From the NCBI RefSeq assembly GCF_014197445.1, contig NZ_JACIFO010000002.1, positions 1 through 64,000 on the forward strand: 64,000 nt of DNA, given 5' to 3'. Both the position numbers and the translations under genes were made by a program. This DNA is from Mesonia hippocampi. GTDB taxonomy: Bacteria > Bacteroidota > Bacteroidia > Flavobacteriales > Flavobacteriaceae. Under the pieces are notes generated by a model. The model was not told where the DNA came from. It worked only from the letters and a program-made list of their open reading frames with translations, and did no database searches. Of the stretch, positions 1-64,000 are shown one piece after another (position 1 is the first letter of the stretch; each line of letters begins with the position of its first letter).

Positions 1-95
1 GCAGCGGTTTTAAAACTTGCTTTTAAAAATTTCCTTAAAACGGTCTTGACTTTTTGGTTCGTTTTGTGTCAAGACAAAATGAACGGATAATTAAC
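1..95 (+). repeat. Module A of modular hairpin repeat (left end cut by window)
   Basis: This is the right part of the roughly 212-bp A module, which recurs at 1563-1775, 2113-2321, 2533-2748, 4323-4530 and 4865-5074. It carries the 8-bp inverted repeat GTCTTGAC/GTCAAGAC, overlapped by a second inverted pair (GTTCGTTTTGT/ACAAAATGAAC, one mismatch), so two alternative hairpins are possible. The repeat family starts before the window edge. Confidence 0.85.
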
Positions 96-100
96 ATAAA

Positions 101-187
101 CATTCATTTTTTTAGTTCACGACCTTTTATTTGCTAATGGAGCTCATGAATCAACAAAGTTGATTTCATCGATAAAAAAACGAATAG
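101..187 (+). repeat. Modules D+E of the repeat, abutting the rfbB stop
   Basis: D (about 45 bp, beginning with a T-run and AGTTCAC and ending near CATGAAT) carries the hairpin AATCAAC-AAA-GTTGATT. E (about 30 bp) contains ATCGAT followed by an A-run and ACGAATC. The unit ends only a few bases from the rfbB stop codon at 195-197, so it forms the 3' flank of that gene. Confidence 0.8.
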
Positions 188-194
188 TTATAAA

Positions 195-1265
195 TTACTT
201 ATACTGCTTCTCATAATATTGCTGATATGCACCAGAAGTTACATTTTTAAGCCAATCTTCATTATTCAAATACCAGTCGATGGTTTTTTCAAGTCCTTCT
301 TCAAAGGTTACACTTGGTTTCCATCCTAATTCTTTATTTAATTTAGAAGCATCTATCGCATAGCGTAAATCGTGACCTGGACGATCTTTTACAAAAGTGA
401 TTAATTGCTCACTTGTACCTTCCTCTCGGCTTAATTTCGCATCCATCTGTTTACATAGCAACTTTACTAAGTCTATATTTTTCCATTCATTAAATCCTCC
501 AATATTATAGGTTTCTTTGTTTTTTCCTTTATGAAAAATCAAATCGATAGCCACTGCATGATCCACTACATAAAGCCAATCTCGGGTATAATTCCCATCT
601 CCATAAACCGGTAATGGCTTGTTATTAATAATATTATTGATAAATAATGGAATTAGTTTTTCTGGAAACTGGTTAGCTCCATAATTATTAGAGCAATTAC
701 TAATAACATAAGGGATGTTGTACGTCTCCCCAAAAGCCCTTACGAAATGATCTGAGCTTGCTTTAGAAGCAGAATAGGGAGAATTAGGGTCGTAAGCAGT
801 TTCTTCGGTAAACAGTCCTGTTTCGCCTAAGGTGCCATATACCTCATCAGTGCTAATGTGATAAAAAAGCTTCTCGTTGGTATCTGTTCCCCAAATTTGC
901 TTTGCAGCATACAATAGATTTAAAGTACCCATTACATTGGTTTCTACAAACGCAAAAGGATCGGTGATGGATCTATCTACATGTGATTCTGCTGCTAAAT
1001 GAATAACCGCATCAAACTTATAAGTTTCGAATAAGTCTGTAATATATGAACGCTCACAAATGTCTCCTTTTAAGAAATGATAATTTGCAGCCTGCTCTAT
1101 ATCGGTTAAATTCTCCAAGTTACCTGCATAAGTAAGTACATCGAGGTTATATATTTCGTATTCAGGGTAATTGTTTACGAAACGTCTTACAACATGACTC
1201 CCGATAAAACCTGCTCCGCCTGTTATTAATATTTTCTTTGTACTGGTTTTTGATGAGTTTTTCAT
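195..1265 (-). CDS. rfbB: dTDP-glucose 4,6-dehydratase
   Basis: Makes dTDP-4-keto-6-deoxyglucose from dTDP-glucose in the cytoplasm, the precursor of rhamnose and other deoxysugars. It is a 356-residue extended SDR. Visible features are the NAD-binding GGAGFIGSH loop at residues 16-24, the TDE motif characteristic of dehydratases (T139-D140-E141, in HISTDEVYGT) and the catalytic YSASK (Y164, K168). Length fits the family. The first Met gives a short polar extension before the beta strand; a slightly later start is possible but no better Met is present. rfbA, rfbC and rfbD are not in the window and may lie to the left. It is transcribed leftward with the other nucleotide-sugar genes and is separated from ugd by 1.5 kb of repeats. 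Confidence 0.97.
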   Translation of the reverse strand: MKNSSKTSTKKILITGGAGFIGSHVVRRFVNNYPEYEIYNLDVLTYAGNLENLTDIEQAANYHFLKGDICERSYITDLFETYKFDAVIHLAAESHVDRSITDPFAFVETNVMGTLNLLYAAKQIWGTDTNEKLFYHISTDEVYGTLGETGLFTEETAYDPNSPYSASKASSDHFVRAFGETYNIPYVISNCSNNYGANQFPEKLIPLFINNIINNKPLPVYGDGNYTRDWLYVVDHAVAIDLIFHKGKNKETYNIGGFNEWKNIDLVKLLCKQMDAKLSREEGTSEQLITFVKDRPGHDLRYAIDASKLNKELGWKPSVTFEEGLEKTIDWYLNNEDWLKNVTSGAYQQYYEKQYK

Positions 1266-1333
1266 CTTATTCTTAAATTTTTATAGTTTACTGAAAAATA
1301 AAGAACTATAAGGTTAGTTTATATTGGTATGGT

Positions 1334-1407
1334 TTAAAAAATTTCCTTAAAACAGTCTTGACTTTTTGGTTCGTTTTGTGTCAAAACAAAATGAACGGAT
1401 AATTAAC
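1334..1407 (+). repeat. Partial module A
   Basis: Only the last third of module A is present, beginning within its A/T-rich FKNF-like stretch and ending at ATAATTAAC. One stem base differs from other copies (GTCAAAAC instead of GTCAAGAC), which weakens the first hairpin. The truncated left boundary lies inside the module. Confidence 0.75.
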
Positions 1408-1423
1408 ATAAATATTCATTTTT

Positions 1424-1775
1424 TCATCGATAAAAAACGAATCAAAAAATCTAGGCTGCCGAATCTTGTCTTAAATTTATTACTCCGAAGCTAAATTTTA
1501 GAGAACTCGTATTGGCAGGCCAATACTCAAACAGCCTAAAATTTCAACGCTTCTTTCGTGGCAAATTTTACAGACAATTTTCGTGATGCCGAAAAAACCG
1601 ACAGTTTTGCAGAAATAGCTGTAAATCCAGTGGAAGTGCGTCTTTGCTCAGCAAAGACAAAGCATGAAACGCCAGATTTAGCAGCGGTTTTAAAACTTGC
1701 TTTTAAAAATTTCCTTAAAACAGTCTTGACTTTTTGGTTCGTTTTGTGTCAAGACAAAATGAACGGATAATTAAC
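1424..1775 (+). repeat. Repeat unit E-C-A
   Basis: E (1424-1450), C (about 1451-1562) and a complete A (1563-1775). C contains the perfect hairpin GTATTGGC/GCCAATAC at 1509-1526 and a longer-range inverted pair around TAAATTTTA and TAAAATTT. A contains GTCTTTGC-TCA-GCAAAGAC at 1640-1658. The same unit recurs at 2398-2748. Confidence 0.85.
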
Positions 1776-1790
1776 TTTATTGTATTTACT

Positions 1791-2321
1791 TTTTTTAGTT
1801 CACAAATCTTTTATTTGCTAATGGTGTTTATGAATCAACATAAACATTCATTTTTTTAGTTCACAAACCTTTTATTAACTAATGGAGTTCATGAATTATT
1901 CTAAATATTCATTTTTTTTATCGATAAAAAAACGAATCAAAAAAATCTAGTGCCTTTAAAGGAAATTTTTACGAATATATTCGTAAAAACCGCTTATTTG
2001 CTTATCGCTACATGCCATTTTCGCCTATGGCGAAAGCACTTCCGCTTGCAAATAGCTATTTCTAAAGGCCCGGGAAAAATGTATAAATACATTTTTAAAA
2101 AGGTCTTCTTTTTTTACAGACAATTTTCGTGATGCCGAAAAAACCGACAGTTTTACAGAAATAGCTGTAAAGCCAGTGGAAGTGCGTCTTTGCATCGCAA
2201 AAACAAAGCATGAAACGCCAGATTTAGAAGCGGTTTTAAAACTTGCTTTTAAAAATTTCCTTAAAACAGTCTTGACTTTTTGGTTCGTTTTGTGTCAAGA
2301 CAAAATGAACGGATAATTAAC
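1791..2321 (+). repeat. Repeat unit D-D-E-B-A
   Basis: Two D modules (from 1791 and 1849), E (about 1920-1949), B (1950-2110) and A (2113-2321). B is very palindromic: the perfect 24-bp palindrome at 1966-1989, TTTCGCC-TAT-GGCGAAA at 2019-2035, CCCGGG near 2069 and AAAAATGTAT-AA-ATACATTTTT at 2075-2096. The near-identical unit D-D-E-B-A recurs at 4549-5074. Confidence 0.85.
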
Positions 2322-2333
2322 TTTATTGTATTT

Positions 2334-2748
2334 ACTTTTTTTAGTTCACAAACCTTTTATTAACTAATGGTGTTCATGAATCAACAGAGTTGATTTCATC
2401 GATAAAAAACGAATCAAAAAAATCTAGGCTGCCGAATCGTGTCTTAAATTTATTACTCCGAAGCTAAATTTTAGAGAACTCGTATTGGCAAACCAATACT
2501 CAAACAGCCTAAAATTTTAACGCTTCTTTCGTGGCAAATTTTACAGACAATTTTCGGGATGCCGAAAAAACCGACAGTTTTACAGAAATAGCTGTAAATC
2601 CAGTGGAAGTGCGTCTTTGCTCAGCAAAGACAAAGCATGAAACGCCAGATTTAGCAGCGGTTTTAAAACTTGGTTTTAAAAATTTCCTTAAAACAGTCTT
2701 GACTTTTTGGTTCGTTTTGTGTCAAGACAAAATGAACGGATAATTAAC
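2334..2748 (+). repeat. Repeat unit D-E-C-A
   Basis: D (from 2334), E (about 2398-2427), C (to 2532) and A (2533-2748). The C hairpin reads GTATTGG-CAAA-CCAATAC at 2482-2499: the stem is preserved relative to 1509-1526 and only the loop differs. D has AATCAAC-AGA-GTTGATT. Confidence 0.85.
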
Positions 2749-2761
2749 TTTAGTATACTTA

Positions 2762-2803
2762 CTTTTTTTAGTTCACGAGCTATTTATTAGCTAGTGGTGT
2801 TTA
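2762..2803 (+). repeat. Module D overlapping the ugd stop codon
   Basis: A single D module (T-run, AGTTCACGAGC, then GTGGTGTTTATG) runs into the ugd gene. The complement of the ugd stop codon at 2801-2803 is part of the TTTATG end of the module. The module thus contributes the stop codon or ends exactly on it. Confidence 0.75.
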
Positions 2804-4195
2804 TGCTTTTCCGATAGCATAATACTCAAAACCTATTGCTTTTAATTCTTCTTCCTTAAGAATTTTTCTTCCATCAAAAACAAAGGCAGGTTTTTTCATG
2901 GTATCATAAATACGTTTCCAATCGTAAGTGGTAAATTCATCCCACTCGGTTAAAACAGCAATAGCATGTGCATCTTTACAAGCTTCATAAGGATTGTTGA
3001 CTACTTGTAATTGCGCTTTGTTTTCTTCCTCTGTACGCGTATTAAGTGCATTTAAATCGGTATAGATCTGATGTGGTTTTACCTTAGGATCATATACTTG
3101 TATTTCAGCTTGTTCCTCTAGTAATAAATCGGCTACATAAATAGCAGCTGATTCGCGTGTGTCGTTTGTATCTTTTTTAAACGCCCATCCTAAAAATGCT
3201 ATTTTTTTCCCAGAAACCGTATTGAAAAGTGTGCTTACAATATTTTCTGCAAAACGCCTTTTCTGGTGGTCGTTCATAATAATTACTTGCTCCCAATAAT
3301 CTGCAACATTGTCTAAGCCTAAGGATTTAGCAATATACACCAAATTCAAAATATCTTTTTGAAAACAAGACCCTCCAAAGCCTACCGATGCTTTAAGGAA
3401 TTTAGGTCCAATTCTAGAATCCATCCCAATAGCCTTTGCTACTTCACTTACATCGGCTCCTGTTGCTTCACAAAGCTCTGATATAGCATTTATCGAAGAT
3501 ACACGTTGTGCTAAAAATGCGTTTGCCGTAAGTTTAGATAACTCTGATGACCATACGTTGGTGGTAAGTATATTTTCTTGTGGAAGCCAAGCTGCATAAA
3601 TATCAACTAGTGCCTGAATGGCTTGTTTTCCTTCTGCACTTTGCTCCCCGCCTATAAGTACACGATCTGCTTGTTCTAAATCTTGAATTGCAGTGCCTTC
3701 AGCTAAAAATTCAGGATTGGAAAGAATTTGAAACTTTACACCATTACCTGTTTGGTCTAAAATAGTTTTTATAGCTTGTGCTGTACGTACAGGCAATGTT
3801 GATTTTTCGACTACTATTTTATCGCTCGTGGCAACATTTGCGATTTGACGTGCACATAATTCTACATATTTTAAATCGGCAGCCATATTTTTACCTTTCC
3901 CATAGGTTTTTGTTGGGGTATTTACCGAAATAAAAATCATTTCTGCTTCATCTATGTTTTTTTCTATTTCGGTAGAAAAAAATAAGTTTCTTCCACGAGC
4001 TCTTGCAACAACTTCAGACAAGCCTGGTTCATACACTGGAAGTTCATCTAAATTTTCACTATTCCATGCTTTTATTCTTGCTTCATTAATATCTACTACC
4101 GTTACTTGTATCCCTGGGTTTTTATCGGCAATAACAGACATGGTAGGACCTCCTACATAACCGGCTCCGATACAGCATATCTTTTTTATTTTCAT
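2801..4195 (-). CDS. ugd: UDP-glucose 6-dehydrogenase, animal-type
   Basis: Oxidises UDP-glucose twice with NAD to UDP-glucuronic acid for acidic polysaccharide. It has 464 residues. The Rossmann motif GAGYVGGPT is at residues 10-18 and the catalytic cysteine C277 sits in [10 protein letters not shown]. The spacing and wording ([12 protein letters not shown] near the start, YEPGL, DPYEAC-like, IFDGR-like near the end) resemble human UGDH, whose catalytic Cys is at 276, more than the short bacterial Ugd of about 390 residues. This type is known in Bacteroidota. The gene is isolated between two repeat tracts and is probably part of the leftward polysaccharide operon. Confidence 0.96.
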
Positions 4196-4267
4196 GCTTA
4201 TATATGTATTGGTTTATTCAATTTATTTTAAAAAAGAGTTTCTTGTTTAATTATGTTTATGTGTTAT

Positions 4268-4530
4268 GATTATTCATTTTTTTTAGTCCACGAATCTTAT
4301 CTTAAATTTATTACTCGGAAGCTAAATTTTACAGACAATTTTCGTGATGCCGAAAAACCGACAGTTTTGCAGAAATAGTTGTAAATCCAGTGGAAGTGCG
4401 TCTTTGCATCGCAAAGACAAAGCATGAAACGCCAGATTTAGCAGCGGTTTTAAAACTTGTTTTTAAAAATTTCCTTAAAACGGTCTTGACTTTTTGGTTC
4501 GTTTTGTGTTAAGACAAAATGAACTGATAA
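4268..4530 (+). repeat. Repeat unit: partial C fused to A
   Basis: The left part of C (CGAATCTTATCTTAAATTTATTACTC and onward) jumps directly to ACAGACAATTTTCG of module A, skipping the middle and right of C. The junction falls at the shared AAATTTTA string, as expected for recombination between C and A. The A hairpin here has stem GTCTTTGC/GCAAAGAC with loop ATC. It forms a direct repeat with 2412-2748 on the other side of ugd. Confidence 0.8.
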
Positions 4531-4548
4531 CATTCTTTATTATACTTA

Positions 4549-5074
4549 CTTTTTTTAGTTCACGAATCTTTTATTCGCTAATGGTGTTTATGAATTATTC
4601 TAAATATTCATTTTTTTAGTTCACAAATTTTTTATTAACTAATGGAGTTCATGAATCAACAGAGTTGATTTTATCGATAAAAAAACGAATCAAAAAAATC
4701 TAGTGCCTTTAAAGGAAATTTTTACGAATGTATTCGTAAAAACCGCTTATTTGCTTATCGCTACATGCCATTTTCGCCTATGGCGAAAGCACTTCCGCTT
4801 GCAAATAGCTATTTCTAAAGGCCCGGGAAAAATGTATAAATACATTTTTAAAAAGGTCTTCCTTTTTTACAGACAATTTTCGTGATGCCGAAAAAACCGA
4901 CAGTTTTGCAGAAATAGTTGTAAATCCAGTGGAAGTGCGTCTTTGCACCGCAAAGACAAAGCATGAAACGCCAGATTTAGCAGCGGTTTTAAAACTTGCT
5001 TTTAAAAATTTCCTTAAAACAGTCTTGACTTTTTGGTTCGTTTTGTGTCAAGACAAAATGAACGGATAATTAAC
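4549..5074 (+). repeat. Repeat unit D-D-E-B-A
   Basis: Second copy of the 1791-2321 arrangement: D at 4549 and about 4610, E about 4670-4702, B 4703-4862, A 4865-5074. The E junction here is a perfect TTTTATCGATAAAA palindrome. The A hairpin loop is ACC instead of TCA, with the stem intact. The 24-bp palindrome of B has a central A-to-G change. Confidence 0.85.
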
Positions 5075-5088
5075 ATAAATATTCATTT

Positions 5089-5314
5089 TTTCATCGATAA
5101 AAAACGAATCAAAAAAATCTAGTGCCTTTAAAGGAAATTTTTACGAATGTATTCGTAAAAGCCGCTTATTTGCTTATCGCTACATGCCATTTTCGCCTAT
5201 GGCGAAAGCACTTCCGCTTGCAAATAGCTATTTCTAAAGGCCCGGGAAAAATGTATAAATACATTTTTAAAAAGGTCTTCCTTTTTTACAGACAATTTTC
5301 GTGATGCCAGAAAA
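5089..5314 (+). repeat. Repeat unit E-B-A1 (inverted partner at 9795-10017)
   Basis: E (about 5089-5121), B (5122-5281) and only the first 30 bases of A, ending GATGCCAGAAAA. The copy at 9795-10017 on the opposite strand ends with the same GATGCCAGAAAA junction, so this is a natural unit boundary and not random truncation. By eye the two copies differ at only about six positions over roughly 220 bases. Confidence 0.85.
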
Positions 5315-5320
5315 AATTGT

Positions 5321-5433
5321 ATTAGTTCACAAACCTTTTATTTGCTAATGGTGTTCATGAATCAACAAAGTTGATTTCAGCCCAACCGACAGTTTTGCAG
5401 AAATAGCTGTAAATCCAGTGGAAGTGCGTCTTT
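5321..5433 (+). repeat. Module D followed by partial module A
   Basis: D (AGTTCACAAACC to GTTGATTTC) is followed directly by an internal part of A (ACCGACAG to GTGCGTCTTT). With the preceding unit it looks like an A module split by a D module between GATGCC and ACCGACAG. The A part stops in the GTCTTTGC arm, so its hairpin is lost. Confidence 0.75.
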
Positions 5434-5467
5434 TGTTTTCTATAATAAAAAACCTTCCTTAGAAAAA

Positions 5468-6751
5468 TTACAGCCTTGCGTCTACGATTTCTCTTGGTAA
5501 ACAAGCTTTCACATCAAAAACAACTGCGTTATCTTGAAGCAGGGTTTTTATATCCATTGCTAAAAACTGCTGATGTGCTACGGCTAAAACAACAGCATCA
5601 TATTTCTTTTTAGGTATGTCTTTTACAATAGACACCCCATACTCTTCTTCTACTTCTGTTGGGCTTGCCCATGGGTCGTATAAATCTACATTAAGTCCGT
5701 ATTGTTTAAGCTCTGAATAAACATCGATTACTTTTGTATTTCTAATATCAGGGCAATTTTCTTTAAATGTTACCCCTAGAATAAGCACATTAGCATCTTT
5801 AATCTGATGGCCTTTTTTAATCATCAGTTTAACAACTTTACTACCTATAAAGTTTGCCATCGTATCATTCACCCTTCTTCCTGAAAGAATAACTTGAGGA
5901 TGATAACCTAACTGAATAGCCTTATGACTAAGGTAATAAGGGTCAACCGAAATACAATGTCCACCAACAAGACCTGGCTTATATTTCAAAAAGTTAAATT
6001 TAGTTCCTGCTGCTTCCAAAACATCTTGTGTATCGATGCCTACTCTATCAAAGATTAAAGCCAGTTCGTTTACAAATGAAATATTTACATCTCGCTGTGC
6101 ATTTTCTATAGCTTTACTTGCTTCTGCTGTTTTTATGTTTGCTGCTAAATGTGTGCCTGCTTTTATAATTTTTTTATATAAATTATCTATTTCTACTCCA
6201 ATGGCTGGCGTACTTCCCGAGGTTACCTTTTTTATGGTTGTAAGCGTATTTACCTTGTCGCCAGGTACAATTCTTTCTGGCGAATACCCTACATAAAAGT
6301 CTTTATTAAACTTTAAACCTGAAATATTTTCTAAAATAGGCACACAAACCTCTTCTGTACAACCTGGATATACCGTACTTTCATAGATAACAATATCATC
6401 TTGTTTAAGCACTTCGCCCAACATCTTTGAGGCACTTTTTAAAGGCCTTAAATCTGGTGCATTAAACTGATCTATAGGTGTTGGCACTGTAACAATATAG
6501 ATGTTAGCCTCTTTTAAAACAGCAATAGCTGAACTTGCCAAATAACCTTTTTTAAAACCTGTTTCCTCTTTATCTTGAATTACATTACGCAACAAATCTA
6601 AATCTGCTTCTAACGTATGGTCTTTTCCTTCATTCAACTCAGCTACTCTTTCTTCATTAATATCGAAGCCTATCACTGGATAATGTTTTGCAAATTCTAA
6701 GGCTAATGGTAAACCTACGTATCCTTGTCCTATAATTGCTATTTTTTTCAT
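5468..6751 (-). CDS. UDP-N-acetylhexosamine 6-dehydrogenase (TviB/WbpO type)
   Basis: Nucleotide-sugar dehydrogenase that oxidises C6 of a UDP-N-acetylhexosamine to the uronate with NAD. It has 427 residues, with Rossmann motif GQGYVGLPL at residues 8-16 and catalytic C266 in VGGHCISVDPYYL. The wording YESTVYPGCTEE and the GGHCISVDPYYL form point to the TviB/WbpO branch (UDP-GlcNAc or UDP-GalNAc) over WecC. Substrate cannot be fixed from sequence. It lies 44 bases downstream of wecC in the same leftward operon. Confidence 0.93.
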   Translation of the reverse strand: MKKIAIIGQGYVGLPLALEFAKHYPVIGFDINEERVAELNEGKDHTLEADLDLLRNVIQDKEETGFKKGYLASSAIAVLKEANIYIVTVPTPIDQFNAPDLRPLKSASKMLGEVLKQDDIVIYESTVYPGCTEEVCVPILENISGLKFNKDFYVGYSPERIVPGDKVNTLTTIKKVTSGSTPAIGVEIDNLYKKIIKAGTHLAANIKTAEASKAIENAQRDVNISFVNELALIFDRVGIDTQDVLEAAGTKFNFLKYKPGLVGGHCISVDPYYLSHKAIQLGYHPQVILSGRRVNDTMANFIGSKVVKLMIKKGHQIKDANVLILGVTFKENCPDIRNTKVIDVYSELKQYGLNVDLYDPWASPTEVEEEYGVSIVKDIPKKKYDAVVLAVAHQQFLAMDIKTLLQDNAVVFDVKACLPREIVDARL

Positions 6752-6795
6752 GGGTATACTTACTTTAGTTGTGTTTTCTAATAATATATTGGGGT

Positions 6796-8013
6796 TTATT
6801 TTGCTGTAATTCCGCAGAAATCGAGTACAATTTTTCCGGAAGGAATTTCTAAGCCTGAAAATTCTTTATGGGCTACTAAAAAAGCGATAATATCTGCCTT
6901 AGCTATAGCTTCTTGATAGGTGGTTAATTTAAAAACTTGATGTGCTTGAATATTTGGTTCTACAATATAGTATGCTTCATCTTGTGCTTCTTGAAGTACT
7001 TTTTGTACAATGTATTTTGCTGGTGATTCCCTTAAATCGTCGATATTAGGTTTAAAAGCCAATCCCATTAAAGCAATGGCTGGCGTACGTCCTTTTTTCA
7101 ACTGAAATTCATGCTTTGCCTTTTTAATTTGCTCGGCACACCAAAAGCTTTTATAGTTATTTATTTCTCTTGCCTTTCCGATAATTTGAGATTCCATAGG
7201 AAAGTCTGAGGTAATAAAATAAGGGTCAACAGCTATACAATGTCCGCCTACACCACAACCGGGTTGTAAAATGTTTACCCGAGGGTGTTTGTTGGCTAAT
7301 GTTATCAGTTCCCAAACGTTGATACCTGCTTTATCGCAAATCAACGAAAGCTCATTAGCAAAGGCTATTTGTACATCTCTACTAGAGTTTTCGGTAAGTT
7401 TACACATTTCGGCAGTACGTGCGTTGGTAGGGTGCAAAGCTCCTTTTACAAACTGCTGGTAAAATGCTACAGCTTTTTGTGTACTCACCTCATCTACGCC
7501 ACCTATTACACGGTCGTTATGGACAAGCTCGTACATTACATTTCCTGGCAATACCCTTTCTGGGCAATAGGCTAGAAAAATTTCGCCTTCCAGTTCTGGG
7601 CGTTCCCTAAAAATAAGCTCTTGCATTTTTTCGGTAGTCCCTACGGGAGAGGTAGATTCTATAATGTATAAATCTCCTTTTTTCAATAAAGGGATGATTC
7701 CTTTTGTAGCGGCTTCTACATAAGAAATATCAGGCTCATGATTCCCTTTAAAAGGCGTTGGTACAACTATCAGGTAAGTATCAGCAGCAACAGCTGCTGT
7801 ACCGGCTTTAAAATAATTGTCCTGCACCGCTTTATAAACCACCTCTTCTAAATCGGGTTCTACAATATGTATTTTCCCTTTGTTGATGGTTTCTACAACT
7901 TCGGGGTTTACATCTACCCCAAAAACAGCAATTTTATTGGCTGCAATTAATGCCGAGGTGGGTAATCCTATATAGCCTAACCCAATGGTGGTTACTTGTG
8001 GGCTTATCGTCAT
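6796..8013 (-). CDS. wecC: UDP-N-acetyl-D-mannosamine dehydrogenase
   Basis: Oxidises UDP-ManNAc, made by the adjacent WecB, to UDP-ManNAcA. It has 405 residues. GLGYIGLPTSA is the NAD loop at residues 11-21 and C259 is the catalytic Cys in GVGGHCIAVDPYF. Long stretches match the known E. coli WecC pattern, for example HIVEPDLE, VPTPFKG, CPERVLPG and KHPRVNILQPG. The gene order HTH-wecB-wecC supports the assignment, with a 37-base gap to wecB. Confidence 0.95.
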   Translation of the reverse strand: MTISPQVTTIGLGYIGLPTSALIAANKIAVFGVDVNPEVVETINKGKIHIVEPDLEEVVYKAVQDNYFKAGTAAVAADTYLIVVPTPFKGNHEPDISYVEAATKGIIPLLKKGDLYIIESTSPVGTTEKMQELIFRERPELEGEIFLAYCPERVLPGNVMYELVHNDRVIGGVDEVSTQKAVAFYQQFVKGALHPTNARTAEMCKLTENSSRDVQIAFANELSLICDKAGINVWELITLANKHPRVNILQPGCGVGGHCIAVDPYFITSDFPMESQIIGKAREINNYKSFWCAEQIKKAKHEFQLKKGRTPAIALMGLAFKPNIDDLRESPAKYIVQKVLQEAQDEAYYIVEPNIQAHQVFKLTTYQEAIAKADIIAFLVAHKEFSGLEIPSGKIVLDFCGITAK

Positions 8014-8050
8014 TTTATTTTTTATTTAATTACTTAAAAAGCTACACAGC

Positions 8051-9184
8051 TTAAACTAAACTATTTAACTCTTTTATATGCTGAACAATTTTCTTACAAG
8101 CATTACCATCTCCATACGGATTATGCAATTTACTCATGGTAGAAAAACGTTCTTTATCGGTTAGTAAACTTGTTGCTTCCGTTATAATCTTATCAACATT
8201 TGTACCAACCAAAATTACAGTTCCTGCTTCTACAGCCTCTGGCCGCTCTGTGGTGTCTCGCATCACTAAAACAGGCTTCCCTAGACTTGGAGCTTCTTCT
8301 TGTACTCCTCCACTATCGGTAATAATAAGTTTAGACCTATTCATCAACCAAATAAAATCTTGATAAGCTAATGGCGTTATTAAATGTATGTTGGAAATGT
8401 CTCCTAAAATTCTATTTACCGGCTCTTGTACCTTTGGGTTTAAATGTACGGGGTAAACCAATTGCGTTGTAGGATTTGTTTCTGCAATATGTTTTAAAGC
8501 TTTACAGATACGTTCAAATCCATCACCATGATTTTCCCTTCTATGTCCTGTTATTAAGATTACCTCTTTACCTGCTAACTTAGCTTCTAAACTTTGTACA
8601 TAATCGCTAGGTTCTTTGTTTACTTTTTCTACGGAAGTTAACAATGCATCGATAACCGTATTTCCTGTAACAACAATGGTTTCGTCTGGAATATTTTCTT
8701 GCAGCAAGTTGTTTTTTGATGTTGGTGTAGGAGCAAAGTGAACATCGGCAATACGTCCTGTAATTTGCCTGTTTATTTCCTCTGGAAAGGGCGCTCGTTT
8801 ATGATGTGTACGCAAACCTGCTTCTACATGGCATACCTTTGCTCCGCCGTAAAAACCAGCAATACTCCCTGCCATAGTCGTTGTAGTATCACCATGAACA
8901 TAAATATAATCGGGAGTAAAATCTTCTAAAACAGGTTTTAACTGTACAATAATATTTGCCGTAAGTTCATATAAATTTTGCCCTGGCTTCATAAGATTTA
9001 AATCATAATCGGGAGTAATCTCAAAAAAAGCCAAAACTTGATCTAGCATTTCCCTATGCTGAGCGGTAACACATACTTTTGTTTCAAAAAGTTCATTTTC
9101 TGCTTCAAAGGCTTTTACCAAAGGAGCCATTTTTATAGCCTCTGGTCTTGTACCAAATAATATAAGATTTTTTACTTTCTTCAT
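8051..9184 (-). CDS. wecB: UDP-N-acetylglucosamine 2-epimerase (non-hydrolysing)
   Basis: Interconverts UDP-GlcNAc and UDP-ManNAc, feeding WecC. The protein begins [16 protein letters not shown]. The motifs [28 protein letters not shown] and SDSGG-type [16 protein letters not shown] are all present. The open frame extends 12 codons further to a TTG at 9220, but that would overlap the upstream gene. The ATG at 9184 leaves a 20-base gap and places the first beta strand normally, so it is preferred (377 residues, usual for the family). Confidence 0.96.
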
Positions 9185-9204
9185 AAATAAATTACTTAAG
9201 CTAA

Positions 9205-9738
9205 CTAACCTACATGCCAAATAAGTAAAGGCTTATCTTGTTTAGCCTGTAAATACTTTTCTTCGTTTTCTGGTGACAACAAAACATAGCGTATAGGTTT
9301 TTTTACTACTTTTTCTGCTTTGCTTATTAATTGTGTTAAATATTGCCTGTCGATATGATTTCCCACCAATATTAAATCGATCACCTCTGGAGTTAAGCCT
9401 CTGGCTAATTTCCCTTCTATATATACCCGTTCTAGGTTTCCTATTTTTGTAACTACACTAGCTATAATTTCATCTATTCCCACATATTTACGAACAATAT
9501 TCTGCATCTCTTCAAACAAAGGATGCTGCGTATTGGCTTTAAAATACTTACGATTACCTTCTTTTGTACTGGAAAGCATCCCTGCTTCTTCAAAACGATT
9601 TAATTCTATACGAATAGCGTTTGTGCTTTCACCAAACTCGCCTTCCAAACTACGTAAATACGCACGGCTATTGCTGTTTAAAAAAAACTTAAGCAATAGT
9701 TTTATTCTAGTTTTTGAACTTATTAAAGTTTCTAACAT
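9205..9738 (-). CDS. Winged-helix protein with degenerate nucleotidyltransferase-like domain
   Basis: It has 177 residues. The first 70 form an ArsR/MarR-like winged helix ([12 protein letters not shown], ending in [11 protein letters not shown], the wing). Residues about 95-165 resemble the MNT-type nucleotidyltransferase fold ([13 protein letters not shown], then IDLILVG), but the GS dipeptide and first metal Asp expected for an active enzyme are not evident, so it is probably non-catalytic. It sits directly upstream of wecB and is the first gene after the inverted repeat copy. It may regulate the locus; this is inferred from the domain and location only. Confidence 0.75.
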
Positions 9739-9794
9739 AGTTACAATAAAAAATGTAGAAAATAATTTAGATTATATACTTACTGATGTACTAG

Positions 9795-10045
9795 TTTTCT
9801 GGCATCACGAAAATTGCCTGTAAAAAAGAAAACCTTTTTAAAAATGTATTTATACATTTTTCCCGGGCCTTTAGAAATAGCTATTTGCAAGCGAAAGTGC
9901 TTTCGCCATAGGCGAAAATGGCATGTAGCGATAAGCAAATAAGCGGCTTTTACGAATGTATTCGTAAAAATTTCCTTTAAAGGCACTAGATTTTTTTGAT
10001 TCGTTTTTTTATCGATGAAATCAACTCTGTTGATTCATGAACTAA
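9795..10045 (-). repeat. Inverted repeat unit (E-B-A1 plus end of D)
   Basis: Read on the minus strand this gives the end of D with hairpin AATCAAC-AGA-GTTGATT, E, B and the first 30 bases of A ending GATGCCAGAAAA. It is the only copy in this orientation and matches 5089-5314 nearly base for base. The pair flanks the winged-helix/wecB/wecC/TviB block. All B hairpins are intact, including AAAAATGTAT/ATACATTTTT. Confidence 0.85.
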
Positions 10046-10066
10046 AACAAAAATCAGATTATATCT

Positions 10067-10132
10067 TTATTTCAGGTAAGGTAATTCTTCCCATAGCTCC
10101 GCCTCCTCAGTCCCATAAACTAAGTAAAACAT
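10067..10132 (-). CDS. Possible 21-residue peptide after the UpxY-like gene
   Basis: Short open frame starting MFYLVYGTEEAELWEE and ending at TAA, 14 bases downstream of the UpxY-like gene on the same strand and just before the inverted repeat copy. The peptide has a hydrophobic start and an acidic middle. It may be a leader peptide, part of another repeat, or chance. No family is recognised. Confidence 0.25.
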   Translation of the reverse strand: MFYLVYGTEEAELWEELPYLK

Positions 10133-10146
10133 GTACTAGAAAAGAC

Positions 10147-10632
10147 TTAAGACTTTTCTATTTGCGCCTTAGGAATCACTACTTTTAGCATAACGCCTAA
10201 TTGCTCTATATATAAGGAAACGTTTTTCGTAGTTTGTTGAAAAACGACTCCTTTTCGGGTTTTAAAAACCCCTTGATTTACGCGTACAACATCGCCTGTT
10301 TTTATCGCCTCCACCTTCAACTCTTCCGTTTTATACGTAGAGAAAAAAGCTTGTACTTCTGCCATCTCTGCATGAGTTATGACTACGGGTTTATGTAGCC
10401 AAAATACAAAGTTAACCACGCCTGGGGTTTGTAACACACTTAATCGCTGCTTCTCTGTTAGCTTAACAAACACGTAAGACGAAAAATAAGGCACGTAAAC
10501 TTTCTTCTTTCGATCACTCCATTGACGAACTTGCATTTGTAACGGACAAAATACCTCAAACCCCTTTTGTTCAAGACGTTCGGCAACTTTTTTCTCCGCT
10601 TTACTTTTTACATAGACAACACGCCATTCCAT
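10147..10632 (-). CDS. UpxY/RfaH-like NusG paralogue (antiterminator)
   Basis: A 161-residue specialised NusG. The NGN domain covers residues 1-100 (WRVVYVKSKAEKKVAERL and the YVPYFSSYVFVKL core) and the C-terminal KOW domain begins at GDVVRVNQGVFKTRKG. In Bacteroidota, UpxY-type proteins at the head of polysaccharide operons let RNA polymerase read through the locus. It is the first gene of the leftward cluster behind a good promoter. It probably acts on the downstream sugar-nucleotide genes and must cope with the long hairpin-rich spacers; that target is inferred. Confidence 0.88.
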   Translation of the reverse strand: MEWRVVYVKSKAEKKVAERLEQKGFEVFCPLQMQVRQWSDRKKKVYVPYFSSYVFVKLTEKQRLSVLQTPGVVNFVFWLHKPVVITHAEMAEVQAFFSTYKTEELKVEAIKTGDVVRVNQGVFKTRKGVVFQQTTKNVSLYIEQLGVMLKVVIPKAQIEKS

Positions 10633-10664
10633 AAACGAGTAATTTTACTACTCAAAGTTAATAG

Positions 10665-10699
10665 CAAATATATTTTTTTAATTTTAGAAATCAAACAAA
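10665..10699 (-). promoter_or_regulatory. Bacteroidota-type promoter of the polysaccharide operon
   Basis: On the minus strand, TTTG (complement of CAAA at 10692-10695, or alternatively 10696-10699) is followed after 19 bases by TATATTTG (complement of 10665-10672). This fits the Bacteroidota TTTG-N19-TANNTTTG consensus. The start would be near 10658, giving a leader of about 25 bases before the UpxY-like gene. Confidence 0.65.
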
Positions 10700-10804
10700 C
10701 TTTAAATTAAATATAAGTTAAGTCATCAGCACTTTTAACATTAAAACTTCAATAGAAACACAACAATACCTGTATATTGTACCTCTAATATTTAAATTTA
10801 TACT

Positions 10805-12283
10805 ATGAAAAGAAATTATGTGTTTTATTTACTTGCTTTGTTTGCATCGGCAAACATCTTTGCACAAGGCTACACCTCGCCAAATACTGGCGACACCTAC
10901 ACGCTTAATGACATTGCTTTAGCAGACTCTAGCACCTTGGTTAAAAACGGAACTTCGTACACACTTTTACAAGATTTAACCATTGCAGAAAACGACGCGC
11001 TTGAGGTTACTGAAAGCATAAGCTTAGCGATAGCTGAAGGTGTACGCATCACCATAGACGGTACATTAAACTGGAATCCCCCTACCACTGGAGCTACTGT
11101 AGATGCTTTAACCGCTGGAACTACTTATGATGGATTCTGGTTTGGTCAAACTTCCAACATCAATATCACAAACAGCTCTTTTATAAACGGTGGAGGATTT
11201 AAAGTAACTACAGCTAATTTCTATATGGAAAACTGTACTGTTATGTATATGGTTTCAGGAGCCTCTACTGGTGCAGCAATCTCTTTATCTAGAGGAGCAC
11301 CTGTAATAGAAAACAACCTTATTATGTACAACGATCTTCCTGCAATAGCTTCTGGTGCAAACCAAACAGTTAGCGCAACCATTCGTGGAAACTACATTGA
11401 AGGAAATACAAAAAGCAACCAAAACAGACCTCAGCTAAACCTTAGCATCACAGGAACAGATACTTTACGTGTTATAAACAATGATATTATTGGCGATGTT
11501 ACCTTAGATAAAGTAGGTGGAATTGCCATTTCTAACTTTATAGGAGATGGTGCAGAAATTAGAGCAATTATCCAAGGAAATACCATAGAAAACAACCGTT
11601 ACGGAATAACCATAAGCGGAAGCAACGTAAACGCGCTAATAAAAAACAACACCATAGAAAACAACAACACGCAAGGCCTACCTAATTTAGGAGGAAGTGG
11701 AATATCATTACAAAGTAACGATGACACACAAACTGTTGTAGCCAGAAACAACCATATAAAAGGAAACCTTTGGGGAGTTACATTACTTGCTAAAGGTAGA
11801 ATTGATTTAGGAACAGCAGACGATTACGGGCATAATACTTTTTCTGAAAACGGAAACAATAATACTAGCTATTCGTTATACAACAACACCACCAATAATA
11901 TTACGGCTATTTATAACTGCTGGGAAGAAGGTGTTAGCTTTGACACCGCTGCAGATGTAGACCAATACATTGTACATGCCAACGATGATGCTAGCTTAGG
12001 AACGGTTACTTTTGAGCCTTTTGATTGTGCCAGCATGAGCATAGATACCTACACTACGCAAGTTAACTTCTATCCTAACCCTAGTCAAGATGTTTTAACA
12101 ATAGAAAACACACAAGGCTTTGATACGGCAGCGATCTATAACCTAAACGGACAACTAGTAGCATCTTACAACCTAAACGAAGGAACAAATACAATAAGAT
12201 TCGCTTTAACTACTGGGGTTTATTTTATAAAATTCAACAGTACAAAGAACAAAGGCATAACTAAAAAACTACTTGTTCAATAA
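10805..12283 (+). CDS. Secreted right-handed beta-helix protein with type IX sorting tail
   Basis: It has 492 residues. A signal peptide (KRNYVFYLLALFASANIFAQ) precedes a body rich in repeated N-rich parallel beta-helix turns such as IENNLIMYND, IRGNYIEGN, IQGNTIENNRYG and IKNNTIENNNT, a fold typical of polysaccharide lyases and related proteins. The last about 75 residues (VNFYPNPSQDVLTIEN to the Lys-rich end KKLLVQ) are a Por secretion-system C-terminal sorting domain, so export through the type IX system is expected. No catalytic residues can be assigned. Its position between the two halves of the polysaccharide locus suggests, but does not prove, an action on surface glycan. Confidence 0.88.
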   Translation: MKRNYVFYLLALFASANIFAQGYTSPNTGDTYTLNDIALADSSTLVKNGTSYTLLQDLTIAENDALEVTESISLAIAEGVRITIDGTLNWNPPTTGATVDALTAGTTYDGFWFGQTSNINITNSSFINGGGFKVTTANFYMENCTVMYMVSGASTGAAISLSRGAPVIENNLIMYNDLPAIASGANQTVSATIRGNYIEGNTKSNQNRPQLNLSITGTDTLRVINNDIIGDVTLDKVGGIAISNFIGDGAEIRAIIQGNTIENNRYGITISGSNVNALIKNNTIENNNTQGLPNLGGSGISLQSNDDTQTVVARNNHIKGNLWGVTLLAKGRIDLGTADDYGHNTFSENGNNNTSYSLYNNTTNNITAIYNCWEEGVSFDTAADVDQYIVHANDDASLGTVTFEPFDCASMSIDTYTTQVNFYPNPSQDVLTIENTQGFDTAAIYNLNGQLVASYNLNEGTNTIRFALTTGVYFIKFNSTKNKGITKKLLVQ

Positions 12284-12300
12284 AACAAAACCCACAAAAC

Positions 12301-12334
12301 AAAAAGCCCCTTTCATTGCGAAAGGGGCTTTTTT
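12301..12334. terminator. Bidirectional terminator
   Basis: Perfect 14-bp stem (12301-12314 with 12320-12333), GC-rich at its core (GCCCC/GGGGC), five-base loop, with A-run before and T-run after. It lies between the convergent beta-helix gene and the Wzc-like gene and can serve both. Confidence 0.9.
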
Positions 12335-12354
12335 ATATAGCTATTTCAACGATT

Positions 12355-14757
12355 TTATTTCTTCCAAAACTTCCATTTAGATGAAGGAGCCTCGGCAGAA
12401 TAACCATAACCATAACCGTAATTATAACCGTAAGTAGATTTACTATCCAATCCGTTAATAACAAGGGCTATGTTTTTCAGCTTATTGGTTTTGTTTAAGT
12501 CGTCTATATGATCTAAAAGCTTTAACTCTGTATGCTTTGCTCTACTCACATACGTAGTAACATCTGCATGTTGAGAAATTAAGAGTGTATCGGTAACCAG
12601 TATGGTAGGCGCCGTATCTACAATAATATAGTCGTATTCTGTTTTTAAATCGGAAAGTAGTTGCTCAAAACGCCCATTCATAATTAACTCTGCTGGGTTT
12701 GGTGGAATACTTCCAGAAAGAATCATATCTAAAGATTTAAAATCACCTATACCTTTTATAATAAGGTCCTGATGACTTACTTTTTCATCGTATAAATACT
12801 TAGACAAGCCCGAAACATTTTTACTCTTCTTTACGTAAGTATGCAACTGTGGGTTTCTTAAATCGGCCCCTATTAATAAAACCTTATTGTTGGAAGAAGC
12901 CAACGTACACGAAAGGTTTATGGACACAAATGTTTTTCCTTCCCCTTTTGTCGAAGAAGTTACAAAAATAACTTGTGCCTTATCTGATTCTTTCTTCTTA
13001 ACATAACTTAAGTTGGTACGCAATATACGGAATGCCTCTGCCACCACCGAACGATCGTTAGCTTTAAGTAAGTTTTTAGAGCTTCCGTTCTCCAATTGAG
13101 GGATTTCGGCCACAATAGGAATATTAGGCACAACTCGTTTTACCTGCTCTTTACTAGATAGTTTTGTATCGAGTAAAAACCTTACGTACAACACCCCAAA
13201 AGGAATTAAAACACCTACAATTAAAGCCGCTAAATAAATAATTTTGGTTTTAGGTGAAACCGGAATAGGCGAAGTGTACGCATAATCGACTACTTTAATT
13301 ACAGGACCTGTTGTTGCATGCACCAAAGCTGCTTCTTCTCTTTTTTGTAACAAGAAAAGGTACAAACGCTCTTTTATCTCTTGCTGACGCCTAATAATAC
13401 GCTCGCCTCTTTCTTTTGCAGGAAGTTTCCCTAACCCGCCTGAAGAGCTTTGCTCTAACATTCTGCTGCTTGATAAAGCTGTCTGTGTGTTTTTTACATA
13501 AGCCGTTACACTCGACAATATACTCGCTTTTAAGCTTTTTAGTTTGGCTTCTATATTTACCACCATTGGGTTATTCGGAGTTGCCGAAATCAAAAACTTC
13601 TCCCTATCTAAAACAAACTGATTGTACATGGTAGTAAGCTCGTTAACTTGGTTCTCGGCTATTCCTATATTGGCTGGCAACAATGTAAAATCTGGGCTGC
13701 TTTGCAATTCTTTTTTAAAGTCGGAAGATATCGCCAATTGCGTTTCTAGCTGGATACGCTCTTTTTCTGCTGTAGCTTCTTTTGTAAAAAGCTGCTGAGC
13801 GTTAGCCTCGAACATTACAAGATTGTTTTCTCGTTTAAAATTTACCAAGCCTTGCTCTACGGTATCCAATTCCTTTTCGAGAAATTTAAGTCGCTCCTCT
13901 ACAAATTCTTCGGTACGTTTAGATACAAGCTGTTTATCGTAAATTCCGTCTTGGTTAAATTTCTGAATCAGTGTATTTAACACATCTTCATTTTTACTTT
14001 TTACCGCTCCTTGTATGGTTAAATCTAAAATTTCACTTCTATCTGCAGCAGGGGTTATCTCTACAGCTTTAGACAAACCATCTATAGCTCTGTTTTTAGG
14101 CAGGTATATAAAGCTATACAATCCATCGGTTACGGCTTGCAAATCTGAACTATACTCAGGGTTTAAACTAATAGAAAATTTGTAGTTGAGAAAGTTTACG
14201 GTATCGTTTACTACTGCTTTTATTGAGGAAGACGACTCTTCTTCGGTAAGTTCTATATTGGTTAACGAAGTAAATTTAATTCCAATTTTTTTTAAATCTT
14301 CCGCTTTATAAGCTCCCGCTTCTATCGATTTAGGGAAACTATACCAGTGTACTTTAAATGGACTTTCGTTTCTCCATAATTCGACACTTTTTACGCTTCC
14401 TTCGGAAATAATCACGGTATTCAACTCTTGGTCTTCTACCACATTTCCTAGCAATCTACGTGAAGTAAAAATTTGAATTTCATTTTCTAAATTCACCTTA
14501 TTCATATCAAAAAGCGTAGTTGCTCCTTGTAATCCAGATAAATCTAATCCGCCTTCACCTTCTTTTAATATTTTTACCTGCGCACTTGTGCTATATATGC
14601 GAGTAGCATAACGGTTATAAATGAATGCTAAAATTAACATTAGGAAAACTCCTAGCACAAACCAATGCCAATACTTTAGATATTTATATAAAAGATACTT
14701 TAAATCTTCTCCTGTTTCTTGCTGTGTGTCTTTATCAGCTATATATTCTTTATTCAT
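12355..14757 (-). CDS. wzc: Wzc-like polysaccharide co-polymerase / BY-kinase
   Basis: Inner-membrane polysaccharide chain-length and export regulator fused to a tyrosine autokinase; 800 residues. Order: Wzz domain with first membrane segment (WFVLGVFLMLILAFIYN, about residues 33-50), long periplasmic coiled region, second membrane segment (IIYLAALIVGVLIPFG), then the kinase with Walker A TKGEGKT (about 600), Walker A' LLIGADLRNP and Walker B YIIVDTAPT. The C-terminal tail has a tyrosine cluster, YGYNYGYGYGYS, the expected autophosphorylation site. It is followed by the Wza-like gene and PHP phosphatase upstream, forming the usual export-control set. Confidence 0.94.
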   Translation of the reverse strand: MNKEYIADKDTQQETGEDLKYLLYKYLKYWHWFVLGVFLMLILAFIYNRYATRIYSTSAQVKILKEGEGGLDLSGLQGATTLFDMNKVNLENEIQIFTSRRLLGNVVEDQELNTVIISEGSVKSVELWRNESPFKVHWYSFPKSIEAGAYKAEDLKKIGIKFTSLTNIELTEEESSSSIKAVVNDTVNFLNYKFSISLNPEYSSDLQAVTDGLYSFIYLPKNRAIDGLSKAVEITPAADRSEILDLTIQGAVKSKNEDVLNTLIQKFNQDGIYDKQLVSKRTEEFVEERLKFLEKELDTVEQGLVNFKRENNLVMFEANAQQLFTKEATAEKERIQLETQLAISSDFKKELQSSPDFTLLPANIGIAENQVNELTTMYNQFVLDREKFLISATPNNPMVVNIEAKLKSLKASILSSVTAYVKNTQTALSSSRMLEQSSSGGLGKLPAKERGERIIRRQQEIKERLYLFLLQKREEAALVHATTGPVIKVVDYAYTSPIPVSPKTKIIYLAALIVGVLIPFGVLYVRFLLDTKLSSKEQVKRVVPNIPIVAEIPQLENGSSKNLLKANDRSVVAEAFRILRTNLSYVKKKESDKAQVIFVTSSTKGEGKTFVSINLSCTLASSNNKVLLIGADLRNPQLHTYVKKSKNVSGLSKYLYDEKVSHQDLIIKGIGDFKSLDMILSGSIPPNPAELIMNGRFEQLLSDLKTEYDYIIVDTAPTILVTDTLLISQHADVTTYVSRAKHTELKLLDHIDDLNKTNKLKNIALVINGLDSKSTYGYNYGYGYGYSAEAPSSKWKFWKK

Positions 14758-14766
14758 AACGATCTT

Positions 14767-15534
14767 TTATCTAAATATAATAACAGCAGCACTTAAAAGT
14801 ATAGAGGCAACAGAGAGCAGGTTCCCTACCGAACCAATAAACCCTGCTGTTTTCACTTTAGGGTTGTTGGGTTGCACGTAAACCATATCGTTAGGTTGCA
14901 GGAAATAAAACTCTGAGTTCATCCAATCGCTTTTGGTAAAATCTATTCTTTTTATTTGTCGTTCGCCATCTTTTTGACGTACAATAAGCACTTCCTTTCT
15001 TTTCCCGTTAATGGTCATATCTCCCGCCAAGCCAATAGCTTGCGGAAGTGTAATGCTTTCTTCGGCGATGGTGTAGGTGCCTGGCGACCTTACTTCTCCC
15101 ATTACGGTAACTTTATAATTTAGCAACCTTACTTTTACCGTTGGGTTGATAATGCTCTGCGAAAGCTTTTCTTTTAAAAAATCTTCCAACTCACTTGTTG
15201 TTTTTCCTACAACTGCCAACTTTCCTAATTCAGGAAAATTAATTGTTCCGTCTTCTCCCACCACAAATCCTTCTAAATTCATCGTCTGCAAATTAGTTGA
15301 ACGCTGATTACCTACATTTAGCTTATTAAACATAAAGGGCAAAACAGCTTCTTGCTCTAAGGCCGTGATATCTATTTTTAGAATATCGTTGGTTTGAATT
15401 TCTGGGTGTTGATAAATTTCTTTTACAGGAATTAAAGAAGTATCCTCTATATCTTGAAAATACAATACTTCTTTTTTAGAGGCACAACTTGCCATAAGCA
15501 GTGCTAAGATGATTAGTGCTAAGGTTTTTTTCAT
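14767..15534 (-). CDS. wza: Wza-like polysaccharide export outer-membrane lipoprotein
   Basis: Outer-membrane export channel subunit; 255 residues. A lipoprotein signal peptide (KKTLALIILALLMASC) gives a lipidated Cys. A polysaccharide export domain is followed by an SLBB-like domain (YKVTVMGEVRSPGTYTI) and a hydrophobic C-terminal segment. The frame extends three codons to a TTG at 15543; the ATG at 15534 fits the signal peptide better. It lies 9 bases upstream of the Wzc-like gene, so the two are surely cotranscribed. Confidence 0.93.
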   Translation of the reverse strand: MKKTLALIILALLMASCASKKEVLYFQDIEDTSLIPVKEIYQHPEIQTNDILKIDITALEQEAVLPFMFNKLNVGNQRSTNLQTMNLEGFVVGEDGTINFPELGKLAVVGKTTSELEDFLKEKLSQSIINPTVKVRLLNYKVTVMGEVRSPGTYTIAEESITLPQAIGLAGDMTINGKRKEVLIVRQKDGERQIKRIDFTKSDWMNSEFYFLQPNDMVYVQPNNPKVKTAGFIGSVGNLLSVASILLSAAVIIFR

Positions 15535-15540
15535 AGGTAG

Positions 15541-15548
15541 CAAAGATA
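15541..15548 (-). promoter_or_regulatory. Possible -7 element of the Wza-like gene
   Basis: The complement reads TATCTTTG, matching TANNTTTG, and ends only 6 bases before the ATG at 15534. If used it gives an almost leaderless mRNA. No clear TTTG is seen at the -33 position, so this is tentative. Confidence 0.35.
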
Positions 15549-15606
15549 TATAACTTTTGTAGTAATATTAAAATTGGTTAGATTTTATATTTTATTTAAT
15601 GATTTT

Positions 15607-16335
15607 TTAAAAATCCGCTTGATTGTTAGCTGCAATTCTTTTTATTTCATCGATTACTTTATTAGGCACCTGTATTTGTTGTATTTTTTTAAGGTGCTTA
15701 TCATGGTGAGCATCGGTACCTAAATAGGTATAAGCTTTATTTTTAAGCAACATTTGTGCTTTTTTACTTGTGTTCTCGCCATAATGCTTTGTAAGCGATA
15801 ATAAATTTAATTGCAGTAAGCATCCTCTATCAATAAGGTCCTGATACACCGAAAAATTATTGATAAAATTATAACGCTCTGGATGTGCTAAAATAGGCAC
15901 ATAGCCTTTATCTTGAATACAAAAAAGCATCTCGTTAAGGTTGATTGGCGGTTGGTGATAAGACATCTCTACCAACAAAAATTCTTTTTTAAGCGGCATA
16001 ATCTCAGCGTTTTCTAATTTTTCAAGAAAAGCTTCATCCAACATGTGTTCTGCCGATGCTGCGATTACATTCGCTTCACTTTGAGGTGCAGAAGCAGCTA
16101 AAACTTTTTCGGCTTCCGTGATACTTTGTGGTGTATTAGGATAAGTTCCTGCCAAAATATGTGGGGTTGCATAGATTTTAAGCATTTCTAAACACTCATA
16201 CTCCTTCAGCATTTTATGGCTATCTTCTGTAGTTTTCGCCCCGTCGTCTATTCCTGGTAAAATATGGCAATGAATATCAGGCACATTTTTTAAAATAGGA
16301 AACAAATCTTTTTTCTTATTAAAAATTCCAAACAT
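15607..16335 (-). CDS. PHP-domain protein-tyrosine phosphatase (CpsB/YwqE type)
   Basis: Metal-dependent phosphatase expected to dephosphorylate the tyrosine tail of the Wzc-like kinase; 242 residues. PHP motifs are DIHCHILPGIDDG near residue 20, EMSYHQPP, HPERYNF and GTDAHH. It stands 72 bases upstream of the Wza-like gene in the same direction. Bacteroidota commonly use this Firmicute-type phosphatase instead of the Wzb low-molecular-weight enzyme. Confidence 0.92.
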   Translation of the reverse strand: MFGIFNKKKDLFPILKNVPDIHCHILPGIDDGAKTTEDSHKMLKEYECLEMLKIYATPHILAGTYPNTPQSITEAEKVLAASAPQSEANVIAASAEHMLDEAFLEKLENAEIMPLKKEFLLVEMSYHQPPINLNEMLFCIQDKGYVPILAHPERYNFINNFSVYQDLIDRGCLLQLNLLSLTKHYGENTSKKAQMLLKNKAYTYLGTDAHHDKHLKKIQQIQVPNKVIDEIKRIAANNQADF

Positions 16336-16379
16336 AAATATCTAGCGGCTTTCTTAATTTTCTCTTAACATAAAAGCAT

Positions 16380-16414
16380 CAAAAGTACAGTTTTTTTAGA
16401 AATAATTACACAAA
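16380..16414 (-). promoter_or_regulatory. Promoter of the PHP phosphatase / Wza / Wzc operon
   Basis: The complement of 16380-16387 reads TACTTTTG and the complement of 16411-16414 reads TTTG, spaced 23 bases, slightly longer than the usual 19-21. It precedes the leftward operon by about 45 bases. Confidence 0.5.
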
Positions 16415-16441
16415 TTAAACCTAATGCTCTCAAAAAAGGAT

Positions 16442-16449
16442 TACATTTG
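16442..16449 (+). promoter_or_regulatory. -7 element of the WbpM-type gene
   Basis: TACATTTG matches the Bacteroidota -7 motif 34 bases before the ATG at 16484. It is divergent from the phosphatase promoter. No obvious TTTG at -33. Confidence 0.5.
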
Positions 16450-16483
16450 CTCTTAACTGACCAAATAGATTACCCCCATATTA

Positions 16484-18412
16484 ATGAATGCTTTAAAAAA
16501 ACAGAAGGTATTTTTTACTAGGTTCTTTGTAAACCTATTTAAACCCCTTGTAAACAATTATGTAAACAGAAACATTATTCTGTTAATCGATTTAATTATC
16601 ACTTTAATCGCTGCAAAAAGCGCCTCTTTTCTAGTAGCAACAATTACCGATACGCCTTTTAACTTTTTAAAATTTCGATGGGAAATTTTGGTAATCATTC
16701 TGGTACAAGGCATTTGCTTTTTGTTATTCCGCTCTTACTCAGGACTTATACGATACTCAAATTTCAGGGATGTTATTAAGCAACTTCAAGTAACCACTAC
16801 TTCGGTTATTTTATTAATGCTTATTAATTTTCTATATGCTTTAAACTTTGGAGAAGTAATAACACCATACGCAGGAATTGTTATTTATGGTTTTATAGCG
16901 TTCTCGTTTTTATTCATCTTTAGGTTATCTGTAAAACGTGCGTATAAAATAATTCAAATCAATAAAGTTAAAGCTCAAAAAGCCTTTATTTTAGGAATAA
17001 AACCTAACGATATTTCTATGGCAGAGGGCTTCATCTCTGAAAGCAGCGAACAAGTTGAAATAATAGGTTTTGTAAATACCGAAGAGAAAATTTTACGTAA
17101 ATTAATATTCAACCTTCCCATTTATAGTTTAGAACAAATAAAAAACAGCTCTAACGCCCCTAAAAACATTATTGTTAGCGACGAAAAACTTAAAGAACTT
17201 CGCAACAGCAATAGCGACGTTATCCCCACATTACTCGACTTAAAATTTAAAATATACAAGCTCCCTGAATTACAAAACCTTGCCGAAAACAACAAGCAAC
17301 CCTCTGGCGCTTTAAAAGAAATAAAAATAGAAGATTTACTACAACGAAATCCTATAAAATTAAACAACGAAAAATTATTTGATTTATATAAAAACAAAAC
17401 CATCCTTGTAACAGGAGCTGCTGGATCTATAGGAAGTGAAATTGTAAAACAGGTAATCCGATTTAAACCTAAAAAAATACTTCTGTTGGACCAAGCAGAA
17501 ACCCCTTTACACGAACTGTGTATTTGTTTAAATAAATTTTACCCAGAAATAGGTTACGAAAAAATTGTCGCTAACGTCCGTGATAAAAAACGCCTAAAAG
17601 ATGTTTTTACCACTCATCAGCCTCAAGTAGTATTTCACGGTGCCGCATATAAGCATGTCCCAATGATGGAAGAAAACCCGATAGAGGCACTTAGTGTAAA
17701 CTTTCAAGGCTCTAGAAACCTTGCTGACTTAGCCACAAAACACAAGGTAGAAAACTTTGTATTTATCTCTACCGATAAGGCAGTAAACCCCACCAATATT
17801 ATGGGAGCATCTAAACGCTCCGCAGAGCTTTACATACAATCACTCGCACACAAAAACAATCACAATACCACTTTTATAACCACTAGGTTTGGAAATGTAT
17901 TAGGCTCAAACGGCTCGGTAATCCCACATTTTAAAAAGCAAATTCGTGAAAATGGCCCTGTAACCGTAACGCATCCCGAAATAACTCGTTATTTTATGAC
18001 TATTGATGAAGCCTGCCAACTTGTACTAGAAGCTGGCGCCATGGGAAAAGGAGGCGAAATTTTTGTTTTTGACATGGGCTCTCCAGTAAAAATACTAGAC
18101 CTTGCAAAACACATGATTCGATTAACAGGACTTGTTCCTGGAAAAGATATCGAAATTGAGATAACAGGCTTGCGTCCAGGAGAAAAATTATACGAAGAGC
18201 TACTTGCAGACAAAGAAACAACCCTGCCTACACATCATGAAAAAATAATGATTGCCCAAGCTACTCATGAATTTAACGAAACTAAAATAAACCTTTTAAG
18301 CAATCTTTTAGAATTGGTAAAAACCAATAATGCAGACAAAGCGATAGAAGCATTACACCTATTGGTACCAGAATACCAACCTGCTAGCTTAGACGAACAA
18401 TTAAAAGCTTAA
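16484..18412 (+). CDS. Membrane-bound UDP-HexNAc 4,6-dehydratase (WbpM/PglF/CapD type)
   Basis: Makes UDP-4-keto-6-deoxy-HexNAc for polysaccharide or glycan. It has 642 residues: four hydrophobic segments in the first about 155 residues, a CoA-binding-like domain, then an SDR domain from about 305 with TGAAGSIGSE and the FHGAAYKHVPMMEENP motif. The catalytic site reads STDKAVNP followed by MGASK, so it has the S-M-K triad of the long WbpM branch in place of Tyr. Transcribed away from the export genes and ends at a strong terminator. Confidence 0.94.
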   Translation: MNALKKQKVFFTRFFVNLFKPLVNNYVNRNIILLIDLIITLIAAKSASFLVATITDTPFNFLKFRWEILVIILVQGICFLLFRSYSGLIRYSNFRDVIKQLQVTTTSVILLMLINFLYALNFGEVITPYAGIVIYGFIAFSFLFIFRLSVKRAYKIIQINKVKAQKAFILGIKPNDISMAEGFISESSEQVEIIGFVNTEEKILRKLIFNLPIYSLEQIKNSSNAPKNIIVSDEKLKELRNSNSDVIPTLLDLKFKIYKLPELQNLAENNKQPSGALKEIKIEDLLQRNPIKLNNEKLFDLYKNKTILVTGAAGSIGSEIVKQVIRFKPKKILLLDQAETPLHELCICLNKFYPEIGYEKIVANVRDKKRLKDVFTTHQPQVVFHGAAYKHVPMMEENPIEALSVNFQGSRNLADLATKHKVENFVFISTDKAVNPTNIMGASKRSAELYIQSLAHKNNHNTTFITTRFGNVLGSNGSVIPHFKKQIRENGPVTVTHPEITRYFMTIDEACQLVLEAGAMGKGGEIFVFDMGSPVKILDLAKHMIRLTGLVPGKDIEIEITGLRPGEKLYEELLADKETTLPTHHEKIMIAQATHEFNETKINLLSNLLELVKTNNADKAIEALHLLVPEYQPASLDEQLKA

Positions 18413-18430
18413 CCAATAAGCTACAAAATA

Positions 18431-18466
18431 AAAAAAACCGAGTTGAAAATTCAACTCGGTTTTTTT
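18431..18466. terminator. Bidirectional terminator
   Basis: A 16-bp inverted repeat (ACCGAGTTGA core) with a four-base loop and a T-run on each strand. It lies between the WbpM-type gene and the oppositely transcribed tRNA-Gln and can end both. Confidence 0.9.
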
Positions 18467-18467
18467 G

Positions 18468-18540
18468 TTGGCCTACTAGGGCTCGAACCTAGACTCTTCT
18501 GAACCAAAATCAGACGTGTTGCCAGTTACACCATAGGCCA
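18468..18540 (-). tRNA. trnQ: tRNA-Gln (anticodon TTG)
   Basis: On the minus strand: acceptor TGGCCTA pairs with TAGGCCA, anticodon stem TCTGA/TCAGA encloses TTTTGGT with anticodon TTG, and the T-arm TAGGTTCGAGCCCTA is canonical. U1-A72 is typical of glutamine tRNA. The 3' CCA is not encoded. Confidence 0.95.
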
Positions 18541-18555
18541 TCATGTTTGCGGTTG

Positions 18556-18586
18556 CAAATATAATACAAACTTTGTTTTCACCAAA
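18556..18586 (-). promoter_or_regulatory. Promoter of tRNA-Gln
   Basis: The complement of 18556-18563 is TATATTTG and of 18583-18586 is TTTG, exactly 19 bases apart. It ends 15 bases before the mature tRNA 5' end. Confidence 0.65.
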
Positions 18587-18716
18587 ATAAAAAGAAAAAA
18601 ATTTTAGAATATTTTTTGTTTTACAGGCAAGCCTCATTGCATATTTATTCTTAAATTCGTCCCTTAATGGCTAGTCGCAAATAAATTAACCTAATTATAA
18701 GCGTAGAAAATACAGC

Positions 18717-21700
18717 ATGAAAGAATTAAATTTTAAAAAATGGAACTTGATTTTGGGATGGACCTGTTTTGCCATTGCCCTTTTTGTATATGCTCTAACG
18801 GTACAACCCACCGCAAGTTTTTGGGATGCTGGCGAATACATTTCTACTGCTTCTAAACTTCAAGTAGGACACCCTCCTGGAGCGCCATTGTACCAAATGA
18901 TAGGAGCCTTCTTTTCTGTATTTGCACCAGAGCCTTCGCAAATTGCTTTAGTAATCAATATGGTTTCTGCCCTATCTAGTGCTTTTACCATACTTTTTAT
19001 GTTTTGGTCTATTACCTTATTGATTAGAAAAATAACCGGCCCTACCAATACCCTTAACAATGCTCAAAAAATAGCTATTTTAGGAAGCGCAAGCGTTGGA
19101 GCACTTGCCTTTGCTTTTACCGACAGCTTCTGGTTTAGCGCAGTAGAAGCAGAAGTTTACGCCATGGCAAGCTGTATTTTAGCAATAATGTTTTATTTAG
19201 GCTTATTATGGGAAAGAGATTTATTTACCCCAAGAGGAAACCGTTGGCTTATTTTAATTTCGTTAATTATAGGTTTAAGCTTTGGGGTACACTTTATGGG
19301 CCTACTTACCATCCCGGCAATAGGTTTTCTATATTATTTTAAAACTACACCCAAGGTTACGCTAAAAAACTTTGTGCTTGCCAATATTATTATTGTAGGG
19401 GTTTTGATGTTTATTTTTAAGTTCCTCCTTCCATATTCACTTACATTTTTCGCAAAATCAGAAATATTTTTCATCAACACGATAGGGCTTCCTTTCCATT
19501 CGGGTACCTTTATTGCAGCTTTAGTGTTAGTTGCTGCTTTCTATTTCCTATTAAAATTCACTAAAAGGAAAAATTACCCTCAACTAAATACTATTGTACT
19601 TTGTATACTGTTTATTTTTATTGGTTTCTCTTCCTGGATAATGCTTCCTATCCGATCTAATGCAGGAACTGTAATTAACGAAAATAGCCCGGATGACGCA
19701 CAAGAACTATTAGCTTACTATAACCGTGAACAATATGGGGAAACCAAACTTTTCTATGGGCCTCAATTTACCGATATGTTTGCAGGTTTAGATAAGGACA
19801 GGCCTTTTGTGGACGATAAACCTAAGTATGAAGAAAACAAAGAAACGGGGAAATATGAAATCATCAATCAATGGAAAAACGCTAAACAGAATTCTAGCGA
19901 TGAGCATAAAGCTTTCCTCCCTCGACTTTGGAGTCCGGACCACATGGCTAACTACCTAATGTACACAGGTCCACTAGAATTTACCGTTAAACCTGAATTT
20001 CAGTCAGAACAAGATTTACATGCTACGATAGCGGAATTTAAAAAAGCCTTTGCTTTGGGCGAAATAGGCAACGATGAATACATAAGTTTCCTTACGCAAC
20101 TAGCTCCTTATATAGACATTGAAAAACCCTCTGCAGCAGCCAACTTTAGGTATTTATTTGAGTACCAAATTGGATACATGTACTGGCGATACTTTATGTG
20201 GAATTTTGTTGGAAAACAAAACGACATCCAAGGTAATATGGATAACTTTAATGGGAATTGGCTTAGCGGGATTAAATTTATCGATGAAATGCGCTTAGGC
20301 CCACAAGATAATTTACCTACTACTGTAAAAAATAACGAAGGGCGTAACACGTATTTCTTCTTACCCTTGATTCTGGGAATTATCGGATTATTATTCCACC
20401 TAAAAAAGGATCAGAAAAACTTTTGGGTACTGCTCGTATTTTTTCTTTTTACAGGTATAGCCCTTAAAATATACCTCAACGAGCGTCCTTTTGAACCTCG
20501 TGAACGCGACTATGCATTGGTTGGTTCCTTTTATGTGTTTGCCATGTGGATAGGCTTTGGTGTTTATGCTATTTTCGACAAACTTCGTCATAAAATAAGT
20601 CCGAAGTTATTAGCCCCAGGAATAAGCATTATTGCCTTATTGGCAGTGCCTGGCATTTTAATTTCTCAAAACTGGGACGACCATAACCGTTCTTACCGAA
20701 ATACCGCCAATGCAATGGCAAAAATGTATTTAGATTCTGTTGATGAAAATGCCATTTTATTTACCATTGGAGACAACGATACCTTTGCACTTTGGTATGC
20801 ACAAGAAATAGAAGGCTACAGGACAGATGTGCGTGTAATTAACACCAGTTTATTTGCCACCGATTGGTATATCGACCAGATGCGAAGAGCTGCTTACAAA
20901 AGTCCTCCTGTAAAAACAAGCCTAGAGCTTAAAGATTACCAGTACGGAACAAACGAGTACGTTCGTTATTCTAAAGATACCCGGGTTAGAGATACCATGC
21001 TTATTTCTAATTGGCTAAAATATATTAAGAGCGATAACCCGAGTACGAAAGCAGAAATGCAAAACAATATTGTTATCAATACATTTCCTACAAAAAGCAT
21101 ACGTATTCCTGTAAGCGCCACCAATGCTATTGAATATGGGATTGTAGATAAAAAGGACCGTGATAATATTGTTCCTTACATCGATTTGGAAATAGACCAA
21201 AACATGCTCTACAAACATCGGTTACTAATGTTAGATGTTGTAGCTAACACCGATTGGAAACGCCCTATATACTTTACAGGCGGTAGTTTTAGCAATGGCG
21301 ATTACCTTTGGATGAAAGATTACCTGCAATTAGATGGTCTTGCGTATAAGCTGGTTCCTATAAAAACACCTATAGACCCAAGAAATCCTTATGAAATGGG
21401 ACGAATAGATACAGAAAAAATGTATGATATTGTTACTAAATGGGATTGGGGAAATAATGGAAAACCAGAAATGTACCACGATGTAGAAAGCCGCAGGCAG
21501 GCCATTACTTACCGCTCAAATCTTGCTAGATTGGTAGATAACCTTCTCGAGGAAAAAGACAGCCTAAGGGCAAAAGAAATTCTAGACTTAGGCATGGAAA
21601 AAACACCTGTAGAGAAGTTTGGGTATTACACGCTATTAGATCCTTTTATTAATGGATACTATGAAATAGGAGAAACCGAAAAAGCGCGAGAAATATGGCA

Positions 21701-22040
21701 TAAATCTGCAAAATTCTACCAAGAACAACTGGATTATTTTAGTACGCTTCCGCTAGATTGGCAGTATAAATACGGACAAGAAATTATCAACAACATAGAA
21801 TTGTACCGAAGCCTAGTAGACTTACTTATTATCCACCAGGACGAGAAAATTGTAAAACAAAAAGCCGAAGAGTTTAACAAGTATTTAAAGAAGTTTAAAC
21901 ACTTCTATACGGACGAGGAGCAAAATGAAGAACAGCTCAACAACCTAGATTCTTCTTTACAAAGAGAGCTTAATCAAAATCAGTTATTAGATACAACAAG
22001 TACAGCAACACCGGAGGGAAATACCTCTCCGGCGTTGTAA
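18717..22040 (+). CDS. DUF2723 membrane protein (GT-C-like, TMEM260-related)
   Basis: It has 1107 residues. The amino half has about a dozen hydrophobic segments with the family signature WDAGEYISTA then VGHPPGAPLYQ near residues 35-60, resembling GT-C glycosyltransferases; the acidic WDAGEY loop is the probable catalytic site. The C-terminal 400 residues are soluble, with GDNDTFALWYAQE, and end in helical repeat-like segments. DUF2723 proteins are related to the eukaryotic TMEM260 O-mannosyltransferase, so a role in protein O-glycosylation is plausible but not shown here. The next gene is convergent and ends 3 bases away. Confidence 0.85.
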   Translation: MKELNFKKWNLILGWTCFAIALFVYALTVQPTASFWDAGEYISTASKLQVGHPPGAPLYQMIGAFFSVFAPEPSQIALVINMVSALSSAFTILFMFWSITLLIRKITGPTNTLNNAQKIAILGSASVGALAFAFTDSFWFSAVEAEVYAMASCILAIMFYLGLLWERDLFTPRGNRWLILISLIIGLSFGVHFMGLLTIPAIGFLYYFKTTPKVTLKNFVLANIIIVGVLMFIFKFLLPYSLTFFAKSEIFFINTIGLPFHSGTFIAALVLVAAFYFLLKFTKRKNYPQLNTIVLCILFIFIGFSSWIMLPIRSNAGTVINENSPDDAQELLAYYNREQYGETKLFYGPQFTDMFAGLDKDRPFVDDKPKYEENKETGKYEIINQWKNAKQNSSDEHKAFLPRLWSPDHMANYLMYTGPLEFTVKPEFQSEQDLHATIAEFKKAFALGEIGNDEYISFLTQLAPYIDIEKPSAAANFRYLFEYQIGYMYWRYFMWNFVGKQNDIQGNMDNFNGNWLSGIKFIDEMRLGPQDNLPTTVKNNEGRNTYFFLPLILGIIGLLFHLKKDQKNFWVLLVFFLFTGIALKIYLNERPFEPRERDYALVGSFYVFAMWIGFGVYAIFDKLRHKISPKLLAPGISIIALLAVPGILISQNWDDHNRSYRNTANAMAKMYLDSVDENAILFTIGDNDTFALWYAQEIEGYRTDVRVINTSLFATDWYIDQMRRAAYKSPPVKTSLELKDYQYGTNEYVRYSKDTRVRDTMLISNWLKYIKSDNPSTKAEMQNNIVINTFPTKSIRIPVSATNAIEYGIVDKKDRDNIVPYIDLEIDQNMLYKHRLLMLDVVANTDWKRPIYFTGGSFSNGDYLWMKDYLQLDGLAYKLVPIKTPIDPRNPYEMGRIDTEKMYDIVTKWDWGNNGKPEMYHDVESRRQAITYRSNLARLVDNLLEEKDSLRAKEILDLGMEKTPVEKFGYYTLLDPFINGYYEIGETEKAREIWHKSAKFYQEQLDYFSTLPLDWQYKYGQEIINNIELYRSLVDLLIIHQDEKIVKQKAEEFNKYLKKFKHFYTDEEQNEEQLNNLDSSLQRELNQNQLLDTTSTATPEGNTSPAL

Positions 22041-22043
22041 ACT

Positions 22044-22340
22044 TTATTTAAAATCGTTAAGCATTTTTACCAAAGTTTTACTTTGCTGCTTTCCGCTTTG
22101 CCTCCATACCATTTCGCCATTTTTATAAATTAGCAATGTAGGTACACTTTGGATACGCAATGCTTTTGCCAGCTCTATATTTTCTTGGGCGTTTATTCGT
22201 ATAATTTTAACGCCTCCTTCTAAAGAGCCTGCTACTTTTTTTAAAATAGCGTGCATATTAGTTGCCTCTTCGCTAGCAGTTGTATAGAAAGTAAACAGTA
22301 CCGTTTTTTCTCCTTTTATTAAGTCTCCAAATTTCGTCAT
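22044..22340 (-). CDS. Thioredoxin-fold protein lacking the CxxC active site
   Basis: It has 98 residues. The fold is recognised from LFTFYTTASEEATNM, IIRINAQENIELAKALRIQSVPTLLIY with the cis-proline, and KNGEMVWRQSG. Where thioredoxins have WCGPC this protein has TTASEEA, with no cysteine anywhere, so it cannot act as a disulfide reductase. A scaffold, chaperone or binding role is possible. It converges with the DUF2723 gene with 3 bases between stops. Confidence 0.82.
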   Translation of the reverse strand: MTKFGDLIKGEKTVLFTFYTTASEEATNMHAILKKVAGSLEGGVKIIRINAQENIELAKALRIQSVPTLLIYKNGEMVWRQSGKQQSKTLVKMLNDFK

Positions 22341-22493
22341 ATATAAATCAAATCTTTACTAAAGAACTCCTACTTCACACTTTTATTTTCCAACAAGCAA
22401 AAAGTAAGGTCAAACTGAAAAGATAAAAGTAATGTAGTGGTTGTAGAATAGCAAAAACTTTAAATTTCTATTAAGAAAATACTATTGGTTAGT

Positions 22494-23717
22494 TTAGGCA
22501 ACATCAGGCTTTTTTCTGCGTAATTTAATCACTGTAATTTCAGGCCAAATACCTACCCTACCTGGGTAAGCTAAATAGCCAAAGCCTCTGTTTACATTAA
22601 TAAACCTGTTCATTTCTTGGTAAATACCCGCCCAATTTTTATAACGGTATTGTACGGGACTCCATTTTACCCAACCAGGAATTTCTATCCCAAACTGCAT
22701 TCCGTGTGTATGTCCACTCAAGGTAAGCTGATAATTTTGTTTGTCGCTTTTAATTTTTTCTTGCCAATATGATGGGTCATGACTAAGAAGTATTTTAAAA
22801 TCCTTTGGATTTATACCTTTAGAAGCTTTATCGGCATCTCCGTGTTTTACAAACCCTCCTGTTCCCCAATTTTCTACTCCTACTATTGCGATTTTTTCTT
22901 GTGCACGCTCTATCCACCTATGTTCATTAAGAAGCAACTCCCAACCCATTTCTTTTTGGATTGCTTTTAGCCTTGTTAAGTTTTCAGCTTTAGCTTTGGT
23001 TGAATTCCAATTTACATAATCGCCATAATCATGATTCCCTAATACCGAAAAAACACCATCCTTTGCTTTTAAATTTTTAAAAACATGTTTCCAATCTTCA
23101 AGTTCATCGGCAAGATTATTAACCAGGTCTCCTGTAAAAAAAACAGCATCGCTTTGTTGTTTATTAATTAAATCTACAGCGTAATTTATCTTCTCGATAT
23201 TATCTAAACTCCCCGAATGAATATCGCTAATTTGAGTGATTTGATAATTATCAAAAGCCGCAGGTAAATCGTCAAACTCAATCTCGTAAGTAAGCACTTG
23301 GTAGTTATACCTTCCTTTATACATCCCGTATAATAGAGAAGAAAAAGGAAGCGCCGCTACCGCCAATGCCATTTGGCTAATAAACTTACGCCGAGAAGGC
23401 AAGTGGGTGCTTTTTTTTCTTGAAATAGAAATTGCTTTGGTTACAAACCTTGTTCCGTCTTCCAACAACAAGAAAAACACCAAGATTAACATAAGCGATA
23501 TAACCGCCAGCAACACTCCAAAAGCATAGGCTCTATTCCCGCTTAACACATGCCCTGTAGCGGGTTGTAAAAACCAATATATAAAATTAAAAAACGCCCC
23601 AATGCTTATTGCTGCATACAAAAAATACAGCCACTTTTGCTTAGTAACTGTTTTTATTGCTTGAAAACCATAAAAGGCAACTAAAGAGTATAGTATTGTA
23701 AAAAGAACCCAACGCAT
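22494..23717 (-). CDS. Membrane-anchored metallophosphoesterase (YaeI/YkuE type)
   Basis: It has 407 residues. Four hydrophobic segments lie in the first about 130 residues, then a calcineurin-like domain with all metal motifs: DIHSGSLDN, GDLVNN, GNHDYGDY, SHDPSYW and GHTHGMQFG. YkuE/YaeI relatives act on phospholipids or envelope phosphoesters; the substrate here is unknown. It stands alone, transcribed leftward. Confidence 0.9.
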   Translation of the reverse strand: MRWVLFTILYSLVAFYGFQAIKTVTKQKWLYFLYAAISIGAFFNFIYWFLQPATGHVLSGNRAYAFGVLLAVISLMLILVFFLLLEDGTRFVTKAISISRKKSTHLPSRRKFISQMALAVAALPFSSLLYGMYKGRYNYQVLTYEIEFDDLPAAFDNYQITQISDIHSGSLDNIEKINYAVDLINKQQSDAVFFTGDLVNNLADELEDWKHVFKNLKAKDGVFSVLGNHDYGDYVNWNSTKAKAENLTRLKAIQKEMGWELLLNEHRWIERAQEKIAIVGVENWGTGGFVKHGDADKASKGINPKDFKILLSHDPSYWQEKIKSDKQNYQLTLSGHTHGMQFGIEIPGWVKWSPVQYRYKNWAGIYQEMNRFINVNRGFGYLAYPGRVGIWPEITVIKLRRKKPDVA

Positions 23718-23826
23718 AATTAGCTAAACTTAAACTGCAAAATTACATTTATAGCAGCTAGTTGGTTAGGCATTATAAATATTTAACATTCTTTAGCTTA
23801 TTCTATTATCCTTTTTCTAAATAGGT

Positions 23827-24486
23827 TTAACCTAACTTTTCTCCTTCTATGATAAAAAAAGGTCTTCTTACCCATTGCCCGTCTTTACTTTTTACATCTT
23901 CCGAATAATCAATTGAACTTACAGCAACAAAGCCTGCATTTTTAAAAAAGGTTTTTATGCTTGCTTTCGAATAAAAAGTGAAGCCTTTTTGGGTAAACGG
24001 AAGTTGCTCCCCAAACTCCTTTGCTATGCATGCAATTACCAATTGCCCTTTAGGTTTTAATACACGAAAAATTTCGTTAAAATACTGCTGAGGATTCTCC
24101 CAAAAGTAAAGCGTATTAGTCGTAAAACAATGTGTGAAATAATTTTCAGTAAACTGCAATTTCCCTTTACCATCAACCTGTAAAAAATCGGCTTTTTGTT
24201 GTGCCACATAGGTTTTATTAACTAGGTTAGCCTCTGTCACCATCGCCTTAGAAATATCTATTCCCATATAATGCTTTACCGCTAATTCCCGAAAAAGAAA
24301 AGCTAGATGTTTGGCATTTCCAAAACCTATTTCTAATACCTGAGCTGAAGTTTCTGCCTTAAGATTTTCTATGGTTGTTTTTATCATATTTTCGTTAGAG
24401 GCAAACATTGTATCAGCTACTTCCTTTGCCCTTTCTCCCGAAGGACATTTAAGTTGTTCTGCTAATTCTAAGTATTCCTTTTCCAT
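23827..24486 (-). CDS. Class I SAM-dependent methyltransferase
   Basis: It has 219 residues. SAM-binding motif I is VLEIGFGNAKHL, motif II region MGIDISKAMV, and motif IV-like HCFTTNTLYFW with KPKGQLVIACI afterwards. Substrate unknown. It starts 6 bases after the alpha/beta hydrolase stop and is the last gene of a four-gene leftward cluster with that hydrolase, a siderophore-interacting protein and a cupin. Confidence 0.88.
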   Translation of the reverse strand: MEKEYLELAEQLKCPSGERAKEVADTMFASNENMIKTTIENLKAETSAQVLEIGFGNAKHLAFLFRELAVKHYMGIDISKAMVTEANLVNKTYVAQQKADFLQVDGKGKLQFTENYFTHCFTTNTLYFWENPQQYFNEIFRVLKPKGQLVIACIAKEFGEQLPFTQKGFTFYSKASIKTFFKNAGFVAVSSIDYSEDVKSKDGQWVRRPFFIIEGEKLG

Positions 24487-24492
24487 TATTTT

Positions 24493-25455
24493 TTAATTCA
24501 TTAATAAATGATTTTTAATAATTTGAGCCGTTTCTTTCTTATGAGAAATCAATCCGCCATGCCCTGCTCCTTCTATTTGCCTTGTAGTTGCTTTAGGAAC
24601 TTTGTTTTTCATCTCTATTATTATGTTGGGATAAACAACCAAAGAATCATCGCCCCCAATAAGGGTAATCTTTCCTGAAAAATTTATTAAGTTTTCGGGC
24701 TGAATATTAAGGCGCGCAACATCGTTAGATTGGTCTAACCAAGTTCTATAGCTTGCTAGTATTGTGCTTCTTGCGCGTGCATCAAAAAGATTTTCCCAAC
24801 TTCCTTCTCCAAAAGCAACTTTTTCTATAAAACGGATAGTTCCTTCTTCTATACTACCTGAATTCAGTAAAGCCTTTGCCGCTAGCATCTCCGATTTAAT
24901 TGTAGTTAATGATTGCTGATAGGAAGGATTCTCTTTCAACAATCCAAATATTGGAGGCTCATACAACACAAGACTTTTTACGCTGTCAGGATAAAGCAAA
25001 GCAAATTGTATTGCGATGTTTGCTCCGTAAGAATGCCCTACGATATGTGCTTTAGCTATGTTTAATTTTTCTATTAGCTGAGCTAAATCCTCTACATCTT
25101 TCAAAATAGATCCTTGTGCGATATCGGGTGAAGCCGCGCCATGCCCTCGCCTATCATACACTACAAATGGGTTTTTAACTTCTAGACTTTTTAGCGCTTG
25201 AGCAACAGGCAACCAAGAATGGTGATCGTCCCACGAGCCATGTATAAAAATTACAGGAACACCTTCTCCTTCTTGATAACGTATAGCCAATTGCTGCTCT
25301 CCTATAGTTATCAACCTGAGTGGATTCTCTTTTTGAAAAAGAAAATCTTCGGTTTCATTTACTAGACAAGGTTTCTCCGCTTGTGCTTGTGCTTGTGCTT
25401 TAAAATTCAGTAAAAAGGCAAATACAACTATATAAACTAGATTTATTTTTTTCAT
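24493..25455 (-). CDS. Exported alpha/beta hydrolase
   Basis: It has 320 residues. A signal peptide (KKINLVYIVVFAFLLNFKAQAQ) is followed by an alpha/beta hydrolase with oxyanion HGSWDDHHSW, VYDRRGHGAAS, nucleophile elbow GHSYGAN and the late acid/His region GGDDS and GAGHGG. Likely periplasmic esterase or peptidase-like enzyme; substrate unknown. The cleavage region is coded by a hexanucleotide tandem repeat giving AQAQAQA. Confidence 0.88.
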   Translation of the reverse strand: MKKINLVYIVVFAFLLNFKAQAQAQAEKPCLVNETEDFLFQKENPLRLITIGEQQLAIRYQEGEGVPVIFIHGSWDDHHSWLPVAQALKSLEVKNPFVVYDRRGHGAASPDIAQGSILKDVEDLAQLIEKLNIAKAHIVGHSYGANIAIQFALLYPDSVKSLVLYEPPIFGLLKENPSYQQSLTTIKSEMLAAKALLNSGSIEEGTIRFIEKVAFGEGSWENLFDARARSTILASYRTWLDQSNDVARLNIQPENLINFSGKITLIGGDDSLVVYPNIIIEMKNKVPKATTRQIEGAGHGGLISHKKETAQIIKNHLLMN

Positions 25456-25517
25456 ATTACATTATTTTACATGCTACTTAAAATAAACTGTTTCTGCTTC
25501 TCCATAGCATAGCGTTT

Positions 25518-26348
25518 TTAAATGGTTTCTTTTTCTTTTTGACGTTCAGAAACCGATTTATCTTCTGCTACACCAGATTTCCAATAAGAATATGCATAGA
25601 GTTCATCACGGTTCCAGCTTTTTTCTTTTCGTAAATAATGGCGTATTTTTTTTACTGCCGAAAATTCTGCTGCCACATAAGCAAACCTATTTTCCTCTGG
25701 AAGTTGAAGCTTTTTAACCTCCTCAGGAAGTCTACTCTCGCCTAAATGGGTTTTTTGATGCAACCAAGTATAATTAACAGTTGCACGGGTAGAAAAAATT
25801 TGCTCGTCTGCTTTGTCGTAAACCTCTAGAATGCAAGTAACTTTTGCCTCGCTAGGTAAATCTTCTAAAATTGAAGCCAACACAGGAAGCGCAGTAGCAT
25901 CACCTACCAGTATGTAGTGTTCTGCAAACGGGTACAATTCACTTTTTCCGTTTTTCATTAACACTCCCAAAACATCTCCCTTTTGAGCTGTAAGCGCCCA
26001 GTTAGAAGCAGGACCTTCCTCGGCATTTTCTCCATGAATTACAAAATCTATCCAGATTTTATTAGCTTCAAGGTCTATTCCTCGATGGGTATAGGTACGA
26101 ATAAAAGGACGCACCTCTTCTGGCGGTTGTATCCATTGCATTTGTTCATAATCAAAAGTAGGAAAATGTATTGCTGTACATCCCTTAGGCGGAATCATAA
26201 TTTTATTATTTACTCCTACTGTGGTATTCGCAAACTTATAAATGTTTTCGCCTGTAAGATACACCCGTAAATAATGTGGGGTTATTAACTCCTTTCTGGT
26301 AACGTACAATTGTTCTTGGATGGTTTTTATCTCCTTAGTAGCTTCCAT
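25518..26348 (-). CDS. Siderophore-interacting protein (ferric-siderophore reductase family)
   Basis: It has 276 residues. N-terminal FAD-binding barrel with RPFIRTYTHRG, the PASNWA motif of the SIP family, then a ferredoxin-reductase-like C-terminus (LVGDATALPVL and WNRDELYAYSYWKSG). Members reduce ferric siderophores in the cytoplasm to release iron. No siderophore receptor or synthesis gene is near, so it may serve xenosiderophores. It starts 3 bases after the stop that the upstream cupin would have if its frameshift were repaired. Confidence 0.9.
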   Translation of the reverse strand: MEATKEIKTIQEQLYVTRKELITPHYLRVYLTGENIYKFANTTVGVNNKIMIPPKGCTAIHFPTFDYEQMQWIQPPEEVRPFIRTYTHRGIDLEANKIWIDFVIHGENAEEGPASNWALTAQKGDVLGVLMKNGKSELYPFAEHYILVGDATALPVLASILEDLPSEAKVTCILEVYDKADEQIFSTRATVNYTWLHQKTHLGESRLPEEVKKLQLPEENRFAYVAAEFSAVKKIRHYLRKEKSWNRDELYAYSYWKSGVAEDKSVSERQKEKETI

Positions 26349-26351
26349 AAT

Positions 26352-26644
26352 TTAATTTCGTTCTGGTTTTATAATAACTAGGCTAACACCCTTGGGGGAA
26401 AAGGTTTCTGTTCTACACCTTTAGGTACAATAAGGCTTTCTCCTTCGGTTATTTCTACAATTTCTTTGGTTGGAAGCTCTAAAAACAAGGTCCCTTCCAT
26501 TACCATAAACAGCTTATCTTCCTTTTCATGTTTATGCATTTCATATTCCCCCTGAAGCTTAACCAGTTGAATACAGTGATTATTTATTTCCCCTAATTTA
26601 TGAAGCTTAAGGTTTTCTGAAACAGCATTTAAAGCTGCTTTCAT
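26352..26644 (-). pseudogene. Small cupin, apparently frameshifted near its C-terminus
   Basis: The uninterrupted frame covers 26378-26644 and ends at VPKGVEQKPFPPRVLA. Cupin motifs are HKHEKEDKLFMVMEG and the late PKGVE. The family normally continues with a last beta strand such as VLLIEP. Adding one base to the run of five G at 26394-26398 (C on the coding strand) reads into PKGVSLVIIKPERN with a stop at 26352-26354, restoring that strand and a 3-base spacing to the next gene. Either a recent -1 frameshift or a sequencing error. A GTG at 26665 would add seven codons; the ATG at 26644 is preferred. Binding partner unknown. Confidence 0.65.
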
Positions 26645-26767
26645 ATTAATCTTTATAACACTCACAGCTTATTTATTTTTATTAAGTCTAAATAACTACA
26701 AATGTAATTAATAATGAAAGAAGCAGCAACCCTATTACGCACAAAATACCAAATGCATAGTTTTTAT

Positions 26768-26775
26768 TACTTTTG
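26768..26775 (+). promoter_or_regulatory. -7 element of the His-rich lipoprotein gene
   Basis: TACTTTTG matches TANNTTTG 18 bases before the ATG at 26794. No clear -33 TTTG. Confidence 0.45.
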
Positions 26776-26793
26776 TAGAAATTAAATATTAGC

Positions 26794-27162
26794 ATGAAAA
26801 AAGCGGTTTTACTATTATTAACAACTACATTTTTATTTTTAAACAGTTGTAAGAAAGAAAAAAATTATACAGGGGTATGGGAAAACACTGCCCATTACGG
26901 GAAACTTACCATTAAAATAGACAAAGAAGAAAGCGGGTATTTCTTAACACAAACACACACGCCGCTACGCAAACATGATCATGACCATGCGCATAATCAT
27001 AACCATGAGCATGAGCATGAAAAAAAAGAAAACAAGATAAAAGTAAACATACAGAATGACAGTCTTTTTTTTACGATAAAAGAAGAACCCCAAACAGCAA
27101 GTTTTTCTGAAGACGAAAAAACACTTAAAGCTTTTGGACGCATTTACACCAAAAAACCTTGA
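26794..27162 (+). CDS. His-rich lipoprotein
   Basis: It has 122 residues. Lipoprotein signal peptide ends LFLNSC at about residue 19. The mature part begins with a YTGVWENTAHYGKLTIKI beta strand like small lipocalin or META-like barrels, then a cluster alternating His with Asp, Asn and Glu (KHDHDHAHNHNHEHEHEK, about residues 67-84). Such runs bind Zn, Ni or Cu in other proteins; here that is inference. It stands alone upstream of polA and no metal transporter is adjacent. No named family recognised. Confidence 0.72.
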   Translation: MKKAVLLLLTTTFLFLNSCKKEKNYTGVWENTAHYGKLTIKIDKEESGYFLTQTHTPLRKHDHDHAHNHNHEHEHEKKENKIKVNIQNDSLFFTIKEEPQTASFSEDEKTLKAFGRIYTKKP

Positions 27163-27204
27163 AGTAAAGCTTAAACTACTTTTCTACAGCTTAAAAAAAT
27201 CTTG

Positions 27205-27212
27205 TAGCTTTG
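27205..27212 (+). promoter_or_regulatory. -7 element of polA
   Basis: TAGCTTTG matches TANNTTTG, 35 bases before the polA ATG. Confidence 0.45.
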
Positions 27213-27247
27213 GTAAATAAATATTTTTAGACCATAATTTACTTTTT

Positions 27248-30097
27248 ATGACAACTCCTGCAAAGAAACGCCTTTTCCTTTTAGATGCCTACGCCCTTAT
27301 TTTTAGAGGTTATTATGCTTTTATAAAAAACCCGCGAATAAATTCTAAAGGACAAGATACCTCGGCTGTAATGGGGTTTATGAATTCGTTATTTGAGGTT
27401 ATAAAAAAAGAAAAACCAGACCATTTAGCCGTTTGTTTTGACAAAGGAGGAAGTGCTGAACGTGTTGAAATGTACGAAGCCTACAAAGCAAACCGAGATG
27501 CAACCCCAGAAGCCATAAAAATTTCTGTTCCCATAATTCAAGAAATTTTAACCGCTATGCATATTCCTGTTATCGAAAAAATGGGGGTAGAAGCAGATGA
27601 TATTATCGGGACTCTTGCCAAACAAGCCGAAAAACAAAACTACCAGGTATTTATGGTTACCCCCGATAAAGATTTTGGGCAACTGGTATCTGAAAATATA
27701 TTTATGTACAAACCTGCCCGTATGGGAAATGGTGTAGAAATTTGGGGGATTCCCGAAATTCAAGAGCGTTTTGGGGTAGAACACCCAACCCAAGTAATCG
27801 ATTATTTAGGCATGATGGGAGATGCCTCTGATAACATTCCCGGATTACCAGGTGTAGGCGATAAAACCGCTAAAAAATTTATTGCACAATTTGGCAGTTT
27901 AGAAGGTTTGCTTGCAAATACAGACCAACTAAAGGGTAAAATGAAAGAAAAAATTATTGCCAACGCAGAGCTAGGAATTCTTTCTAAAAAATTAGCCACC
28001 ATTTTTATCGATTGCGATGTAACTTTTGATGAAGATGACTTTGAGCTTTCTAAACCCAACATAGAAAAAGTGGTAGAACTTTTCACCGATTTAGAGTTTA
28101 GAAGGCTTACCGAACAATTTATAAAAATGTTTAATGAAGGAAGTCCAGAAAACAACGGACTTACCACAACCGCTGCACCAACCAAAAACACTAAGGAAGA
28201 AAAACCCGTTGCAGGAGCGGGTCAATATTCTCTTTTTGGAAACGACACTTCAAAAACAGCCATAAAAGCAAAAGATTTTCAAGGCTTTTTAAACCATGAA
28301 AATACCCCACACTTCTACCAAAACATAACCAGTAATTATGCCATTAAGCTTTTTGTAGAAAAATTATTACAGCAGCCCTCGGTATGCTTTGATACAGAAA
28401 CCACAAGCTTAAATCCTCTTGAAGCTAAACTTGTAGGCATAGCCTTTAGCTGGGAAAAACAAAAAGGCTATTACATTCCCATCCCAGAAGATGACGAAAA
28501 AGCCAACAAAACACTAGCTTTACTGCTACCGTTTTTCACCCACGAAAAAATCGAGAAAATTGGGCAAAATTTAAAATACGATATTAAGGTACTCGCCCAA
28601 TACAACATTCCTGTTAACGGAGCATTATTTGATACCATGCTTGCGCATTATGTTATTAATCCTGATATGCGCCATAACATGGATGTTTTGGCAGAAACCT
28701 ACCTTAATTATCAACCCATAAAAATTGAAGAACTTATAGGTAAAGGACGCAAACAAATATCTATGCGTGAAGTTCCGTTAGCCCAACAAACAGAATATGC
28801 CGTAGAAGATGCCGACATCACCTATCAGCTAAAACGATTTTTTGAAGCCGAACTAAACGATGCCAACAACGGTAAACTCTTCCGAGAAATAGAAATTCCA
28901 TTATTACGCGTTTTAGCAAAAATGGAAACCGAAGGCATCAAGATAGACAAAGCATTCTTAACGCAATTATCTAAAGAATTAGAAAAAGACATCCTGCAGC
29001 TCGAAAAAACCATTTACCAAGAAGCCGACGAAGAATTTAACATTGCTTCACCAAAGCAACTGGGTGATATTTTATTTGGAAAATTAAAACTTGTAGAAAA
29101 ACCAAAAAAAACACGAACAGGACAGTTTTCTACCGCCGAAGATGTACTTGCCGAATTGGCCGATAAGCATAAAATAATCAATGATGTTTTAGCATGGCGA
29201 GGCTTAGTAAAACTAAAAAACACTTACGTAGATGCGCTTCCTAAACAAATAGAAGCCACAACGGGTCGCGTACACACCGATTACATGCAAACCGTTGCTG
29301 CCACAGGTAGGCTAAGCTCCAACAATCCTAATTTACAAAACATCCCTATCCGTACAGAACGCGGAAAGCTCGTAAGAAAAGCTTTTGTTCCTAGAGATGA
29401 AAACTATGTATTATTAGCCGCCGATTATTCGCAAATAGAACTTCGTATTATTGCAGCCTTAAGTCAAGAAGAAACCATGATAGAAGCATTTAAACGAGGA
29501 GAAGACATCCACGCTTCTACAGCTGCTAAAGTATTTAATGTACCGCTAGAAGAAGTAACTCGCGAACAACGTAGCAATGCAAAAACGGTAAATTTTGGTA
29601 TTATATACGGCGTGTCTGCATTTGGATTAAGCAACCAAACCAATTTATCGCGAGCAGAAGCCAAAGAACTTATCGAAAACTACTACAAAACCTACCCGAA
29701 GCTAAGAGATTATATTGACGATCAAATAGAATTTGCGCGTGAAAACGGTTATGTTTCTACAGTTATGGGGCGTCGCCGTTACCTAAAAGACATTAACGCA
29801 AAAAATCATGTAGTGCGCAGTGCTGCAGAACGAAACGCAGTAAATGCACCCATTCAAGGTAGTGCTGCAGATATCATAAAAGTAGCTATGATAAAAATTC
29901 AGGAAGAATTAGACAAAAACAATTTCCGCTCTAAAATGCTTCTTCAAGTACATGATGAATTGGTTTTTGATATCCATAAAGAAGAATTGGAAGTATTACA
30001 GGAAATGATAAAAACAGCCATGCAAAATGCTTTTTCACTAAGTGTTCCGCTCGATGTAGATTTAGGCATTGGACAAAATTGGCTAGAAGCACATTAA
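27248..30097 (+). CDS. polA: DNA polymerase I
   Basis: Repair and Okazaki-fragment polymerase, 949 residues, three domains. The 5' nuclease (FLLDAYALIFRGYYAF, VEADDIIG, DASDNIPG with HhH GVGDKTA) covers about 1-300. The 3'-5' exonuclease is intact: FDTETTSL, NLKYDIKVL, DTMLAHYV and YAVEDADIT. The polymerase has AADYSQIELRI (motif A), RSNAKTVNFGIIYG (motif B) and VHDELVFD (motif C). Length is normal for Bacteroidota. Confidence 0.98.
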   Translation: MTTPAKKRLFLLDAYALIFRGYYAFIKNPRINSKGQDTSAVMGFMNSLFEVIKKEKPDHLAVCFDKGGSAERVEMYEAYKANRDATPEAIKISVPIIQEILTAMHIPVIEKMGVEADDIIGTLAKQAEKQNYQVFMVTPDKDFGQLVSENIFMYKPARMGNGVEIWGIPEIQERFGVEHPTQVIDYLGMMGDASDNIPGLPGVGDKTAKKFIAQFGSLEGLLANTDQLKGKMKEKIIANAELGILSKKLATIFIDCDVTFDEDDFELSKPNIEKVVELFTDLEFRRLTEQFIKMFNEGSPENNGLTTTAAPTKNTKEEKPVAGAGQYSLFGNDTSKTAIKAKDFQGFLNHENTPHFYQNITSNYAIKLFVEKLLQQPSVCFDTETTSLNPLEAKLVGIAFSWEKQKGYYIPIPEDDEKANKTLALLLPFFTHEKIEKIGQNLKYDIKVLAQYNIPVNGALFDTMLAHYVINPDMRHNMDVLAETYLNYQPIKIEELIGKGRKQISMREVPLAQQTEYAVEDADITYQLKRFFEAELNDANNGKLFREIEIPLLRVLAKMETEGIKIDKAFLTQLSKELEKDILQLEKTIYQEADEEFNIASPKQLGDILFGKLKLVEKPKKTRTGQFSTAEDVLAELADKHKIINDVLAWRGLVKLKNTYVDALPKQIEATTGRVHTDYMQTVAATGRLSSNNPNLQNIPIRTERGKLVRKAFVPRDENYVLLAADYSQIELRIIAALSQEETMIEAFKRGEDIHASTAAKVFNVPLEEVTREQRSNAKTVNFGIIYGVSAFGLSNQTNLSRAEAKELIENYYKTYPKLRDYIDDQIEFARENGYVSTVMGRRRYLKDINAKNHVVRSAAERNAVNAPIQGSAADIIKVAMIKIQEELDKNNFRSKMLLQVHDELVFDIHKEELEVLQEMIKTAMQNAFSLSVPLDVDLGIGQNWLEAH

Positions 30098-30137
30098 TTA
30101 TATAAAAATCTTAATTTAAGTAATTTCTAAAACCATT

Positions 30138-30302
30138 ATGAAAATTTCAGCACAAGCAAAAAAGTATATCCTTATAAGCATTGGTGTACTAGGCCTACTT
30201 TGCTTTGGCTATGCTTTTTTAGAAACAAAGAACCCTATATTTCTACTCTTTGTTGCCCCTTTCTTATATGGAGTTCGCTTTTTTAGAAAAAAACCACACT
30301 AA
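30138..30302 (+). CDS. Small membrane protein, 54 residues
   Basis: ATG-started frame with a basic amino end (KISAQAKKY), a first hydrophobic segment (ILISIGVLGLLCFGYAF), a short turn (LETKN) and a second hydrophobic segment (PIFLLFVAPFLYGVRFF), ending in RKKPH. Two-helix hairpin layout with positive ends fits an inner-membrane peptide. It is 40 bases after polA on the same strand. No family recognised. Confidence 0.6.
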   Translation: MKISAQAKKYILISIGVLGLLCFGYAFLETKNPIFLLFVAPFLYGVRFFRKKPH

Positions 30303-30394
30303 AAACCACCGTAGCAATCCAAAACCTTATAATTAAAACACTTTCAATACTTTGGTTTTGAGCACAGTTAGATAAAAAATATAAACAACACCCC

Positions 30395-30424
30395 TTGTTA
30401 TATAAATAATTAATTGTACATTTG
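30395..30424 (+). promoter_or_regulatory. Promoter of rplM-rpsI
   Basis: TTG at 30395-30397 is followed after 19 bases by TACATTTG at 30417-30424, a good Bacteroidota promoter. Confidence 0.6.
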
Positions 30425-30432
30425 CACCCCGT

Positions 30433-30448
30433 TTCTCTAACTAGAGAA
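30433..30448 (+). promoter_or_regulatory. Leader hairpin of rplM
   Basis: TTCTCT pairs with AGAGAA around a four-base loop in the mRNA leader, some 35 bases upstream of the chosen GTG start. A ribosomal-protein autoregulatory role is possible. Confidence 0.4.
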
Positions 30449-30483
30449 GTGGGAAAGGAATGTTTAATTTAAAATTTTTTAGT

Positions 30484-30939
30484 GTGGATACATTAAGTTA
30501 CAAAACAGTTTCTGCCAACAAAAACACTGTAAACAAAGAGTGGGTTGTGCTAGATGCTGAAGGACAATCGTTAGGTCGTCTTGCTTCTGTTGCTGCAAAG
30601 TTAATTAGAGGTAAGCACAAGCCTGATTTCACCCCACACGTTGATTGCGGAGACAACGTAATTGTTGTAAATGCAGAAAAAATCAACTTAACAGGAAACA
30701 AATGGAGCGATAAGGTTTACCTACGCTACACCAACTATCCTGGGGGACAACGCAGTTTAACAGCTCAAGAATTATTCGATAAAGACCCAAGAAGAGTTAT
30801 CGAAAAAGCTGTAAAAGGAATGCTTCCTAAAAACAAATTAGGATCAGCACTTTTTAACAATCTAAAGGTATTTGTTGGTGCAGAACACAACCACGAAGCA
30901 CAACAACCTAAAAGTATTAACCTAAACGAACTTGTTTAA
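30484..30939 (+). CDS. rplM: 50S ribosomal protein L13
   Basis: L13 of the large subunit; core motif EWVVLDAEGQSLGRLAS and the C-terminal GMLPKNKLG are clear. The frame extends left to an ATG at 30460, but the first eight residues (MFNLKFFS) are not L13-like. Starting at the GTG of 30484 gives 151 residues beginning (V)DTLSYKTVSANK, the usual flavobacterial form. The GTG start is therefore preferred. rpsI follows with no gap. Confidence 0.93.
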   Translation: MDTLSYKTVSANKNTVNKEWVVLDAEGQSLGRLASVAAKLIRGKHKPDFTPHVDCGDNVIVVNAEKINLTGNKWSDKVYLRYTNYPGGQRSLTAQELFDKDPRRVIEKAVKGMLPKNKLGSALFNNLKVFVGAEHNHEAQQPKSINLNELV

Positions 30940-31326
30940 ATGGAGAGAATTCATAAAATAGGACGTAGAAAAACAGCTATTGCTCGAGTATATGTTACTG
31001 CTGGAGAAGGTAAAATAACTGTCAACAAAAAAGACATGAAAGATTATTTTACAACAGCTACTTTACAGTACAAAGTAAACCAACCTTTAATGCTAACCGA
31101 AAACGAAAATACATTTGACATTAATGTAAACGTTATTGGTGGTGGTATTACAGGCCAAGCAGAAGCTATTCGTTTAGCTATCTCTAGAGCAATGTGCGAG
31201 ATAAACGAAGAAAACCGTTTATCACTTAAGCCAGAAGGTTTATTAACTAGAGACCCAAGAATGGTAGAACGTAAGAAATACGGACAGAAGAAAGCTCGTA
31301 AAAAATACCAGTTCTCTAAACGTTAA
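30940..31326 (+). CDS. rpsI: 30S ribosomal protein S9
   Basis: It has 128 residues: IHKIGRRKTAIARVYV at the start, GGGITGQAEAIR in the middle and the basic tail KKARKKYQFSKR that reaches the decoding site. Its ATG directly follows the rplM stop, the classic L13-S9 pair. Confidence 0.98.
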   Translation: MERIHKIGRRKTAIARVYVTAGEGKITVNKKDMKDYFTTATLQYKVNQPLMLTENENTFDINVNVIGGGITGQAEAIRLAISRAMCEINEENRLSLKPEGLLTRDPRMVERKKYGQKKARKKYQFSKR

Positions 31327-31373
31327 TATCGAGTTTTATACTCATTTAATTTTAAAATATGTATTTGTTGTTA

Positions 31374-31446
31374 TCTCGTTAAACCCGAGAGTTAGTTTAG
31401 CATCTAAATAAGCAAGGCCGAGAATCATCGCCAGGTGTTTATTGCT
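31374..31446 (+). promoter_or_regulatory. Structured leader upstream of rpsB
   Basis: Hairpin TCTCG/CGAGA at 31374-31390, then a larger fold in which AGCAA (31411-31415) can pair with TTGCT (31442-31446) and GGC with GCC inside it. The segment is markedly less A/T-rich than the surroundings and ends 30 bases before the rpsB ATG. It may be an autoregulatory site for S2; this is inference from position. Confidence 0.4.
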
Positions 31447-31475
31447 ATCTCAACAGAACGTAAACTATTACAAAA

Positions 31476-32243
31476 ATGGCAAACAAAATAGAAGTAAAAG
31501 AATTATTAGATGCAGGTGTACACTTTGGTCACCTCACTAGAAGATGGAATCCAAACATGGCACCATACATCTATATGGAGCGTAATGGTATTCACATCAT
31601 CAACCTATATAAAAGTGCTGCAAAAATGGAAGAGGCTGCAAATGCCCTTGCAAAAATTGCAGCTAGTGGACGCAAAATTTTATTTGTTGCAACCAAAAAA
31701 CAAGCTAAAGAAATTGTAGCAGAAGAAGCTTCAAGAGCTAACATGCCTTATATCACCGAGCGTTGGCCTGGTGGTATGCTTACCAACTTTGTTACTATAC
31801 GTAAGGCGGTTAAGAAAATGGCTTCGATAGATCGTATGAAAAAAGACGGTACCTTTAACTCTCTTTCTAAAAAAGAGCGTTTACAAATAGACCGTTTAAG
31901 AGCAAAATTAGAAAAGAACTTAGGTTCTATCTCTGATATGACTCGCTTGCCTGGAGCTTTATTTGTAGTAGACACTACAAGAGAGCACATCGCTATTAGA
32001 GAAGCACAGAAATTAAACATTCCAATCTTTGCAATGGTCGATACCAACTCTGACCCAAGAGAGGTAGACTTTGTGATTCCAGCAAACGACGATGCTTCAA
32101 AATCTATCAAAAAAGTAGTTTCTTATATGGCAGACGCTATTAGCGGAGGTCTTAGCGAAAGAAAAGCTGAGCGCCAAGCTAAAAAAGAACAAAAAGAAGA
32201 AGCTGCTCCTGCAGCAGAAGCTACCAAAACAGCGGAAGAATAA
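31476..32243 (+). CDS. rpsB: 30S ribosomal protein S2
   Basis: It has 255 residues. [17 protein letters not shown] at the start, WPGGMLTNF, and [16 protein letters not shown] are S2 signatures. The C-terminal about 30 residues are a charged, low-complexity [15 protein letters not shown] tail. Followed by tsf after a strong hairpin. Confidence 0.98.
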
Positions 32244-32270
32244 AATAACAATTTTATAAACTCAGCACAC

Positions 32271-32320
32271 AAGTCGTTTAGTTATTTTATTCGTAAAATA
32301 GAATGCTAAACGACTTTTTT
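32271..32320 (+). terminator. Hairpin with TTCG loop and T-run between rpsB and tsf
   Basis: Outer stem AAGTCGTTTAG (32271-32281) pairs with 32306-32316. Nested inside, ATTTTA and TAAAAT close a TTCG loop. A T-run follows. It looks like a terminator or attenuator lowering tsf relative to rpsB. Confidence 0.75.
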
Positions 32321-32340
32321 AAATTTTTAAACTAAAGAAC

Positions 32341-33162
32341 ATGAAAATAACAGCAGCAGAAGTAAATAAGCTAAGAAAAGCTACCGGTGCCGGTATGATG
32401 GATTGCAAAAAAGCACTTGTAGAAGCAGAAGGAGATTTCGATAAAGCAATTGAAATTTTACGTAAAAAAGGACAAAAAGTAGCCGCCAAGAGAGCCGACA
32501 GAGAGTCTAGCGAAGGAGCTACCATAGCAAAAGTAAGCGCAGACCATAAAAAAGGTGCAGCAATCTCTTTAAACTGTGAAACTGACTTTGTGGCTAAAAA
32601 CGAAGATTTCATCAAATTAGCTAACGATTTTGCAGAACTAGCTTTAAACTTTAACAGCCTAGAAGAATTATTAGCTGCAGATTACAACGGAATTACTGTT
32701 GCTGATAAATTAACAGAGCAAACAGGAGTAATTGGAGAAAAAATCGAGATCGGTTCTTTCAAAACCATAGAAGCTCCTTTTGTTGGTTCATATATTCACG
32801 CAGGTAATAAAATTGCTGTAATCACAGGTCTTTCTGGAAGTGGAGAAAATGCTGAAGAAATTGCTAAAGACGTAGCTATGCAAGCAGCCGCAATGAATCC
32901 TGTTGCTTTAGACGAAAGCGGTGTAGACCAAGAAACTATCGATAAAGAAATAGAAATTGCTAAAGAGCAACTTCGCCAAGAAGGAAAGCCAGAAGCAATG
33001 TTAGACAATATTGCTAAAGGAAAAATAAACCGTTTCTTTAAAGACAACACTTTAGTAAACCAATTGTTTATTAAAGATAACAAAATTACCGTTGCACAAC
33101 ACGTACAAACATTAGGAAACGATGTTAAAGTAACTGCTTTTGCTAGAGTTGCCTTAGGATAA
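32341..33162 (+). CDS. tsf: Elongation factor Ts
   Basis: Nucleotide exchange factor for EF-Tu, 273 residues. TAAEVNKLRKATGAGMMDCKKAL is the conserved UBA-type start and CETDFVAKNEDF the second signature. Length fits. The tsf stop is followed by a strong terminator. Confidence 0.98.
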   Translation: MKITAAEVNKLRKATGAGMMDCKKALVEAEGDFDKAIEILRKKGQKVAAKRADRESSEGATIAKVSADHKKGAAISLNCETDFVAKNEDFIKLANDFAELALNFNSLEELLAADYNGITVADKLTEQTGVIGEKIEIGSFKTIEAPFVGSYIHAGNKIAVITGLSGSGENAEEIAKDVAMQAAAMNPVALDESGVDQETIDKEIEIAKEQLRQEGKPEAMLDNIAKGKINRFFKDNTLVNQLFIKDNKITVAQHVQTLGNDVKVTAFARVALG

Positions 33163-33184
33163 TCTGCCTCCTAAAAGATAAACT

Positions 33185-33217
33185 AAAAACCACTTTAAAA
33201 TATAAAGTGGTTTTTTT
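33185..33217 (+). terminator. Terminator of rpsB-tsf
   Basis: AAAAACCACTTTA pairs with TAAAGTGGTTTTT around a five-base loop, followed by more T. Confidence 0.9.
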
Positions 33218-33248
33218 ATACATTTTTTTCTGACAAACAGAATATCAC

Positions 33249-33256
33249 TATATTTG
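33249..33256 (+). promoter_or_regulatory. -7 element of pyrH
   Basis: TATATTTG, 29 bases before the pyrH ATG; no clear -33 TTTG. Confidence 0.5.
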
Positions 33257-33285
33257 CAACAGCTTGTTTATAACACACATCCCAC

Positions 33286-33993
33286 ATGCACTACAAAAGA
33301 ATACTATTAAAACTATCTGGAGAAGCCCTAATGGGTGAACGCCAGTACGGCATAGACCCCGAACGTCTAGCCGATTATGCAAAAGAAATAAAAACCGTTA
33401 CCGACAAAGGTATTGAAGTAGCTATTGTAATTGGCGGCGGAAATATATTTAGAGGTGTTGCAGGCGCCAGTAAAGGCATGGATCGCGTGCAAGGAGACCA
33501 CATGGGGATGCTTGCTACGGTAATAAATGGCCTCGCATTACAAAGTGCTTGCGAAGACCACGGCATAGAAACCAGATTACAATCTGCTGTTAAAATAAAT
33601 GAAGTTGCCGAGCCCTTTATTAGACGAAAAGCCATACGCCACCTAGAAAAAGGACGTGTAGTAATATTTGGAGGAGGAACAGGAAACCCTTATTTCACCA
33701 CAGATTCGGCAGCAGTTTTAAGAGCTATAGAAATTGAAGCCGACGTAATTTTAAAAGGAACACGTGTTGATGGGATTTATACCGCAGATCCAGAAAAAGA
33801 CGAACAAGCTACTAAGTTTGACTTTATTAGTTTTGACGAAGTACTAAACAAAGGGCTAAAAGTAATGGATACCACCGCTTTTACCCTTAGCCAAGAAAAT
33901 GAACTTCCGATAATTGTATTCGATATGAATAAGCCAGGAAACCTACTAAAAGTAGTTTCCGGAGAAAACATAGGGACAAAAGTAAATTTGTAA
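33286..33993 (+). CDS. pyrH: UMP kinase
   Basis: Phosphorylates UMP to UDP; 235 residues, amino-acid-kinase fold. [12 protein letters not shown] at the start, [10 protein letters not shown], and [17 protein letters not shown] are diagnostic. Followed by frr after 49 bases, the usual pairing. Confidence 0.98.
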
Positions 33994-34042
33994 CATAAAC
34001 TTTGTAAACTTACCCAATCATAACCGTATTAAAAATAAGACG

Positions 34043-34597
34043 ATGGATTCAGAAATTAATTTTATCCTAGAAAGCACCGAGGAAGCAATGAACGGGGCAA
34101 TACAGCACCTAGAAAAACAATTCTCAAACATACGTGCTGGTAAAGCATCTCCTAGCATGCTAGGCTCTGTAATGGTAGATTATTACGGTAGCAAAACCCC
34201 TTTAAACCAAGTAGCCAATATCAGCACACCAGATGCAAGAACCTTAGCCATACAACCTTTTGAAAAATCGCTTATTCAAGAAATAGAAAAAGCAATTATG
34301 ATGGCTAATTTAGGTTTCAACCCTATGAATAACGGAGAAAGCGTTATCATAAACGTACCACCACTTACTGAAGAACGCAGGAGAGACCTAGTTAAACAAG
34401 CAAAGGCCGAAGCCGAAGACGCAAAAATTGGCGTACGTAACGACCGTAAAAATGCCAACAACGATTTAAAAAAATTAGAAGCTTCTGAAGATATCCAAAA
34501 AAGTACAGAAACAGATATCCAAAAGTTAACCGATAGGTTTATTACCACTATCGATGAGCTTTTAGTTCAAAAAGAAAAAGAAATCATGACGGTTTAA
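34043..34597 (+). CDS. frr: Ribosome recycling factor
   Basis: Splits post-termination ribosomes; 184 residues, exactly family length. FSNIRAGKASPSMLG, PLNQVANISTPDARTL and PPLTEERRRDLVKQAK are conserved signatures. Ends at a terminator. Confidence 0.98.
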   Translation: MDSEINFILESTEEAMNGAIQHLEKQFSNIRAGKASPSMLGSVMVDYYGSKTPLNQVANISTPDARTLAIQPFEKSLIQEIEKAIMMANLGFNPMNNGESVIINVPPLTEERRRDLVKQAKAEAEDAKIGVRNDRKNANNDLKKLEASEDIQKSTETDIQKLTDRFITTIDELLVQKEKEIMTV

Positions 34598-34630
34598 TAT
34601 AAATAAATTATACAACCTAATGGGTAAACT

Positions 34631-34660
34631 AAAAGCGGCATAATGATTGTCGCTTTTTTT
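34631..34660 (+). terminator. Terminator of pyrH-frr
   Basis: AAAAGCGGCA pairs imperfectly with TGTCGCTTTT and a T-run follows. Confidence 0.75.
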
Positions 34661-34680
34661 ATCGTTCACCAAACAACACT

Positions 34681-37110
34681 ATGCAAAAGCTGCTTCTTTT
34701 ACTACTCTGCTGTTTACCCAATTTTATTTTAGGGCAACAACAAAAAGGATTTGTTTTAGACCAAAGCACTAAAGCCCCGCTACCCTTTGCCAGTGTTTAT
34801 CTTCCCGCAGAAAAAACATCGGTATTTACCAATATTGATGGTTCGTTTGAAATTGATGTTACTCAACAATCACAAAAATTAGAAATAAGCTACCTAGGTT
34901 ATCAAACCCAATACATACCAATACAAACAGACAGGATACTTAAAATTCACCTTAACCCCAAAGCAGAAAACCTAGGGGAAGTCTCTATAAACACCACCTA
35001 CCTGGCAGCTAATAAAATAATAGAACAGGCTATTACACGTAAGCAAAAAAACGACCCCGATTTAAAACTAAACTCATACCAATACAGCAGTTATAATAAA
35101 TTAATTATAGATAACGAAAGTCAGCTACTAGAGTTTAATCAAATTGATCAAGACAACTTAGCCATAAAAACACTTATAGAAAAAGGACGTGCTTACCTTA
35201 CAGAACAAATAAGCAATTTTGTATATACTAAAGAAAAAGGTCCAAAAGAAACCATTACCGCAACACGAACTGCTGGTTTTGAAAAACCAGTGTATCAATT
35301 ATTATCTATAAAAGTACAATCGTCCTCTTGGTACAAGGACAGCTATACAATATTTGGAACAGCCTATGCCGGGCCATTAGGCAATAAAGCCTTTAAAAAT
35401 TATCATTATAAAATACTAGACACCCTTACAGGAGAGCAACCTGCGTATGTTATCTACTTCCATCCTAAACGCCAGCAAGTAGTAGCAGGACTAGAAGGAA
35501 TTTTGCATATAGACACCACAAGTTATGCCATACAAAAAGCAAAAGGACAGCTTCGGGGGAATTTAATTATAAATGCCAGTCAAGATTTTGAATATTTTCC
35601 TACAGAAAACATCTGGTTTCCCACAAAACAAAGCCTAACACTAAAGCCAGGAAAATACCAGCAAGAAGTAGCTATTTTTGGAGGTAATATACGCTTAGGA
35701 AACATCTCTCCAGCATCATCCGAAAGTCCTTTATATTTAAAAGCAACACAAACCAACCAAACTATAATATTTAACAAACCCGTATCGATTACAAAAAACC
35801 AAAGTGCTGTTACACTCTCCGAAAAAGCAACACAACAACCCGAAAGCTTTTGGCAAAAAAATCGTACAATCCCGTTTACAAAACGAGACGAAAACACGTT
35901 TACCAGTGTTTCTAAACAAATAGAGCAAGAAAACATCAACAGGAAAATAGACATTATAGAAAACTTTAAAATAGGTTATTTCCCGATTTCTTTCTTAAAT
36001 ATCGACTTACGAAAATTAGTTAAATACAACAACTACGAAAGTTTTAGACTAGGAACCGGCCTTATCACGAACGATAAGCTATCTTCCAATTTCAGGCTTC
36101 ATAATTACATCGTTTATGGTTTTAAAGATAACCAAATAAAATATGGATTTGGAGGCGCCTTAAAACTAAACAAAAACAACCGTTCTTGGATAGATGTTAG
36201 CTATATTAATGATATTGAGGAAGTAGGTGCTTACCAATATCTTACCGATTATCAAAGCTATTCGCTATTTGAACCTCGACTGGTAAACATTAACTTTTAC
36301 TATAAAATAAAAGAATGGAGTAGCACCTTAAGCCATCGGTTTTCTCCACAATTAAAAAGTAACTGGCAGTTATCTCATAGCGCTATAGACCAAACCACAG
36401 GCTACCGATACGAAACCGATTCTAAATCGTATAAAGATTATCGAATATCAAAAATAGGTATCGGGTTAGAGTGGAGTCCTTTTAGCGAGTTTCTCACCTC
36501 GAGCAATAAAATTATCGAACTCGAAAAAAACTACCCTAAGTTTTCTATCCAAGTAGAACAAGCCTTTAGAAATGTTTTTAATAGCGATTTTTCTTTCACA
36601 AAAATTGGGGCAAAAATAAACTACAGCCTTCAGCAGCTTAACCAGCAAACTACCGAGGTTATTCTGGAAGGAAATTATGCCGTAGGGCAATTACCGCTTA
36701 CACATAGCTTTCATGCTTACCCTAATAACCCTACCAAAGATGCACTCTTACAACGCTTTTCTGTTGCTGGAATAAGAACTTTTGAAACCATGTATTTTAG
36801 TGAATTTTTTAGTGATAAACAGCTTAACCTCCAAGTAAAACATTTTTTTAAATCTTGGTATTTATGGGAATATAGCCAACCCCAATTGGTTTTAATTTCT
36901 AGGCATGCTATTGGAGACATGACCCAACTTAACAACCATATTAATTTAGATTTCAAAACATTAAATCATGGTTATAATGAAGCTGGGCTTGAAGTCAATC
37001 AGCTGCTTATGGGCTTTGGTATTAGTGCCGCTTATCGCTATGGAGCCTATCACCTTCCTAATTTTGAAGATAATATTTCCTTAAAATTCACCTTTAACCT
37101 TAAGCTTTAA
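34681..37110 (+). CDS. DUF5686 outer-membrane protein with carboxypeptidase-like N-domain
   Basis: It has 809 residues. Signal peptide (MQKLLLLLLCCLPNFILG), then a CarboxypepD_reg-like beta sandwich (KGFVLDQSTKAPLPFASVYL and ISYLGYQTQYIPI, about 22-105), then the DUF5686 region with alternating amphipathic strands to the C-terminus (KFTFNLKL), consistent with an outer-membrane barrel. Resembles TonB-dependent proteins at the N-domain but has no plug signature. Function unknown; common in Bacteroidota. Confidence 0.85.
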   Translation: MQKLLLLLLCCLPNFILGQQQKGFVLDQSTKAPLPFASVYLPAEKTSVFTNIDGSFEIDVTQQSQKLEISYLGYQTQYIPIQTDRILKIHLNPKAENLGEVSINTTYLAANKIIEQAITRKQKNDPDLKLNSYQYSSYNKLIIDNESQLLEFNQIDQDNLAIKTLIEKGRAYLTEQISNFVYTKEKGPKETITATRTAGFEKPVYQLLSIKVQSSSWYKDSYTIFGTAYAGPLGNKAFKNYHYKILDTLTGEQPAYVIYFHPKRQQVVAGLEGILHIDTTSYAIQKAKGQLRGNLIINASQDFEYFPTENIWFPTKQSLTLKPGKYQQEVAIFGGNIRLGNISPASSESPLYLKATQTNQTIIFNKPVSITKNQSAVTLSEKATQQPESFWQKNRTIPFTKRDENTFTSVSKQIEQENINRKIDIIENFKIGYFPISFLNIDLRKLVKYNNYESFRLGTGLITNDKLSSNFRLHNYIVYGFKDNQIKYGFGGALKLNKNNRSWIDVSYINDIEEVGAYQYLTDYQSYSLFEPRLVNINFYYKIKEWSSTLSHRFSPQLKSNWQLSHSAIDQTTGYRYETDSKSYKDYRISKIGIGLEWSPFSEFLTSSNKIIELEKNYPKFSIQVEQAFRNVFNSDFSFTKIGAKINYSLQQLNQQTTEVILEGNYAVGQLPLTHSFHAYPNNPTKDALLQRFSVAGIRTFETMYFSEFFSDKQLNLQVKHFFKSWYLWEYSQPQLVLISRHAIGDMTQLNNHINLDFKTLNHGYNEAGLEVNQLLMGFGISAAYRYGAYHLPNFEDNISLKFTFNLKL

Positions 37111-37142
37111 GTAAAAATTAGGGTTTATTGTTAGGCATTTTA

Positions 37143-37150
37143 TACCTTTG
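37143..37150 (+). promoter_or_regulatory. -7 element of the RND/MMPL gene
   Basis: TACCTTTG, 18 bases before the ATG at 37169. Its TTG is the false start of the longest open frame. Confidence 0.5.
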
Positions 37151-37168
37151 CTGCCTTTAAAATTCATC

Positions 37169-39571
37169 ATGAATAAATTATTTAGTTTTGGCTTTTGGAA
37201 TACGATTGCCCGTATAATTTTACGCAATCGGTTATTTATTATTTTAGCAGTTATTGCGGCAACTATTTTTCTTGCAATGCAATGGAAAAATATGCGTTTT
37301 ACGCACACCGAAGCCAATCTTCTACCAGACCATCATCCTGTAAATTTAGAATACAACAAGTTTGTAGATAAATTTGGAGAAGAAGGAAACCTTATTGTAA
37401 TTGCTACTAATGATACCAGCGTATTTACTCCTGAAAAATTTAACGCTTGGAATGCCTTGGCTGAAAAAATTGGAGCTTATGATGAAGTTTCGTACACAAT
37501 AAGCGTTGGAAATTTAAAAGAATTAAAAAAGTTTGAAAACCCTAAACGTTTTGAGCTTGTACCATTAACCGATAGCATAAAAACCAACACCCTTGCGGGG
37601 GTAAAACAATACGAAGACAAGCTTTTTAATAAGCTTCCGTTTTACGAAGGGCTTGTGTACAGCAAGCACACAAACACCATACAAACCGCTGTTTACCTAA
37701 AAAAAGAAATTGTAAACTCTAAAGAACGTAAGATTTTTGTAATGGACGTTCTTCAACCAATTTTAGACGATTTTAAAACCCAGCAAAACTTAGAGATTCA
37801 TGTATCGGGAATGCCTTATATCCGCACGCTAAATGCGCAAAATATCATTGACGAGATACAATGGTTTGTAGGAGGCGCTTTGTTAGTTACATCGCTAATA
37901 TTTTTCTTCTTTTTCCGTTCGGTACGTGCTACGCTTATCTCCATGCTCACGGTAATTATCGGGGTAATGTGGTCGTTTGGAGTTTTGGGATTATTAAACT
38001 ACGAGATTACTGTGCTTACTGCTATTATCCCGCCTCTTATTATTGTGATAGGAATTCCCAATTGTATTTTTCTAATAAATAAATACCAACAAGAAATTAA
38101 AATTCACGGCAATAAAGCGAAATCATTACAACGTGTTATCGCAAAAGTGGGGAACGCTACACTTATGACCAATGTTACCACAGCCTCTGGATTTGCTACC
38201 TTTATTATTACAGAAAGCACCTTGCTGAAAGAGTTTGGTATTGTAGCCTCTATCAATATTATTGCTATTTTTATTCTTAGCCTACTCATTATACCCATTG
38301 CCTACAGTTACCTTCCTAAACCCAAGGAGAAACACCTAAAACACTTAGGTAAAACCTGGCTAGAAGGTTTTGTAAACTGGATAGAGCGTACCGTTAAAAA
38401 CAGACGAATTACCATTTATATATGTGCGGTAATTGCACTTATTGTAAGCATGATAGGCATCTATATGATACGTGTTTCTGGAAGCCTTCTAGAAGATATG
38501 CCTAAACAAGCGGCGTTTTTTAAAGATATTGAATTTTTTGAAGAAGAATTTAATGGAATTATGCCACTAGAAATACTTATCGATACACAACGAGACAAAG
38601 GTGTTTTAAAACTTAGCACCCTAAAACGCATGCAAGATTTAGAAGAGCTTATTATAGATGTTCCAGAGCTATCTAAACCCATATCGATATTAAATCTTGT
38701 AAAATACAGCAAACAGGCCTATTATAACGGAAACCCCGATTATTACCAACTCCCAACATCGCAAGAAAGAAATTTCATTTTTCCATATCTAAAGGGGTTA
38801 GCTGGCAACAACACAAACGAAGCCTTAAATTCCTTTGTAGACAGCACAGGAAGATATGCCCGTATGACCATTTTAATGAAAGATATTGGCACCGACGAGA
38901 TGGAACGCATCGAAGCCAATATATGGCCTAAAATAAATAAAATTTTCCCAGAAGAACGCTACGATATCAGCATGACAGGAAAGGCTTTGGTTTTTCAGAA
39001 AGGAACAAACTACTTGGTCAAAAATCTAGTGCTTTCATTATCCTTAGCCATATTGCTTATCGCCATATTTATGGCATGGATGTTCCGTTCTTTTAAAATG
39101 ATTATTATTTCCTTAATTCCAAATTTACTTCCGTTACTTATTACGGCTGGAATGATGGGCTTTTTAGGCATCCCCATAAAACCCTCAACAATTCTTGTAT
39201 TTAGTATCGCCTTTGGAATATCGGTAGATGATACCATTCACTTTTTAGCAAAATACCGCCAAGAATTAAAAGCACGCCATTGGAAAATTAGACAATCGGT
39301 TTACCCTGCTTTACGCGAAACTACCGTGAGTATGTTTTATACCTCGATTGTGTTATTCTTCGGATTCTCGGTATTTATGATTAGTAGCTTTGGCGGCACA
39401 AAAGCATTAGGCGGGCTGGTATCGGCAACACTTTTATTTGCCATGCTTTCTAACCTATTGCTACTCCCCTCTTTACTACTCTCACTAGAAAGAAATATTG
39501 CTAACAAAAAAACATTAAAAGAACCACCGCTAAAAATTATAGATGATGAAAGTGAAGAAGAAATAAACTAA
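37169..39571 (+). CDS. RND-superfamily (MMPL-type) transporter
   Basis: It has 800 residues from the ATG at 37169. The frame runs to a TTG at 37148, but that TTG is inside the promoter -7 element. Layout is the RND two-repeat plan: one segment, periplasmic loop, five segments (WFVGGALLVTSLIFFFFF onward), then again (IYICAVIALIVSMIGIYMI), second loop and five segments with FSIAFGISVDDTIHFLAKYRQEL, the conserved Asp-Asp of the second half. Similar proteins export lipids or hopanoids; cargo unknown. Confidence 0.9.
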   Translation: MNKLFSFGFWNTIARIILRNRLFIILAVIAATIFLAMQWKNMRFTHTEANLLPDHHPVNLEYNKFVDKFGEEGNLIVIATNDTSVFTPEKFNAWNALAEKIGAYDEVSYTISVGNLKELKKFENPKRFELVPLTDSIKTNTLAGVKQYEDKLFNKLPFYEGLVYSKHTNTIQTAVYLKKEIVNSKERKIFVMDVLQPILDDFKTQQNLEIHVSGMPYIRTLNAQNIIDEIQWFVGGALLVTSLIFFFFFRSVRATLISMLTVIIGVMWSFGVLGLLNYEITVLTAIIPPLIIVIGIPNCIFLINKYQQEIKIHGNKAKSLQRVIAKVGNATLMTNVTTASGFATFIITESTLLKEFGIVASINIIAIFILSLLIIPIAYSYLPKPKEKHLKHLGKTWLEGFVNWIERTVKNRRITIYICAVIALIVSMIGIYMIRVSGSLLEDMPKQAAFFKDIEFFEEEFNGIMPLEILIDTQRDKGVLKLSTLKRMQDLEELIIDVPELSKPISILNLVKYSKQAYYNGNPDYYQLPTSQERNFIFPYLKGLAGNNTNEALNSFVDSTGRYARMTILMKDIGTDEMERIEANIWPKINKIFPEERYDISMTGKALVFQKGTNYLVKNLVLSLSLAILLIAIFMAWMFRSFKMIIISLIPNLLPLLITAGMMGFLGIPIKPSTILVFSIAFGISVDDTIHFLAKYRQELKARHWKIRQSVYPALRETTVSMFYTSIVLFFGFSVFMISSFGGTKALGGLVSATLLFAMLSNLLLLPSLLLSLERNIANKKTLKEPPLKIIDDESEEEIN

Positions 39572-39634
39572 GCTTTTAAACATAGGTTAACACACAATTC
39601 TTCTTGCTTTACGTAAGACATTTCTGAAATCTTT

Positions 39635-39642
39635 TATCTTTG
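39635..39642 (+). promoter_or_regulatory. -7 element of asnS
   Basis: TATCTTTG, 19 bases before the asnS ATG. Confidence 0.5.
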
Positions 39643-39661
39643 CAGTTTAAATAAAAATACC

Positions 39662-41104
39662 ATGAAACATACCAGAATAGCCACTTTATTAGAAACCGAT
39701 CATCTTTTACAAGATTATACTGTAAAAGGATGGGTACGTGCCTTTAGAAGCAATCGATTTATCGCTTTAAACGACGGCTCTACACTTGCTAATATCCAAT
39801 GTGTTTTAGATTTTGAAAACACCGACGAAGAAATTATTTCTAAAATTAACATTGGGGCTGCGGTAAAAATTTCAGGCGTTTTAAAAGAAAGCGAAGGAAA
39901 AGGACAACGAGTAGAAATAGAAGTTAATGAAATAGAAATCCTAGGTGAGGCAGACCCAGAAGATGTTAAAAAAACTATCCTATCACCAAAACGCCATAGC
40001 CTAGAAAAACTAAGAGAGCAAGCACACCTACGCGTTCGTACAAATACCTTTGGGGCTATAATGCGCTTACGTTCCAAATTGGCTTTTGCCGTACACCAAT
40101 ATTTTAATACTCAAGGGTTTTACTATGTAAACACCCCTATTATTACAGCAAGTGATGCAGAAGGCGCAGGAGAAATGTTTAAAGTAACCAACTTAGACCT
40201 AAACAACCCTCCAAAAACAAAAGATGGTAAAATAGACTACTCTCAAGATTTTTTTGGTAAAGAAACAAACCTAACCGTTAGCGGACAATTAGAAGGAGAA
40301 ACTTACGCCCTTGGACTAGGAAACATTTACACTTTTGGGCCTACATTTAGAGCAGAAAACTCCAACACTTCTCGCCACCTAGCCGAATTTTGGATGATTG
40401 AACCCGAAATGGCTTTTTGTGATTTAGACGGAAATATGGACCTCGCGGAAGATTTTATAAAATACGTACTAAACTATATTTTAGAAAATTGTGACGAAGA
40501 TTTAGCCTTCCTTGAAGAACGCCTTTTACAAGAAGAGAAAAGCAAACCAGAAAAGGATCGCTCTCCTATGAAGCTTCGCGAAAAACTAAAGTTTGTTACC
40601 GAAAACAACTTTAAGCGCGTTAGTTATACCGAGGCAATAGACATCCTCAAAAACTCTAAACCCAACAAAAAGAAAAAATTCAATTACCCTATCGAAGATT
40701 GGGGTGCCGATTTACAAAGTGAACACGAACGTTACTTGGTAGAGAAACACTTTAAATGCCCCGTAATTTTATTCGATTACCCTGCCGATATTAAGGCTTT
40801 CTACATGCGCTTAAACGACGATGGTAAAACCGTACGCGCTATGGACGTACTTTTTCCTGGAATAGGAGAAATTGTTGGAGGTGCACAACGAGAAGAACGT
40901 TTAGACGTACTAAAAGAAAAAATGAAAGCAATAGGCATCGAAGAAGAAGAACTTTGGTGGTACTTAGACACACGCCGATTTGGCTCATGTGTACATAGTG
41001 GTTTCGGACTTGGTTTTGAGCGTTTAGTACTTTTTGCCACGGGCATGAGTAATATTAGAGACGTAATTCCTTACCCTCGCACACCACAAAACGCAGCATT
41101 TTAA
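39662..41104 (+). CDS. asnS: Asparaginyl-tRNA synthetase
   Basis: Class IIb synthetase, 480 residues. N-terminal OB-fold (VKGWVRAFRSNRFIALNDGS) and catalytic core with FGPTFRAENSNTSRHLAEFWMIEPE (motif 2 region) and SGFGLGFERLVLFATG (motif 3), ending YPRTPQNAAF. The Asn-type signature at the C-terminus distinguishes it from AspRS. The pseudouridine synthase follows after one base. Confidence 0.97.
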   Translation: MKHTRIATLLETDHLLQDYTVKGWVRAFRSNRFIALNDGSTLANIQCVLDFENTDEEIISKINIGAAVKISGVLKESEGKGQRVEIEVNEIEILGEADPEDVKKTILSPKRHSLEKLREQAHLRVRTNTFGAIMRLRSKLAFAVHQYFNTQGFYYVNTPIITASDAEGAGEMFKVTNLDLNNPPKTKDGKIDYSQDFFGKETNLTVSGQLEGETYALGLGNIYTFGPTFRAENSNTSRHLAEFWMIEPEMAFCDLDGNMDLAEDFIKYVLNYILENCDEDLAFLEERLLQEEKSKPEKDRSPMKLREKLKFVTENNFKRVSYTEAIDILKNSKPNKKKKFNYPIEDWGADLQSEHERYLVEKHFKCPVILFDYPADIKAFYMRLNDDGKTVRAMDVLFPGIGEIVGGAQREERLDVLKEKMKAIGIEEEELWWYLDTRRFGSCVHSGFGLGFERLVLFATGMSNIRDVIPYPRTPQNAAF

Positions 41105-41105
41105 A

Positions 41106-41969
41106 TTGAAAATACTAGAAGAGCATAGCGTTCCTGCAATAGATAAAAGCATTCGGTTGCAGGAATATGCTGCGCTTATTTTCACTCAACTCCCCACGAG
41201 AAGTGCCGTTAAAAAAGCCATAAAAAAAGAGCTGCTTTATATAGACGATCAAGTAGCTAGCACGGCTACCTGGATAAAAGAAGGGCAAAAAATTAGCCTT
41301 TATGCCCAAAAAAACACGACCAAAAAAATATTCAAACTCGATCTAAAAGTTTTGTTTGAAGACAACCAACTTGCTGTAATTGTAAAACCAGGAGGATACC
41401 CCACAAACGGAAATTACTTTAAAACCATAGAAAACGCCCTACCACACAACTTAAGCCCTAGTACAGCTCCTGATGCACTAACATACCCTATACCTGTACA
41501 CCGGCTAGACAACCCAACTTCTGGTCTTCTTATTGTTGCCAAAACCATTACCACAAGGCAAGCACTACATTTACAATTTGAAGAAAAAAAAGTAAACAAA
41601 ACCTATCAAGCGCTCATAACGGGAAAGTTTTTACAAAAAACAGGGAAATTCTCCACACCAATAGCTCAAAAAAAAGCCGAAACATATTATACGCAATTAA
41701 AAACCTACAAAACCAACACAACTATTTTTAGTTTAGTAGAACTAAAACCAATTACAGGCAGAACTCACCAGCTTCGCATACACCTATCAGAAGCCAAACA
41801 CCCTATTATCGGTGATATTTCTTACGGAAGTACCATAAGTACACCCAACATTATGCTTACAGCTACGGGTATAAAATTTCAACATCCAACAACGTTAGAA
41901 GAACTATCTTTCACCTTAGAATGCCCTAAAAAATTTTTGCAATTTATTAGAAAAAATTCAGTATCTTAA
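41106..41969 (+). CDS. RluA-family pseudouridine synthase, TTG start
   Basis: It has 287 residues. N-terminal S4-like segment (RLQEYAALIF and VKKAIKKELLYIDDQ), then the catalytic domain with HRLDNPTSGLLIVAK (Asp nucleophile), YQALITGKF and GRTHQLRIHLSEAKHPIIGD. The frame has no ATG before the catalytic core, so the TTG at 41106, one base after the asnS stop, is the only start giving a complete protein. Probable translational coupling to asnS. Target uridine unknown. Confidence 0.9.
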   Translation: MKILEEHSVPAIDKSIRLQEYAALIFTQLPTRSAVKKAIKKELLYIDDQVASTATWIKEGQKISLYAQKNTTKKIFKLDLKVLFEDNQLAVIVKPGGYPTNGNYFKTIENALPHNLSPSTAPDALTYPIPVHRLDNPTSGLLIVAKTITTRQALHLQFEEKKVNKTYQALITGKFLQKTGKFSTPIAQKKAETYYTQLKTYKTNTTIFSLVELKPITGRTHQLRIHLSEAKHPIIGDISYGSTISTPNIMLTATGIKFQHPTTLEELSFTLECPKKFLQFIRKNSVS

Positions 41970-42063
41970 ATTACGCTAATATCACCTAAAAAAGACATAG
42001 GTTTGGTAATAAAAGTTGAAAATCTTAACAGATATTTAGCCACAAGCTATATGCCAATTTTAG

Positions 42064-42071
42064 TATTTTTG
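42064..42071 (+). promoter_or_regulatory. -7 element of rpoN
   Basis: TATTTTTG, 21 bases before the rpoN ATG. Confidence 0.45.
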
Positions 42072-42092
42072 TAGAAACAAGCCTTTATATTT

Positions 42093-43544
42093 ATGCTCAA
42101 ACAGCAATTAAGTTTTAAATTATCGCAGAAATTATCTCCGCAGCAAATCCAGTTAATGAAACTGATACAACTGCCTACACAAGCTTTTGAACAACGCATA
42201 AAACAAGAGCTTGAAGAAAATCCTGCCTTAGATAGTGGTAAGGAAGAGAATACTGACTTTGAGGATGAATTTAAAAACGATGAGTATGAAGCCGACCACG
42301 AGGTAATTGAAACCGACATTAATGTAGATGAATACCTTAGCGATGACGACATCCCTAGCTATCGACTACAAGCAAATAATTATAGTAAAGATGATGAAGA
42401 TAAACAAATACCATATGCTTCAGGAACATCTTTTGCTCAGTACTTAAAAAACCAACTGCAAACCTTACGCTTAGATGAAGAAGAGTATAGCATTGCAGAA
42501 TTTTTGGTAGGAAGTGTAGACGAAAGCGGCTATATACGCAGAGAAGTAAACGACATTGTAGACGACTTGGCTTTTACACAAAACTTATACACAAGCTCAG
42601 AGAAAGTTACCCGAGTACTAAAAACAGTTCAAGAATTAGACCCTGCAGGAGTTGGAGCAAGAAATTTACAGGAATGCTTATTAATTCAGCTAAAAAGAAG
42701 AAAAACAACCGCTGCAGTTAGCCTAGCCATAAATATTTTAGAGGATGCTTTCGAGCAGTTTACAAAAAAGCATTACGATAAAATCAATCATAAATTCTCT
42801 ATTACCAAAGATCAACTCCGCGAAGCTATTGAAGAGATTGAATCTTTAAACCCAAAACCCGGCGGAAGCTACAGTAATAACACCCGTATTGTAGAACATG
42901 TTGTTCCAGATTTTACCATTAGAATTAAGGATGGCGAATTAGAACTCTCGCTTAACGGAAGGAATGCGCCACAAATGCATGTTTCTAGAGAGTATAGCAA
43001 CATGCTAAAAACCTATAAAGAGTCTAAAGAAAAATCTAAAGAGCAAAAAGACGCTGTTTTATTTATAAAACAAAAATTAGATGCCGCCAAATGGTTTATA
43101 GACGCTGTAAAACAACGCCAAGAAACACTTATGCTTACCATGAGTGCTATCATGCATTATCAAGAAGATTATTTTTTAAGCGGTGATGAACGTGATTTAA
43201 AACCCATGATTCTAAAAGATATTGCTACCGAAATAGACATGGATATTTCTACCGTATCGCGTGTAGCAAATAGCAAATATGTAGACACCCCATACGGCAC
43301 TTTTTTAATTAAAGATTTTTTCTCTGAATCGATAAAAAATGATCAAGGAGAAGATGTTTCTACAAGAGAAATAAAGAAAATATTAGAAATTACCATTGCA
43401 GATGAAGACAAACGCAAACCGCTTACCGACGAGAAACTAGCAAAAATATTAAAAGAGAAAGGCTACCCTATTGCACGGCGAACTGTTGCTAAATACAGAG
43501 AACAATTACAAATTCCTGTAGCTCGTTTACGCAAAGAAATATAA
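42093..43544 (+). CDS. rpoN: RNA polymerase sigma-54 factor
   Basis: It has 483 residues. Region I (LSFKLSQKLSPQQIQLMKLIQLP) interacts with enhancer-binding proteins, then an acidic linker, a core-binding domain (VQELDPAGVGARNLQECL), and the RpoN box ARRTVAKYREQL near the end that contacts -24. Complete and of family length. The next gene follows after 6 bases. Confidence 0.97.
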   Translation: MLKQQLSFKLSQKLSPQQIQLMKLIQLPTQAFEQRIKQELEENPALDSGKEENTDFEDEFKNDEYEADHEVIETDINVDEYLSDDDIPSYRLQANNYSKDDEDKQIPYASGTSFAQYLKNQLQTLRLDEEEYSIAEFLVGSVDESGYIRREVNDIVDDLAFTQNLYTSSEKVTRVLKTVQELDPAGVGARNLQECLLIQLKRRKTTAAVSLAINILEDAFEQFTKKHYDKINHKFSITKDQLREAIEEIESLNPKPGGSYSNNTRIVEHVVPDFTIRIKDGELELSLNGRNAPQMHVSREYSNMLKTYKESKEKSKEQKDAVLFIKQKLDAAKWFIDAVKQRQETLMLTMSAIMHYQEDYFLSGDERDLKPMILKDIATEIDMDISTVSRVANSKYVDTPYGTFLIKDFFSESIKNDQGEDVSTREIKKILEITIADEDKRKPLTDEKLAKILKEKGYPIARRTVAKYREQLQIPVARLRKEI

Positions 43545-43550
43545 AGGCTT

Positions 43551-44156
43551 ATGAAACGCTTTATAGCCATTGCCTCCTATTTATTTCATCCCTTATTAAT
43601 GCCATTGGTGGGTATTTTACTCTATTTCTGGTTAACAAAGCGCTTTTATCCTATGCCTGTAATAAAAGCAAAAATCTTAGCTGTAGTTATCTTTACCCTT
43701 ATTATACCGCTTATTTTTTCTTTTATTTTAAGAAACTCAAAGCTCATCTCTAATTTCAGTCTTTCTAAAGTAAAAGAGCGTAAAATACCTTTACTTTTTT
43801 ATGCTACTATTACACTTACCATTATTAATTTTATATTTCCAAAATACCAGTTTAACATTCCTTATCTATTTTTTTCAGGAATTTTATACGCTACGCTTCT
43901 TGTGCTTCTAGGCACTTATCTTAAACAAAAAATCAGTTTACACATGGTAGGTATAGCTGGTCTTTGCACATTTATTATAGGAGTTTGTATTTATTTTGGG
44001 CTTCCCCTTTACGGGTTAATTGCCTTTTTTATTTTTGCTACAGGGTGGACAGCTTCGGCAAGACTACAAGCCAAGGCACACAATCATAAAGAACTTATTT
44101 TAGGCATTATAGCAGGAGGAGGAACCCAACTTGGCTTGTTTCTTCTGTACTTATAA
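43551..44156 (+). CDS. PAP2-like integral membrane protein
   Basis: It has 201 residues with about six membrane segments. It resembles the PAP2 phosphatase layout: basic KVKERKIP after the second segment, SLHMVG after the fourth and SARLQAKAHNHKE at the last loop. The classical KxxxxxxRP, PSGH and SRxxxxxHxxxD are only partly matched, so it may be a divergent lipid phosphatase or an inactive relative. Cotranscribed with rpoN, an arrangement whose meaning is unknown. Confidence 0.65.
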   Translation: MKRFIAIASYLFHPLLMPLVGILLYFWLTKRFYPMPVIKAKILAVVIFTLIIPLIFSFILRNSKLISNFSLSKVKERKIPLLFYATITLTIINFIFPKYQFNIPYLFFSGILYATLLVLLGTYLKQKISLHMVGIAGLCTFIIGVCIYFGLPLYGLIAFFIFATGWTASARLQAKAHNHKELILGIIAGGGTQLGLFLLYL

Positions 44157-44167
44157 CAATAGTGTTT

Positions 44168-44959
44168 TTATAATATATAAATAACAAAACCAATTTTTAT
44201 TGGATAAATTTCTATTGCCTCATTAGTATCTTTTACATAGGCGCTATCAAATAAAGGGTTTAAGCTGTACAAAAAGTAGAAATTAAAGCCAGAGTTCCCT
44301 ACAGAAAGTTCTAAACTATACCTAAACCGATTAAGCTCTTTTGCATCTGTCTGAAAAACGTTATTACCTGACTGCTTAAATTTAGATTTAAAATAATAAA
44401 TATACCCTAAACGCAAACCCGAATATATACGCCAAAAATTTGCATTTTCTGGGGTAGAAGTTCGCCACCTAAATTGCAAAGGAACTTCTAATTGATGTGT
44501 AACCAAACGGTTTGTACTATAATCGACCAAGGTTTTATCTAATACAAGAAATACCGATTTATTATTTTCATCTTCAGAGATAAATAAATTCTGCCCATAA
44601 GAGTTTATAGCCCAACCTAAGCCTGCACCAAAGGCAAGATTACGCCTTTTATTAATAGGCATATCTCTTATGTAACCCAACTGCATTCCGCCCGAGAAAC
44701 CAGATTGACGCATCCCTTTTGGTTTTTTTGACAATAAATCGAACATGATGCCAAAGTAAAACTGATCCTCTCTATAAAGGCTATCTACAGAGTTTTCAAA
44801 CAGTTTAAATTTTTTATTATCTGGCTGTTTTATAACGCTATCCTGCTCTTGCGCATAACTAAAAGATAAGGATAGAAACATAAAAAGCAATATCAGGTTA
44901 TTCTTTTTTAACCTAAGGATATGGTTAAGCTTTTCTATATTTTTAATCAATGTATACAT
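44168..44959 (-). CDS. PorT-like outer-membrane beta-barrel protein
   Basis: It has 263 residues. Long amino end, then signal segment (LILLFMFLSLSFSYAQ), then strands of an 8-stranded type barrel with GGMQLGYIRD, GAGLGWAINSY, LEVPLQFRWRT and the final aromatic-ended strand YPIKIGFVIYIL. PorT/SprT relatives take part in type IX secretion, but this copy cannot be equated with SprT from sequence alone. A later start nearer the signal segment is possible. Lies downstream of the ExbB/ExbD operon and is separated from it by a terminator. Confidence 0.8.
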   Translation of the reverse strand: MYTLIKNIEKLNHILRLKKNNLILLFMFLSLSFSYAQEQDSVIKQPDNKKFKLFENSVDSLYREDQFYFGIMFDLLSKKPKGMRQSGFSGGMQLGYIRDMPINKRRNLAFGAGLGWAINSYGQNLFISEDENNKSVFLVLDKTLVDYSTNRLVTHQLEVPLQFRWRTSTPENANFWRIYSGLRLGYIYYFKSKFKQSGNNVFQTDAKELNRFRYSLELSVGNSGFNFYFLYSLNPLFDSAYVKDTNEAIEIYPIKIGFVIYIL

Positions 44960-45000
44960 ATAAGGAGAAAAATATTTTATAAAGGTAATATATCTTCATA

Positions 45001-45031
45001 AAAAAAACCGCCTAAAAATACATTTAGGCGG
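45001..45031 (-). terminator. Terminator of the exbB-exbD operon
   Basis: CCGCCTAAA pairs with TTTAGGCGG around a six-base loop; the T-run for the minus strand is the A-run at 45001-45007. Confidence 0.85.
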
Positions 45032-45055
45032 CTTGATATAATGTAAATACCAATT

Positions 45056-45541
45056 TTATTTCCCGAAGTTCTCTACGGCATCTCCAGTTTTGGTAGTATA
45101 GTTAATTCTATACGCTTCAGCTCTACGTAATTCATACTTAATGTCAGATACAAGTCCCATATTGGTTTCTCTATCTATTTTAAGCGATGTGGTAAGATCT
45201 TTCTGTAACTCTTCACGTTTAGAAGCTCTTTCTTCTATAATGAATTGTTGAATATCACTCACATTTGCAAATTTATCATTAAGCTGAACCCTAGCTTCTG
45301 TACCGTATTGGCTTTTGTAATTTTCGCTAGGTTTCCCTGCATAGATATACATTACTAAGTCTTTTTTCTGTAGCTTTTCTACTTGGTCTGCTGTTGGAAG
45401 TTCGTTTTTAATCATTAACGTATTCTCACGCATTACAGTTGCCACCATAAAAAAGAATAATAACATAAATACAATATCAGGTAACGAGGCTGTTGATATC
45501 GCTGGTAAATCACCAGATTTTTTCTTTTTAAATTTAGACAT
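45056..45541 (-). CDS. exbD: ExbD/TolR-family protein (short)
   Basis: It has 161 residues. One N-terminal membrane segment with the channel Asp in LPDIVFMLLFFFMVATV, then a periplasmic domain. It forms the proton-conducting complex with the ExbB/TolQ protein upstream. It is the last of four genes and starts 20 bases after the previous exbD. Confidence 0.92.
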   Translation of the reverse strand: MSKFKKKKSGDLPAISTASLPDIVFMLLFFFMVATVMRENTLMIKNELPTADQVEKLQKKDLVMYIYAGKPSENYKSQYGTEARVQLNDKFANVSDIQQFIIEERASKREELQKDLTTSLKIDRETNMGLVSDIKYELRRAEAYRINYTTKTGDAVENFGK

Positions 45542-45561
45542 AATTTTTGCTTAAGCTAAAA

Positions 45562-46179
45562 TTAGTTATTTTTTTCTGCTTCTGCTTCAGACAGCTTCAT
45601 TGGATACATCTCACGTATTTGTTTAATGTTTTCCTTAAGCCGTTCCCTATTTCCGCTATAATTTGCTTTATCGGCAAAATCTTGCTCCATCTTCACGAAA
45701 GATTTTCCAAATACACGTTGTGCTTCACGGTTTCTCAACTCGTTATAAGCAGCAACAAGCTCATTTTGCACGGCAATGTAAGCTCCGTAACTTGTCTCTC
45801 TATCATTTTGTAAAGAGATAGTTGCTTTTACTGGATTATCTGAAGATTCTGGGTCTTTCTTACCTTGACAGTAATTACATGCATCCTTTCCTGTACCTGA
45901 ACCGTTATCTAAGAAATCTATTGCTGCTTGACGTAAGTCTTTTAATTCCATAACTTGATCTTCAACTAGAAGTTCTCCGTTACGGTTTACAATTACTTCA
46001 AAAACATTTTTCTTTTTAAGCGGCGGCGGCGGTGTCTGCTCATCCTCTATTGGTGGCAATTTACGATTGATACCACTATCGGTCTCAATGGTTGTTGTCA
46101 CCAAAAAGAATATTAACAGTAGGAAGGCGATATCCGCCATGGATCCTGCATTAACATCTGGTGCACTTCTTTTTGCCAT
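45562..46179 (-). CDS. exbD: ExbD/TolR-family protein (long, with Cys-containing insert)
   Basis: It has 205 residues. Membrane segment with the channel Asp in GSMADIAFLLLIFFLVTT, a proline run (PPPPLKKK), and a periplasmic domain. An insert near residues 90-120 carries DACNYCQGKKD, a CxxC pair unusual for ExbD. It starts 2 bases after the small membrane protein stop. Confidence 0.92.
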   Translation of the reverse strand: MAKRSAPDVNAGSMADIAFLLLIFFLVTTTIETDSGINRKLPPIEDEQTPPPPLKKKNVFEVIVNRNGELLVEDQVMELKDLRQAAIDFLDNGSGTGKDACNYCQGKKDPESSDNPVKATISLQNDRETSYGAYIAVQNELVAAYNELRNREAQRVFGKSFVKMEQDFADKANYSGNRERLKENIKQIREMYPMKLSEAEAEKNN

Positions 46180-46181
46180 AA

Positions 46182-46592
46182 TTATTTACTTATTAATTTT
46201 TTAACGCTAGAATATATCATTAATAAAATAGCCACTGCTGCTAAGATGTAAAATGTTCTTAGCCCTGCACCTATCCATTTAGATTCTCCAGCTGTAAGAA
46301 TTTCCCCATTACGCATTACTGTATCTACTCCAGATGACATGAAGTAAGCAATAGCTACCACTACAACAAATGCTCCAAGGGTAATCAAGGTTTTTTTAAC
46401 GTCTCCTGTAAGGATATCTTTTAATCCAAACACGGCTACCAGTAGCAATAACAATGCCCCTACAACATAAGTAATGTAAAGCATTGGCTCTACTAGCGAA
46501 GCGTTATCGGAAGTAAATAGCCATATCCCTAATACCAAGCCTATAGCACCTAGTATTAATGAAACTATTTTTAATATTTTATATAAAGCCAT
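46182..46592 (-). CDS. Small membrane protein of the ExbB-ExbD operon
   Basis: It has 136 residues with four hydrophobic segments (KIVSLILGAIGLVLGIWLF at the start, then YVVGALLLLLVAVFGL, ITLGAFVVVVAIAYF and FYILAAVAILLMIYS). No family recognised. It is tightly packed between exbB and exbD, so an accessory subunit is likely. Confidence 0.8.
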   Translation of the reverse strand: MALYKILKIVSLILGAIGLVLGIWLFTSDNASLVEPMLYITYVVGALLLLLVAVFGLKDILTGDVKKTLITLGAFVVVVAIAYFMSSGVDTVMRNGEILTAGESKWIGAGLRTFYILAAVAILLMIYSSVKKLISK

Positions 46593-46622
46593 AATTGTTA
46601 TTTGTTAACTGTTATTTGGAAA

Positions 46623-47420
46623 TTATTTACTGTGCTTGTGTGCTACTAAAATATCGATTAAAGTAATCGATGCATCTTCCATATCGTTAACAATACTATC
46701 TATTTTTGCAATAATGTAGTTGTAAAATATCTGAAGAATAATAGCCACAATAAGACCAAATACAGTTGTTAAAAGTGCTACTTTAATACCTCCCGCCACT
46801 AATGATGGTTGCATATCTCCTGCAGCTTCAATTTTATCAAAGGCTTGAATCATCCCGATTACCGTCCCCATAAACCCAAGCATTGGTGCTAAAGCGATGA
46901 ATAAAGAAACCCAAGATACGTTTTTCTCTAATTGTCCCATTTGTACACCTCCGTAAGCTACTACTGCTTTTTCTGCAGCATCGATACCTTCATCCATACG
47001 GTCTAAACCTTGGTAGTAGATAGAAGCAACTGGTCCGGCAGTGTTTCTACAAATTTCTTTTGCAGCTTCTACGCCTCCGCTATTTAAAGCATCTTCTACA
47101 CTTTGGGCTAGTTTTTTAGAGTTTGTTGTAGATAGGTTTAAGAAGATAATACGCTCGATTGCAATTGCTAAACCTAAAATAAGACATAAAAGTACAATAC
47201 CCATAAATCCGGCACCTCCTTCTATGAAACGTTTTTTAAGCTCTTGGTGAAATCCTAAAGATTCCTCTGCATTTGCATCGGCGGATGCTTCCTGATCATC
47301 TTGTACAAATTTTACTACTACAGATGGCACAGCGGTGTTAACCATACTACTTGCGTTTGCTGAGAAACTTCCAACAGCCATAATTGTAGCGATTACTAGA
47401 ATAGAAAATAATCTTTTCAT
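46623..47420 (-). CDS. exbB: MotA/TolQ/ExbB proton-channel protein
   Basis: It has 265 residues. A signal-like N-terminus, a first membrane segment (FMGIVLLCLILGLAIAIERI), a cytoplasmic loop and the two channel-lining helices with GFMGTVIGMIQAFDKIEAAGDMQPSLVAGGIKVALLTT and FGLIVAIILQIFYNYI. Energises an outer-membrane process through the two ExbD partners; the target receptor cannot be told. Confidence 0.93.
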   Translation of the reverse strand: MKRLFSILVIATIMAVGSFSANASSMVNTAVPSVVVKFVQDDQEASADANAEESLGFHQELKKRFIEGGAGFMGIVLLCLILGLAIAIERIIFLNLSTTNSKKLAQSVEDALNSGGVEAAKEICRNTAGPVASIYYQGLDRMDEGIDAAEKAVVAYGGVQMGQLEKNVSWVSLFIALAPMLGFMGTVIGMIQAFDKIEAAGDMQPSLVAGGIKVALLTTVFGLIVAIILQIFYNYIIAKIDSIVNDMEDASITLIDILVAHKHSK

Positions 47421-47492
47421 TGGTATTTGTCTTAATTTAATTAGTTAAAGGTTATAAATATATAAAAATTATCGTTAACAACGTTATTTTAG

Positions 47493-47580
47493 CAGAGAGG
47501 AAGGGATTCGAACCCTCGATTCCGCGTTACGGAATACACACTTTCCAGGCGTGCGCCTTCGACCACTCGGCCACCTCTCT
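47493..47580 (-). tRNA. trnS: tRNA-Ser (anticodon GGA)
   Basis: On the minus strand: acceptor AGAGAGG/CCTCTCT with discriminator G, GGCCGAGTGGTCGAAGGC D-arm, anticodon stem CACGC/GTGTG around CTGGAAA, a long variable arm with a TTCCG/CGGAA stem, and a T-arm GAGGGTTCGAATCCCTT. The class II shape confirms serine. Confidence 0.96.
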
Positions 47581-47664
47581 ATTGTTTTAAGCCTATGTAG
47601 CCATTTTTAACGAGAGCAAATAACAAAAAAAATATTTGCCATTCAAACATTGTGTGTTATTTTT

Positions 47665-48693
47665 TCATAACATTTCTCCTCGCAACGAAGTTTCAAAGAT
47701 AGTTTTAAAAACATTTTTTCCTAAATTTTTGGGCAATAAATACATCATTTTTGCTACTGCCGCTTCTGTTGTAATGTCTTTTCCGGAGATTACCCCTATT
47801 TTTTTTAGGGCTGTACTTGTTTCGTAATGCCCCATAATTACACTACCTCCCAAGCATTGGGTAACATTTACAATATAAATACCTCTTTGGATAGCCGCTG
47901 ATATAATTTTTATAAACCAAGATTCGTTTGGGGCATTTCCGCTACCATAAGTTTCTAAAATCACCCCTTTCAGATTTTGAAAATTTAACATATATGCTAT
48001 TGCATCTTCTGTTATTCCAGGGAAAAGTTTTAGTACAATCACGCCTGTTTCTAACTCTTTATGTACATATAACTCTTTTTTAGCACTTATTTTATAGAGA
48101 TAATTTTTATTTACATCGAGATGAACTCCAGATTCTGCTAATGGTGGATAATTATATGAAGTAAAAGCCTCAAAATGCTCTGCATTTACTTTTACGGTTC
48201 GGTTTGCTCTATATAATTTGTATTCAAAATAAAGCCCTACTTCTGTAATAACAGGTTTTTTATTTTCTTGCAAGCCTGCCAACTGTATCGAGGTAATAAG
48301 GTTTTCTTTAGCATCGGTACGTAAATCGCCAATAGGTAATTGTGAACCTGTATAAATTACGGGTTTTTGTAAATTTTCTAATAAAAAACTCATTACAGAA
48401 GCACTGTAAGCCATTGTATCGCTTCCGTGCAAAATTACAAAGCCGTCGTATTTTTTATAATTTTCCGCAATTACTTCTGCCAATTGCACATAATAAGTTG
48501 GCTGCATATTAGAGGAATCTATAGGCTCACCAAAACTCAGGGTTTCTATATTATGCTCTAATAGTTTTAGCTCTGGAATGTTGTGCAACAACTCGTCAAA
48601 ATCGAAGGCTTTTAAAGCTCCTGTTTCAAAATCTTTTATCATCCCGATGGTTCCTCCGGTATAAATCAACAAGATATTTGCTTTATATTCCAT
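47665..48693 (-). CDS. ansA: Type I L-asparaginase
   Basis: Hydrolyses asparagine to aspartate; 342 residues from the ATG at 48693. LLIYTGGTIGM carries the first nucleophile Thr and LHGSDTMAYSA the second. No signal peptide, so cytoplasmic. The frame extends two codons to TTG at 48699, overlapping the TatD stop; the ATG 2 bases after it is preferred. Confidence 0.94.
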   Translation of the reverse strand: MEYKANILLIYTGGTIGMIKDFETGALKAFDFDELLHNIPELKLLEHNIETLSFGEPIDSSNMQPTYYVQLAEVIAENYKKYDGFVILHGSDTMAYSASVMSFLLENLQKPVIYTGSQLPIGDLRTDAKENLITSIQLAGLQENKKPVITEVGLYFEYKLYRANRTVKVNAEHFEAFTSYNYPPLAESGVHLDVNKNYLYKISAKKELYVHKELETGVIVLKLFPGITEDAIAYMLNFQNLKGVILETYGSGNAPNESWFIKIISAAIQRGIYIVNVTQCLGGSVIMGHYETSTALKKIGVISGKDITTEAAVAKMMYLLPKNLGKNVFKTIFETSLRGEML

Positions 48694-48695
48694 AA

Positions 48696-49481
48696 TCAAT
48701 TAAGGTTTTTAAATATTTCTTGAGCGGTTTGGGTGGTTGTATTTGCTATTTCTGCCAATGTAGTTTGGTATATACTGGCTAATTTCTCTGCTACTAACAC
48801 GAGATAACTACTCTCATTGCGTTTTCCTCGATAAGGTGTTGGTGCTAAATAAGGAGCATCGGTTTCTAAAACAATATGTGTTAACGGAATTTCAGCCAAA
48901 AATTTATCTATTTTACCATTTTTAAAGGTAAGCACACCTCCTATTCCCAACTTCATATTGTACGAAATGGCTTTTTGCGCTTGTGCTAAAGTTCCTGTAA
49001 AGCAATGAAAAATTCCATAAAGATCATCTGATTTTTCTTCTTCCAAAACTTCAAAAACCTCATCAAAAGCATCTCTACAATGAATTACAATAGGAAGTTT
49101 ATACTGTTTTGCCAATTTTATTTGCGCTCTAAAGGCTTCTTGTTGGATGTTTAAATTGGTTTTATCCCAATACAAATCAACCCCAATTTCTCCAATGGCA
49201 CAAAAAGTATTAGATTTCTCTTTTAACTCACTTGCTACAAAATCTAGTTCTGCTTTATACGATTCTGGCTTAACTGAGGTTGGGTGCAACCCCGCCATCA
49301 GACCTATATGTGCAGGGTATTTGTTTTTCAACTCATACATTGCTTCTGTCGAGTTTGTATCTATAGCAGGAAGGTATAGTTTTTCTACTCCTGCATCGAG
49401 CGCCCTTTGCATAGCTTGGTCTCTATCTTCTGCAAAAGCTTCGCTATACAAATGTGTATGCGTATCTATAAATTTTATCAT
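48696..49481 (-). CDS. TatD-family metal-dependent hydrolase
   Basis: It has 261 residues. Metal ligands are in DTHTHLY, GEIGVDLYW, IHCRDAFDE, HCFTG and ETDAPYLAP. TatD proteins are DNases or deacylases; which is unknown. Cotranscribed with the asparaginase. Confidence 0.92.
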   Translation of the reverse strand: MIKFIDTHTHLYSEAFAEDRDQAMQRALDAGVEKLYLPAIDTNSTEAMYELKNKYPAHIGLMAGLHPTSVKPESYKAELDFVASELKEKSNTFCAIGEIGVDLYWDKTNLNIQQEAFRAQIKLAKQYKLPIVIHCRDAFDEVFEVLEEEKSDDLYGIFHCFTGTLAQAQKAISYNMKLGIGGVLTFKNGKIDKFLAEIPLTHIVLETDAPYLAPTPYRGKRNESSYLVLVAEKLASIYQTTLAEIANTTTQTAQEIFKNLN

Positions 49482-49485
49482 GTCA

Positions 49486-49493
49486 CAAAGGTA
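49486..49493 (-). promoter_or_regulatory. -7 element of the TatD gene, almost leaderless
   Basis: The complement reads TACCTTTG and ends 4 bases before the ATG, so the mRNA would start on or next to the start codon. A possible TTTG lies at about 25 bases upstream of it (complement of 49519-49522). Confidence 0.45.
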
Positions 49494-49534
49494 ATAGTAT
49501 TCCTACTTTATAAAAATACAAAACAAAAATCCTG

Positions 49535-49542
49535 TACATTTG
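49535..49542 (+). promoter_or_regulatory. -7 element of the retropepsin-like gene
   Basis: TACATTTG, 14 bases before the chosen ATG at 49557. It supports that start over the much earlier one of the open frame. Confidence 0.5.
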
Positions 49543-49556
49543 TCAAAAAAAGCAGC

Positions 49557-49994
49557 ATGGCAAGTTTACGGAAATTTCTTAAAGAGAAAGACTATCAGCG
49601 TGTAAAACTAATAGAAACCGCCACCAACCACTTAGAATTAAAGGTTGAAATAAATGGTATTGAAGGAAATTTTATCTTAGACACAGGTGCATCTAGCAGT
49701 TGTATTGCGAATGATATGGTTGAACATTTTAAGCTTTATGCCGAAGAAAGCGATATTCGCGCTGCTGGTGCTGGAGCAATTAATATGGAAACGCAACTTG
49801 CCAATAAAAACACTTTAAAGATTGGCTCTTGGAAAAGAAAAAAGGTAAGTCTAGTACTTTTTGACCTCAGCCATATTAATCAAGCCTTAACAGATCACGA
49901 CGCCAATAAAGTACATGGAATAATTGGGGCAGATATTCTTGATAAAGGAAAGGCAATTATCGATTATAAATCGAAATCTTTATTTCTTAAATAA
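49557..49994 (+). CDS. Retropepsin-like aspartic protease domain protein
   Basis: It has 145 residues from the ATG at 49557 (MASLRKFLKEKDYQ). The single-domain clan AA motif FILDTGASSS is at residues 39-48 with D42, and the second half has VHGIIGADILDKGKAIIDY. Such half-size proteins act as dimers. No signal peptide. The open frame extends 50 codons further left into the TatD promoter and is not used. Substrate unknown. Confidence 0.85.
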   Translation: MASLRKFLKEKDYQRVKLIETATNHLELKVEINGIEGNFILDTGASSSCIANDMVEHFKLYAEESDIRAAGAGAINMETQLANKNTLKIGSWKRKKVSLVLFDLSHINQALTDHDANKVHGIIGADILDKGKAIIDYKSKSLFLK

Positions 49995-50011
49995 GAGAGT
50001 TATTAGAAAAG

Positions 50012-50048
50012 AAAAAATCGGCAAGAAAAAATTCTTGCCGATTTTTTT
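50012..50048. terminator. Bidirectional terminator
   Basis: A 16-bp inverted repeat with core TCGGCAAGAA/TTCTTGCCGA, a four-base A loop and T-runs on both strands. It serves the retropepsin-like gene and the sucA-sucB operon. Confidence 0.9.
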
Positions 50049-50074
50049 ATAAATATACGTTACTCTTTATTGTA

Positions 50075-51286
50075 TTATAACTCTAAAGCTTTTTTGATAT
50101 TATTCTCCATAAGTAATTCTTCTGGGTTTTCTAATGCTTCTTTTATGGCTACTAGGAAACCTACAGACTCTTTCCCGTCTATAATACGGTGGTCATAAGA
50201 GAGTGCTAGATACATCATTGGTCTAATTTCCACTTTTCCATCTACAGCAACTGGACGCTCTATAATATTATGCATTCCTAAAATACCACTTTGCGGCGGG
50301 TTAATAATAGGGGTTGATAACATTGATCCAAATACACCTCCGTTAGAAATTGTAAACGTACCTCCTGTCATTTCATCTACGGTAATTTTACCATCTCTTG
50401 CACGCAGGGCTAATCTTTTCACTTCTGCCTCAACTCCTCTAAAGCTTAAGCTTTCTGCATTTCTAATTACAGGAACCATTAATCCTTTAGGACCAGAAAC
50501 TGCTATACTTATGTCTTTATAATCAAAGGTAATCATATCCTTTCCGTCAATCATACTGTTTACTGCAGGATACATTTCTAACGCACGCACTACGGCCAAT
50601 GTAAAGAAAGACATAAACCCAAGACTTACGCCGTGTTTAGTTTTAAAGTCTTCTTTATATTGTTTACGTAAATTAAATATCGCAGACATATCAGCCTCAT
50701 TAAACGTGGTAAGCATTGCCGTTTCGTTTTTGGCACCCACAAGACGCTCTGCTACTTTACGTCTAAGCATCGACATCTTTTTACGTGTTTCTCCTCGGCT
50801 ACCGTTACCTGGTGTTCCCATAGAAGGTTGTGCTTCTACAGCATCCTCTTTAGTAATTCTACCGTTTTTACCAGTTCCCGTTACTTGTGCAGCATCTATA
50901 TTTTTTTCTGCTAATATTTTTTTAGCAGCTGGAGAAGGTGTTCCACTTGCGTAGTTTTTTTCTTCTTTAACTTCCTCTTTTTTAGGAGCTGCTTCTGGAG
51001 CTTTTTCTTCTTTAGTTTCGCTACTCGCTACCGCTCCTTCTGGTTTTGCAGCATCGGTATCGATTAAACATACTACTTCTCCAACGGCAACAGCGTCGCC
51101 TTCTTCTGCTTTAAGCGTTATGATACCGCTTGCTTCTGCTGGGAGTTCTAAGGTAGCTTTATCGCTATCTACCTCTGCAATTGCTTGGTCTTTTTCTACA
51201 TAATCACCATCTTCTACAAGCCATTGAGCTATTTCAACTTCGGTAATCGATTCTCCCGGTGAAGGGACTTTCATTTCTAAAGCCAT
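50075..51286 (-). CDS. sucB: 2-oxoglutarate dehydrogenase E2 (dihydrolipoyl succinyltransferase)
   Basis: It has 403 residues. Lipoyl domain with [12 protein letters not shown] (K43 lipoylated), a Pro/Ala/Glu-rich linker, the E3-binding domain ([14 protein letters not shown]), and the catalytic domain with SYDHRIIDG near the end. Forms the core of the oxoglutarate dehydrogenase complex. It follows sucA after 42 bases. Confidence 0.96.
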
Positions 51287-51328
51287 AATTTTCTATTGTT
51301 TCAGTATTGTATATTCTAATTTAATGAA

Positions 51329-54106
51329 TTATTTGTTATTAAAAACACTTTCTATGGTATTTTCGTGTCGTTTTTTAGATCGTGTTGCACTTCCTGCTGC
51401 TGGTGCGCTATAAAAATCTCTGCTACACACTCTAAAGTTTTTCGCTTCTTTTAAATGCAGTAACAAGTGAGCGTATGCTCCCATATTTCGAGGTTCTTCT
51501 TGCGCCCAAACAATATCTTTTGCTTGTTTATATTTAACAATCGTTTCTCTTATTTCTTTTTCTGGAAGTGGGAATAATTGTTCTATTCTTACCAAAGCAA
51601 CATCATCTCTAGCATCTTTTTCTTTACGTTCTAATAAATCGTAATAAAATTTACCTGTACAGAATACTAAGGTTTTTATTTTTTCTGCTTTTGCTTGGCT
51701 ATCATCGATAAGCATTTGGAAACTTCCGTTTACCAATTCTTCTTTTGTAGAAACCACTTTTGGATGACGCAATAAACTTTTTGGTGTAAAAACCACTAAA
51801 GGTTTTCTGAAATTAAGTTTCATTTGGCGACGTAATAAGTGATAGAAGTTTGCTGGTGTTGTACAATCTGCCACAAACATATTATTCCCTGCACATAGCT
51901 GTAAATAACGCTCCATTCTTGCTGAAGAGTGCTCTGCTCCCTGCCCTTCATATCCGTGAGGTAGCAACAACACAAGTCCGTTTTGTGTATTCCATTTATC
52001 TTCTCCCGCAGAAATATACTGGTCTATCATTATTTGAGCTCCGTTACTAAAGTCTCCAAATTGAGCTTCCCAGATGGTAAGTGACCTAGGGCTCGCCATA
52101 GCGTAACCATACTCAAAACCTACAACACCATATTCTGACAATAATGAGTTATAGACATAGTATTTGCCTTGATTTTCTTGTAGCTTGTTAAGTAGTACGA
52201 TTTCTTCTTCGCTATCTTCTACTTTTACCACTGCATGACGATGCGAAAATGTTCCTCGTTCAACATCTTGACCACTTAAACGCACATCATGTCCTTCTGC
52301 CAATAGGGTTCCGTAAGCAAGGAGTTCTGCCATTCCCCAATCGAGTGCATTTTTCTCGAAATACATATTATGGCGACCTTCTATAAGCCTAGCGATTTTA
52401 CGCAAGAATTTTTTATCCGATGGAAGTTGCGTAATTGTTTCTGCTATTTTATCTAATTCTTCTAATTTAAAAGATGTATCTACATTAGATAGCATTTCTG
52501 TTAAGCCACCATAGGTATATCCTCCCCATTCTTCTTGCATGATAGGAGTAATTACAGTGGTTTTTTCTTTTCTAGAAATTTCTAAATTTTCTTCTAATTC
52601 TTCTTTATAGGCTTTTTCTAATTTCTCTACTTCTCCTTTTTCTACTATTCCAACTTGTTCTAATTTTTCCACATAAATATCTCTAGGATTTTTATGTTTA
52701 GAAATAGCCTTATATAATTTTGGTTGGGTAAATCGAGGTTCATCTCCTTCGTTATGCCCATATTTTCTATATCCTAATAAATCTATAAACACATCGCTAC
52801 CAAATTGCATGCGGTATTCAAGGGCAAATAACATGGCATGTACTACAGCTTCTACGTCGTCTGCGTTTACATGCAATACTGGCGACTGTGTAACTTTAGC
52901 TATATCTGTACAATAGGTAGATGTTCTTGCATCTAAATAATTTGTTGTAAAACCTATCTGGTTGTTAATTACTACATGAATAGTACCTTGGGTAGTATAG
53001 CCATCTAGACCTGCCATTTGCACTACTTCGTACACAAGCCCTTGTCCTGCAATGGCCGCATCTCCATGAACAACAATTGGCAATACATTTTTTGGGTTTG
53101 TTTTATGATGATCGTCTTGTTTTGCCCTGGTAATCCCTTGCACAACGGCTCCTACTGTTTCTAAGTGTGATGGGTTTGGTGCTATATTTAGGTTAATTTC
53201 TTTCCCTGATTTAGTTTTACGCAGAGATGTCCACCCTAAATGATATTTAACATCACCATCAAAAGCTTCTTCTTGGGCATAATCTTTCCCGTCAAACTCA
53301 CTAAAGATATCTTTAGTGCTTTTCCCGAAAATATTTACAAGCGTATTTAGCCTCCCTCTATGAGCCATTCCCATAACAAACTCTTTAACTCCTTTTTCTG
53401 CTGCTTGATTAATCAAGGCGTCAAGTGCAGGAATAAGACTCTCGCCTCCTTCTAAAGAGAAACGTTTTTGCCCTACATATTTAGTATGCAAAAATGACTC
53501 GAAAGAAACGGCTTCATTAAGTTTTTCTAGAATGTTTTTTTTCTGATCAGCATTAAAATCAGGTTGGTTTTCATTGGTATTCAATTTGTTTTGAATCCAC
53601 TTTACCACTTCCGGATTTCTAATATACATATATTCTACTCCGATGGCATCACAGTAGATATTTTCTAAATGTTTTATTATTCTTTCTAAACTAGCTTTTC
53701 CTAGCCCTAATAATTCTCCTGCATTATATTCTTTTTGCAGGTCTGCTTTTTCTAAGCCAAAATTTTCTATAGCTAATGTTGGGCTGTATTTTCTGCGCGC
53801 ACGAACAGGATTTGTTTTGGTAAACAAGTGTCCTCGCGTGCGGTAAGCATCGATAAGCTCGACTACTTTAAGCTCGCTGTATACATGGTTTGGAAGTGAA
53901 ACTTCTTCTCCTGTTTGAGGCTGTTTGAACACATAGTTTTCTTGGTCATCAATAAGCTCTTCTCCATATTGGGTACGTGCAAAATCGAAGCCTTGAAAGA
54001 AAGCACGCCAGCTAGGCTCTACGCTATCTGGGTACTGAAGGTATTGATCATAAACTTCTGCGAAATATGCAACATGTGCTGCATTAAGAAATGAAAATCT
54101 GTCCAT
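51329..54106 (-). CDS. sucA: 2-oxoglutarate dehydrogenase E1
   Basis: Thiamine-diphosphate E1, 925 residues. FVMGMAHRGRLN, the ThDP site HVNADDVEAV and LIDLLGYRKYGHNEGDEP are diagnostic, and the C-terminal domain carries LLPHGYEGQGAEHSSARMERYLQL. Tricarboxylic acid cycle. The head of the operon with sucB. A -7-like TATTTTTG is at 54148-54155 on the minus strand. Confidence 0.97.
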   Translation of the reverse strand: MDRFSFLNAAHVAYFAEVYDQYLQYPDSVEPSWRAFFQGFDFARTQYGEELIDDQENYVFKQPQTGEEVSLPNHVYSELKVVELIDAYRTRGHLFTKTNPVRARRKYSPTLAIENFGLEKADLQKEYNAGELLGLGKASLERIIKHLENIYCDAIGVEYMYIRNPEVVKWIQNKLNTNENQPDFNADQKKNILEKLNEAVSFESFLHTKYVGQKRFSLEGGESLIPALDALINQAAEKGVKEFVMGMAHRGRLNTLVNIFGKSTKDIFSEFDGKDYAQEEAFDGDVKYHLGWTSLRKTKSGKEINLNIAPNPSHLETVGAVVQGITRAKQDDHHKTNPKNVLPIVVHGDAAIAGQGLVYEVVQMAGLDGYTTQGTIHVVINNQIGFTTNYLDARTSTYCTDIAKVTQSPVLHVNADDVEAVVHAMLFALEYRMQFGSDVFIDLLGYRKYGHNEGDEPRFTQPKLYKAISKHKNPRDIYVEKLEQVGIVEKGEVEKLEKAYKEELEENLEISRKEKTTVITPIMQEEWGGYTYGGLTEMLSNVDTSFKLEELDKIAETITQLPSDKKFLRKIARLIEGRHNMYFEKNALDWGMAELLAYGTLLAEGHDVRLSGQDVERGTFSHRHAVVKVEDSEEEIVLLNKLQENQGKYYVYNSLLSEYGVVGFEYGYAMASPRSLTIWEAQFGDFSNGAQIMIDQYISAGEDKWNTQNGLVLLLPHGYEGQGAEHSSARMERYLQLCAGNNMFVADCTTPANFYHLLRRQMKLNFRKPLVVFTPKSLLRHPKVVSTKEELVNGSFQMLIDDSQAKAEKIKTLVFCTGKFYYDLLERKEKDARDDVALVRIEQLFPLPEKEIRETIVKYKQAKDIVWAQEEPRNMGAYAHLLLHLKEAKNFRVCSRDFYSAPAAGSATRSKKRHENTIESVFNNK

Positions 54107-54219
54107 AAGAGGAATCTACAGTTGTATTGTTTTTTGTTTAAACAATTCAAAAATACAACTTTTAAAACAATTTGCACTTTAGAAGCTTATTATTTTAATC
54201 TATTGCTCATAAACTTTTC

Positions 54220-55194
54220 TTAAACGTTTCTCGCCATAAGTATTTGCCCAAAGCTTCGTAATAAAATTTTACGGTCTGGAGCCAGGGTGATTTCGTCTAA
54301 TTTTGCTAGCGCTTTATCTATATAGCTTTTTATTTCTTCTTCTGTACGTTCGGCAGCCCCGCTTTTTATAAATATTTGCTTTACCGCGTCAATCTTCTGT
54401 TGTGGGTCTGATGGCGCTAAACTGTACAAGTGCTTAAGCTGCGCTGCTTCATCTTTTCCTGCTTGCTTTAATGCATTTAGGTAAAGGTATGTTTTTTTGT
54501 TTTCTATAATATCTCCACCTACTTGTTTTCCAAAAACTTTAGGATCTCCAAAAACATCTAAAAAATCATCTTGCAATTGAAAAGCAATACCAAGATAGCA
54601 ACCAAAATCAAATATTTTTTGTTTATCCTCTACAGAAGCCCCTGCTACAATCGCACCCATTTCTAGGGCTGCGCCTATCAGCACAGCGGTTTTACTTCTT
54701 ATCATATTTATGTACTGCGAGATACCTACCTCTTCCTGGGTTTCAAAATCTATATCGTATTGTTGCCCTTCACATACAGTAACAGCTGTTTTACTAAAAA
54801 GCTTTGCCAACTCTCTAAAGGTTTCTCCTTTATAGTTTTCAAAAAATTGATATGCTCTAATCAGCATTGCATCGCCAGACAAAATAGCCGTGTTCAAGTT
54901 CCACTTTTCATGTACGGTAACTTTTCCTCTTCGTAAAGGCGCATCATCCATAATATCATCATGCATTAATGAAAAGTTATGAAAAAACTCTACCGCCAGT
55001 GCTGCATCTAAGGCGTGTTTATACGAAACCCCAAAAGCCTCTGCTCCCAACAATGTTAAAACCGGACGCAAACGCTTGCCACCCATTTGTAGGATATAGT
55101 TTATAGGATCGTAGAGATTACCTGGCTGCTCTACTATGCTTTTCTCTGATAAATAAGCTAAAAATTCTTCTCTATAAAAAGAAATATCTTCCAT
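54220..55194 (-). CDS. Polyprenyl diphosphate synthase
   Basis: It has 324 residues. MGGKRLRPVL, the first Asp-rich motif MHDDIMDDAPLRRG and the second FQLQDDFLDVFGD are all intact. Chain length of the product cannot be fixed; farnesyl, geranylgeranyl or a longer prenyl for menaquinone is possible. Stands alone. Confidence 0.93.
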   Translation of the reverse strand: MEDISFYREEFLAYLSEKSIVEQPGNLYDPINYILQMGGKRLRPVLTLLGAEAFGVSYKHALDAALAVEFFHNFSLMHDDIMDDAPLRRGKVTVHEKWNLNTAILSGDAMLIRAYQFFENYKGETFRELAKLFSKTAVTVCEGQQYDIDFETQEEVGISQYINMIRSKTAVLIGAALEMGAIVAGASVEDKQKIFDFGCYLGIAFQLQDDFLDVFGDPKVFGKQVGGDIIENKKTYLYLNALKQAGKDEAAQLKHLYSLAPSDPQQKIDAVKQIFIKSGAAERTEEEIKSYIDKALAKLDEITLAPDRKILLRSFGQILMARNV

Positions 55195-55281
55195 GCTGCA
55201 AAGTATAAAAGGGCGAAAATACTATAATTACTCTAAAAACAAGTAGTATTTTAAGGAATAAATAATTTGGTAAAAAAACTC

Positions 55282-55311
55282 AGGAAACTTTTTTAGTTGT
55301 GAAAGTTTCCT
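55282..55311 (+). promoter_or_regulatory. TetR-type operator
   Basis: Perfect inverted repeat AGGAAACTTT and AAAGTTTCCT separated by 10 bases, ending 4 bases before the -7 element at 55315 and overlapping the -33 region. Position and symmetry fit autorepression of the following TetR-efflux operon. Confidence 0.75.
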
Positions 55312-55314
55312 TCT

Positions 55315-55322
55315 TATATTTG
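55315..55322 (+). promoter_or_regulatory. -7 element of the TetR-efflux operon
   Basis: TATATTTG, 8 bases before the TetR ATG at 55331, giving a very short leader. Confidence 0.6.
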
Positions 55323-55330
55323 TCATATCT

Positions 55331-55936
55331 ATGAAGCAAGAAATTCTAAACCAAGCTACTGAATTATTCCTCGAATTAGGCTTTAAAAGCGTAACCATGG
55401 ATGATATTGCCGAAAAACTAGGCATCTCAAAAAAAACCATCTACACCTATTATAGCACAAAAAATAAACTCATAAAAAGCAGTACTGAACTTATTATTGC
55501 TGAAATTTTCGAGAAAACAGATACTATAATTGCCAAAAACCTCAACCCAATAGAGGAGATATTAGAAATACATGAGTATATACTTACCTATTTAAAGGAA
55601 GAAAAAAACTCTGTACAATATCAATTAAAAAAATATTACCCTAATATAGATAAATCGGTAAACGAGCATAAAAGAACACGCATGAACTTATGCGTAATCA
55701 ATAATTTGAATCGGGGCATAGCATTAGGTTATTACCGAAAAAACTTAAAAACAGACATTATTTATCGCTTTTACTTCACCCAAATAGAAGGCATTAGAAA
55801 TGACGATTTTTTTACCATAGAAGAATATGGCATCCCAGAACTTGTACATACTTTTTTAGACTACCACATACGAGGAATAGCCACCAAAAAAGGCCTTACA
55901 TACATAAACAACTTACAAAAACAGATTATTTCATGA
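55331..55936 (+). CDS. TetR-family repressor of the efflux operon
   Basis: It has 201 residues. The helix-turn-helix VTMDDIAEKLGISKKTIYTYYSTKNKL is at about residues 22-48 and the rest is a variable helical ligand domain. Its last bases overlap the ATG of the TolC gene (ATGA), so the regulator and pump are one transcript. A perfect operator lies in its promoter. Confidence 0.93.
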   Translation: MKQEILNQATELFLELGFKSVTMDDIAEKLGISKKTIYTYYSTKNKLIKSSTELIIAEIFEKTDTIIAKNLNPIEEILEIHEYILTYLKEEKNSVQYQLKKYYPNIDKSVNEHKRTRMNLCVINNLNRGIALGYYRKNLKTDIIYRFYFTQIEGIRNDDFFTIEEYGIPELVHTFLDYHIRGIATKKGLTYINNLQKQIIS

Positions 55937-57273
55937 AACAGCACATTCTAATTGTTTTATTTCTCTCCGCATTTAATTGGATAAATGCACAAGAAAACAA
56001 TTATAACTTTAGTCTGGAAGAAGCCATAAATTTTGCTCTAGAAAATAACCGAACGGCACAAAACGCCGCTAGAGATATTGAAGCAGCAAAAAAACAAAAA
56101 TGGGAAACCACCGCAACAGGCTTACCGCAACTTAACGCCACCATAGATTACCAAAACTTTCTAAAACAACAAGTATCTTTAATTCCTGCAGCAGCATTTG
56201 GCGGACCAGAAGGAGAGTTTGAAGAACTTACCTTTGGGACAAAACAAAACATCAATGCCACAGCTACAATTTCACAACTCTTGTTTGACGGCTCTTACCT
56301 TGTTGGTTTACAATCTGCAAAAGTATACCTGCAAATATCCAAACAAGCAAAAATAAAAACAGACTTAGAAGTAAGAAAAACCGTAATCGATGCTTATGGC
56401 AATGTACTTATCGCAGAAGAAAGTATAAGTATTCTTAATCGAAATATAAAAGTACTTCAAGATAACCTCAATGAAACTACCAAAATCTACGAAAACGGTC
56501 TAGAAGAAGAAGAAAGCGTAGAACAACTCCGTATTACACTTTCTAGTGTAGAAAGCAATTTAAGAAACACGCAACGCTTAAAAACACTTGCCTATCAAAT
56601 GCTAAACATCACTTTAGGAATCGATATTAATACAGCAACTACACTAACAGATAATCTAGAAACGCTAACCGCACAAAACATAGTACCCACACTATTAGAT
56701 AGCGAAGAAAATATAGAAAACACCATAGATTACCAAATAGCTAAAAACGATATGGTCTCTAAAGAGCTTCTCGTAAAACTAGAAAAAAGCAAAGCCTTAC
56801 CAAGCCTTAATGCTTTTTTAAATGGCGGCTACGCAGCTTTCGGAGATAGTTTTACATTTTTAGATAATAACCAACGCTGGTTTGGCTCATCGCTTTTAGG
56901 GGTTAGCCTAAACATCCCCATATTTAGTTCGGGAATGCGGGGAGCATCTACCCAAAGAGCCAAAATAAACCTCGAAAAAGCAAAAACCGATTTATTGGAA
57001 ACACAACAACAACTAAAATTACAAATTGCCAATGCAAAGAGTGAATATCAATTTGCGATTGAAGAGTACCATAACAAAAAAGAAAACTTAAGCCTTGCCG
57101 AACGTATAGAGAAAAAAAATCAAACCAAGTTTTTTGAAGGTATAGGCTCTAGCTTTGAACTTCGCCAGGCGCAAACCCAACTTTACAGTGCTCAGCAAGA
57201 ATTTTTACAAACAATGCTAAACGTAATCAACACCAAAGCAACGCTAGAAACTATTCTAAACAACGTAAACTAA
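55933..57273 (+). CDS. TolC-family outer-membrane efflux protein
   Basis: It has 446 residues. Signal peptide (ILIVLFLSAFNWINA), then two long helical repeats with LEEAINFALENNRTAQNAARDIE, GLPQLNAT and the second half GGYAAFGDS and FELRQAQTQLYSAQQEF. Trimeric exit duct for the RND pump encoded downstream. Confidence 0.93.
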   Translation: MKQHILIVLFLSAFNWINAQENNYNFSLEEAINFALENNRTAQNAARDIEAAKKQKWETTATGLPQLNATIDYQNFLKQQVSLIPAAAFGGPEGEFEELTFGTKQNINATATISQLLFDGSYLVGLQSAKVYLQISKQAKIKTDLEVRKTVIDAYGNVLIAEESISILNRNIKVLQDNLNETTKIYENGLEEEESVEQLRITLSSVESNLRNTQRLKTLAYQMLNITLGIDINTATTLTDNLETLTAQNIVPTLLDSEENIENTIDYQIAKNDMVSKELLVKLEKSKALPSLNAFLNGGYAAFGDSFTFLDNNQRWFGSSLLGVSLNIPIFSSGMRGASTQRAKINLEKAKTDLLETQQQLKLQIANAKSEYQFAIEEYHNKKENLSLAERIEKKNQTKFFEGIGSSFELRQAQTQLYSAQQEFLQTMLNVINTKATLETILNNVN

Positions 57274-57315
57274 CTTATACCATTTAAGACAAGAACCTAA
57301 TTACAAGCTTACACC

Positions 57316-58491
57316 ATGAAAAATATAACACTAGCTCTACTTACCACAATATTATTAGTCTCCTGCGGAGGAGAAAAAAAGAAAAACGCACTAGAGAACG
57401 TTTTAAGTTCAGGCGACATCGATCTTATGCGTAAAAAACGTACCGAACTTGTTAACACACAACAAAAAACGCTAGAAGACCTCCACTTAATAGATGCCGC
57501 TATTGCAAAAATAGATACCGTAAAAAAAGTTCCGCTTATCACTACTTTAACTGCTAAAGCAACCAAATTTACACACTACATAGAAGTACAAGGAAATGTT
57601 ACCACAAAAAACCTATTGGTAATTTATCCTGAATACAACGGAATTTTAACACACGTATATGTAAAAGAAGGACAATCGGTAAAAAAAGGACAGCTATTGG
57701 CTAAAATAGACGATGGCGGTTTAAGCCAGCAATTAGCGCAAATAAAAATTGAGGCCAACTTAGCCGAAACTACCTATGCGCGCCAAAAACGTTTATGGAA
57801 TCAAAACATTGGAAGCGAGATTCAGTACCTACAAGCAAAATCTACCTATGAAGCACGTAGCAAAGCAGTAAAACAATTAGAACAGCAAATTAATAAAACT
57901 ACCGTAAAAGCACCTTTTTCAGGAACTATAGATAACATCATCACAGAGCAAGGTAGCGTTGTAGCCGCAGGACAAACTCCCCTAATACGTATTGTAAACT
58001 TAAACGATATGTATATAGAAACCGATGTACCCGAACGCTACCTAACAAGCGTTACCAAAGGTAAACAAGTAAATGTAGAGCTTCCTGTTTTAAACAAAAC
58101 AGTAACTACAAAAATAAGACAAGCAGGCGATTACATAAATCCAGACAATCGTACATTTAGAATAGAGGTAGCTATCCCTAATAAAGAAAAGGATATTAAA
58201 CCCAACCTAACAGCAAAACTAAAAATTAACGATTACATAAACCCCAAAGCCATTTTAGTTCCTCAAAGCATTATCTCAGAAAACGCAGAAGGCCAGCAAT
58301 ACCTTTACTTAGTTAAAAACAAAAAAGAAAACAACGAAGGCATTGCCACCAAAACAATTATAAAAACCGGAAAAACACAAGGCGATTATATTGAAATTTT
58401 AGAAGGAATCTCTGATGGTGATGAAATTATCAATGAAGGAGCAAGAAGCGTAAAAAACAAACAAACCGTAAAAGTAATAGGAATAAAATAA
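57316..58491 (+). CDS. RND periplasmic adaptor (HlyD/MFP family) lipoprotein
   Basis: It has 391 residues. Lipoprotein signal ending ILLVSC. A short coiled coil, a lipoyl-type half motif (GILTHVYVKEGQSVKKGQLLAKID), a hairpin, the second half (TVKAPFSGTIDNIITEQGSVVAAGQ) and a beta-barrel domain follow. Links the TolC-type and RND proteins. Confidence 0.93.
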   Translation: MKNITLALLTTILLVSCGGEKKKNALENVLSSGDIDLMRKKRTELVNTQQKTLEDLHLIDAAIAKIDTVKKVPLITTLTAKATKFTHYIEVQGNVTTKNLLVIYPEYNGILTHVYVKEGQSVKKGQLLAKIDDGGLSQQLAQIKIEANLAETTYARQKRLWNQNIGSEIQYLQAKSTYEARSKAVKQLEQQINKTTVKAPFSGTIDNIITEQGSVVAAGQTPLIRIVNLNDMYIETDVPERYLTSVTKGKQVNVELPVLNKTVTTKIRQAGDYINPDNRTFRIEVAIPNKEKDIKPNLTAKLKINDYINPKAILVPQSIISENAEGQQYLYLVKNKKENNEGIATKTIIKTGKTQGDYIEILEGISDGDEIINEGARSVKNKQTVKVIGIK

Positions 58492-58535
58492 CCTTATTGC
58501 TATAAGGAATATAACTTCAGACAAGATCCCTATTT

Positions 58536-61500
58536 ATGGAAAAACAACAAAAAAGTACAGAGAAAGAGTTTCCAATTTCTTCGTGGGCAATAAATAACAA
58601 AACAACCATTTATGTGCTCATCCTAATTATTTTTTATTTAGGAATATCGGCATTTTTCGATATGCCCAGAGAAAGCTTTCCAGAGGTAAACGAAACAAAA
58701 ATATACGTAAGCACTGTTTACCCAGGAAACACCGCCGAAGATATTGAAAAACTTATTACCGACCCTCTAGAAGACCGCCTAAAAACGGTAAGCAATGTAG
58801 TCGAAATAACCTCTACTTCTAGTGAAGACTATGCAATAATTATTGTTGAGTTTGATGAAAATATAGAGGTAGATGCCGCCAAGCAAAAAGTAAAAGATGA
58901 AATAGACACCGAAACCTCTAGCGAAGATTGGCCAACCTTTAATGGAGCAAAAGTAGAACCCGATGTATTTGAGCTAACCATCTCGGAGGAAATGCCCATC
59001 TTAAACATCAATATCGCCGGAGATTACCCTATAGAAAAGCTAAAAGAATATGGCGAATACCTTCAAGATGAAATTGAAGACTTGATGGAAATTAAAGAAG
59101 TAGCCATACGTGGAGCACAAGAAAAAGAAGTAGAAGTAGCCGTAGACATCTATAAAATGATGGCCGCAAAAGTTACTTTTAACGATGTTATTAATAGCAT
59201 TAATGGCGGAAACACCACCATGTCTGCAGGGAACATTGTTACCAGTGGGCAACGCCGAACCATTAGAATTCTAGGGGAAATAGAAAACCCACAAGACCTC
59301 AACAATTTTGTAGTAAAATCTGAAGGAGGCCATCCCATCTACCTAAAAGATATTGCTCAAGTTACATTTAAAGAAGAAGACAAAACTACTTACGCCAGAG
59401 AATTCGGTCACTCGGTAGTCATGCTCGATGTAAAAAAACGTGCAGGAAAAAACATGGTAGAAGCTGCCGAAAAAATCCAAGAAATTGTAAAAGAAACCAA
59501 AGCAAACATCTTCCCCCAAGATTTAGAAATAAGCATAACCAACGACCAATCATCGGTAACCATTGGACAAGTAGACGACCTTGTAAACAACATTATTTTC
59601 AGTGTCCTGCTAGTAGTTACGGTACTTATGTTTTTCTTAGGCTTTAAAAATGCCATTTTTGTAGGTTTTGCAATCCCTATGTCTATTTTCATGTCGCTTA
59701 TGATTTCAAATGCCGTAGGCTATACCTTAAATACTATGGTATTATTTGGACTCATCATGGGACTTGGAATGCTTGTAGATAACGGAATTGTAGTAGTAGA
59801 AAACGTTTACCGCTTAATGGATGAAGAAGGCATGAGCCGAAAAGAAGCGGCAAAAAAAGGAATTGGAGAAATTGCTTTCCCTATCATTATTTCTACAGCA
59901 ACTACCGTAGCCGCCTTTATGCCACTAGGCTTTTGGCCTGGAATTATGGGAGAGTTCATGATGATTTTACCCATTACACTCTCATTTGTATTAGGCTCAT
60001 CGCTATTTGTAGCCATATTCTTCAACTCTGTGCTTGTAGCCAACTTTATGAGTACCGAAGATAAAAACATGCCGCTAAAACATATTATCGCACTTACCGC
60101 TATTATGGGTGTTATTGGGCTGTTAGTATTTTTTACAGGAAACGAGTATCGCGGTCTAGGTACACTCATGATTTTTACTGCTGGAATGCTCTGGATTTAC
60201 AGAATTTTCCTACGCCGATGGGCAAATTACTTCCAAGCAAACACCCTTGTAAAACTAGAAAACTGGTATGAAAAACGCTTACGAAATGCCTTATCTGGTA
60301 AGAAACCTTATATTTTAAGCATAGGAACCTTTGTTTTACTTATTATTTCTTTTATGGTATTTGGCATGTCGCTTAGCTCTCAACGTACCAAAGTAGAGTT
60401 TTTTCCAGACAACAAACCTAATCAGATTATTGTATATATCGAATATCCTGAAGGCACCGATATAGAGAAAACCAATGCCATTACTAAAGAAATTGAACAA
60501 CGCGTATATAAAGTATTAAACAGCAAACAATACAAAGACGGCGATTACAATTTTATGGTAGAAAGTGCTGTTTCTCAAGTAGGAGAAGGAGCAGGAAACC
60601 CACAAACCGATGGGGGTTCTTCGGCAGAAATGCCACATAAAGCAAAAATTACCGCCTCTATGCGCGAATATAAATACCGTAGAGGAGAAGATAGCGAATT
60701 GCTAAGGCAAAAAGTACAAGAAGCGCTTGTAGGTATCTATCCAGGGGTACTTATCTCTGTAGAAAAAGATGCTGCAGGACCCCCTGCAGGATCGCCAATT
60801 AATATAGAAATAGAAGGCGCCGACTATAATGAACTTATTAGTACCGCCGAAAAAATGCGCGACTTCATCAATACAAAAAACATCCCCGGAATAGATGAGC
60901 TAAAAATAGATGTTAATAAAAATAAGCCTTCTATGCGTGTAATTATTGATAGAGAAAAAGCGGGAGAACTAGGTATTAGCGCAGCACAAGTAGGGCAACA
61001 ACTCCGAAACTCTATTTTTGGTGCTAAAGCAGGTATTTATAAAGAAGACGGGGACGATTATGATATCTATGTACGTTTTAACGAAGAAAACCGCTACAAT
61101 ACCAGCGCTTTGTTTAACCAGTATATTACTTTTAGAGATAATACAGGGAAAATTAAGGAAATCCCCGTATCGAGTATTACCAAGTACGAAAACACTTCTG
61201 GATTTAACGCCATTAAACACAAAAACACCAAGCGTATTGCTACAATTTATTCTGCTTTAGCCCCTGGACATACCGATGCTGGGGCTGTAGTTAGTCACAT
61301 CCAAAACGAGATGAAATCTTTCGAAGGCATGCCAGAAGGTATTAAAGTAGATTATACAGGGCAAATTGAAGAACAAAATAAACAAATGACCTTTCTTGTT
61401 TCTGCCTTTTTTATTGGGTTAGGGCTTATTTTCTTTATCTTAATTTTTCAATTTAACTCCATTTCTAAACCGGCTATTATTATGCTTGCTATTTTCCTAA

Positions 61501-62072
61501 GCTTTATTGGAGTTTTTGGAGGAATAATTATCACTGGAAGCGCTTTTGTGATTATGATGACCATGGTAGGGATAATTTCTCTTGCCGGAATTGTAGTAAA
61601 CAACGGGGTTGTATTATTAGATTACGGGCAGTTATTAATAGACCGCAGAAAAGAAGAATTAGGATTAAACGAAGACGAATATCTAGAAACTAAAGATCTT
61701 TATGAATGTGTTGTAAAAGCAGGTAAGGCGCGTTTACGCCCTGTACTCCTTACTGCTATAACTACAATTTTAGGACTTATACCACTCGCTATAGGACTTA
61801 ACATTAACTTTTTCACCCTTTTTAATGATTTTGACGGAAATGTGTATTTTGGAGGAGATAACGTAATTTTCTGGGGCCCTCTAGCATGGACGGTAATTTA
61901 TGGACTATTTGTTGCTACATTCCTAACCTTAATTATTGTGCCTAGTTTATTTTTCTTATCTATAAAATTAAAAATGTGGTTAAAGAAAAAATTAAAATCA
62001 GAAAACACAACAGCTTTGGTTGTTACCGAAGAAAAAATTAATGATAACTTAGAACCAAACGAAGCTTCATAA
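58536..62072 (+). CDS. RND-family efflux pump, AcrB type
   Basis: It has 1178 residues in two RND repeats with 12 membrane segments. The first Asp of the proton relay is D415 in LVDNGIVVVENV, but the second Asp of AcrB (D408) is Asn416, and the AcrB Lys940 position in the second half reads IVVNNGVVLLDY. The relay charge pattern therefore differs from AcrB. Substrate unknown. The C-terminus has a soluble tail rich in charged residues. Confidence 0.93.
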   Translation: MEKQQKSTEKEFPISSWAINNKTTIYVLILIIFYLGISAFFDMPRESFPEVNETKIYVSTVYPGNTAEDIEKLITDPLEDRLKTVSNVVEITSTSSEDYAIIIVEFDENIEVDAAKQKVKDEIDTETSSEDWPTFNGAKVEPDVFELTISEEMPILNINIAGDYPIEKLKEYGEYLQDEIEDLMEIKEVAIRGAQEKEVEVAVDIYKMMAAKVTFNDVINSINGGNTTMSAGNIVTSGQRRTIRILGEIENPQDLNNFVVKSEGGHPIYLKDIAQVTFKEEDKTTYAREFGHSVVMLDVKKRAGKNMVEAAEKIQEIVKETKANIFPQDLEISITNDQSSVTIGQVDDLVNNIIFSVLLVVTVLMFFLGFKNAIFVGFAIPMSIFMSLMISNAVGYTLNTMVLFGLIMGLGMLVDNGIVVVENVYRLMDEEGMSRKEAAKKGIGEIAFPIIISTATTVAAFMPLGFWPGIMGEFMMILPITLSFVLGSSLFVAIFFNSVLVANFMSTEDKNMPLKHIIALTAIMGVIGLLVFFTGNEYRGLGTLMIFTAGMLWIYRIFLRRWANYFQANTLVKLENWYEKRLRNALSGKKPYILSIGTFVLLIISFMVFGMSLSSQRTKVEFFPDNKPNQIIVYIEYPEGTDIEKTNAITKEIEQRVYKVLNSKQYKDGDYNFMVESAVSQVGEGAGNPQTDGGSSAEMPHKAKITASMREYKYRRGEDSELLRQKVQEALVGIYPGVLISVEKDAAGPPAGSPINIEIEGADYNELISTAEKMRDFINTKNIPGIDELKIDVNKNKPSMRVIIDREKAGELGISAAQVGQQLRNSIFGAKAGIYKEDGDDYDIYVRFNEENRYNTSALFNQYITFRDNTGKIKEIPVSSITKYENTSGFNAIKHKNTKRIATIYSALAPGHTDAGAVVSHIQNEMKSFEGMPEGIKVDYTGQIEEQNKQMTFLVSAFFIGLGLIFFILIFQFNSISKPAIIMLAIFLSFIGVFGGIIITGSAFVIMMTMVGIISLAGIVVNNGVVLLDYGQLLIDRRKEELGLNEDEYLETKDLYECVVKAGKARLRPVLLTAITTILGLIPLAIGLNINFFTLFNDFDGNVYFGGDNVIFWGPLAWTVIYGLFVATFLTLIIVPSLFFLSIKLKMWLKKKLKSENTTALVVTEEKINDNLEPNEAS

Positions 62073-62092
62073 ACAACAAGCTTCAAAAAAGT

Positions 62093-62131
62093 AAAAACAG
62101 CAATCTTTACCATGAAGATTGCTGTTTTTTT
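62093..62131 (+). terminator. Terminator of the TetR-efflux operon
   Basis: AAAAACAGCAATCTT pairs with AAGATTGCTGTTTTT around a seven-base loop and runs into T. Confidence 0.9.
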
Positions 62132-62280
62132 TTATGGGGTTATCCCTTCTATTTCTTCTAAAAATTCTCTTGATAAAACATCTAAAAAAAACGGGGATTA
62201 ATTTCCGTAAAAACCACTTCTAGTTTACAACCCATATATCAGGTTTATTATTAAAGTAAATAATTCATAAAGCTAGTAAT

Positions 62281-62318
62281 AAAAAAACAGCAGTAACCAT
62301 AAAGTTACTGCTGTTTAA
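62281..62318 (-). terminator. Terminator of the DUF3078 gene
   Basis: AAACAGCAGTAAC pairs with GTTACTGCTGTTT around a six-base loop; the A-run at its left is the T-run for the minus strand. Confidence 0.85.
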
Positions 62319-62388
62319 GTTGTGTAAATTTCAATCTTAAGAAACCTTATATAATAAAGTACCCGATTAAAATTAGATTCTTACCTTA

Positions 62389-63300
62389 TTATAGAGCATA
62401 ATTAAACCCTACGCCTAACACTTCTCTAACCTGAAATCCTGAAACAGCATTATCATCATATATTGTTTGGAAGATAAAATTAGCCGATAAGTGCTTATTA
62501 ACTTTCATATTTAAGTTCATAGTGTAGTTTAAATCTATATTCTGAGGCTTATCTAAGTAATTAGAATATAAAGCTAACATGTTTTCCATGCTTACGTTAT
62601 CTGCTAATTTAAATTTGTAATATCCGCTTACAGATGCACCAAATTCAAAACGGAAAGTTTCTCCTTTATCTATTCCAAAATAATCACCATCTACATAAGG
62701 ATCTCCTGTAAGCACATTGTTCTCTCCCGTAAATCTATCCGAAACAAAAATCATACGTGCAGTTGCTGGAGAAACATTTACTTTTAGGTTTTCGCTATCT
62801 TTCCAAAGCATACCTGGACCAAACTGTAAGTATCCTGGAGACATAAACTCGGTATATTTTTTTCTGCCATCTGGATATGTATCATCATACTCGTATCCTT
62901 GTGCAAATTGCGTTCTGAAGTTCAAGAAGAAAGAGTAAGACCATTTTGTTTCTTTATTTAATTTATAGCCCACTACAGAGTTCAGTTCTAAACGGTCGTT
63001 AGTTTTTCGAGACCAATCTTCATCTTTAATTTTTGTCATCCCATAATCTCCTAAAAACTTGTTATCCCACGTAAGTCTTCCTTTAGAATAATTCAAGTCG
63101 TAGCTTATGGAAATATTCCCAGCATAATTTGAGCTTCCACCGCCTTGCCATTCTGCATTAAATGCTGCCTGGTTAAATAACACTTGAAAAGTTCCTGAGC
63201 CTTTCCAGCCTTCTTTTTTTTCTGTTTTTCCTTTGTCTTCTTGAGCAAACAAAAATCCTGCTTGCACTGTTAACACTACCGCTAGTAATAATTTTCTCAT
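62389..63300 (-). CDS. DUF3078 outer-membrane protein
   Basis: It has 303 residues. Signal peptide (RKLLLAVVLTVQAGFLFAQ), then repeated amphipathic strands with GSGTFQVLFNQAAFNAEWQGG, WDNKFLGDYGMTK and a C-terminal aromatic strand GVGFNYAL. A beta-barrel is expected. Function unknown; the family is common in Bacteroidota. Confidence 0.85.
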   Translation of the reverse strand: MRKLLLAVVLTVQAGFLFAQEDKGKTEKKEGWKGSGTFQVLFNQAAFNAEWQGGGSSNYAGNISISYDLNYSKGRLTWDNKFLGDYGMTKIKDEDWSRKTNDRLELNSVVGYKLNKETKWSYSFFLNFRTQFAQGYEYDDTYPDGRKKYTEFMSPGYLQFGPGMLWKDSENLKVNVSPATARMIFVSDRFTGENNVLTGDPYVDGDYFGIDKGETFRFEFGASVSGYYKFKLADNVSMENMLALYSNYLDKPQNIDLNYTMNLNMKVNKHLSANFIFQTIYDDNAVSGFQVREVLGVGFNYAL

Positions 63301-63375
63301 AGTATATTGATGATTAAAAATTTCTTGTAAAAATAATTATTTATAAAAGTTATAGTTTAAGGTTTTTAGTAAAAT

Positions 63376-63888
63376 TTAAGTTTTTCTTTTTTTATATAAA
63401 GGTACAGAAGAACAAGCCTCGCCAAACATAAGGCTTTTTACCACTGGCTGTAATTTCTGTACAATGGCTACATAAGCACTTTCTGGCACGGGTTTATTAG
63501 CACAGCCTTTTATAATAACGGGGAGGTCTTTATATTCATTGACAGGTAATTTCTCTATAAGCTGGTTATAGAGTATGGTATCTATATCTGAAAGCTCTCC
63601 TAAGATAACTTGGGTGGCATAAGGCTGCAACTTGGTAGTAACTAACATATATGCCCAAGATGGTATTATTGCGTCTGTACTGCAATGTAGCGCAACGTAA
63701 GCTCCAGAATAAGCTTCCCAATTATGCGCTTCTACTGCGGCTCTAAACTTTTTTTCTTGAAGTACAATGCCTTCTAAAAGCCAATCTTTAATGTCTATTT
63801 GCTTTCGTTCTCCCGATGGGTATAAATCTTCTAGGTCGAAGGTTTTTAGCTTACTATTAGCAACTCTATTTACAATTTCTTTTTCCAT
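63376..63888 (-). CDS. DUF2480 family protein
   Basis: It has 170 residues, no signal peptide. FDLEDLYPSGERKQIDIKDWL, IPSWAYMLV and the Cys-containing IKGCANKPVPESAYVAIVQKL are family features. Function unknown. It lies next to a DUF59-type gene; DUF2480 is often found by SUF genes, so an iron-sulfur link is possible. Confidence 0.85.
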   Translation of the reverse strand: MEKEIVNRVANSKLKTFDLEDLYPSGERKQIDIKDWLLEGIVLQEKKFRAAVEAHNWEAYSGAYVALHCSTDAIIPSWAYMLVTTKLQPYATQVILGELSDIDTILYNQLIEKLPVNEYKDLPVIIKGCANKPVPESAYVAIVQKLQPVVKSLMFGEACSSVPLYKKRKT

Positions 63889-63891
63889 AGC

Positions 63892-64000
63892 TTAGAGCAT
63901 TCCTAATGCAAGTTTGGCTTCCTCGCTCATTAAATCTTGAGACCAAGGTGGATCGAAGGTTAATTCTAAATCAACATCATTAATCATCTCTATCATTTTT
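63892..64000 (-). CDS. DUF59/MIP18-type SUF protein (C-terminal end, 5' end outside window)
   Basis: The last 35 codons are present, reading TFDPPWSQDLMSEEAKLALG to the TAA at 63892-63894. The PPW and SEEAKLALG end is typical of SufT/PaaD-like proteins that assist iron-sulfur assembly. It is 3 bases upstream of the DUF2480 gene, so one operon is likely. Confidence 0.8.
   Translation of the reverse strand, partial: KMIEMINDVDLELTFDPPWSQDLMSEEAKLALGML

Follow-up and report, generated by a model that had tools for sequence, protein, structure and literature searches.

Two dispersed families of structured, RNA-like repeats with a common 3' tail form alternating arrays in Mesonia hippocampi and recur across Bacteroidota

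What are the hairpin-rich repeats that lie between polysaccharide genes at one end of a Mesonia hippocampi contig? The window (the whole 64,000-nucleotide stretch analysed) carries them at 1-185, 1330-2805, 4259-5450 and 9795-10043, about 3.1 kb in total, and they exceed chance by a wide margin; the arms 4646-4867 and 9822-10043, for example, are 97% complementary over 222 nt. The sequence-only reading had divided them into five separate modules, A to E, behaving as exchangeable cassettes. The mosaic is real, and the order first described, A-D-E-(B or C)-A, is indeed a recurring one. The division into five does not hold, since B is homologous to inverted A and E is the tail of an inverted B or C element, and what looked like modules are complete elements that alternate in orientation, which leaves exchangeable cassettes unsupported. 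Module A is a single structured element on the + strand (type 1, about 166 bp); E and B together are an inverted type-1 element; E and C are an inverted element of a second fold (type 2, about 178 bp); and D, 46-61 bp long, is for the most part an insert inside, or a unit following, the tail of inverted elements. The recurring junctions that had been noticed (E before B or C; GATGCC) do exist, and mark the 3' tail and 5' end of elements. Scored with a type-1 model (R1, 166 positions) and a type-2 model (R2, 178 positions), the locus reads as follows.

1..84, + strand: type-1 element (A), 5' side cut by the contig end (R1 84.5 bits, model 83-166)
106..185, - strand: D unit with what remains of an inverted element's tail (repeat family D5; sequence)
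195..1265, - strand: NAD-dependent epimerase/dehydratase, dTDP-glucose 4,6-dehydratase-like (Pfam)
1325..1396, + strand: type-1 remnant, mostly tail (R1 58.1 bits)
1414..1590, - strand: type-2 element (E+C), tail uninterrupted (R2 175 bits; tail read)
1598..1764, + strand: type-1 element (A) (R1 180.8 bits)
1790..1906, - strand: two D units after the tail of the next element (D5 spacing 61; tail read)
1907..2073, - strand: type-1 element (E+B) (R1 119.6 bits)
2144..2310, + strand: type-1 element (A) (R1 165.3 bits)
2336..2390, - strand: D insert breaking the A-run of the next tail (tail read)
2389..2563, - strand: type-2 element (E+C) (R2 152.5 bits)
2571..2737, + strand: type-1 element (A) (R1 181.2 bits)
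2801..4195, - strand: UDP-glucose/GDP-mannose dehydrogenase family (Pfam)
4358..4524, + strand: type-1 element (A) (R1 174.7 bits)
4550..4663, - strand: D units, one interrupting the next tail (D5 spacing 61; tail read)
4664..4826, - strand: type-1 element (E+B) (R1 104.3 bits)
4897..5063, + strand: type-1 element (A), tail core about 5030-5063 (R1 177.4 bits)
5081..5245, - strand: type-1 element (E+B), tail uninterrupted (R1 122.8 bits; tail read)
5317..5433, + strand: remnants, a D unit and a 5' piece of type 1 (families D5, D6)
5468..6751, - strand: UDP-glucose/GDP-mannose dehydrogenase family (Pfam)
9863..10025, + strand: type-1 element (B), tail interrupted by D (R1 99 bits; tail read)
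10147..10632, - strand: NusG-like protein adjoining the polysaccharide genes (Pfam NusG)

By eye, a type-2 remnant also lies directly before the type-1 element at 4358..4524. Of 23 neighbouring pairs of elements in this genome, counted from matches with E no worse than 1e-6, 21 have opposite orientations. The contig end at the window start cuts into a repeat copy, and contigs C13, C17, C19 and C23 likewise begin or finish within copies; the assembly may therefore have affected the order of the blocks.

The two types differ in body and share their 3' end. Type 1 folds into a branched structure of 57 pairs; type 2 forms a long rod of 58 pairs, interrupted by internal loops. The closing stem has its 3' arm ahead of the tail, which in both types comprises a U-rich linker, (C)TTGAYTTTTTG, and a hairpin, GTTCGTTTTGT-GTCAAG-ACAAAATGAAC, with a loop that base-pairs with the linker; our first tail pattern overlooked five tails that a later tail search recovered. 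Additional body types with this tail were seen in Cytophagales and at other loci. Covariation is extensive, with double changes at 53 of the 57 type-1 pairs and 57 of the 58 type-2 pairs. For type 1, where 45 chosen sources gave 62 hits (61 of them distinct), pairing reaches 89.0% of cells against 67.9% after shuffling, and 666 cells are double changes against 204 shuffled and 117-201 slid; for type 2 (47 hits, 44 distinct, 32 chosen sources), the values are 94.2% against 61.9%, and 683 against 198 shuffled and 73-109 slid. Both alignments follow the models and contain the sequences used to build them, which favours the structures. The structures themselves were taken from single folds and mapped by hand, because only 16 pairs emerged when RNAalifold was run on 12 diverse copies aligned with MAFFT. 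Linker-loop pairing has a mean run of 5.10 against 4.43 when permuted, with none of 2000 permutations as high. One strand is favoured (187 G-U cells against 61 A-C), an excess that is weak once pairs whose commonest type is G-U are excluded (82 against 57).

This is, as had been proposed, a hairpin-rich family, and it recurs genome-wide and in relatives. Querying the genome with 4259-5450 gave 111 matches on 13 of 26 contigs (the model counts for this genome cover the window and 20 stretches (234,929 bases) that surround the first matches), and 11 chosen A copies are 93.4-98.8% alike. Under the stricter filters applied in model searches spanning more than 40 genomes, type 1 occurs in 43 and type 2 in 20 of 198 sampled Bacteroidota, a patchy presence that argues against a general cell function. 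A one-contig genome, G036, has 13 R1 matches. The 34-mer tail core is present in 47 stretches of other genomes, 27 of which were taken forward (omitted were 16 of 17 from Dysgonomonas, partly masked, and L094, L116, L120 and L123). Copies are on average 0.49 alike between genomes (maximum 0.73), and for 19 of 24 copies from other genomes the nearest relative lies in the same genome, two genomes contributing 15 of these 24. Neither model matches after the gene preceding one of the M. hippocampi blocks in any of 14 same-genus genomes, where by eye a terminator follows that gene. The empty-site search at this block shows relatives that lack the element but often have another next gene, and so gives no clean boundary. 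As to a target-site duplication, expected of a MITE, no empty site of a whole element resolved to the single base was found, only a 46-bp insert in one tail.

The repeats are intergenic, and their setting is broader than polysaccharide synthesis. The polysaccharide operon context holds within the window; confinement to such genes is ruled out by other copies in this genome, which adjoin PIN, ParE, Bro-N and AAA/DUF4143 genes, for example. At chosen loci of other genomes, with neighbours taken from plain open reading frames of at least 90-100 aa, type 1 is sense to its 5' neighbour in 41 of 52 cases (P = 3.6e-5; 56 chosen hits, 51 with both neighbours). We read 31 of these hits, picked mostly for co-directional neighbours, for operon context, and 12, hence at least 12 of 56, lie between cistrons of one operon. 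Operon gaps that hold a copy are trpD/trpC, trpB/trpA, paaA/paaB and rmlC/rmlD and, by reading, KMO/RidA, more paa gaps and znuA/znuC. Across three genera the KMO/RidA copies are 77-84% alike, and their closing stem shows paired changes. The sense bias is absent from 16 further phylum-wide type-1 loci (5' neighbour 7 sense, 6 antisense) and small for type 2 (++ 8, +- 7, -+ 4, -- 4). An intrinsic terminator is rejected, as a T5 run within 12 nt past the tail is practically absent (0/62 type-1 hits, 1/47 type-2 hits).

No Rfam family fits at the loci tested. Rfam 15 at gathering score returned only three tRNA matches at 16 loci. Flavo-1 (RF01705), with one match in this genome, had none in window 1-12000 at E 5, and none at E 2 at six loci of the elements. 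Flavo-1 is described as a structured motif that occurs in multiple copies in Bacteroidota, both sense and antisense to transcripts (PMC2864571; PMC9723704), and to that extent it resembles our elements; it differs in length (76 positions) and sequence, and by eye a comparable tail is absent from 12 hits. A further likeness is to REP/BIME repeats, which PMC2817692 and PMC3733652 describe as dispersed, intergenic, palindromic units in alternating arrays, mosaic with other repeats and often between co-directional or convergent genes; alternation of palindromic units is what we find in 21/23 neighbouring pairs. REP units are hairpins of 20-40 bp that bear a GTAG/CGTC tag, in contrast to the 166 and 178 positions, branched or rod folds and pseudoknot-like tail here. 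The bcr1-bcr18 repeats of the Bacillus cereus group are also intergenic, about half of them found in transcripts, within UTRs and operon gaps, and some have predicted conserved RNA structure (PMC3446304); our elements are similarly intergenic and partly in operon gaps, a likeness of descriptions rather than of compared sequences. No description of the present families was found in the parts of the open-licence PMC literature covered.

We suggest, with a probability of roughly 0.5, that these are dispersed structured-RNA repeats comparable to intercistronic BIMEs and probably serve as mRNA processing or stability blocks. The elements would be transcribed as parts of mRNAs and fold on the RNA; the folds may act as protected 3' ends or as processing and stability blocks and so uncouple adjacent cistrons in their expression, a role ascribed to intercistronic BIMEs. 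Though lacking a gene of their own, the elements would multiply inside a genome, and head-to-head and tail-to-tail stacking may have produced the BIME-like arrays seen here. Contrary to the prediction of an mRNA role, the A elements of the window are antisense to the adjoining genes.

A less probable alternative is purely selfish, non-autonomous mobile DNA, in which an enzyme acting in trans recognises fold and tail, as RNA or single-stranded DNA, and copies the element, the location after genes reflecting only where insertion is tolerated. The within-genome families, the single tail on different bodies and the absence at one block in all 14 same-genus genomes speak for it; against it, the same operon gaps are filled in several genera, unlike random insertion, and this genome has neither a Y1_Tnp nor an RVT_1 match. 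The Y1/REP-type partner suggested earlier is rejected, with PF01797 (Y1_Tnp) missing from this genome and from carriers G036, G008, G039, G012 and G046 (some other relatives do have Y1 genes), whereas REP/BIME systems with RAYT have a partner Y1 transposase gene that the repeats flank. A reverse-transcriptase partner is likewise rejected: RVT_1 occurs in 22 of 60 genomes, this one not among them, and several copy-bearing relatives lack one or both domains. A DUF6266-like protein, noticed by eye near five loci and confirmed by Pfam in one of three tested, is found in 17 of 60 genomes, this one included with one copy, and was rejected as a partner. No transposase was found among nine tested proteins adjoining the window arrays, in agreement with the sequence-only reading; at copy L039 an ordinary IS gene (DDE transposase) lies 2.0 kb away. 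As far as seen, the repeats are not remnants of one IS, as that reading also held, and the ends (CCGAC... and ...ATGAAC) are by reading not complementary, unlike the terminal inverted repeats of MITEs. Window 4880-5070, a single 191-base query, had no match in plasmid and phage collections, which counts against mobile DNA and a plasmid or phage origin alike.

Rather unlikely is a reading in which the shared pseudoknot tail would be the recognition end for one Bacteroidota-wide machine that spreads quite different structured RNAs (type 1, type 2 and the additional body types) in trans, in the way that short retroelements of animals rely on the enzyme of a partner, some copies having been co-opted as operon regulators (trp, kynurenine, phenylacetate, znu). 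It is improbable that the repeats are recombination substrates retained for shuffling polysaccharide genes: arrays adjoin such genes here and, by open-frame reading, in some relatives, and contig ends fall in copies, but many copies sit in trp, paa, kynurenine and znu-type operons and toxin-antitoxin loci, and homologous recombination needs neither covarying stems nor conserved loop-linker pairing. Least probable are single-stranded-DNA sites like attC, the hairpin recombination site of integrons; our elements are folded, strand-specific and downstream of genes, some beside cassette-like genes (ParE, PIN, Bro-N), but their branched body, conserved internal loops and loop-linker pairing are unlike the attC hairpin, and copies sit within housekeeping operons.

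Post-transcriptional control is poorly known in Bacteroidota, to which the elements add two strongly supported structured-RNA families with a common 3' tail, matching nothing in Rfam 15 at the tested loci. They account for a kind of repeat that interrupts this draft assembly, and the trpD/trpC, KMO/RidA, paa and znu gaps are concrete operon settings for a direct test of what an element does. Should the tail prove to be a mobilisation signal, a spreading mechanism so far unknown would come to light.

The repeats of the sequence-only reading are borne out at window 1-185, 1330-2805, 4259-5450 and 9795-10043, and the genome-wide search it had proposed, with 4259-5450 as query, returned 111 matches on 13 of 26 contigs. 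The window starts with its contig, C2, inside a repeat copy, and contigs C13, C17, C19 and C23 of the same genome likewise begin or terminate within copies; the draft assembly thus breaks at repeats. Beside the window repeats lie genes for an epimerase/dehydratase, three UDP-sugar dehydrogenases, a UDP-GlcNAc 2-epimerase and a NusG-like protein; copies outside the window border others, such as genes for a PIN protein, a ParE toxin, a Bro-N protein and an AAA/DUF4143 protein. Eleven chosen A copies from this genome are 93.4-98.8% alike. A 60-90 bp stretch adjoining, by eye, an HxlR-like gene (L037:11434-11523; L-numbers denote sequence stretches) matches many sites in genomes of the same genus (query 5322-5411) and contains no tRNA by ARAGORN.

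We modelled two structured elements, type 1 (~166 bp; model R1, from 10 copies, four own and six from five other genomes) and type 2 (~178 bp; model R2, from seven copies, two own). R1 matches both module A (+ strand) and module B (- strand), so that the proposed division into five separate modules stands only in part: B is the A fold inverted, and E is the tail of inverted B. Module C inverted is the type-2 fold. The window and 20 further own stretches hold 23 near-complete type-1 elements (>95 bits) and 14 of type 2 (>80 bits), and neighbouring elements within blocks lie in opposite orientation in 21 of 23 pairs, counting matches at E 1e-6 or better, including cut and tail-only copies. Type-2-like tandem arrays of one orientation occur in relatives (L077:7471-9475, period ~365; L064:6215-7769, mostly ~335; L065:1639-6765), by our reading near polysaccharide-type genes. 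Three type-2 copies share an extra flank of ~70 bp (ACAGTCGTACTGTCAGGG...; L038:6033-6100, L038:8899-8966, L039:6711-6778), which is an additional repeat unit; one type-2 copy has a DDE transposase gene (DUF772, DDE_Tnp_1; L039:9002-10072) at a distance of 2.0 kb. Window 9205-9738 encodes a 177-aa protein lacking a Pfam match, with a look-alike by eye in L263, from another genome, adjoining a Wzz-like frame and a type-1 element.

The structure of these elements is under selection. In type 1 (62 hits, 61 distinct) 89.0% of cells are paired against 67.9% when shuffled, with double changes in 53 of 57 pairs (38.7 shuffled) and in 666 cells (204 shuffled, 117-201 slid); in type 2 (47 hits, 44 distinct) the figures are 94.2% against 61.9%, 57 of 58 pairs (43.7) and 683 cells (198 shuffled, 73-109 slid). 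Both alignments are model-fitted and include the model-building sequences, which tilts them towards structure, yet the margins remain large. G-U cells outnumber A-C cells by 187 to 61 (82 to 57 without pairs whose commonest type is G-U), which is moderate evidence that the modelled strand is the one that acts. Pairing joins the tail loop to the preceding linker (for example CTTGAC/GTCAAG, CTTGAT/ATCAAG, CTTGAA/TTCAAG), with a mean run of 5.10 over 52 distinct linker/loop pairs; permutation gave 4.43 (sd 0.085), and 0 of 2000 permutations reached 5.10. In own B tails only 3 bases pair. The pairing could form either a pseudoknot or an alternative hairpin, and a U-rich triple helix is no more than a guess.

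Exact matches to the final 34 bases of module A occur in 47 stretches from genomes of GTDB species, 17 of them from Dysgonomonas sp. 520 and others titled Winogradskyella, Wenyingzhuangia, Psychroflexus, Polaribacter, Cytophagales, Sunxiuqinia and more. The sequence 5' of this tail varies, though in many the fold is similar; because still other, differing bodies precede the same tail in L078, L082, L088 and L114 (Cytophagales and other Bacteroidetes), the number of body types probably exceeds two. Under strict filters, own genome included, R1 matches 69 of 149 genomes of the family and 43 of 198 of the phylum, and R2 20 of the 198. In contrast to the closely similar A copies of the own genome, bodies from different genomes have a mean identity of 0.49 (maximum 0.73), the closest relative of 19 of 24 non-own copies lies in the same genome, and the elements have multiplied within genomes. 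Window 4880-5070 had no matches in plasmid and phage collections. In genome G005 an element cluster has a Cas9 gene (RuvC_III, HNH_4, Cas9 bridge helix; L073:18-4457) ~0.9 kb away.

Module D (46-61 bp) behaves as a small insert with a preference for the tail. Among 25 tails of inverted elements in own stretches (20 by a first pattern, five by a wider one), our reading found D interrupting the hairpin A-run in 11, following an intact tail in six and absent from eight. The preference for the tail is drawn also from one tail variant that occurs both filled and empty within L032 (at about 17946 and 6579), from an orthologous site with an intact tail in Winogradskyella eximia and a T-run interrupted by 46 bp in W. 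ludwigii, and from a comparable interruption, seen by eye, in genome G029.

The Y1/REP-type partner transposase suggested for the repeats did not materialize: Pfam Y1_Tnp is absent from the own genome and from several element carriers, while present in 24 of 60 sampled genomes; RVT_1 is likewise absent from the own genome and present in 22 of 60. A RAYT or reverse transcriptase, as recognised by Pfam models, therefore explains no own copies today. The elements differ from RAYT-linked REPs in two defining respects, partner and unit. At 16 loci nothing but tRNA reached the Rfam threshold, and at permissive E no family fitted the elements at the loci searched. Among listed motifs Flavo-1 (RF01705), which is dispersed and structured with 70 occurrences in genome G071 and one in the own genome, comes closest in kind, though not in sequence. 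We found no description of the family in the open-licence PMC literature searched.

Type-1 elements at chosen loci mostly follow the sense of the upstream gene. Among 56 chosen hits outside the own genome (both flanks in 51), the 5' neighbour shares the element's sense in 41 of 52 (P = 3.6e-5). Background gaps gave 59 of 110, compared with 40 of 51 here (Fisher P = 0.003), and the flank classes are ++29, +-11, --6 and -+5. Counting against a sense rule are the type-2 flanks, with little bias (++8, +-7, -+4, --4), 16 phylum-wide type-1 loci, also with little bias, and the window A elements, antisense to genes. Of 31 type-1 loci read closely, chosen mainly because their neighbours were co-directional, 12 belong to trp, kynurenine, phenylacetate or znu-type operons. 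NCBIfam, searched with 70-residue pieces, backs TrpC, TrpD, TrpB, TrpA, PaaA, PaaB, thiolase, a metal-binding lipoprotein and RmlC; the putative kynurenine monooxygenase (KMO) gave merely general flavoprotein matches, so KMO, RidA-like and ZnuC, like the remaining neighbours, are named by reading. One genome, G178, carries copies in trpD|trpC, in KMO|RidA, in two gaps of paa-like genes and after a znuA-like gene. Compared together with 25-base flanks, KMO|RidA copies from three genera are 77-84% alike, and the changes in their closing stem match one another; trpD|trpC bodies diverge more (54-83%), and may therefore be separate arrivals or conversions.

Most likely, the elements would become part of mRNAs and, like BIMEs, serve within them as structured blocks in processing, in protecting 3' ends and in uncoupling cistrons, a role hypothesised for REP/BIME elements (PMC3733652). 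The main rival is a purely selfish reading, in which the elements would serve only their own multiplication.
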